Origin: Gammaproteobacteria bacterium Ga0077554 | GTDB taxonomy: Bacteria > Pseudomonadota > Gammaproteobacteria > Ga0077554 > Ga007554 | Direction: 5' to 3' | DNA length: 64,000 nt | Assembly (NCBI GenBank): GCA_001464585.1 | Contig: LNFF01000012.1 | Location: forward strand, 1 to 64,000 | In this document: positions 1-64,000 of the stretch, in pieces | How positions within the stretch are numbered: the first letter of the stretch is position 1 | How the letters are laid out: every line of letters begins with the position of its first letter | Position numbers and translations under genes: made by a program | Notes under the pieces: generated by a model | Seen by the model: the letters and a program-made list of their open reading frames with translations, nothing else | The model's database searches: none | Told to the model about the DNA's origin: nothing

Positions 1-1407
1 TTTACCCGAATCCATTTCGTCATTGCCGTGCCTTTTTTTGAAAACGGAAGACCATAGAATGACAAAAAATTATCGGTTTCGAAAGAGGTCTAATGAAGTT
101 CTTGATACCCATCAGTGCAACAGTGAGCGCGTGCGATCATTTCCTGCGTCGGCAGTGGTGTACTACACCATGGCATTAAGTCTATACAGTGAGGCGGCCT
201 ATGAATCTGTGTTTGCGGCTGTTGCGCAAGGACTAGCTTGGAAAGATAAAACGCCCGTGGCCCCGGTGGTGGTGAAATCAGCCATCAGCAAAGCCCGCTC
301 ACGGCTCAAATGGAAGGCGCTACACGCTATTGCGTAGCGCTGCTGCTGCCCCTTGTCCAAGCCAGAGGATCAACAGGCCTTTTTTGCGGGATATCGTTTG
401 GTTGCCATGGATGGCTCGAACTTTGAAGTGCCCGATGAGCAAGAGAACGTGAAGGCCTTCGGCTATCCAGGGAGCAGAACGGGTCAGTCAGGCTACCCGC
501 AAGCACAGTGCGCCATTTTGACGGAATGTGGTAGCCATGCCATCCTCGATGCGGAGCTGGGCGCCTATAAACAGGCAGAATGGGACGTCGCCGCACCCTT
601 GTTGCGCAGTCTCACACCCGACATGCTATGCATGGCTGACCGTGGCTTTGTGGGTTATGCCCATTGGCAGGCGGGATTGAGAACCGGTGCACAGCTATTG
701 TGGCGCATGCCGAAAAGTTTGATTCTCCCTGTCGAAAAGACACTCGACGACGGATCTTATCTGAGCAGCCTCTACCCGAGTGCCGGCGACCGCAAGAAGA
801 GGATCAACGGCATTGCGGTGCGGGTGATAGAATATACCTTGCCGCAGGTGTCTGATAGCGAGCCGATGTACCGTCTATTGACCACCTTACACAATGAAAA
901 GGTAGCGCCCGCACAAGCGTTGGCGACGCTGTATCACGAACGATGGGAAGTGGAATGGGTGTTTGATGAACTCAAGACGCACCTGGCCCAACGTCGTCGT
1001 GTGTTGCGCAGTAAAACACCGGAATTGGTGCGTCAAGAATTTTATGGCTGGGTAATGGCGCACTATGCTGTGCGCTGGTTGATGTATCAAGGCGCAACAC
1101 GCGCGGGTATACCTGGGCGCACATTATCCTTCACTGCCAACGTACAGGTGCTGCGCCGGAATCTACCCCATGCTGGGGTCATTTCCCCCTGTGCGCCAAA
1201 ATAAATGGTATCGGCAGTTGTTTGAGGTGGTAGCAAAATTGTTGTGTGAAAGTAGTCGCGGGCGTATCAAGCCGCGTAGGGTTAAACGCAGAAACTCTCC
1301 CTTCGCGCCGCACCAACGCCCTCGACCTGTAGCTTCAAAAATTGACTTTACGCCGAAGATTAAACCACCAAATTTACTTAAGTGAACAGTATTGAGACCT
1401 GACCCCA
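1..1407 (+). mobile_element. IS4-family insertion sequence, decayed, left end at or beyond the window edge
   Basis: The element is defined by an IS4-type transposase reading frame (23-1385) and a right terminal inverted repeat around 1380-1405 that reads AACAGTATTGAGACCTGACC. The same end, inverted, recurs at 4598-4616 and 4769-4788, where it flanks a short element without a transposase. I could not see the left inverted repeat, so it may lie before base 1. The transposase is disabled, so the copy is probably immobile by itself. Confidence 0.75.
23..1385 (+). pseudogene. IS4-family transposase, interrupted by an amber codon and a frameshift
   Basis: The DDE transposase would cut and paste the surrounding element. 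The catalytic motifs are visible: MDGS near 405, ADRGF near 637, and the IS4 signature Y-x2-R-x3-E-x6-K in YHERWEVEWVFDELK near 930-975. Two lesions break it. An in-frame TAG at 335-337 separates the N-terminal part (23-337) from the DDE part, where relatives usually carry an acidic residue. A one-base frameshift near 1180, in the TTTCCCCC run, moves the C-terminal tail (KWYRQLFEVVAKLL) into another frame that ends at 1385. All pieces align in order with IS4-type transposases as I remember them. I infer an inactive copy. Confidence 0.85.
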
Positions 1408-1454
1408 ATCTCATGATCCCCAAGCATGTGGCTTGCATTGCGAATAACGTGTGG

Positions 1455-1529
1455 TGCAGAAGTCCAGACTTGACCTGACAGTCACTGCGAAAAAACCGGT
1501 AACTGTCAGGTCAAGTCTGGACTTCTACA
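1455..1529. repeat. Long perfect inverted repeat overlapping the 3' end of the helicase gene
   Basis: The 25 bp at 1458-1482 are the exact inverse of 1502-1526, with a 19-base spacer; a further 3-4 outer bases pair with one mismatch. The right arm supplies the last codons (CRSPDLT) and the TGA stop of the helicase gene. A single arm with two changes occurs at 48183-48210. As RNA it would form a very stable hairpin, which could end transcription of the helicase, although no U-run follows. It may be a REP/BIME-like or transposon-end remnant. Confidence 0.8.
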
Positions 1530-3494
1530 AATCTGCATGCGTTTACTTTCTGCTACGAAGAACTTCTGCACATTTTCCATTTTTCGGGTGCGTCGCATGG
1601 GCGGAAGGCTGTTGATAAACGTCTGCCCGTACGGTTTTGAAAACAGACGGGGATCGCAGATCATCATGACGCCGCAATCATTCACATCGCGGATCAAACG
1701 TCCCACACCTTGTTTGAGCATAATCACTGCGGCGGGTAGTTGATAATCCATAAACGGATTGCCGCCTTGGCGGCGCAACGTGTCGAGCCGCGCCTGTAAT
1801 ACCGGGTCGCCCAGCGCGGCAAACGGGAGCTTGTCGATGATGACACATGACAGCGCCGGGCCGCGTACATCAACGCCTTCCCAGAAACTGCTGGTGCCTA
1901 ACAGGATGGCGTTGCCGAGCGCGCGAAAGCGTTCCAGCAGCTCGCCACGCGGCGAGCTGCCTTGCATTAACAGGGGATAGTCGACGCGGCCTTGCAAGGC
2001 CGTCCAGGCTTCCTGCAAGGCACGGTGGCTGGTGAACAACATGAATGCACGGCCACGGCTGGCTTCCAGCACCGGCACAGCGGCTTCCACTACGGCGGCG
2101 GTGTAGGCAGGGCTATTGGGGTCGGGCAGATCCGGCGGCGCATAAAAAACCGCGTTACGCGCAAAATCAAACGGGCTGTCCCAGCGTTTGGTGATGGTGC
2201 CCTGCAACGCTAAACGCTGTGAAAAATGTTCGAAGCTATCGCCCACTGCCAGCGTGGCGGAAGTGAATATCCAGGCGCATTTGCGTGCCTGCATGTGCGC
2301 CTGAAAAATCGGGGCGATGTCCAGCGGCGTACGGTTGAGCGTAAAACTGCGCGTGTAGGTTTCCAGCCACTGCACATGATTTTCCTGCGCGGTGCTGGTG
2401 AAGGCATCCAGACGTTGCAGCAATTCTTCGGCACGCTGCGTGCAACTTTCCAGGCCTTTACCGCGTACTGCAGCGGGCTTTAAGGCGGTACGCAGCGCTG
2501 TGAGGGCCGCGTGCAATTGTTGCAGCGCCGCAGTCACTTCGGGCTGACTGGATACTTCGCTCCACGGCAAGCGCCGCGTCTGCATACCAAGCGCCAAACG
2601 CAAATCCAGTGCGGATTTTTTCAAGGCATCGGCTGTGGTGGGAAGTTCTTGCATGTCGCCTGCTTCACGCAGATGTTCAGTAACGGTGTCGTCGGCCAGT
2701 TCCAGTAATTGACGGCTGCTGAATACGCTGCCGAAAAAATTTGACGCCACTTCTGGCAGTTGATGCGCTTCATCGATGATGAAAGCATTCGCGCCCGGCA
2801 GTAATTCACCAAAGCCTTCGTCTTTGAGCGCCATGTCGGCAAACAGCAGATGATGATTGACGACGACCAGATCTGCCTCTTGCGCGGCACGGCGGGCTTT
2901 GACCACATGACAGTCTGTGAATGAGGGGCACTCCTGCCCCAGGCAATTATCGCTGGTGGAGGTGACATCAAACCACAGCGTGGAGTCTTCGGGCAGATCA
3001 ACATATTCGGCGATGTCACCGCTGCGGGTGCGCCCGGCCCATTCGCGGATGCTGTGCAATGCGGTGCGCTCTTCGCGGGTACGCGGGCGCCCATCAAGTT
3101 CGGCCATTTCCAGCCGGTATAAACACAGATAATTGGCGCGACCCTTGAGCAAGGCGGTGCGCACTGATACGCCCAGCGCGTTACGCACCACCGGCAGATC
3201 GCGGTGATAAAGTTGGTCTTGCAGATTTTTGGTGCCGGTGGAAATAATGATTTTTTTGCCGGACATCAGCGCCGGAACAAGATAGGCATAAGTCTTGCCC
3301 GTGCCAGTGCCAGCTTCACTGATGAGCACGCTGTCGTTATGCAACGCCTCAGCCACGGCATGCGCCATCTCTTGCTGCGGTGCACGCGGTGCGAAGCCTG
3401 GGATGTGTTGCGCCAATGGTCCATTTGGACCGAGTAATCCATCGCCGTGGGCATCAAGAAATACGGCACCGCGCAGTTCGGCAGATGATGTCAT
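1506..3494 (-). CDS. yoaA: ATP-dependent DNA helicase, YoaA/DinG family (XPD-like, Fe-S)
   Basis: This is a superfamily 2 helicase of the XPD type that unwinds DNA 5' to 3' and acts in repair and replication-stress tolerance. Walker A EAGTGTGKT is near residue 60, the DEAH box near 241, and four cysteines that would hold a 4Fe-4S cluster are near 124, 184, 189 and 195. The 662 residues fit YoaA (about 640) better than DinG. I chose the ATG at 3494, preceded by AAGG at good spacing, over a TTG three bases upstream. The last seven residues come from an inverted repeat that has replaced the native stop. It lies 18 bases after the gene starting at 4016 and is probably cotranscribed with it. Confidence 0.9.
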   Translation of the reverse strand: MTSSAELRGAVFLDAHGDGLLGPNGPLAQHIPGFAPRAPQQEMAHAVAEALHNDSVLISEAGTGTGKTYAYLVPALMSGKKIIISTGTKNLQDQLYHRDLPVVRNALGVSVRTALLKGRANYLCLYRLEMAELDGRPRTREERTALHSIREWAGRTRSGDIAEYVDLPEDSTLWFDVTSTSDNCLGQECPSFTDCHVVKARRAAQEADLVVVNHHLLFADMALKDEGFGELLPGANAFIIDEAHQLPEVASNFFGSVFSSRQLLELADDTVTEHLREAGDMQELPTTADALKKSALDLRLALGMQTRRLPWSEVSSQPEVTAALQQLHAALTALRTALKPAAVRGKGLESCTQRAEELLQRLDAFTSTAQENHVQWLETYTRSFTLNRTPLDIAPIFQAHMQARKCAWIFTSATLAVGDSFEHFSQRLALQGTITKRWDSPFDFARNAVFYAPPDLPDPNSPAYTAAVVEAAVPVLEASRGRAFMLFTSHRALQEAWTALQGRVDYPLLMQGSSPRGELLERFRALGNAILLGTSSFWEGVDVRGPALSCVIIDKLPFAALGDPVLQARLDTLRRQGGNPFMDYQLPAAVIMLKQGVGRLIRDVNDCGVMMICDPRLFSKPYGQTFINSLPPMRRTRKMENVQKFFVAESKRMQICRSPDLT

Positions 3495-3515
3495 CAAAAG
3501 GCCTTACACATATTC

Positions 3516-4016
3516 TCAGGCGTTATTCCAGATTTCATCATCTTCGGCACCATTTTCTCGCGTCCATACCAAACGGCTGATCGCCTTGAATTTGGCGACT
3601 GACATGGCGCCACGCTTGTTGCGGTTACTGATGTTAGAGTCTGCCACCGCTTGCATGATGTCTTCGCGCCGGGCTTCGTAAATTTCGAAGGCCTCAAGAT
3701 TTTCATCCATTAACACCAACATGACGCTGTCCCAGTCCTGTTCTATTTTAAGCTGACCGATACGCTGTCCGGTTTTGCCTTCATCAAAAATAGTGCGGCC
3801 TTTGATCTGGATGCGCATGCCGGCGCGCTTGCCCCGCCCAATGGCGTCGTAACCGCCGGGTTTGGGCTCACAGATTTCAAGATCCATCAATCGTGCGGCG
3901 TCATATTCGGCGATTTCTGCGCTCACTCCTCCGAGCGGCCGCCCAGTCGCTTTGCGGTATTCAGCAGAGAGCCGACGCGCTTCTGCAATTAATTTATCTA
4001 CAGAATAAACAGCCAC
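3516..4016 (-). CDS. Hypothetical protein, possible PD-(D/E)XK nuclease-like fold
   Basis: The 166-residue soluble protein starts at GTG, with AAGGA seven bases upstream. I do not recognise it as a named family. An early helix with an acidic residue (VSAEIAEYDAARLM), then GYDAI, then the strand MRIQIKGR recall the E...D...(Q/E)xK layout of PD-(D/E)XK proteins, including small restriction-endonuclease-like domains. The tail is acidic. It lies directly upstream of the YoaA-like helicase in the same direction, so a shared role in DNA metabolism is possible but only inferred from position. Confidence 0.6.
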   Translation of the reverse strand: MAVYSVDKLIAEARRLSAEYRKATGRPLGGVSAEIAEYDAARLMDLEICEPKPGGYDAIGRGKRAGMRIQIKGRTIFDEGKTGQRIGQLKIEQDWDSVMLVLMDENLEAFEIYEARREDIMQAVADSNISNRNKRGAMSVAKFKAISRLVWTRENGAEDDEIWNNA

Positions 4017-4058
4017 AGTGGATTCCTTTTACAGACACCCTTGCCAGACATTCGCTCA

Positions 4059-4176
4059 AAACCCGGATCCCTCACTCTCGTTCGGGATGACAACTCTCTG
4101 TCATTTCGACCGAAGGCGACCGCCATGGATGGCGGAAGGTAGAGCAACGCAGGAGCAGTTGCCGGGAGAAATCTTG
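4059..4176. repeat. Dispersed intergenic repeat, copy 1, with the GCGACCGCC module
   Basis: The sequence has the TTCGGGATGACA and TGTCATTTCGACC arms of the palindromic family found at eight other places in the window. It also carries a module of about 55 bp running from GCGACCGCCATGGATGGCGG to GCAGTTGCCGGGAGA. The module recurs at about 12307-12362 and, split by an insert, at about 38331-38440. Confidence 0.8.
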
Positions 4177-4178
4177 CT

Positions 4179-4580
4179 TCATTTCTTACGTGCTCTGGCA
4201 ATAATATTATTATTCAGTGGGCGCAGAGGGTGATCCTCGCCGACCAAGGCATTGGATTTTGTTGCCAGATGCACGGCTTGCTGGCGATTTCTTGCTTCCA
4301 GATGCGCCATAGCCAGACGATTCCAGATCCAGGCATTGCGCGGTTCCATGCGCAACGCCCGCTCGAGAGTAGTGATGGCTAAATCAAACCTGCGCATCTG
4401 CATGTATTCTTCAGCCTTTTGCAGCATGGTCCGTGCGCCCGCCCCCGCCTGCGGTGCTGCACTTTCATTGGATCGCGCAGACTCGCCTGCGGATGTCGGC
4501 GCCCCAGTCGGCAACTCGGCGCGGCTATCCGCCGGCTTTGGCTCCGTTGTGCAGCCAGCTACCGCCAACAGCAGGCTCAT
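4179..4580 (-). CDS. lpoP: TPR lipoprotein beside PBP1b, probable LpoP-type activator
   Basis: The mature part begins at the lipobox LAVAGC and has a low-complexity linker rich in Ala, Ser and Pro. It ends in a tetratricopeptide region (MQMRRFDLAITTLERALRMEP and following helices). In Pseudomonas a TPR outer-membrane lipoprotein, LpoP, is encoded beside PBP1b and activates it, so the neighbourhood supports the same job here. The start is uncertain. The ATG at 4580 gives only nine residues before the lipid cysteine. A longer signal peptide (with KRTILGHVQVII) would have to start inside the terminal repeat of the mobile element at 4598-4792, for example at the TTG at 4595. The element may have replaced the native start, so the gene could be crippled. 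Confidence 0.65.
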   Translation of the reverse strand: MSLLLAVAGCTTEPKPADSRAELPTGAPTSAGESARSNESAAPQAGAGARTMLQKAEEYMQMRRFDLAITTLERALRMEPRNAWIWNRLAMAHLEARNRQQAVHLATKSNALVGEDHPLRPLNNNIIARARKK

Positions 4581-4597
4581 TATAATTACCTGAACGT

Positions 4598-4792
4598 GGC
4601 CCAATATTGTTCGCTTAATAAAGACGGGGCAGGTTACATAATCCGTGTCATTCCGAGCGCAGCGAGGAATCCTGCAAGATCTCTCACATTGGTTCGAGAC
4701 AAGGATTTCTCCCTTCGGTCGAAATGACAGTCGGGAGAGATTGACGTGGATAACATTACTCCCCCTCAAAGCGAACAGTATTGGAACCTGAC
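4598..4792. mobile_element. MITE-like element with IS4-type ends, carrying a dispersed repeat
   Basis: About 195 bp lie between CCAATATTGTTCGCTT (4601-4616) and its near-inverse AAGCGAACAGTATTGG (4769-4784). The outer right end continues AACCTGACC, as in the IS4 element at the window start. Inside is copy 2 of the palindromic repeat (TGTCATTCCGAGCGCAGCG near 4647 to TCGAAATGACAG near 4730). There is no transposase. It separates mrcB from its lipoprotein partner. Confidence 0.7.
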
Positions 4793-4825
4793 CATATTTA
4801 GAATGGCCTGCCATTCTCCATAATA

Positions 4826-7216
4826 TCAATCAAATACCCCCTTTAAAATGTCCAAGGTCTTTTCAACAACCCCGTCTATCGGTAAATCCTCTATATTCAT
4901 TATATCCATTTCTGGTTCAATGAAGGGCGCGCTTTGGCAGGGTCCCGTCTGCGCCGGACTTGAGCCGCGCATGTACGGTAGGTTTGCGGCACCATAACAC
5001 CCTTCTTCAGTGCGCAATCCGGTGGCCGGGTCCGTCCACGTCCATTCTATACCCGCTGGAGCCTCCAGGCGCAGCGGTTGAGCGCCGATGCGCAACATGA
5101 TATCGCCCCACGCCTGCAACGCACCCGTGGCGCCATTTAAGCCAGTTGACCGGTTATCATCACGACCTAACCATACTACGCCCAGCTTATCCCCGGTAAA
5201 TCCGGCAAACCAACTGTCGCGCAGATTATCGGTCGTACCCGTTTTGCCAGCCACGGCCCATTCGCCGGGAATGCGTGAATATAATGAAGCGCCGGTGCCA
5301 TAGCGCATCACATCCTGCATGGCGCGATTCAGCAAAAATACCGGTGCCGGTTCCACCGCCTGCCGTACCGTAACATCATAATGGCGTAATCGCTTGCCTT
5401 CTACACTTAATACTTCACGGATAGTGCGTAACGGGGTATGAAACCCGCCACTGGCAAGGGTCTGATACATTTGCGCCACCTGAAAAGGATCCATCGCCAC
5501 CGCCCCCAGTAACACCGAGGGATACGGGCGGAAGCTTTCTGCCACACCCAGGCGCGCCATCATATGCAACACGCGGCCCACGCCTACGTCCATCCCCAGA
5601 CGCACCGTGGCGACATTATAAGAATGCGCCAGGGATGCTCTCAGCGACACATCGCCGTGAAATGCACGATCATAATTAGCGGGTCTCCACGTCCCTCCCC
5701 CCGGATTTTTCAAGGATAACGGACTATCATCCAGCAACGTCGCCAAAGTATATTGCTTGGGATTCGCCAGGGCAGTGAGATACACCGCCGGTTTCACCAG
5801 TGACCCGATCGAGCGTTTGGCATCGAGGGCGCGATTAAAGCCGGCAAAGTCAGCCTCACGCCCCCCCGCTACCGCCAGCACTTCGCCATTATCGCTGCTG
5901 GTAATAATCGCCGCGCCTTCGAGGCTGTCGCGCGGTAAACGCTGCTGTCTTTCAAGTTTGTCAATGCGCGCCGACAACGCATTCACCACCCGGTTCTGAA
6001 TCAGTGGATCAAGCGTAGTAAAAACTTGCAGCCCTGCAGAATTAAGATCCTGTTCGGAATAGTCACGCTGTAACTGACGACGCACCAGATCAATAAATGC
6101 CGGCGCGAAGGACAGTCCCCCGCTGGATGCCTTGGCCTGCACACCCAGCGACAAGGCTTGCGCTACTTTAGATTCTTTTTTGGTGATGCCACCCTGTTCC
6201 TCAAGAATATCCAGCACCTGATTGCGTCGCGCCAGCGCACGCTTGGGCTGGCGGCGCGGATCATAATATGAAGGGCCGCGCACCATCCCCACCAGCAGTG
6301 CGATTTCCGGCAGCTTCAAATCACTTAAGGGACGACGAAAATAAAACCAACTGGCACGCCCAAAACCGTGTATGGCGTGTTTGCCAAATTGGCCCAGATA
6401 AATTTCATTACAATACGCTTCAAGAATTTCTTTCTTGTCGTAATGGATTTCCAGCAGCCATGCCATGATGGCTTCTTTAATTTTGCGCGTTATAGTGCGC
6501 TCGCTGGTGAGGAAAAAGTTTTTTACCAACTGCTGGGTCAGGGTACTGCCGCCCTGCACCATTTCCCCGGCACGCACATCTGCCCACAGGGCGCGCATTA
6601 CCGCAAGAGGATCTACGCCATGGTGAGCATAGAATTTACGGTCTTCTACCGCCAGCAAAGCCTTGATTAACACTGGCGGCACTTCATTCAAACGCACAAA
6701 CACCCGGTCTTCATTGTGCGCCGGATAAATTTTGCCGATCAGCACCGGGTCAAGGCGCACCAGATCCCGTGACGCACCGCTATCCAGGTGTTGCAGACTC
6801 ACCAGGCGCTCACCTTCAAAACGCACGCGTAGCGGAATGGATTCTTCCTTGCCATCGCCAAAGGTAAAAGGGCGGGTTACTATCTGAAATTCTTCGCCAT
6901 GCCGCACGTAGCTGCCACTGAGGCGTTCACCCTGGGTACGGCGATATCCCAGCAATTGCAGTTCTTCAAGAAATTGCGCGCTGCTCAACGGCGCGCCCGC
7001 AAAAAGCTCCAGCGGCCGCGCATACACTTGCGACGGCCAAGCCCAGCGATTCCCCTCAAACTGACGACGCACGGTATTATCAAGGTAGGCCACATAGCCC
7101 AGCGCCGCCAACGACAGCACCACAACCACATAGGCTATCAATGGGCGGCGCCAATTTGCACCCCGCGCCGGGGAAGAAGGCGGGCGCCCAGCGCCAGGAT
7201 CAGGCACAGAGGTCAT
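4826..7216 (-). CDS. mrcB: Penicillin-binding protein 1B, bifunctional transglycosylase/transpeptidase
   Basis: This inner-membrane enzyme polymerises lipid II and crosslinks peptidoglycan. One membrane anchor lies at residues 25-43, followed by a UB2H-like region. The GT51 domain has catalytic Glu191 in EDRKFYAHHG and the motif QGGSTLTQQLVKN at 221-233. The transpeptidase domain has SLVK (Ser472, Lys475), SYN (532-534) and KTGT (658-661). The length of 796 is normal for PBP1b. A short acidic tail follows the transpeptidase domain. The LpoP-like lipoprotein lies downstream in the same direction but is now separated by a 195 bp mobile element, which may affect their coexpression. Confidence 0.95.
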   Translation of the reverse strand: MTSVPDPGAGRPPSSPARGANWRRPLIAYVVVVLSLAALGYVAYLDNTVRRQFEGNRWAWPSQVYARPLELFAGAPLSSAQFLEELQLLGYRRTQGERLSGSYVRHGEEFQIVTRPFTFGDGKEESIPLRVRFEGERLVSLQHLDSGASRDLVRLDPVLIGKIYPAHNEDRVFVRLNEVPPVLIKALLAVEDRKFYAHHGVDPLAVMRALWADVRAGEMVQGGSTLTQQLVKNFFLTSERTITRKIKEAIMAWLLEIHYDKKEILEAYCNEIYLGQFGKHAIHGFGRASWFYFRRPLSDLKLPEIALLVGMVRGPSYYDPRRQPKRALARRNQVLDILEEQGGITKKESKVAQALSLGVQAKASSGGLSFAPAFIDLVRRQLQRDYSEQDLNSAGLQVFTTLDPLIQNRVVNALSARIDKLERQQRLPRDSLEGAAIITSSDNGEVLAVAGGREADFAGFNRALDAKRSIGSLVKPAVYLTALANPKQYTLATLLDDSPLSLKNPGGGTWRPANYDRAFHGDVSLRASLAHSYNVATVRLGMDVGVGRVLHMMARLGVAESFRPYPSVLLGAVAMDPFQVAQMYQTLASGGFHTPLRTIREVLSVEGKRLRHYDVTVRQAVEPAPVFLLNRAMQDVMRYGTGASLYSRIPGEWAVAGKTGTTDNLRDSWFAGFTGDKLGVVWLGRDDNRSTGLNGATGALQAWGDIMLRIGAQPLRLEAPAGIEWTWTDPATGLRTEEGCYGAANLPYMRGSSPAQTGPCQSAPFIEPEMDIMNIEDLPIDGVVEKTLDILKGVFD

Positions 7217-7282
7217 ACGCGCGCTATCTCAAGATCGTCGGGATCAACATCGTCTGACCCAACATATTCTGGGAAATAATAA

Positions 7283-7606
7283 CTATTCTTCCTCCTCGTC
7301 CCGCCAATCATCTTCGATCTCTTTCGAGCGTAAATCTTCAAGCGATTCCGTCCATTCTTCATCGTCCATATCAGCATCGCTGACTGCCAGATCATCATCA
7401 GACGAGCCTGTCCACCCATCGGGAGCCACAATTGACTTCACATCCCATTCATACCAGGTATCGAGATCCTCCACGTTTACATCACCGTCGATGTATTGCA
7501 TTTCAAAGGTAGCCTCGTCTTCATCCAGGGATGTCACCTTGAATTCAGTGCCGTCATCAAGACGCCTGTACCACTTGTCTACTATCGGGTCGGCTTCCGT
7601 TGGCAT
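7283..7606 (-). CDS. DUF6763-type small acidic protein
   Basis: The 107-residue protein opens with PIVDKWYRRLDDGTEFKV and contains YIDGDVNVEDLDTWYEWD. This resembles a small protein family of Gammaproteobacteria that I remember as DUF6763; the name should be confirmed by an HMM search. The C-terminal third is almost entirely acidic. No signal peptide or membrane segment is seen. The start has GGGGG four bases upstream. It sits between zipA and mrcB, all on the minus strand, replacing the ligA gene that usually follows zipA. Function unknown. Confidence 0.75.
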   Translation of the reverse strand: MPTEADPIVDKWYRRLDDGTEFKVTSLDEDEATFEMQYIDGDVNVEDLDTWYEWDVKSIVAPDGWTGSSDDDLAVSDADMDDEEWTESLEDLRSKEIEDDWRDEEEE

Positions 7607-7624
7607 ACTACCCCCTTAAAGAAT

Positions 7625-8464
7625 TTAACTGCGTTGATGCCGGGCAATTTTTTCACGCAACTGCGACGCCGCCGTTTCAGTCAATATCAAACGCCGCTCG
7701 TCATACACGTCAGCATTCAACGCGCGTGCAAGCTGCCGGGCGGTGTCGTGCATGCGGGTAAAGGCATCCAGTCCGTTAATGGGTGCAGCAGTAGCACCAG
7801 GCAAACGCATGAACAGCGTCACGCCGGGCGTGGTCAACTGTTCGATCTCGTCCATCTTGAAAACACCGGGATTAAGAATGTTGGCAAGGCTAAATAGCGG
7901 CTCGTCCTTCGGGTTTGTTGAGGATACATAATGAAAAATTCCGGGATCACCATACTGCATGCCAGCGCTGCGCACGGCACTGACGACACGCGGACCATCT
8001 AACCACTGTTCCTGACTGGCAATGATATTCAACACCACGATCAATTCGCGGGGTGTGTCCGGCGGCTTGTCCATTGTTGGTGGTTCGGCAACGGTGTCAG
8101 CGACGCTCTCCTGCTGCGCTGCGCGTGGTGACACGTCCGCAAAGAATGGCTCCAGTAATGGTTCGTCCACACTCTCATCGTCAGCAGGTTTCTGCCCCCG
8201 CATACGCTGGGCAGGATGCCCGAGTGCAGTGGGCGCAGGGATGCGCGAGAACTGCCGCCGTGTGCGCGTCACGGGAACAATCTCCCAATCATCGGCAGGA
8301 TCAGTGTCTCCCGCGCTATCTTGCGCCCGGCTCGTGATTTTCGGAGTGGATTCGCTCACCACAACGCGTTTGCCCACCACACCTTTATTGCGCGTAAACC
8401 ACAACACAACAACGGCGAGGACACTCACCGCAATCAAACCTAATATAATCGTCACGCCATCCAT
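7625..8464 (-). CDS. zipA: Cell division protein ZipA
   Basis: ZipA anchors FtsZ to the inner membrane and stabilises the Z-ring. The N-terminal membrane helix (MDGVTIILGLIAVSVLAVVV) is followed by a charged linker of about 120 residues rich in Pro, Asp and Glu. The C-terminal FtsZ-binding domain starts near ELIVVLNIIA and includes PGVTLFMRLPG. I placed the start at the ATG at 8464, directly before the membrane helix, with GGAG upstream; an upstream in-frame start overlapping smc would add 14 polar residues before the helix. It follows smc closely, the usual smc-zipA order in Gammaproteobacteria. Confidence 0.92.
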   Translation of the reverse strand: MDGVTIILGLIAVSVLAVVVLWFTRNKGVVGKRVVVSESTPKITSRAQDSAGDTDPADDWEIVPVTRTRRQFSRIPAPTALGHPAQRMRGQKPADDESVDEPLLEPFFADVSPRAAQQESVADTVAEPPTMDKPPDTPRELIVVLNIIASQEQWLDGPRVVSAVRSAGMQYGDPGIFHYVSSTNPKDEPLFSLANILNPGVFKMDEIEQLTTPGVTLFMRLPGATAAPINGLDAFTRMHDTARQLARALNADVYDERRLILTETAASQLREKIARHQRS

Positions 8465-8492
8465 AAAAACGAAATTCTCCACCGCGTGTGAA

Positions 8493-11400
8493 CTAGCCTG
8501 CTGCAACCAATTTAACCGCCTCTTCCACGTCCACCGTCACCAGCCGCGATACGCCGGGCTCGTGCATGGTCACGCCCATCAAATGTTCGGCCATTTCCAT
8601 GGTGGCCTTATTATGGGTAATGTACACAAATTGGATGCGTTCTGACATCTCTTTCACCAATTTGCAGAAGCGGCCGACGTTGGCTTCATCGAGCGGTGCG
8701 TCCACTTCGTCGAGCATACAGAACGGCGCCGGATTCAGCTCGAAAATGGCGAACACCAGCGCCACCGCCGTCAGCGCCTTTTCGCCGCCCGACAGCAGAT
8801 GAATGGTACTGTTGCGCTTGCCCGGTGGACGCGCCATGACGGTGACGCCGGTATCCAGCAAGTCATCGCCGGTCAACTCCAGGTAAGCCTGGCCGCCGCC
8901 GAACAGGCGCGGGAACATGGCTTGCAGGCCGGTGTTGACCTTGTCAAAAGTATCCTTGAAAGTGTCGCGGGTTTCACGGTCGATTTTGCGGATAGCGTTT
9001 TCCAGGGTGGTGAGCGCCTCCATCAAATCGGCGTTTTGTGCATCCAGATACGCCTTGCGCTCGGATTGCGCGGCGAATTCGTCGATGGCCGCCAGATTGA
9101 TCGCGCCGAGACGCTGAATCTGCTGGGTAATACGTTCGACCTGCGCCTGCCATTCGCCTTCAGAGGCTTCGGCGGGCATCGCCGCCAACAGTTCATCCAG
9201 CACAAAGCCGCCTTTATGCTTATCGGCGGCAAGCTGCTCCTGCAAAGTCTCGCGGCGCACTTTGACTTCCTGCCAGTGCATGCGCAACTGATCAAGCTCA
9301 TCACGCAAACGTCGTACTTTTTGCTCGGTAGCCTGATGTTCGTTACTGGCCTGACGCAAAATATGGTCGCATTCTTCAACGCGCCGCCGCGCCTGGGCAA
9401 GCTCGGCTTCCACCGCCAGACGGCGGCCGAGCATCTGCTCCAGCTCTGCGGCCATGTCACGCAAGGGTTGTTCGCTGGCGGCCAGCGCCGCCGTCAACTC
9501 TTCACGGCGCTGTGTCAAATGGCCGATCTGTTCCTGGGCGCGCGTCATTCTTTGCTGAGTGGCGGCGAGTTGGGTGCGCACAGTTTGAATGCGTAGCGCC
9601 ACCTGGTGAGCAGCATCACGGTCACCACGCGCCTGCATGCGCACCTGATCCAGCGCGTTGCGATGCTCATCGCGCTGCCGCGTCAGGTCATCACGATGCA
9701 GCGCATGACCTTCAGTAGCGCCCAGCGCATCTTCCAGACGCAGGCGCGCCTCTGCGATTTCCTGCTCATCACTGATTTTTTGTTGCCGCACATCGTCGAT
9801 CTCATGGTGCAAACGGCTACTGCGTGACAGCATTTGTTCCCGGCGTGCCTGCTTGCCGCTGGCCTGGGCGCGCACTTCGCCACGACGGTGCGCCGCTTCG
9901 TTCAAGGCCTTTTGACTTTGCTCACGCAAAATCTCAAGTGATTTCAAATTTTCCTGATTATCTTTTTGATTGATCTCAAGTTCATCAATAGTTTCCGACA
10001 GATCATCCATCTGCCGCAGCAACTCTTTGATCTCCTGCTCACGCGACAACACACCAGCCTTTTCATCGGCATCACCCACTACGCGCAACCAGTTAGTGCC
10101 GAGCCAGACACCTTCGCGGGTAATCACCGACTGGTGCGGCGCCAGTTGCGCACGCAGTGTCAGGGCATGCGCCACGTCATCCGCAATACAAACGCCAGAC
10201 AACAACGCATCAAGCGACCACGGCGACTGTATTTTGCTTAACAGAGGATTTAACCCGGACATCGAAGACGCGGGCGCAGGCGGCTGCTCCCGGCATCCTG
10301 CCTCTCGCAGCACTAGCACTTCCCTGTGCGGCGCAGCCAGATCAAACACCGCCAGCTTGCCGTGCTGCAAAGTGCCCAGCAGGTTGGCAATATTCTCCAT
10401 GCCCTGCACGCACACCGCTTCGAGATTAAAGCCCAGCACATGCTCCACAGCATGCTCCCAGCCCGTTTCGACTTTCAAGCCCTGCGCCAAACGTTGCGCA
10501 CCATCAAGCTGGTGCTGCTTCAGCCAGGATGTCACTGCCGCGCCCGCGCCGCTTTTACCCAACGCCTGCTGCTGCAACACCTCCAGCGAGGCATGGCGAC
10601 CTTTCATGGCCTGTAAACGACCACGTTGTGCATTCAAATCACTGGCGAGGCGGTTATGATTATCGCGCTCAGCAGCAATGCGTGCCTGATGATCCTGAAC
10701 CTCGTGTTCATAATTCGCCACTTGTTCATCGAGCATCATGCGTTGTTCGCTGAGCGCGGCGATCTCTTCTTCGAGCGTGCCGGTCGACAGGCCACGCTGC
10801 TCATCTTCAAGACGCGCCAGACGTTGCTCAATCTGCCGCAGATGCTGCTCAAGCTGCTGGATACGCGCGCGCTCCACCTCGGCGGCGCGTAGCTGCGCGC
10901 TGGCCTGGGTGTTGAACTCATCCCACGCCTGCTGCCAGGTGTGCTGCGCCGCCTCGGCAACGGCCAGTGCGGCCGACGACAGCGCTTCCACTTCCTGCGT
11001 GCGCGTCAACGCCGCTTCGTCGCCGCGCAATGATTGCGCCAGATCAGTGATCGACTGATCATCGTTGACCAGATGGGTTTGCGATTCATTCCACGCCTGC
11101 TCCACCCGCGCCAGATCGTGCTGCTGTTGCTGGCGCGTTTCGCGGGCATGGTGCAGCGCCTGTTCCAACCGCGCAATCTCCGCGCCGGTGCTGTAATAAT
11201 GCCCCTGAACCTGATTAAAGGCCTCATTCTCTTCAATATGCTGCTCGCGCTGCTGCTCGATAACCGCCTCGATCTTGCGCAACTCCGCCAGCGCCGCTTC
11301 CAGGGCGGTTTCCTGCGCCGCAATCTGCCGTTGCTGTTCGTGGGTACCCGCATCCAGCACCCGCCAGCGCAACGCCAGCAGTTGCGCCTTGAACAACCGC

Positions 11401-12074
11401 TCCTGCTGTTTCAGCTCCTGATATTTTTCCGCAACCTTCGCCTGGCGTTGCAGAGTTTGAAGTTGTTTCTCAATTTCTGATCGTATGTCATTTAATCTGC
11501 TGAGATTTTCCTGCGCGTGGCGCATCCGGGTTTCGGTCTCGCGGCGGCGTTCTTTGTATTTTGAAATACCCGCCGCCTCTTCAAGAAAAACCCGCAATTC
11601 GTCCGGCTTGGCCTCGATCAGACGCGAAATCATCCCCTGTTCGATAATCGCATAACTGCGCGGCCCCAGCCCGGTGCCGAGAAAAATGTCGGTAATGTCG
11701 CGGCGTCGGCAATGCACACCGTTCAGATAGTAACGGGACTGCCCATCACGCGACACCTGGCGCTTCACCGAAATCTCGCTGTAGGCCGCGTATTCACCGC
11801 CCAGTCGCCCGTCGCTATTATCAAACACCAGCTCAATCGCCGCGTGCCCCACCGGCTTGCGCGACGACGACCCGTTAAAAATAACATCGGCCATCGACTC
11901 GCCACGCAGGTGCTTGGCCGAACTTTCGCCCATCACCCAGCGCACCGCATCAATAGTATTGGATTTGCCACACCCGTTCGGCCCGACAATACCAATCAAA
12001 TTACTCGGCAAATTGATGGTGGTAGGGTCGACAAACGACTTGAAACCGGCAAGCTTGATCTTCTTCAGACGCAT
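8493..12074 (-). CDS. smc: Chromosome segregation protein SMC
   Basis: SMC is the condensin ATPase that organises and segregates the chromosome. The N-terminal head has GPNGCGKSN near residue 32. Two long coiled-coil arms (rich in Glu, Gln, Arg and Leu) surround a hinge near the middle, where KSGAGAAVTSWLKQHQLDG begins. The C-terminal head has the LSGGEKAL signature and Walker B CMLDEVDAPLD. The length of 1193 is typical. I start at the ATG at 12074 (MRLKKIKLAGFKSF), the family's canonical N-terminus; an upstream in-frame ATG would add 15 unusual residues. Confidence 0.96.
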   Translation of the reverse strand: MRLKKIKLAGFKSFVDPTTINLPSNLIGIVGPNGCGKSNTIDAVRWVMGESSAKHLRGESMADVIFNGSSSRKPVGHAAIELVFDNSDGRLGGEYAAYSEISVKRQVSRDGQSRYYLNGVHCRRRDITDIFLGTGLGPRSYAIIEQGMISRLIEAKPDELRVFLEEAAGISKYKERRRETETRMRHAQENLSRLNDIRSEIEKQLQTLQRQAKVAEKYQELKQQERLFKAQLLALRWRVLDAGTHEQQRQIAAQETALEAALAELRKIEAVIEQQREQHIEENEAFNQVQGHYYSTGAEIARLEQALHHARETRQQQQHDLARVEQAWNESQTHLVNDDQSITDLAQSLRGDEAALTRTQEVEALSSAALAVAEAAQHTWQQAWDEFNTQASAQLRAAEVERARIQQLEQHLRQIEQRLARLEDEQRGLSTGTLEEEIAALSEQRMMLDEQVANYEHEVQDHQARIAAERDNHNRLASDLNAQRGRLQAMKGRHASLEVLQQQALGKSGAGAAVTSWLKQHQLDGAQRLAQGLKVETGWEHAVEHVLGFNLEAVCVQGMENIANLLGTLQHGKLAVFDLAAPHREVLVLREAGCREQPPAPASSMSGLNPLLSKIQSPWSLDALLSGVCIADDVAHALTLRAQLAPHQSVITREGVWLGTNWLRVVGDADEKAGVLSREQEIKELLRQMDDLSETIDELEINQKDNQENLKSLEILREQSQKALNEAAHRRGEVRAQASGKQARREQMLSRSSRLHHEIDDVRQQKISDEQEIAEARLRLEDALGATEGHALHRDDLTRQRDEHRNALDQVRMQARGDRDAAHQVALRIQTVRTQLAATQQRMTRAQEQIGHLTQRREELTAALAASEQPLRDMAAELEQMLGRRLAVEAELAQARRRVEECDHILRQASNEHQATEQKVRRLRDELDQLRMHWQEVKVRRETLQEQLAADKHKGGFVLDELLAAMPAEASEGEWQAQVERITQQIQRLGAINLAAIDEFAAQSERKAYLDAQNADLMEALTTLENAIRKIDRETRDTFKDTFDKVNTGLQAMFPRLFGGGQAYLELTGDDLLDTGVTVMARPPGKRNSTIHLLSGGEKALTAVALVFAIFELNPAPFCMLDEVDAPLDEANVGRFCKLVKEMSERIQFVYITHNKATMEMAEHLMGVTMHEPGVSRLVTVDVEEAVKLVAAG

Positions 12075-12181
12075 GAGAACCCAATATTTGGCAAAATAAA
12101 GGGGTAGTATACAAGACAACCCCCGCCCCGCGAAGCCTTCCGCGCGGTGGGATCAGGACTCCCTCATAAAAATCGACCCGA

Positions 12182-12411
12182 AAAATCCAATAGGCGCTTT
12201 ATCATGAAACATTCGCTAAAGCCAAGATCCCTCCCCCCGCTTTCGCGAGGGTCGGGATGACAACCCCCTGTCATTTCGACCACCGGGAGAAATCCTTGTC
12301 TCGACTGCAGGCGACCGCCATGGATGGCGGAAGGTAGAGCAACGCAGGAGCAGTTGCCGGGAGAGATCTTTTCATTTCTGCGCTCCCTCAGCAAATAGAG
12401 TATTGGGAACC
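12182..12411. mobile_element. MITE-like segment with degenerate IS4-type ends and dispersed repeat copy 3
   Basis: The left end ATCCAATAGGCGCTTTATC and right end GCAAATAGAGTATTGGGAAC are degraded versions of the ends of the 4598-4792 element. Between them lie repeat arms (GGGATGACAACCCCCTGTC, ATTTCGACC) and the GCGACCGCCATGGATGGCGG module. There is no coding potential. It lies just upstream of smc. Confidence 0.5.
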
Positions 12412-12689
12412 CATAAATCAAACCCACAAGTCTTCCATTCCCAGCGCTCCTTGAGGAAAAATACCCGAAATCGCTGCTTTTTGTAAGTTTTACACTCACT
12501 TTTTTAGTGAGGTGACCCTGGCGGTGGGATAAAGAGTTGGGGCTTATCTGACAAGAACAATGCTGGCACCGATAGTGGCATTGATGCTGAGGACGGACGT
12601 TCCTGAGAAGCCGTAAAGGTCGATATTGTTGTCGGTGGCGAGGCCGTAGCAATTACTGAAGCCGATGCCTCCGGGCAATGTGCCTGCGC

Positions 12690-12860
12690 CACTTAAACGC
12701 ACCATCTGCCAACTTCATGATGCGTGATTCTTCATCCCTGATCTGTCGCGCTGGGCATTAGAGTCTAGCCGTGAGGGGCTTTGTCGCCCGGCTTTTTCCA
12801 GTTCATAACGCGCTCTGGCACGCTGCTCAATTTTGGCTTTGGCAACCTCCCAACCTCCAG
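12690..12860 (-). pseudogene. Remnant of an IS1182-like transposase
   Basis: Reading leftwards from about 12856, one frame gives WEVAKAKIEQRARARYELEK; a second frame, near 12740, gives RDEESRIMKLADGAF. Both resemble a coiled linker and the D-x-E-S-R-I-M-K block of IS1182-type transposases, in the right order but with a frameshift and a deletion. Downstream a 53-codon open frame (12544-12705, ending INATIGASIVLVR) is of unknown origin. The rest of 12412-12947 shows no intact gene. Confidence 0.45.
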
Positions 12861-12947
12861 GATGGCAAGTCTATACTTTGCATCGCTTGACCTCTTCGGC
12901 AGGGTGGTATGATCCCCACCTTCTGTTCCGCTGGTATGAATGCACGG

Positions 12948-13386
12948 CTACACGCGATTCTGTCGCCGCAGCTTCATGCCGAGCAGACCCAGACCTGCGA
13001 GCATCATCAGGTAGGTCTCGGGTTCGGGCACGGGCGAGAGCAGTAACACGCGGCAGTTGCCTGTCGTGTTGCAACCTGTGGCTGCGATCTGGCCAGAGTT
13101 GTTGATATCTTGAGCGCTGGAGATTGTCCAACCCGACAGCGGATCGATCAGGCTGTTGAGGTTGGTCATGACACCGTCGCTGTAGAGGAAGGCACGGCTG
13201 TTACCGCCGCCGGTGCAGAACCAGCCCACGACTTGGCCGCTGGCGTTGATGCCAGTGGCCTCTCCATTATCGCCGCCCAAAGGTGCCAAGGTCGGTGACA
13301 GAATAGCGCGGCACGGCCTGCGCGGCGCCACTTAACATCCCTGCTACTAACAAGGTGACCACTGCTCGTTTCGATTTCAGTTTCAT
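12948..13386 (-). pseudogene. HAF-repeat PEP-CTERM protein, one frameshift
   Basis: This would be a small secreted surface protein. The ATG at 13386 (GGGAG seven bases upstream) begins a signal peptide, MKLKSKRAVVTLLVAGMLSG, then [12 protein letters not shown] single extra T near 13283 (TTT where TT restores the frame) shifts out of GGDNGEATGINASGQVVGW. The rest reads on to FLYSDGVMTNLNSLIDPLSG and a PEP-CTERM sorting tail, VPEPETYLMMLAGLGLLG plus basic LRRQNRV. Exosortase is expected to recognise that tail. It is a tandem paralogue of the gene at 13465-14597. It could be a pseudogene or a sequencing error. Confidence 0.8.
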
Positions 13387-13464
13387 TGACGTTCTCCCAA
13401 AAAATCAGTTTCAATTGGAAAGGTTTTGATTGAAATTCGCCTGAGATATCTGCCTATACCTCGC

Positions 13465-14597
13465 TTACGACTGTACGCTGTTCCGGCGCCGCAGCTTCAT
13501 ACCGAGTAGACCTATCCCCACGAGCATCATCAGGTAAATCTCGGGTTCAGGCACGGGCGAGAGCAGTAACGCGCGGCAGAGGTTTCTCCCATCACTTATG
13601 CTGCAACTATTAGCAGCGATCTGGCCTGAGTCGTTGATAGCTGCGGCATTGGAGATTGTCCAACCCGACAGCGGGTCGATCAAGCTATTGAGATTGGTCA
13701 TGGTGCCGTCACTGTAGAGAAAGGCATGATGAGCAGCATTGCCAGCGATCTGTGAACTGCCAACGATCTGGCCAAGCTCGTTGATATCAGAAGCGCCGCT
13801 ATTCGTCCCACCCAGGGTGCCAAGATCCATCATACGGCCGTCATGATAAAGGAAGGCATGAAAAGCAGCATCGCCGGCGATCTGTGAACCGCCCACGATC
13901 TGGCCAAGGTCGTTGATATCAGAAGCGCCGCTACTCGTCCCACCCAAGGTGCCAAGGTCGATCATGGTGCCGCCACTGTAGAGAAAGGCATGGGTGTCGG
14001 CATCGCCGAAACTAACTTCGTCGGTGATGTCTGAACTGCCTACGATCTGGCCGCGGTCGTTGATACCACTAGCGCTGGTGCGGGTGCCACCGAAGGAGCC
14101 AAGGTCGGTCAGACTGCCCTCGCTATAGAGGAAAGCGCGGGTCTGGGAAAAGCCCACGACCTGACTGCTCGCGTTGATATCCGTGGCAATGCTAGTGGGG
14201 GGGGCCGCCGGGCAAGGTACCCAGGTTGGTAAAGGTACCGCCGCTGTAAAGAAAGGCCTGTTGATCACCCCTATTAGTAGCTGCACCTACCACTTGACCA
14301 CGGTCGTTGATGCCATAGGCGGAGCTAGATCCACCACCGTCATTAGGTGCCAAGGTCGGTCATAACGCCGCCGCTGTAAAGGAAGGCATGAGGGCGGAAG
14401 GCCCTGCTTTCGCGGAAAACGCCGGATGAACCCACAACCTGGCCGCTGTTATTGATGTCGCTGGCATCGCTACCATAAACGCCACCCAAGGTACCAAGGT
14501 CTGTAACGGAATAGCGTGGCACGGCTTGGGCAGTGCTACCCAACAACATGACAGCCGCTGACAAGGCGACCACTGCTCGTTTAAATTTCAGTTTCAT
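13465..14597 (-). pseudogene. HAF-repeat PEP-CTERM protein, two frameshifts
   Basis: The gene starts at ATG 14597 with AGGAG seven bases upstream and a clear signal peptide ending AQA. It carries about seven HAF-type repeats of the form DLGTLGG...ASDINDLGQIVGSS...HAFLYSGG. The C-terminus is a PEP-CTERM tail (VPEPEIYLMMLVGIGLLG, then KLRRRNS). The frame breaks near 14344 (GGCACCTAATGACGG) and again at a run of eight C on the coding strand (14197-14204), where seven C would restore the frame. With both repaired the protein would be about 375 residues, probably exported and sorted by the exosortase encoded at 37343. The homopolymer raises the possibility of phase variation. Confidence 0.82.
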
Positions 14598-14603
14598 TGA
14601 CAT

Positions 14604-15656
14604 TCTCCTAAGAAATCCTGTTCGTTAGAAAGATATTAATATTCACCTGAGAAATCCGACTATACCACTGTATTTCGAAAAGTGATTTGTAATAATAAAA
14701 TGTTCTCCTCACCAAGCCTTTTATCACCGGAGTGTTACACCCTCATGTCAGGACATGCCTTAAACATAGGCCGTTTGGTTTATGGCGTGCGGGGCACGCC
14801 GAGGGACACGATTTTTTCGAAACTCAGAATTTTAGATATACGACTGTGGCACCCATCTGAGAAGCCACGGCTCTGAGAATATTTTTGCGGAGCCAGTAAT
14901 AGCCATTCTGTATTTTTACAGTCATTTATTACATTGTTTCCTAATTGAGACAATAATTAAAGGTAATGGTATTGTTAATTTAAATTATAACTTCTATAGC
15001 GTTATAAACTGATACGCTTTCAAAATTCATTATCATGTCGAGTCACGACAGAACCCTTTATCGACCAAAGTTAAACTAAGTAATTGTTACTATGATATTT
15101 TATTTTTTTAAAAAATGACTCGCGGAGGATTCATATCAAAAATATCTCACCCCAGCAGAAAGCATGTTTAGCTGGATCTGCACCAAATTAACAATATTTA
15201 AAGCAAAAAATCAATTAAATGTAACTTACATACCGCTTGAAAGTGTCCTCCAATAGAGACACCTCCAAACCCTGCCAAGGGTAATATTAAGAACTCTTCC
15301 CTTTGATTTTATTTGTTTTTTTTATATGGCATGTATTTTGCTTGAGCTAAGTGAAAAGTGCCGGTTGTGTTTTGATCATGTAGGGGCTCATGCAAGCGCA
15401 CAATGCGAGAAGCGGGCGTTACGCATATAAAATATGAAACTCGTTAAAGTCGCAACCAAACATACTGTTGCAGTTAGTTCTTAACCCCGATGTCCTGTAA
15501 TTCATCAAAGATTAAAGGTATTCATTAACCTTACCGATAATACATACACATGTCGAAATGGCGTTATCTATATAAGATTGAAACTCTCTGTATCTACTTT
15601 AGAAATTTTCTTTAAAGGCCAGGATTTGTTATATGGCCATGCCGGAGCAATACCCC
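14604..15656. other. AT-rich 1 kb stretch without a convincing gene
   Basis: I see no credible coding frame. It holds a 7-bp-stem hairpin (GGCGTGC/GCACGCC, 14784-14800), a sigma-54-type promoter at 15327-15341 and long A/T tracts. It separates the minus-strand HAF genes from the plus-strand beta-helix gene and probably serves as the control region of one or both. Confidence 0.6.
15327..15341 (+). promoter_or_regulatory. Sigma-54 (-24/-12) promoter candidate
   Basis: TGGCATGTATTTTGC matches TGGCA-N6-TTGC with exact GG-to-GC spacing. It lies about 330 bases before the beta-helix gene at 15657. Exosortase/PEP-CTERM systems often use RpoN with a PrsR-type activator, which is established for related systems and inferred here. 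No activator gene is in the window. Confidence 0.6.
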
Positions 15657-18600
15657 ATGAAAACACGTTTTTTCCTTTTTTTGTTACTGGTTTTACCAGT
15701 GAAACTTGCCAGCGCGGCCACCTATTATGTGGATGCCAGCCACGGCAACGACCAATGGAGCGGAAGCCAACCCTCTCGTATTGACTCACCCACAACCGAT
15801 GGTCCCTGGCAATCACTTGCCAAAGTTTCTGCAAAATTGTTGATGCCGGGAGATAGCGTACTGCTCAAATGTGGTGGTATCTGGCACGAAACGCTGAGGC
15901 TTCAAAGTTCGGGTACAGCCGCCAGCCCTATAACTATTGGTGCTTATCCGAACGCTTGTGCCAACAAACCAACCATCAATGGTTCAACCCCTATCCCTCC
16001 CCATAACTGGATTCGTGATACTGGCAATATCTATAAGGTATCTACAGCCATTGACTTGATCACATTCGGCGCCTTTGAAAATGGCTTGGGTAACTGGACG
16101 AAATGGTCTCCTGAAAATAACGCCACAATGAGCCTCACCAACGATTGCGCCCAGCCAAATACTACCTGTATGTCATTTAGCGTCGGTTCAATATATGGCA
16201 TTGCCACCAGTAATTATTTCACTATTCAAGGCAAGCAGTCTTACACGGCAACCTTTACCGTGAAGGCGCCACAGGGCGTCCGTGTTGAGGCGATCCTTCG
16301 TCGTGGCGCTTCGCCTTGGGACACGCTCGGTCTTGCCACATTCATAACCGGTACGGGCGCCTGGCAGACTTTCGTCGTGCCCTTCGTTGCAACGACCAGC
16401 CTATCGCATAATGCACGCCTCGACTTTGTAGTTCCTGCTGGCTTTAACATTGGCCTGGACAATGTAAAACTTACCACGGCGCTCACCGATGTGGGTGGCG
16501 TGTTCGACAGCGGCAAAGCCATCAACGTCGCGCACCATCCAAACCGCGGCCATGATCCGCTCCAGCCTCAATCACTTTTCCATTCTATCGCCGAAGACGC
16601 TGATCAAGTGAGTATTCCCGGCAGTACTGGCAGCACCTACCTCACAACGGGCGCCGATCTTTCGGCTTCAGCTCTTACAGCTATCGTACCGGGCACCGGG
16701 ATTCGCATTCGCCCGAACGGATGGACTATAAATGACCGTAAAATCTCTTCTGTTTCGGGTTCACGCCTGTACTTTGACAGCCCCACAGAGTCACTTAAAA
16801 AAGACTGGGGTTATTTTCTCTATGGTCAGCGCTGGATGCTTGATGAACCAGGCGAGTGGCATTTTGACGCCGCAACAAAAACTGTCTCTGTATGGATGGC
16901 AGATAATGCCCATCCCGGCAGTCGTATCTCGGTAGGCCAGTCTTTCTCAGGCATCGAAGCCAGCAACCTGAGCCATATACGTATTGACGGTCTGGCTATT
17001 CGGAATGTGGGCACGGGTGTACATATGCCGCAAGCCACTAACATCGTACTGCGCAATTTGACCATATCCGATACCTTAGGTTTTGGGGTTAGAACCTTGC
17101 TGTCTAAAGACAGTGGCATAGAAAACAGTCAGATTATTCGAACGCTAGGTGATGCTATTTCTGCTTCTCCCATCGGGCTCGATTCAGACCGTTTTCATGC
17201 ATATGACAATCTCATTATAGACAGCAGCATTCAATCCATGAATGGGGTCGTCAGCAGCCTGCCTGTCCCTGCAAGAGTAGCGATAGAAGCAGGAAGAAGC
17301 GCAACTATTCGGGGAAACCGCATTTATGGAACAGCCTATATAGGCATTTTACCCTCTGGCAACAGCCTCATTTCCGACAACCACCTTGAAAATACGTGCC
17401 TGGTCCTGGATGACTGCGCCGCTATCTATACGTGGGGTCAGAACCATAACAGTACCATTGAAAATAACACCATACATCATGTAGTGGGCAACATTTTAGG
17501 AAAAGCGCCCAATCTTGGAAGCCATGGACAGGGTATCTATCTGGACGAGCTTTCCTCAGGAATCACTATCCGAGGCAACACCGTTGTTGACGCAGACAAT
17601 GGCATTCAGCTTCATAACGCCGCAAACAACCGGATCGAAAACAATACGTTGTATGGCAATCGTCGCCATCAAATCTGGTTTCAGGAGGGGAGTAACCGCC
17701 TCAGTACAGACGGGGATATTCACAGTAATCTCGTTCTTGGCAACCGAATGTTTCCAACCTCGACTGCACTTGCAATCCGGCATGAAACCTACCTGCCAAA
17801 AGCCAATACGGATCGCTTTGCCAGTTATGACCGCAATCTCTATTTCACCTTTTTGTGGCCCACCATTTCTTCCGAATCCTGGCCGGGTGGAGCCGCAACT
17901 TACACTTTCCCAAAATGGCAAGCCGCCGTTACTTCTACTAATCTACCGCGCAATTTAGATCCGACATCCCGCGAAGTAAATAGCGCCACTCTGGGGTATG
18001 CCGCATTTCGCACGCTCGGAGGGAATATTGTGCCTTACGGCAACCTGAGCAGGGGCACAGCAGGGTGGGGAGAATGGAATCAGACAGCCCCTTATGGCCA
18101 AATGGTAATGGAACAGTGTACGCCTGCCATTCAATGTTTGCGGTTTACGGCCGGTGCCTCAGAGAGTCTATTGCATACCCATAACTTCTCTGTACAACAA
18201 GATCAGTGGTACAAAATCAGTTTCGACCTTAAAGCCGGCAGCAATGGTCAAACAGTTTACGTCGCACCACGTCGCGGCGGAGGTGGCTCCAATGGCTATG
18301 AGGAACTGATGGGGTCTCCCTGGAAATGGAAGGTGACAGGCACTACAAACCTGCAACGTTACAGCTTCATTTTCAAAGCGTCGAAAACGGTGAATGCATT
18401 TGACCCGGTTACCCTGGATCGTGGTGCCAGAGTCGATTTTCACGGCATATCACCAGGTGAGAATATAAGCGTAGCAAACCTTGAGATCGCTCCTTTAACC
18501 CCTATTGAGGCAACACTGCGCAGCCATATTCTCATCAACCCTACCGGTACTGCATTGCAGCTAAACTGCCCCGATGGAACCAACGCCCTCTTGTGCAGCC

Positions 18601-18797
18601 AATATGTTCGGTTCACCGATAGCCAAAGCATCACTTGGCCTTACGCTGTCCCGCCACATGGATCAGAGATTATTTATTCTCGCGATAGCAGTCTTACGGA
18701 TGGGGATGGAGATGGCATTCCCGACTCTCAGGATACTTGTAAAGGAACACTAGCGGCGCAAGTAGTTAATGCAGCCGGATGTGCTTTAGGGCAGTAA
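15657..18797 (+). CDS. Secreted right-handed parallel beta-helix protein with two CBM-like domains and a calcium-binding tail
   Basis: The 1046-residue exported protein has a signal peptide (MKTRFFLFLLLVLPVKLASA) and then YYVDASHGNDQWSG, a start typical of beta-helix polysaccharide-active proteins. A carbohydrate-binding-like domain lies near residues 140-280 (FENGLGNWTKW...). The beta-helix core follows at about 420-700, with many short N-rich rungs such as GITIRGNTVVDADNGIQLHN. A second CBM-like domain is near 790-940. The tail has a thrombospondin type 3-like calcium loop, DGDGDGIPDSQDTC. The start at 15657 has GGAG nine bases upstream. It could be a lyase or binding protein for the EPS made here; no catalytic residues could be assigned. 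It is the only plus-strand gene of the EPS locus. Confidence 0.85.
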   Translation: MKTRFFLFLLLVLPVKLASAATYYVDASHGNDQWSGSQPSRIDSPTTDGPWQSLAKVSAKLLMPGDSVLLKCGGIWHETLRLQSSGTAASPITIGAYPNACANKPTINGSTPIPPHNWIRDTGNIYKVSTAIDLITFGAFENGLGNWTKWSPENNATMSLTNDCAQPNTTCMSFSVGSIYGIATSNYFTIQGKQSYTATFTVKAPQGVRVEAILRRGASPWDTLGLATFITGTGAWQTFVVPFVATTSLSHNARLDFVVPAGFNIGLDNVKLTTALTDVGGVFDSGKAINVAHHPNRGHDPLQPQSLFHSIAEDADQVSIPGSTGSTYLTTGADLSASALTAIVPGTGIRIRPNGWTINDRKISSVSGSRLYFDSPTESLKKDWGYFLYGQRWMLDEPGEWHFDAATKTVSVWMADNAHPGSRISVGQSFSGIEASNLSHIRIDGLAIRNVGTGVHMPQATNIVLRNLTISDTLGFGVRTLLSKDSGIENSQIIRTLGDAISASPIGLDSDRFHAYDNLIIDSSIQSMNGVVSSLPVPARVAIEAGRSATIRGNRIYGTAYIGILPSGNSLISDNHLENTCLVLDDCAAIYTWGQNHNSTIENNTIHHVVGNILGKAPNLGSHGQGIYLDELSSGITIRGNTVVDADNGIQLHNAANNRIENNTLYGNRRHQIWFQEGSNRLSTDGDIHSNLVLGNRMFPTSTALAIRHETYLPKANTDRFASYDRNLYFTFLWPTISSESWPGGAATYTFPKWQAAVTSTNLPRNLDPTSREVNSATLGYAAFRTLGGNIVPYGNLSRGTAGWGEWNQTAPYGQMVMEQCTPAIQCLRFTAGASESLLHTHNFSVQQDQWYKISFDLKAGSNGQTVYVAPRRGGGGSNGYEELMGSPWKWKVTGTTNLQRYSFIFKASKTVNAFDPVTLDRGARVDFHGISPGENISVANLEIAPLTPIEATLRSHILINPTGTALQLNCPDGTNALLCSQYVRFTDSQSITWPYAVPPHGSEIIYSRDSSLTDGDGDGIPDSQDTCKGTLAAQVVNAAGCALGQ

Positions 18798-18823
18798 TAA
18801 GAAAACAATGTGGATGAAGTCCA

Positions 18824-18854
18824 ATTTTGGATGGGCAAGTTTTTCATCCAAAAA
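18824..18854. terminator. Hairpin between convergent genes
   Basis: ATTTTGGATG pairs with CATCCAAAAAT around a loop GGCAAGTTTTT. With A/T runs on both sides it can act as a terminator in both directions, for the beta-helix gene and the opposing glycosyltransferase gene. The rest of the 220-base gap looks empty. Confidence 0.6.
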
Positions 18855-19019
18855 TCGTCCGCGCGGCTGTTCGACAAAACTCAGCCGCGCGTTACCATTG
18901 CACCGCCAGTGTTCGCTCTTTCCCTGTGTTGATCACATATGGGACGGCGATACCCCTTATTCTGGTCAAAAACGGTAACCGGATATGTAAAGATACATCT
19001 TTGTTATTGATCTTCGCTC

Positions 19020-20120
19020 CTATGTCTCTTGGTCTCGCAAAACATTCAAAATCCCACGCGCGCAAAACTCCCAACTATATCTCTCCGCTATCTTGGCAAT
19101 TTCGAATTTATCCGGTATCGGTCCTGCTAATAGCTCGGCTATCTGTGCTGCAGCACTTTGCGGATCATCGGGTGACACATAGCAAGCTGCGCCACACGTC
19201 ACCTCCCGCAAAGAAGGAATATCACTACACAGGACGGGGGTGCCGTGTGACATTGCCTCAACAGGTGGGAAACCAAACCCCTCAATCCGCGACAAAAATA
19301 CAAAAAGCCGAGCATGCGCATAATATCCATGCAAATCGGCGTCCGACAGGCCACGCACCGCCTGCACCCCTGGAGCGCCGTGACTGTCAGACCCGCAAAG
19401 TACCAATGGTAGCGGATCTTGCACAAGCCCCCGATAATGTTGATACGCTTCAAGTACACCCACAGCGTTTTTATGGGGTAAACCCGAGGCGATAGCAAAG
19501 ATAAATGGCACGCTTAACGGAGGATTGCCTGGGGCTGTGGTCGGGATGCCGTTATGCACCACAGTCACACCCTCAATGCGCCCTAGGCGATTTCGTATAT
19601 CGGTGGCCGTGGCCTGGGAAATTGCTATAATCCGGTCTGCACCCAGGATGCTTTGCGTCAAGCCATGATTAACCACCAACTCCTCCACCCAACCAAAATA
19701 TCCTGGAAAATGCTCTGCATACCATAGCGGGATCAGATCATGAGTAACCACAACAGAGCGTGTACGCGGCGAAAAAAGGTGGAGGCCATTAGGCAGAAAG
19801 CCCTTAGGCGAAAAATAGACATCAGCCTGCTGTCGGCGAACTTCCACCGCCGCGCCAACGCGTAGCCACAACTGCCGAGCAAGCTTTCCCGGAGCTTCAT
19901 CACGAAATATTTTCATATCAACACGCGAATGTCTGATATCAAAATCAGGTGCGCAAGCACCATTACACGCCACCACAAACTCTACAGTCTCTTCAGAAAC
20001 TTCGACAAGAGCGCGCAGCAAATTCTTTGCATAGTTGTAGATACCGAGACTCTTACCTGCTCCGGGTGCAAGCTCGTACGCGTCAAAAAAGACTCTTAAC
20101 TGCCCGTTAAGTTTACTCAT
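19020..20120 (-). CDS. Glycosyltransferase family 4 (GT-B fold)
   Basis: This 366-residue cytoplasmic enzyme should add a sugar to the lipid-linked EPS unit. The GT-B pattern shows in the N-terminal lobe with GAGKSLGIYNYAKNLLRAL, in VVTHDLIPLWYAEHFP, and in the donor-binding lobe with IASGLPHKN and the conserved SRIEGFGFPPVEAMSHGTPV near residue 275. There VEAMSHGTPVLCSDIPSLREV is the usual nucleotide-sugar contact region. The donor and acceptor cannot be named. It is the last gene of the minus-strand EPS run, separated from the next upstream gene by a repeat-containing gap of about 500 bases. Confidence 0.88.
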   Translation of the reverse strand: MSKLNGQLRVFFDAYELAPGAGKSLGIYNYAKNLLRALVEVSEETVEFVVACNGACAPDFDIRHSRVDMKIFRDEAPGKLARQLWLRVGAAVEVRRQQADVYFSPKGFLPNGLHLFSPRTRSVVVTHDLIPLWYAEHFPGYFGWVEELVVNHGLTQSILGADRIIAISQATATDIRNRLGRIEGVTVVHNGIPTTAPGNPPLSVPFIFAIASGLPHKNAVGVLEAYQHYRGLVQDPLPLVLCGSDSHGAPGVQAVRGLSDADLHGYYAHARLFVFLSRIEGFGFPPVEAMSHGTPVLCSDIPSLREVTCGAACYVSPDDPQSAAAQIAELLAGPIPDKFEIAKIAERYSWEFCARGILNVLRDQET

Positions 20121-20504
20121 TAGGTCAGTAATTTAAACAACAGACATTGAGGAATGTTCTCTATAAAATACGGCTTTTCATATAAATCTGTTACCAAAAT
20201 CATCTTCTTGTGAGTAGCCATTGTTTTTACTGACAAATACCGACTCCTTTCCAACCAGAGAAAAAGTTGTGGGCATGGATCAGATCGGTTTAACGGAAGA
20301 TCAGTTCAGTCAGATAATACGCCGTACGGCGGGGACTCTGCTGTGTGGCCTCACTGTACCGGCCATATCCGCCATTACATGAATCAGCGCTGACGAAATA
20401 GGCGCAACTGTGTTTCATCTAGCTTAAGGTCAACATACCGGTATGCCTATCTGGCTAGTGGTGTTACCCAGCATATCCATTCCAGAATAAAAACCCCCAC
20501 TCAT

Positions 20505-20600
20505 TTCCGGGCACAGCGAGGAATCTTAAGCAAGATCACTCACTTCGTTCGGGATGACAATAAACGCAGCAAACTACGGGGGAATCAAACCCGAAGAGAT
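20505..20600. repeat. Dispersed repeat copy 4, direct partner of the copy at 36426
   Basis: From GGCACAGCGAGGAATCTTAA (20510) through TTCGTTCGGGATGACAATAA to CGCAGCAAACTACGGGG it matches 36426-36497 with about five differences, in the same orientation. It lies in the gap 20121-20615. The remainder of that gap has only a 35-codon open frame (20275-20382, MDQIGLTEDQFSQIIRR) that I do not recognise. Confidence 0.85.
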
Positions 20601-20615
20601 TAAAACTTTCGCAGC

Positions 20616-21758
20616 TTACGGTTCGTAATTTAGGAATTCAGCCAGCTTTCCAGCTATGCCCCCGGTTTCAAAACAGTCGAGGTAGCGCCTACGGGCTGCG
20701 ATACGCGCCTTCTCCATAATCACCTCGGAATCAAGCCAATCGATAATAGTGCGCGCGGCTGAATATGCATCATCCAGGGGGATAAATTGCCCCTCCTCAC
20801 CCTCTCTGAATACTTCAGGAATACCGCCCACAGCGGGTGCAAAAATAGGAAGGCCACGCGACAGCGCCTCAAGCAGGGTCAAAGGCATATTTTCCATTCG
20901 CGCCACATGCAGGCAGGCACGATGCGTAGGCATCAGCGCAGCTGCATGAGCAACAAATCCCTTAAAACGAACCTGCTTCTCAATACTTAACTCGTGTGCG
21001 CGCTTTTCCAGCATTGCGCGGTCGGGGCCATCACCCACCACGGTGAGGCTGAGGGTGCGTCCAAGCTGAGCGGCAGCCCATACTATTTCCAGGGCATAGT
21101 GTTGGTTCTTGCGATATTCCAGCGTACCAATGGTAATGAGGTCATTGCGTTCAGCCACAAAAACCGGCTCACCGGGATCAGCGAGAAAGTTAGGGATCAC
21201 CTGTGACCGTACCCGTCCAAGGGCAGGAATTCGCTGCTGGAGTTCGCGCCGCATGAAATCAGACACAAAGACCAGTGCGTCTACATCGGGCAACACTCTC
21301 TCTTCAAGCGCACGGATCGAGTGGAATAGCGCACCCTCTCGCGAGATTGCTCCCTTATCCGCCCACTCGTCGGCTTGCGAGATATTGAAGTGGGTCATCA
21401 TTATCACCCGCTGGTGTTTCGACACTCGCGCACTGAGTGCCGCTTGCGCAGAAAGGGGACATTGCGCATAGACCACGCATGCTATCCCCATTTGCAGGCG
21501 GCGTTTTAAGGCCTGGCATAAAAAATAGGCGTGCCAGTGCCGATACCACCACACACTCATCTCTGAATTAAACAGATTAACCAGTTTACGCATACCGAAT
21601 GCCGGGTATACTTGCCAAAGGGGCGCACTGTAAGGCGTGATCAGATCACAGTCCCGTCCTGTTTCGTGCAGGTACGCCATAAATGAACGAAAGTGAGTTT
21701 GAACACCTGTCTCACCCTCGGGTCGCATTATCGTCGCGATGAGTATTGGTTTAGACAT
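20616..21758 (-). CDS. Glycosyltransferase family 4 (GT-B fold)
   Basis: The 380-residue enzyme is predicted to transfer a sugar during EPS repeat-unit assembly on the cytoplasmic face. An N-terminal acceptor lobe (IMRPEGETGVQTHFRSF) is followed by VIPNFLADPGE, the donor lobe with TIGTLEYRKNQHYALE, and VVGDGPDRAMLEKRAHE. The family motif MPLTLLEALSRGLPIFAPAV then leads to GGIPEVFREGEEG. I start at ATG 21758, with GGAG seven bases upstream, rather than an upstream in-frame start that adds 13 residues. The specificity is unknown. Confidence 0.9.
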   Translation of the reverse strand: MSKPILIATIMRPEGETGVQTHFRSFMAYLHETGRDCDLITPYSAPLWQVYPAFGMRKLVNLFNSEMSVWWYRHWHAYFLCQALKRRLQMGIACVVYAQCPLSAQAALSARVSKHQRVIMMTHFNISQADEWADKGAISREGALFHSIRALEERVLPDVDALVFVSDFMRRELQQRIPALGRVRSQVIPNFLADPGEPVFVAERNDLITIGTLEYRKNQHYALEIVWAAAQLGRTLSLTVVGDGPDRAMLEKRAHELSIEKQVRFKGFVAHAAALMPTHRACLHVARMENMPLTLLEALSRGLPIFAPAVGGIPEVFREGEEGQFIPLDDAYSAARTIIDWLDSEVIMEKARIAARRRYLDCFETGGIAGKLAEFLNYEP

Positions 21759-21850
21759 GTGAGGACTCCATAACAGTAAACTGGGCTTGATTGTCATTGG
21801 GCGCCCTATAAATCATTGTTAATGTCATTCTCTTATTGCCTGGCAATCGC

Positions 21851-22966
21851 TTAAATACTACAAATCCCGTGCGCGGGACTGGCCTGTCTAATCGCATTCC
21901 TCAAGCCACGCGCTGCGTTCTCAAATGTGTACTCTGAGACACGTTCACGACTGCTTTGCGAAAAGCGGCTATAATGTGCCTCATTCGTAAGCAGATGGAC
22001 CGCAGCCTCCGCCCATTGCGCAACATCGAGTTTTCTGACGTAGCCATTATTTCCATCCAGCACGAGCTCCCCTGCCGCCCCCGCATGGGGTGAGACGATC
22101 ACCGGTAGTCCGGCCGCACACGCCTCATTGGCGACCACTCCCCAAGGATCCCATTCAGACGGGAAGAGAAAAATGCGGGCATCTGCGTATCGAGACGGAA
22201 GCTCGGCTTGCGTGACGTATCCATGAAAGCGGGTATCGACGAAATCCGAAATCTGGGCAGCGTAATCGCGCATCTCGGGCTCCATCACGCCATTACCAAC
22301 AAGATCGATTGAGGTCCGCCGTCCCAGAAGAATGGCCACTTCTCGCGCCACCTGCATTGCAAACAGCGGTCGCTTATGCGGCACAAAGCGCCCACAAAAA
22401 ATGAAGTCTACTGGCATTGCTGATCTCGGCAGGGAAAAACGGTTGTTCTCTGCGCATAACACAGACTTGTGAACCCGATCCTCAGGCATGCCATATTGTC
22501 TGTACAAATCGCGGGAACCTTCACAAGCACCGACAAACGAAGCGCTACGCGCAAACACTCTGCGGCGCACAAAGCGATGCAGCCATGATAGAGATTTCTC
22601 CGACTGCGCAGTGCCGTCGGTCATCGCCACATGCGGCACCCCGTGCGTGACGGCCCAGGCAAAAGCATAAAGGTAGGTGGGGATGAAACCGGTTGTGATG
22701 ACAACATCCGGGCGCAGTCGGTTTAGCAAGAACCATATACCCAAATTGCTATGCATAAAGCGTCGTTCCATTGCCCAGTAACGACCAGTCAAGAAGTGGG
22801 GCGTAAATCCAAACGCTGCCGAGTCAAGCGAGGCATCTATGTGCGGCTGCGTGCAGTAAATAACGTCGAGATGGATATCCCCAGCTTCTGCGACACGGCC
22901 CCATCCAGGGACGCGATAAGGCGCAGGGGTATTAGTTACAATGACCGCATTGATTACACCATTCAA
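21851..22966 (-). CDS. Glycosyltransferase family 4 (GT-B fold)
   Basis: The 371-residue GT-B enzyme starts with INAVIVTNTPAPYRVPGWGR, a pattern common in EPS glycosyltransferases. The donor lobe has DFIFCGRFVPHKRPLFAMQV, then DLVGNGVMEPEMRDYAA and FLFPSEWDPWGVVANEACAA, leading to GLPVIVSPHAGAAGELV. It appears to start at TTG, with AGGA nine bases upstream; no ATG or GTG fits. The 250 bases before it (22967-23216) hold nothing I can name. The enzyme is probably part of the EPS assembly set, with unknown donor. Confidence 0.87.
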   Translation of the reverse strand: MNGVINAVIVTNTPAPYRVPGWGRVAEAGDIHLDVIYCTQPHIDASLDSAAFGFTPHFLTGRYWAMERRFMHSNLGIWFLLNRLRPDVVITTGFIPTYLYAFAWAVTHGVPHVAMTDGTAQSEKSLSWLHRFVRRRVFARSASFVGACEGSRDLYRQYGMPEDRVHKSVLCAENNRFSLPRSAMPVDFIFCGRFVPHKRPLFAMQVAREVAILLGRRTSIDLVGNGVMEPEMRDYAAQISDFVDTRFHGYVTQAELPSRYADARIFLFPSEWDPWGVVANEACAAGLPVIVSPHAGAAGELVLDGNNGYVRKLDVAQWAEAAVHLLTNEAHYSRFSQSSRERVSEYTFENAARGLRNAIRQASPAHGICSI

Positions 22967-23216
22967 CCGTGCTGTTCCTCTTAAAAAAACCTAAACACAC
23001 TTCACTCGCAGATTTCCTCAACGAAAAAGTCCCGCTCTTTTCTAGCCCGGCTCGGCCGGAATGCACACTATTGGCCAGTATGCTTGTCCACGCTCCCCGC
23101 TATAAGAATCATGAGTTTACCAATACGGATCCGTTGCGTCACAGCCCAATTGAACAGCCGCGATGAATAGCCACCTATGATAGTGTCGTTACACATCATA
23201 TGCAGTAGAGAAGGGA

Positions 23217-24440
23217 TCAATTAAGAAAAGCGAATGGCTTGAATATGTGTGCGACAACTCCTCCCCCATACGAAAAGGGAGAGACGCGTATCCTCATTTC
23301 AACATATACAATAGCCATCAACAACATCGGCACTGCCCAGAGCATCCCATAACGTAGCCGTAGCAATGCACAAACGATGACACCCACCATCAGCGTCCTG
23401 AATAATTCGACATAAAAATACATTCTGAGGAAAGGCGTAGGAGCTAACGACACGCCTATTAAAAATCCCGAGTATACGATCGCCACTGCCGCGAGAATAT
23501 CCAGGAAATGTTTGGGCTCCTCTAAACGCGAACGGACAAACATAAAAACCAATAAAATGCTGATGTCCATCACGATGACTATTAAGCTTATTTCGCCAAC
23601 TGATTCCCCGCTTTGATAATAATCGAACCCAGGCCCCACTAGCAAATATGCCAGCCCAACCGCAAGGAATACGCATGAAAGCAAAGCCACTCTACCCCAT
23701 GCCAGCCGCCCTCGGCTGATGGCAAACCAATACGTGGCGATGATGACTGTAAAGGGAACCAAAGCTGAATTATGTGAAAAAACACCCAGCACCGCAACCA
23801 ATATTCCTATAACGCGCGCCTCAAAGTAAAAAAGTACAAAGCCAAGCACAACCAATGCACCTGCAATCTCCTGCCGCACCAGTTGCGTAGTGAGTGTAAA
23901 TGTGACCCCGACCATTAATGCGATGAGGGTAGCGATACCTACATGCATGGGCACTTTCGCTATTTTGGTCGAGATCAAACCCACTGAAACACCCAAGGGA
24001 ATATATATCAATGCTGAAACGCCCCATGCAAGAGCCGACACGTTGCCATCGGACAACCTTGAAATGACAAAGGAGGTAAGATAATAGGTGGGTTCGGTGG
24101 TTTTGATGGTGAATGGCCCAATGCGCTGGCCCCAGTATTGGCTGAAATCCAAGTGCTGCAACAAAATAAAATGCTGTGTATACCAGGCCCAGTCACCGGA
24201 TATTCCCTTCATCGAGTTCATCCATCCGAAGATACCTAGCACGACAGCAATTGCAGAACCGGTCGCGACAGCGCTGGATCTAAATGAAAAGCCAATAAAC
24301 AAAACGACACTGACTACCGTGAGTATCGGAAATACGATCGCGACCGGAACCATCAGCAGACAAACTGCTATCCATCCAACCAGACGCATCGCGTCCCGTA
24401 GCCGACGGGGCTGATTTGGATAGAAACTTACAGATGCCAT
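23217..24440 (-). CDS. EpsG-family polytopic membrane protein, probable EPS polymerase
   Basis: The 407-residue protein has about ten hydrophobic segments. Between the second and third is a loop with GDWAWYTQHFILLQHLDFSQ and RIGPFTIKTTEPTYYLTSF, the pattern of the EpsG family, thought to polymerise repeat units in Wzy-dependent pathways. It is the only polymerase candidate in the locus, which supports this role. ATG 24440 has AAGGA at seven bases. Its name should not be confused with the tyrosine kinase also called EpsG at 39555. No O-antigen ligase was seen. Confidence 0.78.
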   Translation of the reverse strand: MASVSFYPNQPRRLRDAMRLVGWIAVCLLMVPVAIVFPILTVVSVVLFIGFSFRSSAVATGSAIAVVLGIFGWMNSMKGISGDWAWYTQHFILLQHLDFSQYWGQRIGPFTIKTTEPTYYLTSFVISRLSDGNVSALAWGVSALIYIPLGVSVGLISTKIAKVPMHVGIATLIALMVGVTFTLTTQLVRQEIAGALVVLGFVLFYFEARVIGILVAVLGVFSHNSALVPFTVIIATYWFAISRGRLAWGRVALLSCVFLAVGLAYLLVGPGFDYYQSGESVGEISLIVIVMDISILLVFMFVRSRLEEPKHFLDILAAVAIVYSGFLIGVSLAPTPFLRMYFYVELFRTLMVGVIVCALLRLRYGMLWAVPMLLMAIVYVEMRIRVSPFSYGGGVVAHIFKPFAFLN

Positions 24441-24510
24441 CACAATATCCTTTTTCGTTGAACCGCGGTCATAGACTGATTAACTCCAATCCCGTTAAAA
24501 ACAACATCTG

Positions 24511-24572
24511 CCATTCCGAACGAATATGAGGAATCTTGAGATCCCTCGCTGCGTCCGGAATGACAGGCGGAC
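24511..24572. repeat. Dispersed repeat copy 5
   Basis: CATTCCGAACGAATATGAGG, then AATCTTGAGATCCCTCGCTG and TCCGGAATGACAGG form a compact palindromic copy of the family, between the beta-helix gene and the EpsG-type polymerase gene (gap 24441-24618). Confidence 0.75.
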
Positions 24573-24618
24573 AGTATCCGTAAAAGATAGGGGTATTTTT
24601 AACGCAAATTGGCATAAG

Positions 24619-26595
24619 TTAATCCACTACCTTCATGGCCTCGGCCGGCCGAAGCACCCTACCCTTACCGCGCAACACCGTTAGCAACTCCGGAATCGCG
24701 CTTACTTTTGCTCCATCGATGAGCACTTTTTCCGTATTGTTCACGATAACGGATTTCGTTACTGAAATGCCATTTTCACCGGGCCGTATGATGTAAGGAA
24801 GATCGCAATTCATAAAAAGGTTGCGATCTACGACATTATTTTTTGGGGCACCTGGGTCATCTTCAAGCAACTTTGCCAAGCCGGGATAGCGTGAAGTATA
24901 GAGTGGTGACGAAGCGCCAACCTCTCTCATCTTATTTACGTAGTCTTGATTCGCCTGGGGATCGTGTTTAGCAAGCCCAATGCCTCTAGCGTCAAGATAT
25001 ACTCCGTTACTGCAGTTGGCGAAGATGTTGTCCGATACGGTATTATCCCTGCCACCACCGATAAAAACACCCCGTCCAGCGTTTGCGATCAAATTGCTCC
25101 TCACGATAATTCCACTGGCTTGATCGTCCAGATAAATTGCATGGGCACCGTAATGCAGGCCTGCGGACCCAATGTTACGGATCAGATTTTTCTCGATAAC
25201 CGTGCCGCGCTCTGTCCAGTCGCGACCCGTATAGATCGCTCCAGCGTCATCAGTTTCCTCAACGAAGTTTTCAATAAGATTTCGACGAATCTGGTGATCA
25301 TTGCCGTGAAAAATGATTGCTGAATGCGGCCCCCCTCTCAAGACGGAATCCTCCACGATATTTCCAACGCCCCCTAAGCCTACTGCGGGAGTGTAGGTTT
25401 TTTGCAGGCGGCCTACTTGCGTAATCACGCATTGCCGAACCACCAACAAACCCGGCTGTAATGTTTTCCGGTCACCACCAACCAGGTTTATTCCAGTAGC
25501 ACCGGTATTGTTGATCTCTACACCCTCAATCAATGAATTCACACCAAATACTGAAATTCCATGTGTACCAACATTCCTCACAATGAGATTCCGCAATATC
25601 ACATTGTCAACATTCTCAAGCAAAATCCCCTGGTCGCGAAAGGCCTCAAACCCGAGATCACGTACCTCTACATTTACTCCCCCTTTTAATACTAAACCGT
25701 TTACTACCTGCGACACCTGCACTTCATTAACCTGTATTGGGTTAGGTGGAAGGAAATATACTAGACCAGAACTCTGGTCAATATGCCATTCACCCGGCAC
25801 ATCAATGTCTATCAGGGCATTTTCAAAAAACACCCTGCGATCCGCAGCCACACCAAATGTAGGTTGCGTGCCAGTGAAACTGATTCTTCCTGCAGAATCA
25901 ATCCCCCTGACTGGCAGCTTCTCGTCGGCCCAGTCATGCATGAAATAGCCACCTACCCGCAAATCCTGTTCGCTTTGGTAGATAGCCACATCTCTGCCTT
26001 TGACTTTAAAAACAGCAGCGCCAGCAATTGTTTCAACGCTCCCCGTCCTGGCATAACCGGCATTGGGCCATCGGGCAATTGGCATCCGGGCGCCGCGGTA
26101 AAACAATTCCAGTTCAGGCATATCAGCCCGGCCGAATCTCTTATCGGAAAACTTAGGCACTTCTAAAATTCCAGCCTCCCTGAGACTAGCCACTACCAAG
26201 TTCGGCGGTAGATTTTTTTTCTTCAGAAGTGCCGCTGGAACAGGATTGAAGCGTAAAGGGCGGGCACCCGAGAACAATGTCTGGGTAGCACCTGCCCCCG
26301 CCAGAACAAGTTTGTGGCGGCCACTGCCTGTAACTAGACGGTCTATTGTGAAAGGCGTTACAGGCCGGTAGACACCCGGTTTGAACTTCACCAGCACGTC
26401 ATCGCGTAAATTTCCCAATTCATCATGCAGCGATGGACTATGGAGCCAGGCATCAAGAGCAGCGAAGCGGATACATCCTTCAGAGACCGGAGTCTGATCA
26501 TCGGGTACGACACACGTCGAAATCGTGGCCAGCGAACTTTGTGGATAGGCCAAGAGGCTCGCCATACAAATAAGAAATCGATTGAAAATTTTCAT
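24619..26595 (-). CDS. Secreted right-handed parallel beta-helix protein
   Basis: The 658-residue exported protein has the signal peptide MKIFNRFLICMASLLAYPQS. A domain of about 270 residues with jelly-roll-like strands (SGARPLRFNPVPAALLKKK...) precedes the helix. The beta-helix spans roughly 310-600 with rungs such as VILRNLIVRNVGTHGISVFG and IIVRSNLIANAGRGVFIGGG. The architecture resembles polysaccharide lyase or epimerase-like proteins encoded in many EPS operons, where they may trim or edit the polymer in the periplasm. The start is uncertain, since no strong ribosome-binding site is visible; an upstream in-frame ATG at 26622 would add nine residues before the signal peptide. It shares a fold with the protein at 15657 but lacks its CBM and calcium domains. 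Confidence 0.83.
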   Translation of the reverse strand: MKIFNRFLICMASLLAYPQSSLATISTCVVPDDQTPVSEGCIRFAALDAWLHSPSLHDELGNLRDDVLVKFKPGVYRPVTPFTIDRLVTGSGRHKLVLAGAGATQTLFSGARPLRFNPVPAALLKKKNLPPNLVVASLREAGILEVPKFSDKRFGRADMPELELFYRGARMPIARWPNAGYARTGSVETIAGAAVFKVKGRDVAIYQSEQDLRVGGYFMHDWADEKLPVRGIDSAGRISFTGTQPTFGVAADRRVFFENALIDIDVPGEWHIDQSSGLVYFLPPNPIQVNEVQVSQVVNGLVLKGGVNVEVRDLGFEAFRDQGILLENVDNVILRNLIVRNVGTHGISVFGVNSLIEGVEINNTGATGINLVGGDRKTLQPGLLVVRQCVITQVGRLQKTYTPAVGLGGVGNIVEDSVLRGGPHSAIIFHGNDHQIRRNLIENFVEETDDAGAIYTGRDWTERGTVIEKNLIRNIGSAGLHYGAHAIYLDDQASGIIVRSNLIANAGRGVFIGGGRDNTVSDNIFANCSNGVYLDARGIGLAKHDPQANQDYVNKMREVGASSPLYTSRYPGLAKLLEDDPGAPKNNVVDRNLFMNCDLPYIIRPGENGISVTKSVIVNNTEKVLIDGAKVSAIPELLTVLRGKGRVLRPAEAMKVVD

Positions 26596-26762
26596 ATTCA
26601 GCACTATCTCAAACCAATACATTCACGATCGGTAACTTGCCGTGAATACACGGCCCGTTTTCAACCCATGCACCACTTCCACACGCGGTTACCCCATAAT
26701 ATCCTGACTTGCCAGCCTCGGATGCCTCACAGCACCATACAGCTCGCGAGGATCCAAAAATT

Positions 26763-27788
26763 TCAACCCACATAGTGACCTGACTGCCCACCGCGCTTGG
26801 CTCTCACTGCGGGCCACCACGCAGTCATTTTGCCCAATCCACCCGCCACGCGCTGCGCCTGACGAACTGCCGCTCCACGGGATATCAGAAAGGTAGGTAA
26901 CAGTGCACCCGCTGCAATCAGCGCAAATATTGCGCCTCGCAAGGCCATAGGTAGCCAAACTGCCCGATTGGATTCGGCGCGGATACGTACCCAGGTTTGC
27001 CCGCCTTTGAAAGAACGCCGCAAAATCCAAGCCAAACGCAAGCGCGAAGGTGGTATATCCTCAAAAACTACTGCCTCATCACACCATATCAACTTTGCCC
27101 CGGCTCGTTCGGCTCGGGCAAAAAACAGCGTATCCTCTCCACCAGTTATTGCAAACCTGCTGTCAAAACTACCGCCCGCAAGCGTCACTATCCTGTGGCT
27201 CAACAATACATTCGCGGTATAACAATTTTCCCAACCAATTTCACTTCCTGTCGGGTGGTGAGAATTTTTATGCGCACCACAGTCAGACATCCATGCAGGA
27301 GGCATTGTCTCATAGCGCGAAATCACGGATCCGAATACGGCATCGGCCCCAGTATTTCTCTGCGTCTCAAGTAACGCTGCCAACCAGTTGGGTTCCGGAA
27401 CCTCGTCGTCGTCAATGAACGCTATAAAGTCGGCATTGGCCTCAGCCAGACAGCGATTGCGCGCATGCGACACCCCTGGCCGGGGTTCAATCACATAACG
27501 CAATGACCAGCCTGGAGGCGGTAGGTTTCGCTCCACGATGGGTCCGGCGGATCCTGCTGGATCATTGTCTACCACGAGCACTGTGACATCCATCGAAAGG
27601 ATTCCCGTCTGTTTCCATAAGCCATCCAAGGCGCGCTGGAGTCCTTCCTGGCGGTGAAAGGTGCATATTGCAATAGCCACATGCGGTTTACAGCCAGCCA
27701 TACGGGATACTGGCGCGGCATCGACAATGGACGATGGGGCTGTAAGTTTACTCACCCGGTCGCGTTGTTTTGAGGATAGAGGGTTCAT
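26763..27788 (-). CDS. Glycosyltransferase family 2 (GT-A fold)
   Basis: The 341-residue inverting GT-A enzyme carries IAICTFHRQEGLQRALDGL at its start, the VLVVDNDPAGSA turn, and the metal-binding IDDDEVP near residue 127. It continues with ITGGEDTLFFARAERAG and a C-terminal hydrophobic stretch (ALRGAIFALIAAGALLP), suggesting membrane association. Its ATG overlaps the stop of the preceding truncated gene by ATGA, so translation is coupled. It is probably an EPS unit glycosyltransferase; donor unknown. Confidence 0.9.
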   Translation of the reverse strand: MNPLSSKQRDRVSKLTAPSSIVDAAPVSRMAGCKPHVAIAICTFHRQEGLQRALDGLWKQTGILSMDVTVLVVDNDPAGSAGPIVERNLPPPGWSLRYVIEPRPGVSHARNRCLAEANADFIAFIDDDEVPEPNWLAALLETQRNTGADAVFGSVISRYETMPPAWMSDCGAHKNSHHPTGSEIGWENCYTANVLLSHRIVTLAGGSFDSRFAITGGEDTLFFARAERAGAKLIWCDEAVVFEDIPPSRLRLAWILRRSFKGGQTWVRIRAESNRAVWLPMALRGAIFALIAAGALLPTFLISRGAAVRQAQRVAGGLGKMTAWWPAVRAKRGGQSGHYVG

Positions 27789-28084
27789 ATGTGTGCCTCT
27801 AAAAGGGCGCCTTTAGGTGGATGCATAATCCAATTATATACACAACAACGGATACGGCTATCTCCGTAAATGATCAAATTGACGGCTTTTGCGAAGATCG
27901 ATCTGCGTGAATCCTGGCTGCCACGCAAATTATTCATCTGAATCCCGGGATCAAGCTCCTTTGCCAAAGTACGATCCGAAGAGATCAACTCGACACGAAT
28001 TCCATTCTCAGCAACTCCATTGGCAAAGCCTTTTTCGTAGCTTGGCTGGAAACCGTGGGATATCAACAAGACTTTCAAAGCCAT
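27785..28084 (-). CDS. Truncated glycosyltransferase, N-terminal piece only
   Basis: The 99-residue frame starts MALKVLLISHGFQPSYEKGF, a GT-B glycosyltransferase N-terminus, and continues with FANGVAENGIRVELISSDR. It ends after MHPPKGALLEAHI, where a normal family member would run for another 250-300 residues, and it lacks the whole donor-binding lobe. Even so, it overlaps its neighbours by a 10-base start overlap upstream and an ATGA downstream, so the short frame is cleanly coupled. It is either the scar of an in-frame internal deletion or a small protein kept for coupling. It is unlikely to be an active enzyme. Confidence 0.7.
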   Translation of the reverse strand: MALKVLLISHGFQPSYEKGFANGVAENGIRVELISSDRTLAKELDPGIQMNNLRGSQDSRRSIFAKAVNLIIYGDSRIRCCVYNWIMHPPKGALLEAHI

Positions 28085-29022
28085 TTCAGCCACCGTATTT
28101 TCAGCAGGCCATTCGGCAGACATAGCCGGATGAGTGTTCTGAGCCAATACGAAGGATGCGGTGATAAGCGCGCACTGAAAAGCAGCCGTGCGGCAGCAGC
28201 TCGACGCCCTTTACCCAACAATATGCGTGTGGCGTTGAGATAGCTGACTGAGACAACACGATATGCCCCCGCCCTGAGCCTGTGAGGATAACCGCTGCTC
28301 CGGGCGCGCTCAGCCAAACGTGTATAGCAAGGCAGCACATAGTCCGGTTTATTTGAATACAGGCTATTTTTGACTTCCAGGCTATAGGTCATCAGCGGTT
28401 TGGGCGAGAAAGCGATTTCGCCGGTTTCAATTAGCCTGAAAATCACATCCGTGTCTTCGCCAATGTTTTCTCCCAATGGAAAAAAAATATTCCGTTGAAA
28501 AAAGATATCGCGCCGCACGCACACCGACCCAATATGAAAAAAAACCACACGAGACCAGGCTTTGAAAGGTTGACGGATAACCTGTGCTTTATTCGCATCA
28601 ATTGATCGTGGAAGATAATTTGCATGCATGCGCCCATCGGATCCCCGACTGTTGAAGCCCGTGGCATACACACCTGCATCAGGGAAGTGTTCGATGAGAT
28701 ACAAAATTTCGGCGGCAAACCCCGGCATATAAAAATCATCCGCATCCAGGAACGCAACAAAATCCCCGCGTGCGTCGTTGATACCCCTATTGCGGGCGGA
28801 AGACACCCCACCATTGGGCTTTTTCACCAACCGGATTTTCACATGGTTTAGCGCCTCTACCTGGGCTGCGCTGTCGTCGGTGGAGCCATCATCAACCACG
28901 ATCACTTCCAGTATGGCATCACCCTGCGCCAACGCCGATTCCACGGCGCGCTGCACGTACTGCGCCTTGTTATACAGCGGGATGACGACCGATATGCGGG
29001 GGAGCTGCGCGCTCATATTCAT
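28075..29022 (-). CDS. Glycosyltransferase family 2 (GT-A fold)
   Basis: The 315-residue enzyme has the standard GT2 opening ISVVIPLYNKAQYVQRAVES, VIVVDDGSTDDSAAQVE, KPNGGVSSARNRGI and the DxD-type motif LDADDFY near residue 95. A later GEDTDVIFRLIETGE matches the acceptor-side ED pattern. The C-terminus is basic and weakly hydrophobic. Its ATG overlaps the TGA of the upstream gene (ATGA). It likely adds one EPS residue. Confidence 0.92.
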   Translation of the reverse strand: MNMSAQLPRISVVIPLYNKAQYVQRAVESALAQGDAILEVIVVDDGSTDDSAAQVEALNHVKIRLVKKPNGGVSSARNRGINDARGDFVAFLDADDFYMPGFAAEILYLIEHFPDAGVYATGFNSRGSDGRMHANYLPRSIDANKAQVIRQPFKAWSRVVFFHIGSVCVRRDIFFQRNIFFPLGENIGEDTDVIFRLIETGEIAFSPKPLMTYSLEVKNSLYSNKPDYVLPCYTRLAERARSSGYPHRLRAGAYRVVSVSYLNATRILLGKGRRAAAARLLFSARLSPHPSYWLRTLIRLCLPNGLLKIRWLKWL

Positions 29023-29864
29023 TTTCCGCCCGCGCCTTCAGCGGTTGCTCGGCGCATCAGTCGCTGGCAGCGTTGACAACGTCCCAATGCTGGAAGACTA
29101 CGACACATCATCAGTTTGATCTGTCGCAATATTTGATAGTATTTGATGCGCAGATTGAGCCGCAGTTCGTGGAAGTAATAATGCAATGGGCTTAGATAAT
29201 CGCGTCGGATGCGGGATTTTTCACGGTACAGCGCGCCAAGGTCACGTTCGTGCATTCCGCCTCGGGCAAACAATGCAATGTCAAGGCCAACATGCCGATA
29301 ACGTGCGCCGCCATGCAACACGCGTAAAAACCACTCGAAGTCGGCGCAGATGGGATAGGTGGTATTAAAATCGCCGTGCTGCGCAAACAGCCGTTTGTGT
29401 GCAAAGGTCGCCTGGTGGCACAGGCTGTCGTAGAGCAGTGTTTGCGGGGTGAGGTGGCCGTGGGTGGTGCGGGTATGTTCGCCGTCCTGGAATACGTTGA
29501 TCACGTCGCCCCACAAAATGTCGAGTTCGGGCTCGGCCTCGAACGCCTGCGCCACCCTGGCGAGCACGTCGCGATCGTGCAGGCAATCATCCGCGTTGAG
29601 AAAAAACAGAATGTCTCCGCGCGCGCGCGCTACACCCTTGTTCATCGCGTCGTAAATACCTTTGTCTGGCTCGCTGGAAATCACCAGCGGCAGATCGCTG
29701 AACTGCCGTACCACCTCCAGCGTGCCGTCTTTGGATGCGCCATCGACGATGAGGTGCTCGAAATTGCGGTAAGTCTGCTCGCGCGCCGATTGCAAAGTGC
29801 CCGCAATCGACGCCTCGGCGTTGTAGCAAACAGTAATGAGGGAAATGCGCGGCGGGTTCATCAT
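29019..29864 (-). CDS. Glycosyltransferase family 2 (GT-A fold), WcaA/WcaE-like
   Basis: The 281-residue enzyme has ISLITVCYNAEASIAGTLQS, LIVDGASKDGTLEVV, SEPDKGIYDAMNKGVARARG and FLNADDCLHD near residue 90. The pattern S-E-x-D-K-G-I-Y-D-A-M-N-K-G is typical of GT2 enzymes of colanic acid and related EPS clusters. The C-terminal segment is basic with several Cys residues. It starts at ATG 29864 inside the stop of the fucosyltransferase-like gene, so it is coupled to it. The donor is unknown. Confidence 0.92.
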   Translation of the reverse strand: MMNPPRISLITVCYNAEASIAGTLQSAREQTYRNFEHLIVDGASKDGTLEVVRQFSDLPLVISSEPDKGIYDAMNKGVARARGDILFFLNADDCLHDRDVLARVAQAFEAEPELDILWGDVINVFQDGEHTRTTHGHLTPQTLLYDSLCHQATFAHKRLFAQHGDFNTTYPICADFEWFLRVLHGGARYRHVGLDIALFARGGMHERDLGALYREKSRIRRDYLSPLHYYFHELRLNLRIKYYQILRQIKLMMCRSLPALGRCQRCQRLMRRATAEGAGGK

Positions 29865-31057
29865 GAACTAAAGCTATCCATACTGCACGGGACTTCCGTG
29901 GGAGAGGGCTGAAGAACAGAAGGCCTACACACGCCGTAATACAGCAAATCCGCCGCACGCTGTTTGGTGCCCAGCTTGATACGCAACTGATCCACCAGCG
30001 GTTGGGGAATACGCCCATCCATATCTACGGGGCAACCTCTTGGCCTGATTTCTTCTACGGAGCTTAAGCAGCGTTGCATGGCCAATCGGGTGGGTGCGCT
30101 ATTTTCCTGTTGGGAGGGTTCATGGCCCCAGATGGAATAGAAGTTATCCAGTTGCTGGAGATTGGGTTCAAACCACAGATACGGCGCATCAGACAAGAAC
30201 GCTGCCCACATGCTGTAAGATGAAACTGAACAGACAGCCAGATCACCTGCCGCCAGCGCAAGCAAATCTGAGCAGTCCGAGTCTGTCATGCCACAGGTCG
30301 TGACGGCCTCGTATTGAGTAACCAGTTTGCCCAGTTGATCTTCCTGTCCATCCGTTACCACCAGCAACTGCATGCTAGCGCCAAATATCTCGAACAGCGA
30401 ATCAGCAACGCGCTCATACCATTCCAGTGGCAAAGCGACATTAAACTTCCCCCGGTACGCATCAACCACAATGGGCGCGCCAAAATCACCCAGACGCACA
30501 TGCATCGTCACCAGGAGTTTATCGGGGTCAAGCTTTTGCCGTAACCAGAACAAATTGTTTGCCGTTGCCGGACTCTGATACAACCGGGCGCGCACAAAAT
30601 CACGTGCCGACTGAATGTGGTCAAACCCGCCCCACATGCCCCCGGTCACCAGGACATACTTTGAGCGCTCAGATAAGTGCTTTGCCTCGGCAAACCGCGC
30701 AATCGCAAGCGCGACATCGCCCCCGCCATACTCCAGGTAATCACGTTCGCTGAATTCAACTTTTGGCAGAACCCGTTCGACGACCTTATTGAACACCCAG
30801 TCGAAACGCGATGTGCCGAAATACTTGCCATACCCCCTGGAATTGCGCCCAAACGCCGGGTTAATCAATTTCGCCCCAAGCACCTGTGCCGCAATGTAAG
30901 CCCGCACCCAGGGAAAGAATTCATTGCCCAGCCCTGCCCCATGCTTGCCAAACGCACTGGGCATGCAATACCGCAACCCCCCGGGTTTTGCGGGCGTATG
31001 CACGGCCGATACAGATCTCCTTGAATCCATCTCAATTCCTGGTTTTATTTGATTCAT
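29861..31057 (-). CDS. GT11-like alpha-fucosyltransferase candidate
   Basis: Three spaced motifs match family 11 fucosyltransferases. The first is GAGLGNEFFPWVRAYIAAQ near residue 40 (family: GGLGNQxFxYxxxxALA). The second is HVRLGDF at 186-192 (family: HxRxxDY, contacting GDP). The third is SVSSYSMWAAFLSD near 286 (family: SxFSWWxAxL). Residue identity outside these is low, so an automatic annotation may call it hypothetical. The enzyme would transfer L-fucose from GDP-fucose, and gmd and fcl, which make GDP-fucose, lie a few kilobases upstream in the same run. The 398-residue length is longer than typical GT11 (about 290); extra sequence is at the C-terminus. Confidence 0.7.
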   Translation of the reverse strand: MNQIKPGIEMDSRRSVSAVHTPAKPGGLRYCMPSAFGKHGAGLGNEFFPWVRAYIAAQVLGAKLINPAFGRNSRGYGKYFGTSRFDWVFNKVVERVLPKVEFSERDYLEYGGGDVALAIARFAEAKHLSERSKYVLVTGGMWGGFDHIQSARDFVRARLYQSPATANNLFWLRQKLDPDKLLVTMHVRLGDFGAPIVVDAYRGKFNVALPLEWYERVADSLFEIFGASMQLLVVTDGQEDQLGKLVTQYEAVTTCGMTDSDCSDLLALAAGDLAVCSVSSYSMWAAFLSDAPYLWFEPNLQQLDNFYSIWGHEPSQQENSAPTRLAMQRCLSSVEEIRPRGCPVDMDGRIPQPLVDQLRIKLGTKQRAADLLYYGVCRPSVLQPSPTEVPCSMDSFSS

Positions 31058-31086
31058 TGACGCAGTTCCATAGGCGCATCACGCGG

Positions 31087-32325
31087 TTAAGCCCGATAGA
31101 TGCGCAGAACATCTTGTGTCTGAACACGAATATCTGCTCCGAATTTATCCATGGGCACACACGCCGCTGGCACCGGCACCGGTTCACCGCTGCTGTCATT
31201 CACCAGTGCGCGCGCCAGCGCCGTCATGTCCTCGAACAAATGCAATTGCCCCGGCCAGCGTTCGTACTGCTTGAGCTCAGGCGTGCCACCCCGTGCCAGC
31301 GCATATACCAGTTTGCCCAGCGCCAGCCCTTCCAGAATCGTGGTGCCGCAAGGTTCCTCCCAAATCGAAGGCACGACGATACGCCTGGCTCGGGCGGTAG
31401 CGGCCAGCGCCTCGGCCTGCAATTGCCAGCCATGAAAACGCACATGAGGCGCGGCATAGCGTGCTTCGCAGGCGGCGCGGTGCGGGCCGTCGCCGATGAG
31501 GTCGAACTGCATGGCGCGGGTATCGAGCTTGGCCAATTCGTCCAGCAGCGCCATCACGCCCTTGGCTTCATCAATGCGGCCCACAAACAGCACATGGCCT
31601 GGCTCGCCCGCTTGCGGGGCAGGCAGCGCGTGGGTATTGATGAAGTTGTGCACGACATGCAGATTGCGCGTATCCGTGTGCGGTACATGACGCAGGAAAG
31701 CCTGCCTCAAAAAATCCGAGACGAAAATGGTTTTGTGGCGGGCAAAGGCCTGCGCCGTGTGCTGCCGATATTGCCGCACAGCAAAGGCCGACACCTGCTC
31801 GCGCAGCCAGCCCGGCTGTGCGTTGGGGGCGCAACCCGCGCAGGCGCGCGCCTCGCTGGTGGCGCAGACGGCGCCCTGCTTGAAGCGGATATGAATCGGG
31901 CAATCGCTACCCTGGTCGTGGCGGGTCTGCACAAAGTTGATCTGCGCTGGTATATAGCGCCCAGTCATAGGGTAATGGCCGTGGTAATGGATCACGTCGT
32001 ATTGGTCGGCGATACGCAGGATGGCGCGGGCGATTCGGTGGGCAATGTAAGACCGCTTGCCAGGTATAAAGACCCGGCTTTTGCCTTCTTTCCAATTGGC
32101 ACCCTTGAAGTCGAACCCGGCAATGAACTGACCATCGAAACCGACTTCTTCCCGGTGTGCTATGTAATCAATATCCGCACAACCCATGAGATCAACGATA
32201 TGACCCTGCTGGATGAAATAGTTGCTCAGCCGCACTACATGCTTGCCCAGCCCGCCGACAATGGGCGCGGGGATGTCCTCACTCACCATCAGGATTTTCA
32301 GTAGAGCTTGTGGCGCGGGCGGCAT
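31087..32325 (-). CDS. Glycosyltransferase family 4 (GT-B fold)
   Basis: The 412-residue enzyme starts LLKILMVSEDIPAPIVGGLG, followed by the GT4 markers HVVRLSNYFIQQGH and DVIHYHGHYP. A Cys-rich insertion (VCATSEARACAGCAPNAQPG) is odd and may bind a metal. The donor lobe has LFVGRIDEAKGV, DLIGDGPHRAACEARYA and PSIWEEPCGTTILEGLALGK. I chose ATG 32325, which overlaps the flippase stop (TGATG). Specificity unknown. Confidence 0.9.
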   Translation of the reverse strand: MPPAPQALLKILMVSEDIPAPIVGGLGKHVVRLSNYFIQQGHIVDLMGCADIDYIAHREEVGFDGQFIAGFDFKGANWKEGKSRVFIPGKRSYIAHRIARAILRIADQYDVIHYHGHYPMTGRYIPAQINFVQTRHDQGSDCPIHIRFKQGAVCATSEARACAGCAPNAQPGWLREQVSAFAVRQYRQHTAQAFARHKTIFVSDFLRQAFLRHVPHTDTRNLHVVHNFINTHALPAPQAGEPGHVLFVGRIDEAKGVMALLDELAKLDTRAMQFDLIGDGPHRAACEARYAAPHVRFHGWQLQAEALAATARARRIVVPSIWEEPCGTTILEGLALGKLVYALARGGTPELKQYERWPGQLHLFEDMTALARALVNDSSGEPVPVPAACVPMDKFGADIRVQTQDVLRIYRA

Positions 32326-33842
32326 CAGGCGTTTCCTTTGGCGAGGCGCGCCATCCGCCACCGTTTCATCAACGCTGCGATATCAGACGGACGAGCGATG
32401 AAAAACCATCCATACAGGGCAGCCGCGATCAATTCGACGCCGATCAGGCCAGCGGTCTGCAGCATACTGAAGGCTGGGGCGTTGTACCGGAAAACGGCAA
32501 ATAGCACAAGCGCCAGCACAATGGGCAGGCAGGGAACCACAATAACTTGCAGAAATGCGCGCAATTTAACCGGCACCGTACGGCCATGCACGTAAATCAA
32601 AAATGCTGTTGGCACGATGATGGACACGGTCAACTGCCCTACAGCGGCGCCCAGCACACCGAACCAGGACACCAACGCAAACACCAGGGACAAACCCAGC
32701 ACCGCGCGGCTGATGGCGAACAGCCCAGTGATCTTGGGTTTACCCAGGGCATCGTTGACTAGCGAAGGGGCATTGGTCAGGGAATCAAGCAGGTTACCCA
32801 ACGCAATTAACACCAGTATCAGGCTACCCGCCGCCGCCATTTCCGGGCTGATCCAGTACAGCAGAATTTCATGCGCCGCACTGACCAGCAGCAGCGTCAG
32901 CACGCAATTGATGAAGAAGACATAGCGCGCAGAATATAGATACAGGTCTTGCATGTGGTCATGTTGATGGGTGGCCGCGAGGCTGCTTGCAGCCGGCAGC
33001 AGCACACTACTCATGCGGAAGCTCAGACCGTAAATACGGTTGGCCAGCATGAAGGGTACAGCGTAATAGGTCAGCGCACTCATACCGACCAACGCACCAA
33101 TGATGAGCGTGTCACCCTGCACATAGGCCAAAGTGGCCAGACGATTTAGATAAGAAAATCCGCTGAAACTGGCGAGCGGCGCTAACACGCCGCGGGTAGG
33201 ACGCACCGGGCGCGCGTCGGGCAAGAGGGTGCGGATTAACCAGGCTAAGGCAATCAGGTTGACGATGCTCACCACAACGCGTACCAGCACAATCTCGTAG
33301 AGACCGCCACCCAGCCATAACACCGCCACGTTGGCGAGCGGTGCCAGCATGCCGAATACCGACTCAAACAACGCTGACTGGTCATAGCGCCGCAGCGCCT
33401 GTGGAATGCTGATGAAGTAACACTGCATCTGCCCCAGCAAAAACCCAAATGCGGCGAGTCGCAAGGTCGAGGCGGCCAGCTCGTGGGCGGCAGCGGGCAC
33501 GGCGAATACCTCTGTTACCAGCCAGTCGGCCAAGCTGAAAATCAGCACACAGCCAACCAAGCCGATCATCAGGTAGAGCAGGAACCCGGCAGTCATCGTC
33601 TGATCACGCTTGGATGTTTCGCCTGCGGAGTGGAATTCGGCAACGTATTTTAGCGAGCCAGCAGTGAAGTTAAGATCAATGATGGCAAAGTAGCCGATGA
33701 TCGCAGTGATCAGGGTGAGCAGGCCATAATACTCAGCACCCAAAGTATTCACCACATACGGAGTAGTGAAGATAACAATCAAAATGGGCAGCACCCCTGC
33801 CAGCAGGTTAGCCAGCGAGTTGCGCAGAGTTTCAAATTTCAT
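32325..33842 (-). CDS. Polysaccharide flippase, Wzx/MATE-like
   Basis: The 505-residue membrane protein has about fourteen predicted hydrophobic helices and the start of a polysaccharide biosynthesis (Wzx-type) transporter: ETLRNSLANLLAGVLPILIV then FTTPYVVNTLGAEYYGLLTL. It should flip the undecaprenyl-linked repeat unit across the inner membrane. I start at ATG 33842, which overlaps the stop of the upstream gene by ATGA, giving a normal N-terminus. Together with the polymerase at 23217 and the EpsE/F/G core it completes a Wzx/Wzy-like pathway. Confidence 0.9.
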   Translation of the reverse strand: MKFETLRNSLANLLAGVLPILIVIFTTPYVVNTLGAEYYGLLTLITAIIGYFAIIDLNFTAGSLKYVAEFHSAGETSKRDQTMTAGFLLYLMIGLVGCVLIFSLADWLVTEVFAVPAAAHELAASTLRLAAFGFLLGQMQCYFISIPQALRRYDQSALFESVFGMLAPLANVAVLWLGGGLYEIVLVRVVVSIVNLIALAWLIRTLLPDARPVRPTRGVLAPLASFSGFSYLNRLATLAYVQGDTLIIGALVGMSALTYYAVPFMLANRIYGLSFRMSSVLLPAASSLAATHQHDHMQDLYLYSARYVFFINCVLTLLLVSAAHEILLYWISPEMAAAGSLILVLIALGNLLDSLTNAPSLVNDALGKPKITGLFAISRAVLGLSLVFALVSWFGVLGAAVGQLTVSIIVPTAFLIYVHGRTVPVKLRAFLQVIVVPCLPIVLALVLFAVFRYNAPAFSMLQTAGLIGVELIAAALYGWFFIARPSDIAALMKRWRMARLAKGNA

Positions 33843-34204
33843 ACTGGGTGGACGATTGGAGCTACCGCCAGAGGGCGGCACTGTTGCGCTGACTGTGGCT
33901 GTGAGGCCTGTGCCAGTGCGATTGGCAGGGCCAACAGGATGGCAAGCCACATCATAGAGCGAAACCCGATGATGGGCATCACGAACAAGGGAGCGATAAT
34001 CATGAAGCGGAGTCTCACACGGTATGCCTCTAACGGTAAATACCTGGATGAAAGCTGGACTTTGCCTTGTCGAGGGCTAGGTCGCAGGTCGACATCATCT
34101 CGGCGAGCGTTATCGTCCGGGCGTAAACCGAACAACAACATATTTACCCCATCATCTATGTCACGGTGGATGATCTGACCGTTCTGTTCCTGTGTCAATT
34201 TCAT
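33839..34204 (-). CDS. Hypothetical small membrane protein, coupled on both sides
   Basis: The 121-residue protein starts [20 protein letters not shown]; it has a polar N-terminal half and then one or two membrane segments ([15 protein letters not shown] and [15 protein letters not shown]). I recognise no family. It starts at ATG 34204 inside the fcl stop (ATGA) and ends with TGA inside the flippase start (ATGA), so it is a real translated gene and not a shadow frame. The two hydrophobic segments suggest a helper of the flippase or a degraded larger membrane protein. Function unknown. Confidence 0.6.
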
Positions 34205-35175
34205 CGCGTAATGCTTGCCTGGAAATCCTGGTACGCCCGAGCCAAGCCATCGCGCAACGCAGTGTGTGCTTTCCATCCCATTGCATTCAGTCGTCCCACA
34301 TCCATCAGCTTTCTCGGCGTGCCATCCGGTTTGCTGGCATCGAATTCGATGCCCCCCTGAAACCCAACTACGTCTTTCACGGCTTCGGCCAGTTCGCGTA
34401 TGGTGAGATCTTCGCCCACGCCAATGTTCACCAGCGGCGGCAGACCGTCGTTTCGATCCGCAGCAAGCAACGGCTTGAACTGGTCGTCAGGCAAATTCAT
34501 CAGATAAACGCAAGCATCGGCCATGTCTTCGCTATAAAGAAACTCCCGGCGCGGCGTGCCGGTGCCCCACACGGTGACGGTAGAGGCATTATTGACCTTG
34601 GCTTCGTGAAACTTTCGGATGAGGGCAGGGATAACGTGGGAGTTTTCCGGGTGATAGTTGTCGCCGGGGCCATACAGGTTAGTGGGCATAACGGCGAGAT
34701 ATTGGGTACCGTATTGCCGGTTGTAGCTCCAGCATTGTTCAATGCCAGCGATCTTGGCGAGGGCATAAGGCCGGTTGGTCGATTCCAGCACCCCGGTCAG
34801 CAGGTACTCCTCTTTCATCGGCTGCGGAGCCAACTTGGGGTAGATACAGCTGGAGCCCAGGAACATCAGGCGCTTAACATTGTTTTTGTAAGCGGCGTGG
34901 ATGATGTTGGTCTGGATGGCGAGGTTATCACGGATGAATTCGGCGGGATAAGTATTGTTGGCATGAATGCCGCCGACTTTGGCCGCCGCCAGAAACACAT
35001 AATCCGGTTTTTCGGCGGCAAAGAAGGCTTCGACTGCGGCCTGGTTGGTGAGATCGAGTTCAGCGTGGCTGCGTGTGAGAAAATTCTCAAAACCCTTGAC
35101 ACGCAGGTTGCGGATGAGAGCCGAGCCGACGAGACCACGATGTCCAGCGATGTAGATTTTCGCAGTCTTGTCCAT
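34201..35175 (-). CDS. fcl: GDP-L-fucose synthase
   Basis: This short-chain dehydrogenase-type epimerase/reductase converts GDP-4-keto-6-deoxy-mannose to GDP-L-fucose with NADPH. The Rossmann loop [14 protein letters not shown] is at the N-terminus, and the active-site Y-x3-K in YALAKIAGI is near residue 140. [19 protein letters not shown] and [20 protein letters not shown] are family hallmarks. The length of 324 is normal. I chose the ATG at 35175; an ATG at 35190 overlapping the gmd stop would add five residues. It lies directly after gmd, the standard pair. Confidence 0.95.
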
Positions 35176-35182
35176 TGCGCCA

Positions 35183-36268
35183 TTACTCATGGTAGTCGTA
35201 GGCGGCAAAGCCATGCTTGGTGACCAGTTCATCACGCTCGGCACTCTTGAGGTCTTCACGCACCATTTCAGCTACCAGGTCTTCAAAACTGGTTTTCGGT
35301 GTCCAGCCGAGCTTTTCTTTGGCCTTGGTGGGGTCGCCGAGGAGCGTTTCTACTTCAGTAGGGCGGAAATAGCGCGCATCCACCTTGACAATAATTTTGC
35401 CGCTGCGGTCGGCGCCTGTTTCATCAACACCCTTGCCTTGCCAGGTGATCTGCATACCCAGTTCCTTGGCGGCAGCGTTGACGAAATCACGTACGCTGTA
35501 CTGTATGCCGGTAGCAATGACAAAATCTTCCGGCTTGTCCTGTTGGAGCATGAGCCACTGCATTTCAACATAGTCTTTTGCATGCCCCCAATCACGTAGA
35601 GAATCCATGTTGCCGAGGTACAGGCAGTCTTGCAGGCCGAGCTTGATGCGGGCAAGCGCCCGAGTGATCTTGCGGGTGACGAACGTCTCGCCCCTGATGG
35701 GGGATTCGTGATTAAACAGGATGCCGTTACACGCATACAGACCATAGGCCTCGCGATAGTTAACCGTTATCCAGTAGGCATAGAGCTTGGCGACGGCGTA
35801 GGGGCTGCGCGGATAAAATGGTGTGGTTTCCTTCTGCGGGGTTTCTTGTACCAGGCCATAAAGCTCGGAGGTAGATGCCTGATAGAAGCGGGTTTTCTTT
35901 TCCAGCCCAAGGATGCGGATGGCTTCCAGAATACGTAGTGTGCCAATACCATCCGCATTGGCGGTATATTCAGGAGTATCGAAACTGACCGCCACGTGAC
36001 TCATGGCGGCGAGATTGTAGATCTCGTCAGGTTGGACTTTCTGGATAATACGAATAAGATTGGTGGAATCTGTCAGGTCGCCGTAGTGCAGGACAAAGTT
36101 ACGGTGGGAGACATGGGGATCCTGATATAGATGATCAATACGATCCGTGTTGAACAATGAGGCGCGGCGCTTAATGCCGTGAACCTCGTAGCCCTTGCTC
36201 AACAGCAGTTCGGCAAGGTAAGCACCATCTTGTCCAGTGATGCCTGTTATGAGTGCTTTTTTGTTCAT
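35183..36268 (-). CDS. gmd: GDP-mannose 4,6-dehydratase
   Basis: This NADP-dependent dehydratase makes GDP-4-keto-6-deoxy-mannose from GDP-mannose, the first step to GDP-fucose. [20 protein letters not shown] is the cofactor loop. QASTSELYG and Y-x3-K in [10 protein letters not shown] form the catalytic site. [20 protein letters not shown] and [20 protein letters not shown] are family signatures. The length of 361 is normal. It opens the fucose-glycosyltransferase run, after a 355-base gap that holds repeat copy 6. Confidence 0.97.
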
Positions 36269-36415
36269 TACTGCCCCTTCGTTTGTAAAGCTGGTTTATC
36301 TATTAACCTTGATCCCACTGAAGAACCAAAGATGAGATTTTATAATATTTCCTGGGTACCACTAAAACCCCTCTAAAAAATAAAAGTCACCACAACAAGT
36401 TGCGGGGTATTTCTA

Positions 36416-36550
36416 TGTCATTCCTGGCACAGCGAGGAATCTTAAGCAAGATCCCCCACTTCGTTCGGGATGACAATAAACGCAGCAAGCTGCGGGGAGA
36501 GCATAGCGAGGAACCCAAACCCGACGAGATTGAAATTCCCATTTATTCCC
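36416..36550. repeat. Dispersed repeat copy 6, direct partner of the copy at 20510
   Basis: TGTCATTCCTGGCACAGCG, AATCTTAAGCAAGATC and TTCGTTCGGGATGACAATAA repeat the copy at 20510-20582 in the same orientation, followed by CGCAGCAAGCTGCGGGGAG. The next 50 bases add GCATAGCGAGGAACCCAAAC and CGCCTTCGCAGGGATGAAAA, probably a second, degraded unit. It sits between epsI and gmd; the rest of the 355-base gap looks empty. Confidence 0.85.
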
Positions 36551-36623
36551 GCCTTCGCAGGGATGAAAAATCAAGCTTTAGTGGATATCCTATTCACAAA
36601 AAAACCAGCGACTACTTCGTCTA

Positions 36624-37346
36624 TCAAAGGTCATCAGCTTTAACGCTAACTTTGCTTGGTGAACCAAGGCCTGCAAGGCGAAGCCGCATATCAGGTTGCA
36701 ACTCATTCAACAATGCTTTGGCGAATGAGTCCTGAAGCGCAAAAGCAGCTTGGGTATCTGTGTCAATAGATGAAATACGAAAAAGCAACCCATCGGGTAT
36801 TTCGCCCTTTAGGCCATAACGCATTTCGGCAATTTTTTTGCTTATCCCACCGCCGGTAACGGTTTCATCACCAACCGTTGTCCAGTAAGTCACCGGTTCA
36901 AATCGCTTGTTAGAAAAATTGGTTTCAAGGCGTTGAACGGGAATTGTGCCTTGCGCTGTTACCAGAACACCTTGTCGACTGGATATGACCTGGAAGCCTT
37001 GGGCGGGGTAGCAGACTTCAGGGTAATGCACCTGAACCGCATCTCTTTGGTCGTTACCGTAAGCGATGGAGAGCATGATCCGCTCGCCATTACTATTGAT
37101 GTAAGTGCGCGAAAGCGTTTGCGCATAAATTTTTTTAATGTTCGCTTCCACTTGTGGATTCACCACAACAGAGGCTAAGTTTTTCTCTTCCTTCCATTCA
37201 CCAAATTGTAAAGGAATAGCCGTGCCAAGCTCAAGCGCTGGACGACTCTTTGACAAATGGACGGTAGGTGTCATGACCTTGGTTAGCCCACTAGCCAACA
37301 CCATTAGCGCGCCGAGAATAAGACCAATCATTAACGACTTGGTCAT
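36624..37346 (-). CDS. epsI: Exosortase-associated protein EpsI
   Basis: The 240-residue periplasmic protein has an N-terminal membrane anchor (SLMIGLILGALMVLASGL) and the EpsI block HYPEVCYPAQGFQVISSRQG near residue 107, with a single conserved Cys. EpsI accompanies or is fused to several exosortases and is needed for EPS in methanolan-type systems. It overlaps xrtB by ATGA, and the pair are probably one unit. The C-terminus is a normal length. Its biochemical role is not established in the family. Confidence 0.9.
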   Translation of the reverse strand: MTKSLMIGLILGALMVLASGLTKVMTPTVHLSKSRPALELGTAIPLQFGEWKEEKNLASVVVNPQVEANIKKIYAQTLSRTYINSNGERIMLSIAYGNDQRDAVQVHYPEVCYPAQGFQVISSRQGVLVTAQGTIPVQRLETNFSNKRFEPVTYWTTVGDETVTGGGISKKIAEMRYGLKGEIPDGLLFRISSIDTDTQAAFALQDSFAKALLNELQPDMRLRLAGLGSPSKVSVKADDL

Positions 37347-38248
37347 GACACTTTCCTGGCGGGGGCAGCATGAATGGCTTTCCGTGCTTTTATCGCCAAC
37401 TGTAAGAGGGAATCCACACCTATAATAAGCAGCAATGCACTAACAAATAACACCAAGCCCGCAAATCCATGCAAAAATCCTTGACCCGCCGCATCACCGA
37501 AATGGTAGGTAATCAACGAAAGCACGATGACGCGGACAACGTTTGCGGTAAAAGAGATAGGTACAATCAGGATGGCAAGTGCTACGTTACGAAAAACCGA
37601 GGTGTGCCGAACAACATTGAGGTAAAACAGGCCTAACGCTTCCAAAGTCAATAGCGTTTGCAGACCCGCACAGGCATCAGCCACGAGTAATTGATACTGC
37701 CCAAGCTGCAAAATCACACCCGTGCGGGCAATAGGGTAACCAACCCAGAACAGGATGTGTTCCGTTACATACGATACGGCCATTTTCATTGGCAACGTCA
37801 AGGTGGCCACCAATCCACCTGGCAACGGAATCATGAACAGCATAAAAAACAACGGAAACCATAATACTTTTAAAGCACTGCCGCCCCGCATCAGCAAAAG
37901 CAGGGAAGCAAGCAGTAATATGAAGGAGCCAATCTCGAAAATCAGAATACCCTGCGAGCGCCCAACGATATACAGCAGCAGGGCGCAAATAAAGAGCGGC
38001 CCACCCACCAGTGAAGTGGGTTTTCCCTCACTGGTTTGCAGCATCTGTGGCCATTTCCGATAAATCAACCAGGCAGAAAGCAAAAATATCATGGGACCAT
38101 GTGCCTGCTCTTCAGTGCTCCACAATCCAGTTAAAAGCGCGTAGAAGGTGGGCACATACAACACCAGCAGTCCCAAAATAACAGGCCATGTTTGCTTGAG
38201 GGAAACAGCAGTTAAACGCGGTAGATCTGATGTTATAGTGGCTGACAT
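37343..38248 (-). CDS. xrtB: Exosortase B
   Basis: Exosortases are polytopic cysteine transpeptidase-like proteins that cut PEP-CTERM tails in the inner membrane. The 301-residue protein has about eight membrane helices and the catalytic triad at Cys193 in ADACAGLQTLLTLEALG, Arg239 in FTANVVRVIVL and His260 in QGFLHGFAG. The sequence LGLFYLNVVRHTS and the stand-alone EpsI point to the B type rather than XrtA. It would act on the PEP-CTERM proteins encoded at 44607 and, when in frame, at 12948-14597. It lies upstream of epsI, overlapping by ATGA. Confidence 0.93.
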   Translation of the reverse strand: MSATITSDLPRLTAVSLKQTWPVILGLLVLYVPTFYALLTGLWSTEEQAHGPMIFLLSAWLIYRKWPQMLQTSEGKPTSLVGGPLFICALLLYIVGRSQGILIFEIGSFILLLASLLLLMRGGSALKVLWFPLFFMLFMIPLPGGLVATLTLPMKMAVSYVTEHILFWVGYPIARTGVILQLGQYQLLVADACAGLQTLLTLEALGLFYLNVVRHTSVFRNVALAILIVPISFTANVVRVIVLSLITYHFGDAAGQGFLHGFAGLVLFVSALLLIIGVDSLLQLAIKARKAIHAAPARKVS

Positions 38249-38283
38249 ATTTTTACTACTGCTGCATTTCCGGCTTTAGAAAA

Positions 38284-38565
38284 ATAAATTAAGGACGTTT
38301 GATTAATTCCTCTGCGTCATTTCGACCAAAGGCGACCGCCATGGATGGCGGTCGCTTCCGGCATCCTTGCCTCTGGCGACACTTGTGCATCCATGCACGA
38401 CGGAAGGTAGAGCAACGCAGGAGCAGTTGCCGGGAGAAATCCTGGAAGATCTCTCAAAGATCTCTCACCTTCGCTCGAGACTCGAGACAAGGATTTTATC
38501 CCCCCGCTTTCGCGGGCGCTAAAGGCTGCTCGAAATGACAAATTTCGGAAGCTCCTTAACGATTT
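38284..38565. repeat. Dispersed repeat copy 7, large composite with a split module
   Basis: TCATTTCGACC near 38320 and CTGCTCGAAATGACA near 38527 are the outer arms. The ends may also pair (TTAAGGA near 38290, TCCTTAA near 38552). Inside, the GCGACCGCCATGGATGGCGG module (38333) is cut after GATGGCGG by about 55 extra bases and resumes at CGGAAGGTAGAGCAACGCAG. It fills the gap between xrtB and galU. Confidence 0.75.
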
Positions 38566-38583
38566 CCCTGATGCGGCATCTGC

Positions 38584-39531
38584 CTACAGCACCTGCCGTT
38601 TTATCATGGAAATCTTCTGATGTTGATCTTCTGCATAGGTGGGCTTTGGCACAAAATCACCATTCAAAGACCGCAAATAATTTTTAAAGTCGCGCCCCAG
38701 TTCCGGGTGTTTTAGCGCGTATTGCACTGTTGCTTCGAGGTATCCGAGTTTGCTGCCACAATCGTAGCGTTTACCTTCGAAACGATAAGCCAATACCAGG
38801 GATTCTTTCAACAATCGGGCAATAGCGTCGGTTAGTTGAATTTCACCCCCGGCACCTACAGGCTGCGTCGCAAGCAAGTCAAAGATTCTGGGGTTCAAGA
38901 TGTAACGCCCAACAACCGCCAAAGTGGATGGCGCAACTTCAGGCTTGGGTTTTTCGATAATTGCATCAACTCTGGCTAATTTGTCGCACCATGGCGTGAC
39001 ATCAACGATACCGTATTTGTCGGTTTCAGTGGGGGCGATTTCTTCCACACCCAGTAGGCTGCATCCTTGTTGTTCGAACTGCTGCACCATTTGCGCAAGA
39101 CAGCCCGCACTGCCATCATCAATCAAATCATCTGCCAGAATAACTGCAAACGGTTCATCACCCACCACCCGCCGGGCGCACAGAACAGCATGCCCCAAAC
39201 CAAGTGCTTCAGGTTGGCGGACATAGACGCATGAAACACCTTTGGGAAGTATGCCACGCACCACATCCAGCAATTGCTGTTTATCGCGCTTGATGAGCTG
39301 GGATTCCATCTCATAATTCTTGTCAAAATGATCTTCAATCGCACGCTTGTTGCTACTGGTGACAAAGATCAGTTCTTTAATTCCGGCAGCAATGGCTTCT
39401 TCCGCCGCATACTGAATGAGCGGTTTATCGACTATTGGCAGCATCTCCTTGGGATTGGCTTTAGTGGCAGGTAGAAATCGCGTACCCATCCCCGCCACGG
39501 GAAATACAGCTTTCGTAATAGTCTTTTTCAT
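38584..39531 (-). CDS. galU: UTP-glucose-1-phosphate uridylyltransferase
   Basis: GalU makes UDP-glucose, the donor for the first sugar if EpsB loads glucose. The N-terminal nucleotide-binding loop [20 protein letters not shown] is followed by [20 protein letters not shown], and [10 protein letters not shown] and [20 protein letters not shown] are family markers. The length of 315 is normal. The gene sits between the EPS core genes and xrtB, separated from the latter by repeat copy 7. Confidence 0.97.
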
Positions 39532-39554
39532 AGATTCCCTGTTTTACACTATGC

Positions 39555-40484
39555 TTAATATTTGTTAAACACGCTGCCTATAACTGGTGTACCGGAAGCG
39601 CTGAGCTGTGCGCTCAATGCCTTGACAGCATCAAGGCGCGTACGATCTTTACGCGTCACCATCAGCGCCCCGCCAGCGTGCGATGCAATAGTCATTGCGT
39701 CGCTATATGCAGCACCTGCCGGTGTGTCGATAAGAATGACATCATAGCGCTGACCCAAGTCAGCCAGTAATCTGGAAAACTCAGGGCGCCCCAACAACTC
39801 CAGGGGGTTGGGTGGAACAGGTCCGGCCACCAATACCGACAGGTCCGCAAAAGAAGGAATGCCCACAATAGCGTCTTGCCCAGTACGGCCAGACAATACG
39901 GATGTTAAACCCACGCCGAGTGGCAGGTTAAAAATACTGTGCTGGCGCGGATTTCGTAGATTGGCGTCGATTAACAGGGTGCGCTCACCCAGTTGGGAAA
40001 AAATCACTGCAAGGTTTGCCGCAAGGTAACTGCGGCCTTCCTGCGCATTCGGACTGATGATAGCAAGTGTCTTGCGCCCTTCACTAAACCAGCGCAATAT
40101 TAATTGGCTACGCAGGGCACGCAAGGCTTCCACTTGAAGGCTAAAGGGCTTGTAAGCCGCCACCAGATCACTCGCAAAACCACCCTCCCCTGGGCGCAAA
40201 TAGGCATATGAAAACTGTTTTGATAGCGCGTGTTGAATATCTTCTTGATTAACTAATTTGAGCTTGAGCGCGGCATCGCCAAAACGTAGTCCTTGCTCTT
40301 TTTGAAAACGTAATATGCGTTCGACATCTTCCAGTTTGAGCCTGCCTGAATCCACCAGGATGGCGCCAATGTTATGGCCACTGAGCTGCAACGACTTCGG
40401 TGCTGTTACCGTAACATCGAACAACTCCCCGCCGAGTGTTGGCTCAATGAAGGTGGTTTTTTCCTTTGTGCTGGACAATCTCAT
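39555..40484 (-). CDS. epsG: Chain-length-control tyrosine kinase-like ATPase EpsG
   Basis: The BY-kinase-like partner of EpsF controls EPS chain length. An N-terminal region of about 130 residues is followed by an ATPase domain with PNAQEGRSYLAANLAVIFSQ. The Walker A lysine is Arg, as I recall for this family, and Walker A' reads LLIDANLR with Asn at the second acidic position. Walker B is VILIDTPAG. There is no C-terminal tyrosine cluster, only a final NKY, so autophosphorylation may be limited. It follows epsF directly. The protein is soluble and should dock on EpsF. Confidence 0.88.
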   Translation of the reverse strand: MRLSSTKEKTTFIEPTLGGELFDVTVTAPKSLQLSGHNIGAILVDSGRLKLEDVERILRFQKEQGLRFGDAALKLKLVNQEDIQHALSKQFSYAYLRPGEGGFASDLVAAYKPFSLQVEALRALRSQLILRWFSEGRKTLAIISPNAQEGRSYLAANLAVIFSQLGERTLLIDANLRNPRQHSIFNLPLGVGLTSVLSGRTGQDAIVGIPSFADLSVLVAGPVPPNPLELLGRPEFSRLLADLGQRYDVILIDTPAGAAYSDAMTIASHAGGALMVTRKDRTRLDAVKALSAQLSASGTPVIGSVFNKY

Positions 40485-40521
40485 GGTTTACCGCTCTTGA
40501 TCCATCGAAATATTATATGTA

Positions 40522-41886
40522 TTAAGCTGTGCCTTTTGCCAGCACGCCCAACACGGGTAATCCTAATGCTTCGCTTAAGTCCTGTTCGCTACGCACCCGG
40601 CGATCAAGCAATTCGAGGAGCAAGGCCAGCCCCAAGCTTAGCATTACTCCTAAAAACACGGACAAGGCCATATTGCGCAGCACCTTGGGGCTGGAGGGCT
40701 TCACGGGATCAACAGCGGGGTTCAGCAATACCACATTGGTCTGGTTTATGCGGCTCTGCATGGCAGACTGGTTATAGCGTTCCAAAGCTACATCATAGGC
40801 GCGCTGGGCGCTTTCCACTTCTCGCATGAGCGTGGGAATTTCATCGCGTGATTGCTTGAACTTCATTACCCTGGCTTTTTGCGCTTCCAGCGATGCCTTT
40901 AACGCCGCCTCACGACTCTGTGCCAACCGGGCATTGTTTCTGATACCGCTGGTAACCGAAATCATTTCTTTATCCAACTTCTCGCGCAAGTTCTTCACTT
41001 CTGCTACCGCACGTTGATATTGGGGATGATTAGTACCTAGTTTCTCGGACAAATCCGCCAGCTTGGCCTCTTGGCGTAACAGTTCTGCCTTGAGGCTCTG
41101 GATAAAACCATTCGCTAAAACTTCCGGCAGGGTTTCCATGGATGAGCCTTTGGCAAGCATCTCCTCCATTTGCCGCTGACGACTTTCTGCGTCATACGTT
41201 TGAGCCTGCGCACCTACCATCTGGCTGGTGAGCGCGGCGAAACGCTCTGTTTCCACATCAAGACGCTCGTCGGTTGCGGTGATATTTTTATTCTGTTGAT
41301 ATGCAGACAGCTTACGCTGCGCCTGCTCTACCCGGGCACGCAGATCCGCCTGTTGTTTCTCAAACCATTCAGCACTCTTTCGCGCCGGCTCGACGCTCAA
41401 TTCCAGCGTGGTGTCAATATAAGCTTGCGCAAAAGCGTTAGCCAACGCCGCCGCAAACCGGGGGTCAGCAGCTTCATAGTTGATGGTCATGAGACGGCTC
41501 TCACGCGAGGGCTCAACATTCAGCTTGCTGATTAATGCATCGGCCAACCAGTCCCGGATCGTGCCCTTCCCCTCAGTCGCTTCCAAAAACTGATCCCGCA
41601 CCGCCGGGGAATCCGCCAGCTTGAGATTGTCGATCACCTTAAGGGCTACCTTGCGGCTTCTGAGGATATCCAATTGCGTCGCCATGTAACTGGGGGAAAA
41701 GCTGATCGGCATGGCGCCCGCGTCCACGGCTGGCTCCTTGTAATCAACCACCAGAACCGCACTGGCGGTATATTGTTTGGGCATAAAGTAAGTCACGGCA
41801 GCGGCGGCACCCACTGTCACCAGCAGGGTCAAAAAAATAAGGGGGTACCGGGCCCGCAGAATGTGTAAAAATTGCTGTAAACTCAT
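40522..41886 (-). CDS. epsF: Chain-length determinant protein EpsF (Wzz/GumC type)
   Basis: The 454-residue inner-membrane polysaccharide copolymerase has two membrane helices, at about 16-34 (IFLTLLVTVGAAAAVTYF) and 410-430 (LSVFLGVMLSLGLALLLELL), with a large periplasmic coiled coil between. NTDNVVLLNPAVDP-like sequence (INQTNVVLLNPAVDPVKPSS) before the second helix is the GumC/Wzz hallmark. The C-terminal DRRVRSEQDLSEALGLPVLG probably faces the cytoplasm and contacts EpsG. Confidence 0.93.
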   Translation of the reverse strand: MSLQQFLHILRARYPLIFLTLLVTVGAAAAVTYFMPKQYTASAVLVVDYKEPAVDAGAMPISFSPSYMATQLDILRSRKVALKVIDNLKLADSPAVRDQFLEATEGKGTIRDWLADALISKLNVEPSRESRLMTINYEAADPRFAAALANAFAQAYIDTTLELSVEPARKSAEWFEKQQADLRARVEQAQRKLSAYQQNKNITATDERLDVETERFAALTSQMVGAQAQTYDAESRQRQMEEMLAKGSSMETLPEVLANGFIQSLKAELLRQEAKLADLSEKLGTNHPQYQRAVAEVKNLREKLDKEMISVTSGIRNNARLAQSREAALKASLEAQKARVMKFKQSRDEIPTLMREVESAQRAYDVALERYNQSAMQSRINQTNVVLLNPAVDPVKPSSPKVLRNMALSVFLGVMLSLGLALLLELLDRRVRSEQDLSEALGLPVLGVLAKGTA

Positions 41887-41936
41887 CTTTCAGTGGTGAA
41901 CCCTATTTTGATTGGATCATGTACCTTCATGACCAG

Positions 41937-42731
41937 TTAAAACAAACTTTCCTTGACATACACGACATCATCAGGCAATAGCACCTCCGAGAGGTCAGCC
42001 TTAATTGTGACTACCGCTCCACTTGCATCCTTGCGCTTGATCTGTATCCCGCGCTGAGTGCCGCGCGGAGTCAACCCTCCGCCCATGGAGAGCGCTTGCA
42101 TCACTGTCATATTTCTTTGCAGGCGGTAAGAGCCTGGGCGTTGCGCTTCACCATAGATATAAAACACATCCATACGCGGAATATAAATAATATCTCCGTC
42201 AGCGACCTCCACATTCTGGGTCATGTCGCCTTTCTGCAAAAGCTGGAATAAGTCAATGGGATGTCCCCCTTCTCCCTCATTACCACCTTTCTTGATCACA
42301 ACCGCACTCTCACCCCCTGAAGCATTCACACCGCCAGCCATTGCCAGCAAATCCATTAATCTGTTGCCTCTATCAATGGCATATACACCGGGTTTATTAA
42401 CCTCACCCAGCACCGACACTTGCTGGCTACGGTATTGCTCGACAATTAAACTAACCTGGGGTGACTTTACAAAGCCACCTTGCTGAAGAAGCTCACCTAA
42501 CTTCAATTCGGCTGAGCGTTCTCCCAAACCCGCAATAAATACCTCCCCCACCAAGGGGAAGTTAATGCTCCCCGCTTGACTGATTCGGACCACAGCGCTG
42601 AGATCGGCATGTTCATACACCGTGATACGAACCACATCGCCTGGCCCCAGTACATAATCCTTGGCAAAAACAGATGTTGATAACAAACCGATTATAAAAA
42701 CAAAAAATATAGCGCGGATTCGGCTCAACAT
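41937..42731 (-). CDS. epsE: Polysaccharide export protein EpsE (Wza/GumB type)
   Basis: The 264-residue exported protein starts with a signal peptide (MLSRIRAIFFVFIIGLLSTS). It has the polysaccharide export domain YVLGPGDVVRITVYEHADLS and two SLBB-type domains (SVLGEVNKPGVYAIDRGNR and IYGEAQRPGSYRLQRNMTV). No lipobox Cys is evident, so it is probably a non-lipidated periplasmic/outer-membrane component that forms the export channel with EpsF. It is spaced 50 bases before epsF. Confidence 0.92.
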   Translation of the reverse strand: MLSRIRAIFFVFIIGLLSTSVFAKDYVLGPGDVVRITVYEHADLSAVVRISQAGSINFPLVGEVFIAGLGERSAELKLGELLQQGGFVKSPQVSLIVEQYRSQQVSVLGEVNKPGVYAIDRGNRLMDLLAMAGGVNASGGESAVVIKKGGNEGEGGHPIDLFQLLQKGDMTQNVEVADGDIIYIPRMDVFYIYGEAQRPGSYRLQRNMTVMQALSMGGGLTPRGTQRGIQIKRKDASGAVVTIKADLSEVLLPDDVVYVKESLF

Positions 42732-42884
42732 TAAAAAATATCCCTACGTTGACAAGTCGCTATTGTGACACTCATATGTGAAATATTTATGACTATAGAC
42801 CTTGGAATGGAATTGAGGAAAATCTGCTGTTGTCATTTGACAGGTTGGATCATTTTTACCATGCCGCCAACCTACTACAGGTTG

Positions 42885-44357
42885 CTAATAAGCCCGCTGA
42901 TCCCGAAGTACCACAAAAATAGTCTTGAAAATGATTTTCATATCCAAGGCCATCGACCAATGCCTGAGGTAGTCCAGATCACAATCAATGCGAGCCTGCA
43001 TTTTATCCAGGGTCTCTGTCTCTCCACGCAATCCCCTTACCTGAGCCAAGCCCGTAATACCCGGCCGTACTTTATGGCGCACCATGTATCCTTTAATCAG
43101 TTTGCGGTAAGTTTCATTATGGGCGATGGCGTGCGGGCGAGGGCCAACCACGCTCATACGCCCCTGCAATACATTTATAAACTGCGGCAACTCATCCAAT
43201 GATGTGCGGCGTAAAAACGCACCAAACGGCGTCACCCGGGAATCACATCGCCGGGCCTGACGAACATCATTTCCATCTTCGCAGACTGCCATGGAACGGA
43301 ATTTATACACAATAATTTCCTTGCCATCCAATCCGTAACGGCGTTGTTTGAATAATGCAGGGCCAGGCGAAGTTAATTTTACACCCATGCCAATCAACAG
43401 TAACAGCGGCGCCAAGAATAAAAGAATTATACTGGATAACACTATATCGCTCAATCTTTTAAGCAGATGGTTAACTCCGCAAAAAGGAGTTTCACAAATT
43501 GCGACGACAGGAATGCCATTAACCTCACCCAGTCCAGCCTGGATCAAATCAAACACAAAAATATCAGGCACAAAATAGATGGATGCTGTGGTGTCCTTCA
43601 GGTCATCCAATAATTTAAGAATGCGTTTTTCCGTCATCATGGGAAGCGCAATATAAATCTGATCTATTTTATGGGCCTGTACATAGGCGGGAAGATTTTC
43701 CAGCGATCCAAGCAACATGGCATCAGGAACGTCATCGCCCAAACGTTGCGCGTTTCGGTCATCAAAAAATCCCGCGAACGACAATCCAGGATCAAAGCGT
43801 TTGCCCCGGGTAATTCTATGGGCCAATTTCCTGCCAATGCTACTTGCGCCGACAATCACTGCCCTGTGGATGTTTTTTTCGGAGGCATAGAATCGTCGCA
43901 ATAAAAACCGTGCGGTTAAATGTCCAGTTAAGACCAACAATGGCGCAACCACAAACCACGTCAACAATACACTGCGGGAAAACTCATGGGATGTCTTTGT
44001 AGCATAACCGAAGAATAATAAAATACCTGTCAGCAATGACCAGCAAACCAACAGACGCCCACCTTGGGCACGGAAGCCGCCACTTTTCCAAGCCTGGCAG
44101 AGATCCGCCTCCTTAAACACAACCAGCGAAACCAGAAAAACAATAAAGAGTAAAATCTTATACTCATTGTTGAGAGGCACCTGGTAAATCAGCATTACGA
44201 CAAATAAAGAAAAAACAATAATGACAGGATCCATTATGGATTGCACAAATGCACCGATAGAACCCACACCATGATGCACACGGCGGGCATGCAGCATGGG
44301 ATTTTTTTTACCTTCGGATCCCCAGATTACTTGCTGCGCCTGTTGCGAAAGTGACAC
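42885..44357 (-). CDS. epsB: Undecaprenyl-phosphate sugar phosphotransferase EpsB (WcaJ/PglC type)
   Basis: This membrane enzyme starts EPS synthesis by moving a hexose-1-phosphate to undecaprenyl phosphate. The 490-residue protein has four or five N-terminal membrane helices, a Rossmann-like region with VIVGASSIGRKLAHRI, a re-entrant helix near IVLSSIILLFLAPLLLLIGM, and the C-terminal transferase block FKQRRYGLDGKEIIVYKFRS and RRTSLDELPQFINVLQGRMS with VVGPRPHA. It begins at GTG, with GGAG nine bases upstream. The likely substrate is UDP-glucose from GalU. Confidence 0.93.
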   Translation of the reverse strand: MSLSQQAQQVIWGSEGKKNPMLHARRVHHGVGSIGAFVQSIMDPVIIVFSLFVVMLIYQVPLNNEYKILLFIVFLVSLVVFKEADLCQAWKSGGFRAQGGRLLVCWSLLTGILLFFGYATKTSHEFSRSVLLTWFVVAPLLVLTGHLTARFLLRRFYASEKNIHRAVIVGASSIGRKLAHRITRGKRFDPGLSFAGFFDDRNAQRLGDDVPDAMLLGSLENLPAYVQAHKIDQIYIALPMMTEKRILKLLDDLKDTTASIYFVPDIFVFDLIQAGLGEVNGIPVVAICETPFCGVNHLLKRLSDIVLSSIILLFLAPLLLLIGMGVKLTSPGPALFKQRRYGLDGKEIIVYKFRSMAVCEDGNDVRQARRCDSRVTPFGAFLRRTSLDELPQFINVLQGRMSVVGPRPHAIAHNETYRKLIKGYMVRHKVRPGITGLAQVRGLRGETETLDKMQARIDCDLDYLRHWSMALDMKIIFKTIFVVLRDQRAY

Positions 44358-44406
44358 TTAACCAATCTCCCTAATTGAAAACAACAACCTACCGTTTCAA
44401 CGAAGA

Positions 44407-44440
44407 CCCAAGAACCCCTGAACTAGCCAGGGTTCTTGGG
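44407..44440. terminator. Perfect 11-bp stem hairpin between the PEP-CTERM and epsB genes
   Basis: CCCAAGAACCC (44407-44417) pairs exactly with GGGTTCTTGGG (44430-44440) around a 12-base loop. It lies 3' of the PEP-CTERM gene on the minus strand, but no T-run follows, so it could be an attenuator or RNA-processing hairpin rather than a classic terminator. The rest of 44358-44606 looks empty. Confidence 0.55.
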
Positions 44441-44606
44441 CAAAGGAAGAACGAAAGGAGGAACTCTGCCGTCATCCGCAATGACTCAAGCCACTTAAAA
44501 TGACGAAACCCGTTTAAAAATTAATCCAGAGCCCCGTTTATCATCTTCCATGAAAAATGTCAGATATGAATCTTTCAGACTTCCATTTTAACATTGCAAG
44601 AACGGG

Positions 44607-45152
44607 TTAAACATCCACAATCGAACTAACCCGTTGACGGGGTATCATGCTACCAATCAAGCCCAACCCCACTAATATCATCGCCCAAGTTTCCGCTTCA
44701 GGCACAGCACTAACATGGAGGTTATAACTGGCAGGTGTTAAACCACTTGTCCCTGACACTACCGCAACATGATATTTTCCCGGGGTGCTTGTAAAATTAA
44801 ATGTGGAGTCAGCGCTTCCGCTGAATAACGCGGCACCCAATACGTCCGACGCAGTAGGCATAGTAGTATCGTTATCCACGGCAAATACTGAAAACATCCC
44901 TAGTGCCGTTCCCCCGGTATTTTCGAACAAAGCAGTATAAGGAGTTGCTGAGATATCTTCCAACCCTCCCAGCCCAAAGATATCGACATCAGGGGAAAAC
45001 GCAGATGATGAATTCAATGTTTGATTCATGAAATGATAATCGGGAAAACCGGAAATACTTGTCGTGGCCACTGCATTAGAGGCCACCGCTAATCCCGTAA
45101 CTAACACCGCGCTTTTCACTATCTGCTTCAAACCTGTTCGCAATTTATTCAT
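44607..45152 (-). CDS. PEP-CTERM sorting-domain protein, variant PEA motif
   Basis: The 181-residue secreted protein has a signal peptide (NKLRTGLKQIVKSAVLVTGL) and a Ser/Thr-rich body with GKYHVAVVSGTSGLTPASYN near the end. The sorting tail is VPEAETWAMILVGLGLIGSM followed by RQR; the usual Pro of PEP is Ala here, a variant I recall in related systems. XrtB should cleave it. The start at 45152 has a near-perfect AAGGAGG six bases upstream, suggesting high expression. It heads the EPS core gene run and may be a matrix or surface protein. Confidence 0.85.
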   Translation of the reverse strand: MNKLRTGLKQIVKSAVLVTGLAVASNAVATTSISGFPDYHFMNQTLNSSSAFSPDVDIFGLGGLEDISATPYTALFENTGGTALGMFSVFAVDNDTTMPTASDVLGAALFSGSADSTFNFTSTPGKYHVAVVSGTSGLTPASYNLHVSAVPEAETWAMILVGLGLIGSMIPRQRVSSIVDV

Positions 45153-45680
45153 AAAGCCTCCTTGAAATTTTAGAATACAACTCTTTCTCATATTTTCATG
45201 ACTTGCATTTCTTATTCATCAATATGCCTTCATAAGAAACTCCCTTAAAGAATGAAGGGCATAACCTTATCCATCCTCCTTAACATACACATAAAAAATA
45301 AACTACGGACTTACACTTGGAAGGACTATGCAAGCAAACCCCTCCAAACCTTTTATTGCTGCTGCCACTTGGCAGCAAAACATATTGATGGCATTTTAAA
45401 TGTGAACGGATAATATACCAAATATTACGGTTATTCCGTGCGTTACCGAACATATGGTTAACAAATACGCTCTCATCATCCTAGGTAATGCAGGAATCAA
45501 GCCAAAAGAGGATCCTACTAGGCACGCCAAGCTCACAGCAGGCAACCTTAAATAATACGGATGGAAAAATATTAGCGTTTCAATTAGTTAAGATTATACG
45601 GTCACATAAATATTGCTGGAGGAAAATCAAGAAATATTAGTTGGCATGGCTTCCATTTTTAAGAGTTTGCACCTTATCCG

Positions 45681-45696
45681 TGCAAGGCATTCTCCA
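45681..45696 (-). promoter_or_regulatory. Weak sigma-54-like site upstream of the PEP-CTERM gene
   Basis: On the minus strand TGGAGAATGCCTTGCA has the invariant GG and GC at correct spacing and a perfect -12 TTGCA, but three mismatches in the -24 box. It lies about 530 bases upstream of the gene at 45152. A chance match is quite possible. Confidence 0.3.
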
Positions 45697-46186
45697 TTGT
45701 CTCATTTTGATACGGAGATACTTTTTATGCGGTGGATGAATTAATATCTTCCAGAATGCCTGTGAACTGCAAATAATCCCCTTATACATATGCTCAGGAA
45801 AACGTCGGCGGTCACGTTATGACCCAGTATAAATTCCTCATAAACTGAAAGTACATCATCAAGAGCACACGTCCACACCACTGATTTAAGGCGTTGCCAA
45901 GCTCAACAAGGCTTGCTCCCAAGTAACATTAGCATGATATGCAATCTTTATATCTAACCCCCTTATTTAATTAATTAAATACTGCATCAGTGAAAACACC
46001 AGAAATTATTTATTCACAAAACTTTAATGATAAAAGTCACCAATCTTCAGCAACGACACATGATCTGTTTCTTTTTAGAGACAAAAAAATTTTATGTAAA
46101 TTAATCAGCTAAGTATATCACAAAAAATAACGTACCCATATGGCGACACTGCGTCATCTGTTCATATGGGCAAAGTGTTATGAAGT

Positions 46187-46330
46187 ATGAAAAAATTTCT
46201 GGATCCGTTAAGAATGGGGGTGCTGGTAGGTTCAAGTGTCACTTTGGCAGAAAATAGTATTCCCTTGCATTCAGCAACATTGATTAAGAATGCGGATAGG
46301 AAGGTGACCCTGACTGACCCAGAACACTAA
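46187..46330 (+). CDS. Possible 47-residue ORF, signal-peptide-like start
   Basis: MKKFLDPLRMGVLVGSSVTL is followed by about 27 residues ending TLTDPEH. The start is weakly hydrophobic like a signal peptide, but no good ribosome-binding site or family match is visible. It may be a remnant of a longer exported protein. Low confidence. Confidence 0.2.
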   Translation: MKKFLDPLRMGVLVGSSVTLAENSIPLHSATLIKNADRKVTLTDPEH

Positions 46331-46417
46331 AGTAAAGTTAACTCATGGAAGGTTAAAATTCAAAATGTTGAACGCACCGCAGAGATACGTCAAAGAGGGG
46401 GGATGTGCATCCAATTT

Positions 46418-47218
46418 TTAATTTGTTGTATTCGTCCCAAGCTTACTCAATAAAGATTCGATCGCCTGGGCAAACACGGCAGGTGATTGCGCTCCAACAA
46501 TCTGTATGGCATCCACAAGTTTTTTTCCGTCAATGCGCCCCACAAAAAAGGTAGGTGTTCCTTCTATTCCAACACTCTGCCCATAAGTAAAATCACTGGC
46601 AACTTCCTTGGCCTGTTTGGCGTCTTTCAAACAAGTATCGAAAGATACAGGATTAATCTTCAGTGTCTTGGCAAGCTCCTCATACAGGGCTTTACCGAGG
46701 CGTTTCTGGTTTATAAAGAGACTATCGTGCATTTCCCAATAAGCACCCTGCTCGCCCGCGCAATTGGCAGCAATCGACGCACTTATTGCGTTGGGATGAA
46801 ACTCCAAGGGAAAGTCACGGAAAATATATTGCACTTTTCCAGTGTCTATATAGTCTTTCTTCAAAGCAGGTAGAGCTTGCGCATGGAAGCGCCCGCAAAA
46901 AGGGCACTCATAATCGGAAAACTCGACAATCGCTATCTTCGCATTCACATTGCCACGCACCGGATCATCATCAAGCTCAACCTGTGTGACTGGGGGTGGG
47001 GGAGGTGCTCCTTGCGCCCCTTTTTGCAGCGCTGACAAAATTTGTTTGATCGTTCCAACGTCTGCGCTCAAGGCTGTAATCTGACTACTCATTTCTGTGA
47101 GTTTTTTAGAAAGCTCCTGATTATTGTCATTGGCAGCATCCATGGGACGATGCGCGGCGCACGAAGAAAGCACTGTGCATAATAAAAAAATCCGGAACAT
47201 CTGCGTAAAAAAATTCAC
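46418..47218 (-). CDS. DsbA-family thiol-disulfide lipoprotein
   Basis: The 266-residue lipoprotein has a signal peptide ending in the lipobox LSSC (Cys20), then a coiled-coil stretch (residues 34-66) and a Pro-rich linker. The thioredoxin-like domain has the redox motif CPFC at 105-108 and the cis-Pro loop GIEGTPTFFVG. It should catalyse disulfide formation or isomerisation in the periplasm, held to a membrane by lipid. It starts at GTG, with AGGA eight bases upstream. It stands alone between the EPS locus and the CPBP protease; a role in folding secreted EPS proteins is only inferred. Confidence 0.9.
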   Translation of the reverse strand: MNFFTQMFRIFLLCTVLSSCAAHRPMDAANDNNQELSKKLTEMSSQITALSADVGTIKQILSALQKGAQGAPPPPPVTQVELDDDPVRGNVNAKIAIVEFSDYECPFCGRFHAQALPALKKDYIDTGKVQYIFRDFPLEFHPNAISASIAANCAGEQGAYWEMHDSLFINQKRLGKALYEELAKTLKINPVSFDTCLKDAKQAKEVASDFTYGQSVGIEGTPTFFVGRIDGKKLVDAIQIVGAQSPAVFAQAIESLLSKLGTNTTN

Positions 47219-47329
47219 TTTGGTGATCCTATGCTAATGAAAGGAAAGATAAAGAAATTATTTGGGGTTTGCATGTCCATAACAAGTTTAGCTTGAAATT
47301 GTTACAACTTGATTACCCGTATTGAAGGT

Positions 47330-47405
47330 CTATGCAAGACCAAGCACGGCGATTCATTAGATCTCTGCGATCTTAAGATTCCTCGCTATGCTCGGAATGA
47401 CAGAG
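47330..47405. repeat. Dispersed repeat copy 8
   Basis: GATCTCTGCGATCTTAAG, then ATTCCTCGCTATGCTCGGAA and TGACAGAGG form a short copy in the 269-base gap between the DsbA-like and CPBP genes. Confidence 0.7.
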
Positions 47406-47487
47406 GTGAATGCCATGGAAATATCCCGCCACCTCGCTTTCAGATCCTCACTTCTGGTACCAGAGGGGATTATTTACTTTGCAATTT

Positions 47488-48183
47488 TTACCAAAACTGC
47501 CAGTTTCCGGTTCTAATAACCCAGACACCTAAAAGCGCATTGGTAATAGCATGGGAAAAAATCGGTATCCAGAGATTATTACTGCGCATATAGAGCCAGC
47601 CATAAGCGCAACCCGCCAGTATTCCGGCCAACCACAGGTTATGCTCCATGCCAAAAAGCACTGCAGTAATAATAAAAGCCTTGATACTGGCCTTGGCTGG
47701 AGAAACTTGCAGAAAATTGCTATTGTCTATCCATCTGAGTACGAATGAACGCCAGAACAGTTCCTCCATCACAGGCACAATCAATGCCGCGCCCACAAGG
47801 CGAAATGCAACGAGTAGCCAGTTGATCTGCCCATCTTCAGACCCAGGATTAAAACCCGATGTATCCCCACCCAGCGTCGCCCAGCCTTGATCCAGGTTGA
47901 TCCACAGCACAAACACGACTATGCCGGTAATCGCAGCAATAACCCAGTCCGTTGCTTTTGCTGAAACAGGCAAAACAAGTTCCGAATAATGTCTCCACAA
48001 CCAAATCAGCGCCACCAGAACGGCGCCAACCTTGATGGGGTACAACCACCTGGAATCCCAGTCACGGAGATGTCCCAGCTCCTGAAACACCACCAAGCCT
48101 GAGGCAATGGCTAAAAATACAATATAGATAGCAAAGGGTAAAATACGACTAAATGCGGGGCGTGCAGTTAAATTCATTGGCAT
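47488..48183 (-). CDS. CPBP (CAAX-like) glutamic intramembrane protease, exosortase-associated type
   Basis: The 231-residue polytopic membrane protein has the three motifs of the CPBP/Abi family: EELFWR (Glu140, Glu141, Arg145), H181 in FGMEHNLWLAG, and H211/N215 in FSHAITNALLG. Related CAAX-type proteins occur in exosortase loci, which supports a link to PEP-CTERM processing here, 9 kb from xrtB. It starts at ATG 48183, directly inside a partial copy of the inverted repeat seen at 1458. It could also be a general membrane-protein protease unrelated to EPS. Confidence 0.85.
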   Translation of the reverse strand: MPMNLTARPAFSRILPFAIYIVFLAIASGLVVFQELGHLRDWDSRWLYPIKVGAVLVALIWLWRHYSELVLPVSAKATDWVIAAITGIVVFVLWINLDQGWATLGGDTSGFNPGSEDGQINWLLVAFRLVGAALIVPVMEELFWRSFVLRWIDNSNFLQVSPAKASIKAFIITAVLFGMEHNLWLAGILAGCAYGWLYMRSNNLWIPIFSHAITNALLGVWVIRTGNWQFW

Positions 48184-48210
48184 GTAGAAGTTCAGACTTG
48201 ACCTGATAGT
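48183..48210. repeat. Single arm of the inverted repeat seen at 1458-1526
   Basis: TGTAGAAGTTCAGACTTGAC followed by CTGATAGT differs from the arm at 1455-1482 at about three positions. It lies between the CPBP start codon and the mtiP stop codon. The second arm is absent. Confidence 0.7.
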
Positions 48211-48215
48211 GGCAC

Positions 48216-48959
48216 TTACACCAATGGCACGACATGGCCTAGTAATTCGCGCACTTTCTCCATGCCCGTTTTTACGGTGGCGTCGATTTCTTCCATTTTA
48301 ATGATGCTGCCGCCGCCACGACCCGCTGCCCAATTAACACTAACGGCGCAGGTAGCGTAGCCTAGGCTCAGCTCACGTGCCAGTGCGGCTTCAGGCATGC
48401 CGGTCATACCCACCATGGCGCAACCGTCACGCTCCATACGGTCAATTTCAGCGGCAGTTTCGAGACGTGGGCCTTGGGTAACACCGTAGGTGCCACCCTC
48501 GCAAACATCGAGTTGCGCGGCATGACAGCCTTTGAGCAAGCGTTGACGTAAAGTTTCGTCGTAGGGAAAAGTAAAGTCAATATGCACTACCTGGGTTAAT
48601 CCATCTTCAAAAAAGGTATTTTTGCGCGACCAGGTGTAGTCTATGATTTGATCTGGAATAATCAGCCGTCCCGGCACCATATCATTGCGTATACCCCCGA
48701 CAGCCGCAATAGCAATAATATTGCTTACACCGGCATGTTGTAATGCCCAAATATTGGCGCGGTAATTGATTTTGTGCGGTGGAATGGTGTGTCCATAGCC
48801 GTGGCGCGCGAGAAATACGACTTCTTTACCACATAATATGCCGTGCGTTAATGGACCCGAAGCTTCGCCATAGGGCGTGTGGACGACTTCGCGCCGGATA
48901 ATTTCCAGCGATTTGAGGGAAGTTAAACCGGTACCACCGATAAGGGCAAGTTTTGTCAT
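48216..48959 (-). CDS. mtiP: S-methyl-5'-thioinosine phosphorylase
   Basis: This purine-nucleoside phosphorylase of the methylthioadenosine salvage route splits methylthioinosine to hypoxanthine and methylthioribose-1-phosphate. The family opening ALIGGTGLTSL is followed by FLARHGYGHTIPPHKINYRA and QGPRLETAAEIDRMERDGC. DQIIDYTWSRKNTFF and VGMTGMPEAALARELSLGYA match the Pseudomonas enzyme that I remember. The product hypoxanthine would feed the hpt enzyme encoded next door. The length of 247 is normal. It could be called MtnP in automatic annotation. Confidence 0.88.
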   Translation of the reverse strand: MTKLALIGGTGLTSLKSLEIIRREVVHTPYGEASGPLTHGILCGKEVVFLARHGYGHTIPPHKINYRANIWALQHAGVSNIIAIAAVGGIRNDMVPGRLIIPDQIIDYTWSRKNTFFEDGLTQVVHIDFTFPYDETLRQRLLKGCHAAQLDVCEGGTYGVTQGPRLETAAEIDRMERDGCAMVGMTGMPEAALARELSLGYATCAVSVNWAAGRGGGSIIKMEEIDATVKTGMEKVRELLGHVVPLV

Positions 48960-49031
48960 GGGATTAAGTGTTTTCTAAGTGACTTTAAAAATCGTAGCCG
49001 TTGCCGAAATACGCAACGGAGCCTGAAAATT

Positions 49032-49598
49032 TTATTTATTCAACATGTCGTCCGCAACTGCATAGATGCCGGGGGCGTTGCGTAAATAGCCTTTATAATC
49101 CATACCGTATCCAAATACATAGCGGTCTTCTACATCCAGACCTTTAAACGTCGCTTTGAGCCCATTCTTTCTGTCGTGCAATTTTTCGACCAGTACGGCG
49201 GTATGCACCGCCTGCGCGCCATCGGCTTTGCATTCGTCAATGATGGCGGCCAGCGTGATGCCTTCGTCAAGAATATCGTCGATCAGCAACACAACACGGT
49301 CTTTCATTGAGCAGGCCGGTTTGGCGACCCAGCGCAAGGTACCGCCTTGTGTGTTGCCGCGATAACGCGTGGCATGGATGTAGTCAATCTGCATGGGAAA
49401 ATCCAGGCGCGCCAATAAACTCCCGGCGGGAATCAGCCCGCCAATCATGACGCACAATACCAATGGGTTAGTGTCGCCCAATTGTGCGCTAATTGCGGCG
49501 GCCATGCGATCCAACGCGGCATCTACGGCCTGGCGGGAGTGCAGTAGATCAGCCTTGGCATAAACTGCCTCAGCGCTTTGCTTATCGATGTGGGTCAT
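49032..49598 (-). CDS. hpt: Hypoxanthine-guanine phosphoribosyltransferase
   Basis: This cytoplasmic enzyme adds PRPP to hypoxanthine or guanine to make IMP or GMP. The PRPP loop VVLLIDDILDEGITLAAII is near residue 100; the N-terminal MIGGLIPAGSLLARL and ATRYRGNTQGG are phosphoribosyl and flexible loops. The length of 188 is normal. It lies 72 bases upstream of mtiP in the same direction, so hypoxanthine from MTI could be recycled directly; this coupling is inferred. Confidence 0.92.
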   Translation of the reverse strand: MTHIDKQSAEAVYAKADLLHSRQAVDAALDRMAAAISAQLGDTNPLVLCVMIGGLIPAGSLLARLDFPMQIDYIHATRYRGNTQGGTLRWVAKPACSMKDRVVLLIDDILDEGITLAAIIDECKADGAQAVHTAVLVEKLHDRKNGLKATFKGLDVEDRYVFGYGMDYKGYLRNAPGIYAVADDMLNK

Positions 49599-49623
49599 GG
49601 TTGAAATCCGTTAAAAATATTAT

Positions 49624-50706
49624 TTATTGTAATGGTGGGTCAATGACACTGCCATTCGGTGTGAGCGGCAGCCGTGGCATTTTTTGTTCGGGAAATTTTC
49701 CGGTGAGGGTATCCAGGAACACAGTGATGTCCTGCACCTGTTGGTCGGTCAAGTCCACGTTCAACTGGGTTTTACCCATCACCCGCACCGCTTCGCCGAG
49801 CTTTTTAACCGTGCCGTTGTGAAAATACGGCGCAGTAACGGAGACATTCCGCAAGCCGGTCACACGCCACATGCGCCGGTCACTTTCAATGCCGGTGACA
49901 TTATAACGCCCTAGGTCATCAGCCAGTTGATATTGTTGCTCGTAAGTACTGCCCTTGTAGTTGGGAAACAGTTCATAAAACCCCTCGCCCATCTGAAACG
50001 CCAAGCCGGGCACGGGGCCAGCCATGTTGACCCAGAAATGGCAGGAGACGCATTGCACTTTTTGAAATTCATCAAGACCGCGCTTGGCCTGTGCTGAAAT
50101 AGCCCGCTTATCTCCGCGCAGATAGCGGTCGTATGCGCTGTCGGGCGTAACCAGGGTGCGCTCATAGGTGGCGATGGCTTTGGCGATATTGGTGTAGCTC
50201 ACGGCCTCTGCGCCACCAAAGACTTTAGTAAACTGGCTGACATAACCAGGAATCGCGGCAATGCGCGCAACCACGGCCTGCTCATTGGGCATGCCCATTT
50301 CTGTAGCGCTCAGCAGATGGGTTTTCACCTGGTCTTCAAGGCTGACCGCACGGCCATCACGGTACAGCACGGTGCTGAATGCAGCGTTCCATACCGTAGG
50401 CGCACCGCGTGGGCCGGGTTTGCCATTCACGCCTATCGACACGGCGCGGCCATCTTCACCACCGGCCATGACATTGTGGCAGGTGTTACACGAATGGGTG
50501 CCAGTGACGGATAAACGCGGATCAAAAAACAACTGCTGACCCAGTGCGACCTTGGCGCGGCTCATGGGGTTGTCTTGAGGTATCGGCGGTTGTTTGGGCA
50601 AGGGTTGCAAGGCTTGAAAAGGCGCTGCGCTCACAGAGGCTGCCATGCTTAAGTACATTAAACTGGCGCTGACGGCTAATAGTAAGCCGCGATGTGTTAC
50701 TTTCAT
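49624..50706 (-). CDS. Dihaem cytochrome c peroxidase, MauG/CcpA-like
   Basis: The 360-residue periplasmic protein has a signal peptide (THRGLLLAVSASLMYLSMAA) and two c-type haem sites, CNTCH (73-77) and CVSCH (219-223). It would reduce hydrogen peroxide using cytochrome c electrons; MauG-type enzymes use the same fold for protein oxidation. VWNAAFSTVLYRDGRAVSLE and YFHNGTVKKLGEAVRVMGKT are usual family segments. I start at ATG 50706; upstream in-frame codons overlap prmB and add no signal. It lies between prmB and hpt with no obvious partner. Confidence 0.9.
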   Translation of the reverse strand: MKVTHRGLLLAVSASLMYLSMAASVSAAPFQALQPLPKQPPIPQDNPMSRAKVALGQQLFFDPRLSVTGTHSCNTCHNVMAGGEDGRAVSIGVNGKPGPRGAPTVWNAAFSTVLYRDGRAVSLEDQVKTHLLSATEMGMPNEQAVVARIAAIPGYVSQFTKVFGGAEAVSYTNIAKAIATYERTLVTPDSAYDRYLRGDKRAISAQAKRGLDEFQKVQCVSCHFWVNMAGPVPGLAFQMGEGFYELFPNYKGSTYEQQYQLADDLGRYNVTGIESDRRMWRVTGLRNVSVTAPYFHNGTVKKLGEAVRVMGKTQLNVDLTDQQVQDITVFLDTLTGKFPEQKMPRLPLTPNGSVIDPPLQ

Positions 50707-50774
50707 GAAAATTCCTGTGTAATTCTGCAAAAAAATGATGGATGATGCTAACATGCGGTGGCTGCCCGCGTGCA

Positions 50775-51713
50775 TTACAGCGCTTGCGCATCCTCGGCGA
50801 TAAATTCGTGGTGATATTCCTGCAAGGCATTATGGGTCAGCATAAACACCCCGCCACCGCCGCGCTCAAACTCCGGCCATATAAAGGGCACATCGGGAAA
50901 GCGTTCGATCAAAGCCTCTTCGCTGTTACCCACTTCAACTACCAGCAACCCGCCCGGCGCCAAATACTGCAAGGCATCGCGCAAAATACGCACGGCAGCA
51001 TCCAGCCCCTCTGCGCCAGACACCAGCGCCAGTGACGGCTCGCGGTGATATTCCTGCGGCAGCGCGGCCATTTCATGAAACGCTGCATAGGGTGGGTTGC
51101 TGACGATGAGATCGTATTGGCGCCCATTCAGCCCTGCAAATAAATCTGACTCTATCGCCTGCACGCGCGTTTCCAGCCCATGTTTACTAATATTAATCTT
51201 GGCTACTGCCAGAGCATCGAGTGAGATGTCGCTGGCATCTACCAGCGCCTCGGGAAAAGCCTGGGCGCAGGCGATGGCGATGCAGCCACTGCCAGTGCAT
51301 AAATCAAGTACATTGGCGACTTGATCAGGCATCAGCCACGGCGCAAAACCACTTTCAATCAATTCAGCAATCGGAGAACGCGGCACTAACACGCGTTCGT
51401 CCACATAGAAACTCAATCCGGCAAACCACGCTTCATGGGTGAGGTAGGGTGCTGGCAGGCGCTCATTCACACGCCGCTCCAATAATTTAATGACGGCGCG
51501 GCGCTCGCCCATCGTCAGCCGCGCCTGCATCAGTTCGGCGGGCAGGCCGTGCTTAAGATGCAGGGCGTGCAATACCAGATACAAGGCTTCATCGACGGGG
51601 TTGTCTGTGCCGTGACCAAAAAACAGATTGGCTTCGCTGAAACGGCTGGCACCCCACCGCACAAAATCGCGCAGGGTGTGGAGTTGTTCGGCTATATCGT
51701 TGTCTACATCCAT
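50775..51713 (-). CDS. prmB: Ribosomal protein uL3 glutamine N5-methyltransferase
   Basis: This SAM-dependent methyltransferase methylates a glutamine of ribosomal protein L3. The SAM loop DLCTGSGCI is at 137-145 and the catalytic NPPY at 206-209, followed by [17 protein letters not shown]. The N-terminal helical region ([20 protein letters not shown]) is typical of PrmB rather than PrmC. The start at 51713 ([14 protein letters not shown]) gives the normal length of about 312; an upstream in-frame start adds 11 residues. Confidence 0.94.
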
Positions 51714-52079
51714 GGGGTTTGGTCTTGTTGTAAAGCGTACAAGCATACCTCATCTACGGTCATCCCGCCTAGCCAAAAAGAAGGAGAGTGGCCTGAAGAC
51801 CCTTATCCTGGTCAGGCCAGACGTCTACTTTTGGCGTCTAGAGACACCTATTCCGGTGAAGAGGATTCTGCGGGTCAAGCGGGTTCTGTCATGCTTCCGC
51901 AAAGGCAAACTATTGTAGAGTATAATAATTACTTGAAATTTACAGGTGGCTTGTAAATTCGCTAAAATCACGCTCGCGGAATGACCCTGATGTTCTGAAC
52001 ACGGGCAAAATGCGGGCCGTGAAGCGGTAGCCTATTTTTATAGAGGTGTCTTATAGTTATCCAACTCACAACGCGGTTA
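51714..52079. promoter_or_regulatory. Divergent intergenic region with a sigma-70-like promoter for tamA
   Basis: TTTACA (51939) and TAAAAT (51963) with an 18-base spacer point toward tamA, starting transcription about 100 bases before its start. The remaining 366-base gap holds no gene I can support; a frame rich in Lys and Arg near 51780-51915 is not recognisable. Confidence 0.35.
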
Positions 52080-53843
52080 ATGCCCAGACTTTACCCTGTC
52101 TTTTTTGTAATAATTTTTCTCAGCCATCTACCTGCGGCATGGGCAGAAGTGCTGGATGTTAAAATTGAAGGCTTAACGGGCGCCACGCTGGAAAACGTGC
52201 GTAAACTGCTGAGTATTGAACAGCAAAAAACTGACCCTGATTTATTCGAGGCACGCATTCGTCGCCTGCATCGTAATGCACCGGGGGAAATCAAACAGGC
52301 GCTGGAACCTTTTGGCTATTACGATCCCACTATTTCCGCCAGCTTGACACAGCCGAGCCCCGATCACTGGCTCGCCATCTACCAGATTGATCCGGGGCTT
52401 GCAGTGCGCGTTGCCACGATTGATTTAAAATTGACTGGTGAAGGAATCAATGATGGTCAATTTCAAGCGTTGATCAGTAACTTTCCCTTGCGTAAAGGCG
52501 ATACACTGGATCACGCACGCTATGAGTCCGGCAAGCGTGCTTTCCTGATGTTAGCCACTGAAAACGGTTATCGCGATGCTCAATTACTGACGCATGAAAT
52601 CCGGGTACAACCTGAACTGCACACGGCTGACATACTGTTGCACTTTGATACGGGACGCCGTTACCGTTTTGGCAAGGTGGATTTCATACAAATCGGGGAT
52701 CCCGAAAAATCACAACTTGATCCCGAGTTTCTGGCACGTTTTATTGCCTTTGAAGAAGGCACGCCCTACTCTACCACGCGTTTATTTGAGGTTCAGAATG
52801 CCCTTTCTGACAGTGATTATTTTGACATTGTTGAAATGAAACCCCGCCCTGACAAAATTGAGAATTTTGAAATCCCCATAGATATAGAATTAGAGCCGCG
52901 CAGCAAGCATCGTTATACTGCGGGCCTGGGCTATGGAACAGACACGGGGATTCGCGGTAGCCTCGGATGGGAAAATCGGCAAGTGAATAGCTCAGGACAT
53001 CGCTTTAAAGCCGAAGCAAAAGTTTCTGAAATAAAAACCAATATTACTGGAAAATACCGCATTCCTATGCGTAACCCCCGCACTGACCGCATTGAATTAA
53101 CCTCGGCATGGTTGACCGAAAGCATTGCAAGCGCCCGCAGTGAAAGTGAAACTTTTCTGATAGGCGCAAGCCATACTTTGAGCCGGCGTAGCGGTTGGCT
53201 TGAAACGATGTATCTCAACTACCAAAAAGAATCGTTTTCCATAGGAGGTACCTCGGGTGAAAGCAGCCTGTTATTGCCGGGCATCAGTTGGTCGCGCGTT
53301 GATGCCAATAGCCGAATTTATACTCGCCGTGGTTCGCGCCTGTTAGTGGATATCAAGGGCACGCATCCCACCCTGGGATCAAAGTTTCAGTTTCTGCAAT
53401 TGCGCCTGCAGGGTAAATTGATTCGGCCCATACTGGAAAACGGTCGTATTACCTTGCGTGGAGATGCCGGTTTGACTCGCATCCAGGACTTCGCCGAACT
53501 CCCCACATCACTGCGTTTTTTTGCGGGCGGAGATCAAAGTGTACGGGGCTATGATTATAACAGCCTCAGCCCAAAAGACTCCTCAGGCAGAGTGTTGGGG
53601 GGCGAACAACTGCTGGTAGGCAGCACCGAATATGAATATTCATGGACTGAAAAATGGAGTAGCGGTATTTTTTTCGATATTGGTAATGCGGTGGATGACT
53701 GGGCACAAAAATTAAAACGCGGCGCCGGATTTGGCGTACGCTGGAAATCACCTGTAGGACTGATCCGCGTAGATCTGGCGTGGGCCTTGAGCGACCTGGA
53801 TAATCCCTGGCGTTTCCATCTCGTGATTGGACCTGACCTGTGA
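52080..53843 (+). CDS. tamA: Translocation and assembly module protein TamA
   Basis: TamA is an Omp85-type outer-membrane barrel that works with TamB in envelope assembly and phospholipid transport. A signal peptide (VFFVIIFLSHLPAAWA) precedes three POTRA-type domains to about residue 270 (DVKIEGLTGATLENV...). The barrel follows, with HRYTAGLGYGTDTGIRGSLG and the Omp85 loop RFFAGGDQSVRGYDYNSLSP near residue 480-500. The length of 587 is normal. The tamB GTG overlaps its TGA. No strong ribosome-binding site precedes the ATG. Confidence 0.95.
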   Translation: MPRLYPVFFVIIFLSHLPAAWAEVLDVKIEGLTGATLENVRKLLSIEQQKTDPDLFEARIRRLHRNAPGEIKQALEPFGYYDPTISASLTQPSPDHWLAIYQIDPGLAVRVATIDLKLTGEGINDGQFQALISNFPLRKGDTLDHARYESGKRAFLMLATENGYRDAQLLTHEIRVQPELHTADILLHFDTGRRYRFGKVDFIQIGDPEKSQLDPEFLARFIAFEEGTPYSTTRLFEVQNALSDSDYFDIVEMKPRPDKIENFEIPIDIELEPRSKHRYTAGLGYGTDTGIRGSLGWENRQVNSSGHRFKAEAKVSEIKTNITGKYRIPMRNPRTDRIELTSAWLTESIASARSESETFLIGASHTLSRRSGWLETMYLNYQKESFSIGGTSGESSLLLPGISWSRVDANSRIYTRRGSRLLVDIKGTHPTLGSKFQFLQLRLQGKLIRPILENGRITLRGDAGLTRIQDFAELPTSLRFFAGGDQSVRGYDYNSLSPKDSSGRVLGGEQLLVGSTEYEYSWTEKWSSGIFFDIGNAVDDWAQKLKRGAGFGVRWKSPVGLIRVDLAWALSDLDNPWRFHLVIGPDL

Positions 53844-56800
53844 GTGACCCTGTAAACGACCCCGGCGCGCCGCAAGTGCCGCAGGCGCAGGATGCGCAGG
53901 AGCGGCCAATCTCCCATAAAGCGGGCGAGCCGACCGACTCTGAGCTTCATCGAGAATACAATCGGCGCAAACTACCGTGGATTTTACTGCTGACTTTTAT
54001 TGTGAGCCTGGGCGCGGCTGCCGTAGGCTTTATAGCGGCTACCGAAAAAGGATTGCAATGGACATTTTCCATGGTGGCACGCAACATTCCGGGGGAACTC
54101 CACGTAGATCATCTTGCAGGACGTTTGATTGGACCCCTTTCACTGCGCGGCCTGCGCTACACTACTGCCAAAAAAAATATTACGCTCTCCATTGAGAAAT
54201 TAGAAGCGGAGATTCGGCCGCTGGCTTTATTGTATGAACGCATACATATTTCCCGGCTGGACATCACCGGTGTGAGTTATACTCAACTACCCAGTCAGGA
54301 TCCATTGACAGCGCCGCCAGATATTCAGCTACCGTTCGGCATTACACTTGATCAGGCGTCTATAACCAATCTCACGGTGAATCTGCCTCAGTTGAAGCAG
54401 GTGCCGATTGATCGCATCACCCTCACGGGTAAAACCCTGCGCGGCCGTCTTCACATTGATGCATTTAATGTAGTGTCCAATTCTTTTCAGGCACGCGCAC
54501 GCGGCACTCTTAGACCACTAAATGATTATCCATTGAGCGTAACCATTAATTGGTCAGCTTCGCCACAGAATTATCCTGTTGTGACTGGCCAGGCCACGCT
54601 GACCGGCAACCTGGTGAAGAACCTTAATATTTCTCAAAGCGTTAATACGCCACTCAGAGCGACCCTCCATGGCACCGTAAAAAATATGTTTACTGCGATG
54701 CAATGGCAGGCGAATCTTGCCGTCGACAAGACTAACATAAATAGCATTAATAAAAGCTGGCCTGTCATTGAAATGGGCGGAAAACTTCGTCTTGAAACGC
54801 AGGCGTACGACGGTGGCAAATCCAATCGCATTATTGCAGAGGGCGCCCTTCAGGCCACCCACCAGAAATATACGCTAAACACTACAGCACGCGCCAATTT
54901 CTCTGATGATAAATGGTACATTGAACAAGCTACCCTCGCCCTGCCTGACAACCCGGCACGCATTATATTTAAGGGAGCGCTGGGTGAAGGTTTGATTCCT
55001 GCGCTCTCTCAAGCAGATCAACCCTGGCAATTAACCGGCCGCTGGCATGAACTTGCCTGGCCATTCAATGCAAAGCCCGGCGCAGCCATCAATCACAGCG
55101 AAGCTATCATTGCCAGCAAAGAAGGCGGCTTTAGCTTCGCGGGAAATCTTGACGCCTATCAGTTCACGGCAGAAGGCAGCGTAAGCGGAGCCACTTTGCC
55201 GTCGGGTCATTGGATCGCCGCAGGCGTTGGCGACCGTGAAAGTCTGGTGCTTGATGAAATACAGGCAGATATTCTGCAGGGGCATCTCATTGCTCAAGGC
55301 GAGATACACTGGCCCCAACCCCGTCCTTCATCTCGCCAAAAAAATTCACGGGAAAGTTCACCGCTAAGCTGGTCTGTAGACATCACGGGCAGTGATCTTA
55401 ATCCCGGACAACAGTGGCCCACATGGCCGGGGCAACTTGATTTTCAAGCCCGTATTCATAATGAAGAACCCAACACAGGGAATCCCTCTGCAATCACCCT
55501 CGAAATCAGCGAGCTTACAGGGCAATTACGCGACGTCCCCCTGAATGGCGAAGCATTATTAATAATAGATAAAAATACCTATGCAATACCGCACCTGACA
55601 CTTGCTTCAGGATCATCTCGCCTGAGCGCAAAGGGCACACTGGACGAAGCATGGAACCTCCAATGGGAGATGGAGATTCCTAATATCAATGAAATTATGC
55701 CTGCGGCACCCTTAAAACACAGCGGCATACTTCAAGGCAAAGGCCGGCTTACCGGGCCAAGAAAGCAGCCGTATATTAATGCCGAACTACAAGGCAAAAG
55801 TCTCATGATGGGAGAGAAATATAAAATCGGGGACGTGCGTCTTTTAGTGGACGTGGACACTCAAAACCAGTTGGCATCGCAACTTGACCTGATAGCCAGC
55901 GGCATAACCATTGGTAACCAGCTTATTGATAATGTCATGGTGAAAGGCCGTGGCCAGGCACAAAATCATGTGATAGACGCGACCCTTAAAACCCGTGAAA
56001 ACACACTGGTGTTGCGCGCAGAAGGTGCGCTGGGAACAGATCCCATCACTTTCAATAGTGCACAACCTGACACCCCACTGTGGAGCGGCCAGCTCACTCA
56101 AGCCAATATGACATCACGTGCATTAGGCTATTGGCCACTGACGACTCCGGGAAGCTTAACCCTCACTACCGATCACGCACAGCTCGGCCCGTGGTGCTGG
56201 ACACAACAGACAGCGCAGATTTGCGCCGAGGCAAATCGCGCAGAGAAGACGGGCTGGCAGGTGAACGCGCATACGACCAATCTGCCGATGAATTGGTTTC
56301 AACCTTTCCTGCCTCCGCAGGCTATTGTAGCAGGCACGTTTAATGCGACAGCCACTGCTTATCTCAGCCCCGATGGCATTGTCACCGGCACTGCGAAATT
56401 CATACCCTCTGCGGGCGCAATTGTTCATCAGTTGGCAGACGATCAAAACCTGATTCTGGCTTACACCCAAGGCCTGATAGAAGCCAACCTGGAAGCGGAT
56501 ACGCTCAACGCGCGCGCCGCATTAACCTTGACGGACCGAGGCACGCTGGATGGCACCCTGCAATTACCCCGCTCTGCACTGCCTGCCTTCTTAACCAATC
56601 CTACTCCCGCAACAGCCGCGCAGACCCCGCCACCAGGGGCGGCGCAAATAAAAGCCACGTTGAATGCAGAAATTCGTGAGCTGAGCGTGCTACCTGATTT
56701 CTTTCCTGAAATTGAAGATACACAAGGGAAAGTTAATATTGCATTAGGTGTTGAAGGCACGGTCGATCAGCCCCGTTTCAGCGGTTATGCCAAACTGGAA

Positions 56801-57973
56801 CAAGGCACCGCTCTGGTGCCACGCCTGGGCTTGAGATTACGCGACATCCAGGTGCAAGCCACTGGAACAAATGATAATCAACTTTCCCTGACCATACAAG
56901 CCACATCAGGTAAGGGTACATTACACCTGCGGGGCACCTTGCGGCCTGGTACTAAACAAAACTGGGGCGCCGATCTTACTGTACAGGGCCAAAACTTCGA
57001 AGCCATGCGCACGCCGGAAATTCAGGCCACAGTATCACCTGATCTGACCGTGAAAATAGCTGGAAATACCGTAGATGTTAATGGTGACCTGACTATACCC
57101 ACCGCTCATATTGAGTTACGCGACCTGACGACTACCGTGCATCCGTCGAGTGATGTAATCATCGTCCAGCCCGCTAAAAACACCAACGGCGAAAATGAAA
57201 ATCCGGACATCAGCAATAATAAACGGTGGATGATCAATAGCGTGATTGGTGTAAAGCTTGGCGATAACATCACCTTCAAAGGCGTGGGGCTCACTGGACG
57301 ATTCACAGGCGATCTGGCTCTTATCGACACCCCACAACAAGTTACAACTGCCTATGGTGAAATTCGTATTGAAGAAGGTGGGGAATACCGGGCGGTTAAT
57401 CAAAAACTCGAAGTCAAAAAAGGAGGACGCCTGGTATTTGCCGGTGGCCCCATCAATAATCCCGGCATAGATGCGCGCGCCACACGTCAAATCACCACCA
57501 ATGTTCGAGTGGGTTTCAATGTGCGCGGCACGCTGCAATCACCGCAATTATCAGTGTACTCGGAACCCGCCATGACAGAAACCGATGCCCTCGCCTATTT
57601 ATTATTTGGACGCCCGATGAGCCAGGCAACTACGGCGGAAGGGAACCTAATGGCACAGGCGGCCAGCAGTCTCGGCGCCGTGGGTGGCGAGTTCCTTATA
57701 AAAAAGATTGGTAACACTTTTGGCATCGAAGATATTCGCGTCGAAACCACCGCAGTTGCATCCCCTGCCGGCACACTCAGCACGGCACAACAAGCCACCG
57801 TTGTGCTGGGAAAATATCTTTCACCGAAACTCTACATCACCTATGGTGTTGGCACGGTAGATCGCATCAATACCTTGCGCTTGCGTTACCAGCTCGGCCG
57901 CCACTGGACAGTAGAGGCTGAAAGTGGGCTGTATCAAGGCACTGATATTCTCTATACCATAGACAAAAAATAG
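53840..57973 (+). CDS. tamB: Translocation and assembly module protein TamB
   Basis: The 1377-residue protein is anchored in the inner membrane by one helix (LPWILLLTFIVSLGAAAVGF, about residues 45-65) and extends across the periplasm as a long beta-groove that may carry phospholipids to the outer membrane. The C-terminal DUF490/TamB domain is seen in GEIRIEEGGEYRAVNQKLEV, ARATRQITTNVRVGFNVRG and DALAYLLFGRPMSQA. It starts at GTG overlapping the tamA stop, so the two are coupled. An unusual polar N-terminal tail of about 40 residues precedes the helix. Confidence 0.95.
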   Translation: MSDPVNDPGAPQVPQAQDAQERPISHKAGEPTDSELHREYNRRKLPWILLLTFIVSLGAAAVGFIAATEKGLQWTFSMVARNIPGELHVDHLAGRLIGPLSLRGLRYTTAKKNITLSIEKLEAEIRPLALLYERIHISRLDITGVSYTQLPSQDPLTAPPDIQLPFGITLDQASITNLTVNLPQLKQVPIDRITLTGKTLRGRLHIDAFNVVSNSFQARARGTLRPLNDYPLSVTINWSASPQNYPVVTGQATLTGNLVKNLNISQSVNTPLRATLHGTVKNMFTAMQWQANLAVDKTNINSINKSWPVIEMGGKLRLETQAYDGGKSNRIIAEGALQATHQKYTLNTTARANFSDDKWYIEQATLALPDNPARIIFKGALGEGLIPALSQADQPWQLTGRWHELAWPFNAKPGAAINHSEAIIASKEGGFSFAGNLDAYQFTAEGSVSGATLPSGHWIAAGVGDRESLVLDEIQADILQGHLIAQGEIHWPQPRPSSRQKNSRESSPLSWSVDITGSDLNPGQQWPTWPGQLDFQARIHNEEPNTGNPSAITLEISELTGQLRDVPLNGEALLIIDKNTYAIPHLTLASGSSRLSAKGTLDEAWNLQWEMEIPNINEIMPAAPLKHSGILQGKGRLTGPRKQPYINAELQGKSLMMGEKYKIGDVRLLVDVDTQNQLASQLDLIASGITIGNQLIDNVMVKGRGQAQNHVIDATLKTRENTLVLRAEGALGTDPITFNSAQPDTPLWSGQLTQANMTSRALGYWPLTTPGSLTLTTDHAQLGPWCWTQQTAQICAEANRAEKTGWQVNAHTTNLPMNWFQPFLPPQAIVAGTFNATATAYLSPDGIVTGTAKFIPSAGAIVHQLADDQNLILAYTQGLIEANLEADTLNARAALTLTDRGTLDGTLQLPRSALPAFLTNPTPATAAQTPPPGAAQIKATLNAEIRELSVLPDFFPEIEDTQGKVNIALGVEGTVDQPRFSGYAKLEQGTALVPRLGLRLRDIQVQATGTNDNQLSLTIQATSGKGTLHLRGTLRPGTKQNWGADLTVQGQNFEAMRTPEIQATVSPDLTVKIAGNTVDVNGDLTIPTAHIELRDLTTTVHPSSDVIIVQPAKNTNGENENPDISNNKRWMINSVIGVKLGDNITFKGVGLTGRFTGDLALIDTPQQVTTAYGEIRIEEGGEYRAVNQKLEVKKGGRLVFAGGPINNPGIDARATRQITTNVRVGFNVRGTLQSPQLSVYSEPAMTETDALAYLLFGRPMSQATTAEGNLMAQAASSLGAVGGEFLIKKIGNTFGIEDIRVETTAVASPAGTLSTAQQATVVLGKYLSPKLYITYGVGTVDRINTLRLRYQLGRHWTVEAESGLYQGTDILYTIDKK

Positions 57974-58005
57974 CGGCTTTGTTTTGTAATGCAAACTGCT
58001 AATTC

Positions 58006-60342
58006 TCAGCCTACTTCTTTTGCATCCTCCACATAACGCGCGCGCAGTGTCTTTGCAGCCTGCACCATGCGTGTCAAGGCCGTTTCCACTTCAGGCCATT
58101 GGCGTGTCTTAAGCCCGCAATCAGGATTCACCCATAATTTTTCCGGGGCAATCACTATTGCCGCTTTTTCAAGTAACGCCACCATTTCTTCCGTGGTCGG
58201 CAAACGCGGCGTGTGAATGTCATAAACACCTGGCCCAATTTCGTTGGGATAGGAAAAGTCGGAAAAGGCATCCAGCAATTCCATATCAGAACGTGAAGTC
58301 TCGATTGTGATGACATCAGCATCCAGCGCAGCAATTGATGCGATGATGTCATTAAATTCGGAATAGCACATATGCGTATGAATCTGCGTATCATCACGCA
58401 CGCCACTGGCCGTAATGCGAAACGCATGCACCGCCCATCCCAGGTAATCCTGCCAATGCTTTTGCCGCAGCGGCAGACCTTCGCGCAACGCCGGTTCATC
58501 AATCTGAATGACTTTAATTCCGGCGCTTTCCAGGTCACATACTTCATCGCGCAACGCCAATGCTATTTGCAAAGTGGTCTGCGCGCGCGGTTGATCATCG
58601 CGCACAAACGACCATTGCAGAATCGTCACCGGGCCGGTCAACATGCCTTTCATGGGACGTGGGGTCAGTGATTGTGCGTACACCGTCCAGTCCACCGTCA
58701 TCGGCGCGGGGCGGCTGACATCACCGAAAATCACCGGGGGTTTTACGCAGCGTGAGCCGTAACTTTGCACCCAACCATTCTGGGTAAACACAAATCCTTG
58801 CAGCAACTCACCAAAGTATTCCACCATGTCATTGCGCTCGGCCTCGCCATGCACCAACACATCCAGATCGAGCTCTTCCTGTTTTCGCACGGCATAGCTG
58901 ATCTGCTCGTGCATGGCGGCGACATAGTCACGTTCGGAGATTTTTCCGGCCTTAACATCGCGGCGTGCCGCACGAATCTGCGCCGTCTGCGGAAATGATC
59001 CAATGGTGGTGGTAGGAAACAGTGGCAAATTCAATCGCTGCTGTTGCGCAATACGGCGTACAGGATAAGCGTGATGACGCTCTGCCAGGTCATTTGTAAC
59101 CTGTGCTACACGCTCTTTAACCGCCGCATGATGAATGCGTGGCGAAGCACGGCGCGCCTGATGCGCCTTAAGGTTACTATTAAGCTCTGTATTCACAGCG
59201 GCATGACCTTCGCTTAAATCCATGCCGTGCTCCGCACTTAGCGCACGCTTCAACACGACGATTTCGTCCACCTTTTGTGTGGCGAACGCCAGCCAGGATT
59301 TTATGTCTTCATCCAGTCCCGTCTCCACCGCCAGATCTACCGGGCTGTGCAGCAATGAGCACGAAGAGGCAACCCACAGACGGTCACCCAGGCGCGTCTT
59401 TGCCTGTTCCAATACCGCCAGCACCTTTGCAAAATCGCTGCGCCAGATATTGCGGCCATCCACCACACCCAGCGAGAGTATTTTGTATGATGGCAATTGA
59501 TCGAGTACTGCGGTGAGTTGTTCCGGCCCACGCACCATATCAATGTGCAAACCATCCACCGGCAGTCGGCAAGCCAGTGCGGCGTTATCTTCCAGTGCGC
59601 CAAAATAAGTGGTGAGCAAACGTTTCAAACCCGGTTGCTGCAAGCGCACGTAAGCGGCCTCAAAAGCATTCTTCCAGGACTGCGGCAAATCCAGCGCCAA
59701 AATTGGCTCATCAATCTGCACCCACGTGACACCCAACTGCGCGAGCTTTGCCAGAATTTCACCGTACACCGGCAACAGCTTTTCCAGCAGTGCAAGCCTG
59801 TCAAATGGGGCACCTTTGATTTTGCCCAACCACAAATACGTGAGCGGCCCAATCAACACCGGCTTCACCCGTGCTTGATAGCCTAATGCACACGCCTCAG
59901 CAACTTCATCAAACAACTTGCTGGACGCCAGACGAAACACCTGCTCGGGACTGAACTCGGGCACAATATAGTGATAATTGGTGTCAAACCATTTTGTCAT
60001 TTCGCTGGCAGGAACATCTGCACCCGTGGGTGCGCGACCCCGCGCCATGCGAAAATAAGTATCGAGATCCACTGCGTCATCAGTCACGTCACCAAAACGC
60101 GCGGGCACCACACCGAGCAGGGTGGACATATCCAGCACATGGTCATACCAGGAAAAGTCGCCCACCGGTATAAAATCAAGTCCTGCATTTGATTGAATAG
60201 CCCAATGGCGGGCGCGCAGGGTTTTACCCACCTGCTCCAACCCTGCCCGGTCTAATGTTCCGGCCCAATAGGCTTCTGTGGCGCGTTTTAACTCGCGCTG
60301 TACGCCAATGCGGGGAAACCCCAGGGTGTGTGCTGTAATCAT
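58006..60342 (-). CDS. metE: Cobalamin-independent methionine synthase
   Basis: MetE moves the methyl group from methyltetrahydropteroyl-triglutamate to homocysteine without B12. The N-terminal domain starts [20 protein letters not shown], and the C-terminal zinc site uses HMC in [10 protein letters not shown] and the late Cys in [32 protein letters not shown] begins the catalytic half. The length of 778 is normal. GGAG lies eight bases before the ATG. It is divergent from metR across 283 bases that carry MetR-type boxes, the classic layout. Confidence 0.96.
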
Positions 60343-60387
60343 GATGTGCTCCTGTTGTTGGGGAAAACCCCTGATTAAAACGGGCTA

Positions 60388-60493
60388 TGTCATTTCGAGC
60401 GCAGCGAGAAATCCTTGTCTCGAGTCTCGAACGAAGGTGAGAGAACTGTGAGAAATCTTCCAAGATCCCTCTCTACGTTCGGGATGACAGTAA
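60388..60493. repeat. Dispersed repeat copy 9
   Basis: TGTCATTTCGAGCGCAGCGA, then GAAATCCTTGTCTCGAG, GAAATCTTCCAAGATCCCTC and TTCGGGATGACAG make a palindromic copy inside the metE-metR control region, on the metE side. Confidence 0.8.
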
Positions 60494-60579
60494 ATATCTG
60501 CTGTCGAGACGACATCGTCATCAGAGATTTATTTGGCTTAAGCTCTTTACTGTCCGCCAGTGTGGAGGTAAACTAATCA

Positions 60580-60592
60580 TGAATCAATTTCT
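60580..60592. promoter_or_regulatory. MetR box 1
   Basis: TGAATCAATTTCT is one mismatch from the MetR half-site pattern TGAA-N5-TTCA. It lies 31 bases from box 2, about three helical turns, and toward metE. MetR with homocysteine is known to activate metE. Confidence 0.55.
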
Positions 60593-60610
60593 ATTTTTTA
60601 ATAATTAAAA

Positions 60611-60623
60611 TGAATAAATTTCA
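60611..60623. promoter_or_regulatory. MetR box 2
   Basis: TGAATAAATTTCA is a perfect TGAA-N5-TTCA palindrome just three bases before the metR ATG. Bound MetR would block metR translation or transcription start, consistent with autoregulation known for this family. Confidence 0.65.
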
Positions 60624-60625
60624 TA

Positions 60626-61555
60626 ATGTTTCTTGAAATACACCATCTCCACAGCCTCGCCATGATCCGCGACAGCGGCAATCTGACACGCGCCGCCGAG
60701 CGCCTGCACGTTACGCAATCGGCGTTGTCGCACCAGATCAAGACCCTGGAAGATCACTTCGGCTGCGCCCTGTTCACGCGCAAAAGCCGTCCGCTGCGCT
60801 TCACCCCAGCGGGGCAGCGTTTGCTGGAACTGGCAGATCAGATTGTGCCGTCGGTGCAGGCCATGGAGCGTGAACTGGCGCGGTTTGCGCAGGGTAAAAC
60901 CGGTCGGCTGCATATTGCTATTGAGTGCCACAGTTGCTTCGAGTGGCTGATGCCCACCCTCGACACCTACCGCGACCATTGGCCGGAGGTGCAGATTGAC
61001 CTGTCCACCAGCTTCAGCTTTGAGCCGCTGCCCGCCTTGGTGCGGGGTGACATTGATCTGGTGATTATTTCCGAGGCCAAAGAGGTGCCGGGCATCGCCT
61101 ATGTGCCGCTGTTTCGCTACCAATCATTGCTGGCGCTCGCCAACGACCATCCGCTCACCCGCGAAACCTGGATCGAACCGCACCATCTGGCCGGCGAAAC
61201 GCTCATCACCTACCCCGTAGACCGCGCCCGGCTGGACATTTATCACCATTTTCTCGACCCGGCTGGCGTCGAACCCACCGCGCGGCGCACCGCCGAATTA
61301 ACCCTGGTGATTCTGCAACTGGTGGCCAGCCGCCGTGGCGTGGCGGCGCTACCCAACTGGGTATTGGCCGATTACCTCGCCCATGACTATGTCACCGCCC
61401 GCCCGCTGAGCACAAATAGGGGCAAAAATGGCCTGTGGTGTACCCTGTATGCTGCCGTGCGCGCCAATGAACAACACACCCCCTATATACAAGACTTTAT
61501 CGAGACCGCGCGGACGGTTTCGTTCCGCACTTTGAGCGAGATTCAATCAGCCTGA
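60626..61555 (+). CDS. metR: LysR-type methionine regulator MetR
   Basis: The 309-residue transcription factor has an N-terminal winged helix (LEIHHLHSLAMIRDSGNLTR, ERLHVTQSALSHQIKTLEDH) and a periplasmic-binding-like effector domain that should sense homocysteine (IAIECHSCFEWLMPTLDTYR; ECHSCFEW is a MetR hallmark). It is divergent from metE. The start ATG has no ribosome-binding site because the MetR box occupies that position; leaderless or weak translation is possible. Confidence 0.93.
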   Translation: MFLEIHHLHSLAMIRDSGNLTRAAERLHVTQSALSHQIKTLEDHFGCALFTRKSRPLRFTPAGQRLLELADQIVPSVQAMERELARFAQGKTGRLHIAIECHSCFEWLMPTLDTYRDHWPEVQIDLSTSFSFEPLPALVRGDIDLVIISEAKEVPGIAYVPLFRYQSLLALANDHPLTRETWIEPHHLAGETLITYPVDRARLDIYHHFLDPAGVEPTARRTAELTLVILQLVASRRGVAALPNWVLADYLAHDYVTARPLSTNRGKNGLWCTLYAAVRANEQHTPYIQDFIETARTVSFRTLSEIQSA

Positions 61556-61659
61556 ATTTATGCCATATATAACAGATTTATTACAAATTTCTTCGCTGTT
61601 CAAACGCTTATAATCAATCTTAAATTCGGGCTGCAAAAGGGCTTGCAATCCTCTTCAAA

Positions 61660-61706
61660 ACACATTATGTTGTGTCTCATATTAAAAGAACCACAATTTG
61701 TTGTGG
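61660..61706. promoter_or_regulatory. Pair of NrdR boxes
   Basis: ACACATTATGTTGTGT (61660-61675) and CCACAATTTGTTGTGG (61691-61706) each have the ACAC-N8-GTGT-type palindrome. Their starts are 31 bases apart, three helical turns, the spacing known for paired NrdR sites. NrdR should repress nrdA when dATP is high. Confidence 0.7.
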
Positions 61707-61815
61707 TGAACTCACCAGCAGGGTTCACTGGGAAAAACTTGCCCGAACAGATTTTTTAGCTCAACCAGACACGTAATTCCTATTGCTCATTTTTTTTCTA
61801 AAACACCCAGTTTAT

Positions 61816-61863
61816 TTATCCAGTTTTTTATCAACACACAGCGATTTTTAAGATCTATCCACA
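61816..61863. promoter_or_regulatory. DnaA-box-like cluster upstream of nrdA
   Basis: TTATCCAGT (61816), TTATCAACA (61828) and CTATCCACA (61855) are one to two changes from TTATCCACA. DnaA is known to regulate nrdAB in E. coli, so this may link nucleotide supply to replication start. AT-rich DNA surrounds the sites. Chance matches are possible. Confidence 0.4.
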
Positions 61864-61914
61864 ATTTTGATGTCTTAACATCACTATAAGTAAATAGCCG
61901 GAGGAGAACCATCC

Positions 61915-64000
61915 ATGCAAACCGACATCACATCCATCAAGCCCACCCACACGCCTTATTCAGAGATTCCCGCGACTCCCGCCAGTGACGCTGCAAGCGC
62001 CGCCATACTCGCCAGTACCACGCCGGGGCAATTTCATGTAATTCGCCGCAATGGCAAACTCACCGGCTTTGATGCATCAAAAATCGCCGTTGCCATGACC
62101 AAAGCTTTTCTCGCCGTAGAAGGCGGCAATGCCGCCGCGTCGCGTCGCGTGCATGACACCGTGCAGACCCTCACCGCGCAGATCATGGAAAATCTGACGC
62201 GCCGCCTGTCCGGCAGCGGCACGATTCATATCGAAGATATTCAGGATCAGGTTGAACTGGCGCTGATGCGCGCCGGTGAGCAGAAAGTGGCACGTTCCTA
62301 TGTACTCTACCGCGAAGAGCGCGCCCGTGAACGCGCCGCCCGTGACGCCAGTGATAAACTCCGTGGAGAGAACGGCCAGGCAATGGCTCCCACCCTGTCC
62401 GTTACCTTGCCCGATGGCAGCCAGCGTCCGCTGGACACCGTGCGCCTTGAAACGGTGATTACCGAAGCCTGCCGCAATCTCGACGATGTAAACCCTAACC
62501 ACATCATCGACGAAGTACAGCGCAATCTCTTCGATGGCGTGTCTGAGCAAGACGTAGGCCGCGCCGTGGTGATGGTCGCCCGCACGCTCATCGAAAGCGA
62601 AAACAATTACACCTATGTGGCCGCGCGCCTGTTGCTGGATGACCTGCGCCATGAGGCGCTGAGCTTCATTGAACAACGCAGCACCTACGCCACCGCCGCA
62701 GAAATGACTGGACGTTATTCTGACTATTTCGCGGATTACATCAGCCGTGGCATCAAGCTGGAATTGCTCGACCCGCGCCTCAAGGAATTCAAGCTCGACG
62801 TACTGGGCCGCGCGTTGCTGCCGGAACGCGACATGCAGTTTAGCTACCTGGGCCTGCAAACTCTTTACGACCGTTATTTCCTGCACTCCGACGGCCATCG
62901 TTTCGAGTTGCCGCAAGCCTTTTTCATGCGCGTCGCCATGGGTCTGGCGATCAATGAAATTGATCGCGAAGCGCGTACCATCGAGTTTTATCAATTGCTG
63001 TCCAGCTTTGATTTCATGAGCTCGACACCCACCCTGTTCAACGCCGGTACGTTGCGCCCACAACTTTCCAGCTGCTACCTTACTACGGTGCCTGATGATC
63101 TGGACGGCATCTTCAACGCCATCCACGACAACGCCCTGCTCTCCAAATACGCCGGTGGCCTGGGCAATGACTGGACGCGCGTGCGCGCCATGGGCGCCCG
63201 CATCAAGGGCACCAACGGCAAGTCACAAGGTGTCGTGCCGTTCCTGAAAGTCGCCAATGACACTGCCGTGGCCGTCAACCAGGGTGGCAAGCGCAAGGGC
63301 GCCGTGTGCGCCTACCTTGAAACCTGGCATCTCGACATCGAAGAGTTCGTGGAGCTGCGCAAGAACACCGGCGACGAGCGCCGCCGCACGCATGACATGA
63401 ACACCGCCAACTGGGTGCCTGATCTGTTCATGAAGCGCGTCCATGAAGCTGGCGAATGGACGCTGTTTTCGCCCAACGACGTGCCCGATTTGCATGACCT
63501 GTATGGTCAGGCGTTTGAAGACGCCTACGTGGGTTACGAAGAAAAATTTGCGCGCGGCGAAATCAAAAACGCCAAACGCATTCCGGCATTGACCTTGTGG
63601 CGCAAAATGCTCACCCTGCTATTTGAAACCGGCCATCCGTGGATGACCTTCAAAGACCCGTGCAACCTGCGTTCACCGCAGCAGCACACTGGCGTGGTAC
63701 ACAGCTCCAACCTCTGCACCGAGATTACCCTCAACACGTCCGACAAGGAAATTGCCGTGTGTAATCTGGGTTCGGTGAATCTCGTAGCGCATGTAACCGC
63801 AGAACGTGGCCTGGATATCGACAAGCTGGCGCGCACCATCAACACCGCCATGCGCATGCTCGATAACGTCATCGACATCAACTACTACTCGGTGCCGCAA
63901 GCGCGCAATTCCAACCTGCGTCACCGTCCGGTCGGCTTGGGCATCATGGGTTTCCAGGATGCGTTGCATGAGCTGCGCGTACCGTATGCGTCAGAAGCCG
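61915..64000 (+). CDS. nrdA: Ribonucleoside-diphosphate reductase, alpha subunit (5' part, runs off the window)
   Basis: This class I reductase converts ribonucleotides to deoxyribonucleotides with a radical from the beta subunit. 695 codons are present, so roughly the last 200-250 of a typical protein lie beyond the window. Two ATP-cone domains are visible: residues about 40-145 (VIRRNGKLTGFDASKIAVAM) and about 160-245 (TVRLETVITEACRNL). The catalytic part has SSCYLTTVPDD with the redox Cys and NLCTEI with the radical-site Asn, Cys and Glu. GGAGGAG precedes the ATG at proper spacing. Candidate NrdR and DnaA sites lie upstream. Confidence 0.95.
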   Translation, partial: MQTDITSIKPTHTPYSEIPATPASDAASAAILASTTPGQFHVIRRNGKLTGFDASKIAVAMTKAFLAVEGGNAAASRRVHDTVQTLTAQIMENLTRRLSGSGTIHIEDIQDQVELALMRAGEQKVARSYVLYREERARERAARDASDKLRGENGQAMAPTLSVTLPDGSQRPLDTVRLETVITEACRNLDDVNPNHIIDEVQRNLFDGVSEQDVGRAVVMVARTLIESENNYTYVAARLLLDDLRHEALSFIEQRSTYATAAEMTGRYSDYFADYISRGIKLELLDPRLKEFKLDVLGRALLPERDMQFSYLGLQTLYDRYFLHSDGHRFELPQAFFMRVAMGLAINEIDREARTIEFYQLLSSFDFMSSTPTLFNAGTLRPQLSSCYLTTVPDDLDGIFNAIHDNALLSKYAGGLGNDWTRVRAMGARIKGTNGKSQGVVPFLKVANDTAVAVNQGGKRKGAVCAYLETWHLDIEEFVELRKNTGDERRRTHDMNTANWVPDLFMKRVHEAGEWTLFSPNDVPDLHDLYGQAFEDAYVGYEEKFARGEIKNAKRIPALTLWRKMLTLLFETGHPWMTFKDPCNLRSPQQHTGVVHSSNLCTEITLNTSDKEIAVCNLGSVNLVAHVTAERGLDIDKLARTINTAMRMLDNVIDINYYSVPQARNSNLRHRPVGLGIMGFQDALHELRVPYASEA

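Follow-up and report, generated by a model that had tools for sequence, protein, structure and literature searches.

A GH141-like multi-domain protein beside an EPS locus with fucose genes, and its possible action on the polymer of that locus

At one edge of an EPS locus in Gammaproteobacteria bacterium Ga0077554, in the opposite orientation to the EPS genes, lies an ORF for a multi-domain protein (Table 1), which raises the question of whether this protein binds, modifies or cuts the polymer of its own locus. The locus was found in the window, which is the whole stretch of 64,000 nucleotides that was analysed. It comprises genes for a priming transferase, EpsE export, a chain-length protein, exosortase B, an EpsI-like protein, an EpsG-family protein, a flippase-type protein and several glycosyltransferases. 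As gmd and fcl were also identified, the EPS locus with fucose genes proposed in the preliminary description was confirmed, and a carbohydrate-active, matrix-associated protein within it was supported.

Table 1. Features of the window, with the basis of each assignment
Feature	Coordinates	Strand	Basis
GH141-like multi-domain protein, 1046 aa, whole ORF	15657..18797	+	Pfam, alignment of relatives
Signal-peptide-like N-terminus, residues 1-20	15657..15716	+	By eye
N-terminal beta-helix cap, about residues 21-130	15717..16046	+	Resembles lacto-N-biosidase N-terminus and other beta-helix proteins
CBM_4_9 domain 1, residues 134-258	16056..16430	+	Pfam, comparison with L004, structure matches
Insertion domain, about residues 277-417, LDxPGEWxxD motif	16485..16907	+	End resembles GH141_M and part of BT_1002
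Right-handed parallel beta-helix, about residues 430-710	16944..17786	+	Pfam, models, fold comparison
D586 codon, counterpart of BT_1002 D523, putative nucleophile	17412..17414	+	Profile alignment, conservation
D630 codon, counterpart of BT_1002 D564, putative acid/base	17544..17546	+	Profile alignment, conservation
CBM_4_9-like domain 2, residues 790-914	18024..18398	+	Pfam on segment, model
Single TSP_3/OmpA-like calcium loop, residues 1015-1029	18699..18743	+	Weak Pfam, conservation
Second beta-helix protein, 658 aa, GH141-like	24619..26595	-	Profile match, catalytic Asp counterparts kept
fcl, GDP-L-fucose synthase-like	34201..35259	-	496.0 bits, just below cut-off 500
gmd, GDP-mannose 4,6-dehydratase	35183..36268	-	606.1 bits, cut-off 415
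EpsI-like (DUF3485) and exosortase B genes	36624..38248	-	EPS locus
Chain-length (Wzz/GNVR), EpsE export and priming glucose-phosphate transferase genes	40522..44357	-	EPS locus

The ORF spans 15633-18797 (+), with an in-frame ATG at 15633; the second ATG, at 15657, is the start shared with the relatives and was used here. The beta-helix had been correctly recognised earlier, with Beta_helix scoring 67.3 bits, above the Pfam cut-off. For the two carbohydrate-binding domains claimed to surround it, the first was well supported, with CBM_4_9 (PF02018) reaching 40.5 bits for the whole protein (cut-off 25.9) and its best stretch in domain 1, and the second copy alone gave 23.8 bits, just under the same cut-off, when the segment 780-960 was scanned. 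In two relatives, L013 and L014, the best CBM_4_9 stretch is the C-terminal copy, and CBM4, CBM16 and CBM22 structures were matches to the full-length model of the target. CBM 1 can be regarded as a domain inserted between cap and core, because it is lacking in L004, a relative of 33% identity. The tail, initially read as a type 3 repeat tail, was reduced to one conserved loop resembling TSP_3 (thrombospondin type 3 repeat, PF02412) with no repeat array, scoring 14.9-18.4 bits in the target, below the cut-off of 25; the residues of its D-x-D-x-D-G-I-x-D-x-x-D pattern are kept in all six rows of the alignment of relatives (A3). Inspection of L004 (435-3590) by eye showed several repeats of a type-3-like kind, together with an end resembling a dockerin. 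The N-terminal cap, the insertion domain, the catalytic pair and the second beta-helix protein of the locus were additional to what had been described.

Upstream of the target, the stretch 14600-15656 is AT-rich (36.5% GC, compared with 51.9% for the whole window). Promoter and terminator scans around the target gave sites no more frequently than in shuffles, with no clear promoter in 14600-15656. Two HAF-repeat PEP-CTERM genes are located at 12948-14600 (-), and both look frameshifted because, by eye, the signal-peptide-like start is in another frame than the repeat/PEP-CTERM part. A Rcas_1661-like thioredoxin-fold (seleno)lipoprotein, below the curated cut-off, is encoded at 46418-47218 (-).

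To compare the catalytic region with known enzymes, a core profile (residues 277-760, 8 sequences) was run against all PDB sequences. The top match was 5mqp (BT_1002, the founding GH141 enzyme) at E 1.1e-10, in two segments, one covering the insertion domain and the other the catalytic segment, so that the similarity to a characterised GH141 member extends over the catalytic domain. It was followed by 9rx2, named 'Parallel beta-helix repeat protein' (E 3.7e-7), and then by GH110 and AlgE4, both at about 0.003; the alginate epimerase/PL6 matches were weak, at E 0.003 and above. With the full-length profile, the matches were 7v6m, through the cap (4.2e-13), 9rx2 (4.8e-10) and 5mqp (6.1e-7). The insertion domain also seems to be placed as in the GH141 layout, and an arrangement of cap, insert and helix is described for BT_1002 in the available text of PMC10154630.

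In the full-length profile alignment, D523 and D564 of BT_1002 align with D586 and D630 of the target, the numbers D528 and D569 of the 5mqp chain having been converted by one common offset of 5, which was inferred. Both BT_1002 residues are essential for its activity, as stated in the accessible parts of PMC10154630 and PMC12786026. D586 and D630 are invariant in 6/6 rows of A3 and in 8/8 rows of a second alignment (A5), and the target core has 44 acidic positions, of which only 6, these two included, are invariant across the target and paralogue lineages. A distant relative of 23% identity, L006, keeps the D586 counterpart and lacks that of D630. For GH141_M, no Pfam match was found on the target itself; it was weak in 4/6 A3 members (E up to 0.1), and in the relatives and the paralogue where it was listed, it scored 12.8-17.8 bits (the best in L014), all below the Pfam cut-off of 27. 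As it stays below the cut-off, the name GH141-like is used and membership of GH141 is not claimed. Because the target resembles the GH141 family and keeps both cutting residues, it most likely cuts its own polymer. Of the earlier choice between binder, lyase and epimerase, the carbohydrate-active character was retained; judged on the profile matches, the evidence points to a GH141-like glycoside hydrolase rather than any of the three. We consider it probable, with moderate confidence, that the protein is secreted and cleaves the fucose-containing EPS of its own locus.

The link to fucose was examined in 8 of the 10 genomes with a relative, leaving out G038 and G110, which had shorter or more distant matches and which both hold gmd according to the class-wide search. 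In these eight carriers, gmd was above the cut-off in seven. It was on the same contig as the gene, within 3-17 kb, in five (G000, G006, G144, G146 and G147), on a different contig in G145 and G089, and missing above the cut-off from G148, the genome of L014. The fcl query also gave matches in 7/8 carriers, always adjoining gmd, with an identity of 75-100% in six and 39% in G089. Specificity of the target for a fucose polymer is therefore plausible. However, gmd was above the cut-off in 168/369 genomes of the class and EPS loci often carry it, therefore this linkage is confounded and should be taken as support and not as proof.

A credible, if unlikely, alternative is that the target is a GH141-like hydrolase of its own polymer that cuts at a rhamnose-, galactose- or xylose-type linkage, the fucose link being incidental. 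GH141 is multifunctional in the accessible portions of PMC10154630 and PMC12786026, a xylanase also being placed within the family in the former, and the sugar genes nearest the target gene vary among the relatives. In the five relatives with long flanks (L010-L014), the copies lie among glycosyltransferase, flippase-type or sugar-nucleotide genes: gmd and fcl in the fetched flanks of L012, rmlAB and UDP-glucose dehydrogenase beside L010, galE beside L011, L013 and L014, and wecB beside L013 and L014. The presence of both gmd and fcl in seven of the eight carriers, on the same contig in five, argues for the fucose-directed hydrolase over this possibility.

The second beta-helix protein of the locus shares 22-25% identity with the target (25% over 386 columns) and carries the catalytic counterparts D450 and D490; no CBM is listed for it by Pfam. 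As a separate protein, it was found in G000 and G006 only, among 14 genomes searched, and the Beta_helix matches of the target's own genome are confined to these two ORFs, both within the EPS locus. This paralogue bears on the improbable reading that the target is a non-catalytic matrix protein, one whose beta-helix and pair of CBMs would attach to the polymer so as to cross-link it or anchor it to the cell, and whose aspartates are structural or bind calcium. Such a role would suit the two CBM-like domains and the calcium loop, the adhesin PfbA has the same beta-helix fold as the core model (Z 25.2), and L006 is without one of the aspartates. However, the exact GH141 catalytic pair is invariant in all eight rows and is kept in a distant paralogue in which Pfam lists no CBM, which speaks against this reading.

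Structure models were also compared with known folds. The full-length model had a mean pLDDT of 54.5, and alginate epimerases, tailspikes, NosD and lyases were tied at Z 23-26 in its fold comparison, with 5mqp absent among the best 50 fold matches listed. In the core model (pLDDT 67.8), the helix was confident and the insert was of moderate confidence. This model did match 5mqp (VIA Z 24.4, rmsd 3.1, 248 aligned), yet epimerases, NosD and tailspikes stood at Z 24-26 and lyases were likewise tied. In Foldseek, four 5mqp chains were at ranks 5-8 (E 2.0e-6 to 2.7e-6), with a capsule lyase ranked ahead of them. Since the 5mqp score ties with those of epimerases, tailspikes and lyases, fold alone decides nothing.

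It is quite improbable that the target is a polysaccharide lyase or C5-epimerase (AlgE, AlgG, PL6 or RbmB-like) that targets uronic acids in the polymer. The highest VIA scores of the core model were those of AlgE6 (Z 26.3) and AlgE4 (Z 26.2), and the biofilm-polymer lyase RbmB (9ozl) matched the full-length model at Z 24.8. However, many beta-helix families score equally high, and the sequence profile favours BT_1002 over AlgE4 by seven orders of magnitude. In addition, the scanned genes of the window showed no uronic acid pathway, although UDP-glucose dehydrogenase is found near the L010 copy.

Three other identities were tried and set aside. For a phage tailspike, there was a single PHROG match (E 9.4e-6) with no stretch passing alone, which was taken as a shared fold. 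For the copper protein NosD, the Pfam NosD model was above its cut-off, but NCBIfam NosD gave 23.2 against 300. For a lacto-N-biosidase, NCBIfam LnbX gave 35.7 against 2500, through the cap only. The LnbX-kind lacto-N-biosidases (6kqs, 5gqc and 7v6i), which we take to be GH136, share the sequence of the cap with the target, but this match covers residues 22-124 only and stops before the catalytic helix. Their fold also matches the core model (Z 24.1), tied with other families.

The target family is rare and patchy. A full-length copy at 85% identity is present in another genus, and at least five further full-length relatives of 37-69% identity were found in named genomes of Thiobacillus (2), Hydrogenophilales (1) and Nitrosospira (2), the cultivable Nitrosospira sp. 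Nsp14 having one at 37%. This number, from genome_contigs (one genome per species, 84,980 species), is a lower bound because two short peptide patterns were used for the scan. Matches at E 1e-10 were obtained in 5/144 relative genomes and at E 1e-20 in 5/369 genomes of the class, the own genome being included in both, and the core profile matched the own genome only among phylum genomes (1/398). The Thiobacillus, Hydrogenophilales and Nitrosospira carriers are lithotrophs.

The gene for fucose isomerase, fucI, was found in 0/8 carriers, with a positive E. coli control. As the carriers make GDP-fucose but are without the usual fucose-eating route, feeding is disfavoured and processing of their own polymer is favoured. 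A nutrient-scavenging enzyme for foreign fucans is accordingly very improbable, given also the location of the target gene in EPS biosynthesis loci and the lithotrophic carriers, even though degradation is the role given to the fucose-active GH141 enzymes characterised in the available text of PMC10154630 and PMC12786026.

For the GH141-like hydrolase, the proposed working is as follows. The protein would be exported by Sec, and the two CBM_4_9-like domains could hold the polymer, while the groove of the beta-helix would present D586 as the nucleophile and D630 as the acid/base. These residues would break a glycosidic bond by hydrolysis, presumably in an endo mode, the likeliest site being an alpha-L-fucosyl residue. 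The calcium loop may stabilise or localise the C-terminus. The protein could be used for trimming or release of the polymer, or for remodelling or dispersal of the biofilm, and probably not for feeding.

Among the closest known systems is the Bacteroides thetaiotaomicron alpha-L-fucosidase BT_1002, whose layout of an N-terminal helix part, an inserted beta-sandwich and a main beta-helix the target appears to share, with the catalytic Asp pairs aligned. The target differs in having an extra inserted CBM_4_9, a second CBM-like domain and the calcium loop. BT_1002 attacks plant pectin, as far as PMC10154630 is accessible, whereas the target is in an EPS biosynthesis locus. The Wf141 endo-fucanases of Wenyingzhuangia fucanilytica can be likened to the target by description, not by sequence, as the available part of PMC12786026 gives them a GH141 fold, the Asp pair and a fucose polymer as substrate; unlike the target, they come from a marine bacterium, in which their genes are part of a cluster for fucoidan degradation. 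For the proposed role, a likeness exists with RbmB of Vibrio cholerae, a matrix-degrading enzyme that acts on the exopolysaccharide made by the same organism, cutting it and disrupting the biofilm, according to the accessible text of PMC11637428. However, RbmB is a lyase acting on VPS and was absent from the sequence matches of the target profiles.

Hydrolases are frequent in EPS clusters, as reported in the available portion of PMC9075953. Our literature search, with most subscription literature lying outside it, gave no example of a GH141 enzyme encoded among EPS biosynthesis genes, and the further mentions of GH141 in the texts available to it concern CAZyme counts or degradation. A tenable, still tentative, idea is that in lithotrophic Betaproteobacteria a distinct GH141-like branch moved from degradation into EPS biosynthesis loci. 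Having acquired an inserted CBM, it would serve there as a hydrolase dedicated to the fucose-containing polymer that the producer itself makes, and in this strain, as in one relative, two such enzymes of different architecture would act on the same polymer.

The length and release of a polymer and the dispersal of the biofilm can be controlled by hydrolases encoded in EPS loci. Such enzymes are also specific tools for polymers without a known cutting enzyme. Characterised GH141 members are few, and the reported context of the fucose-active ones, in the literature that was accessible, is degradation. If true, a branch acting on its own polymer would widen the role of GH141 and provide an enzyme for bacterial EPS that contains fucose.
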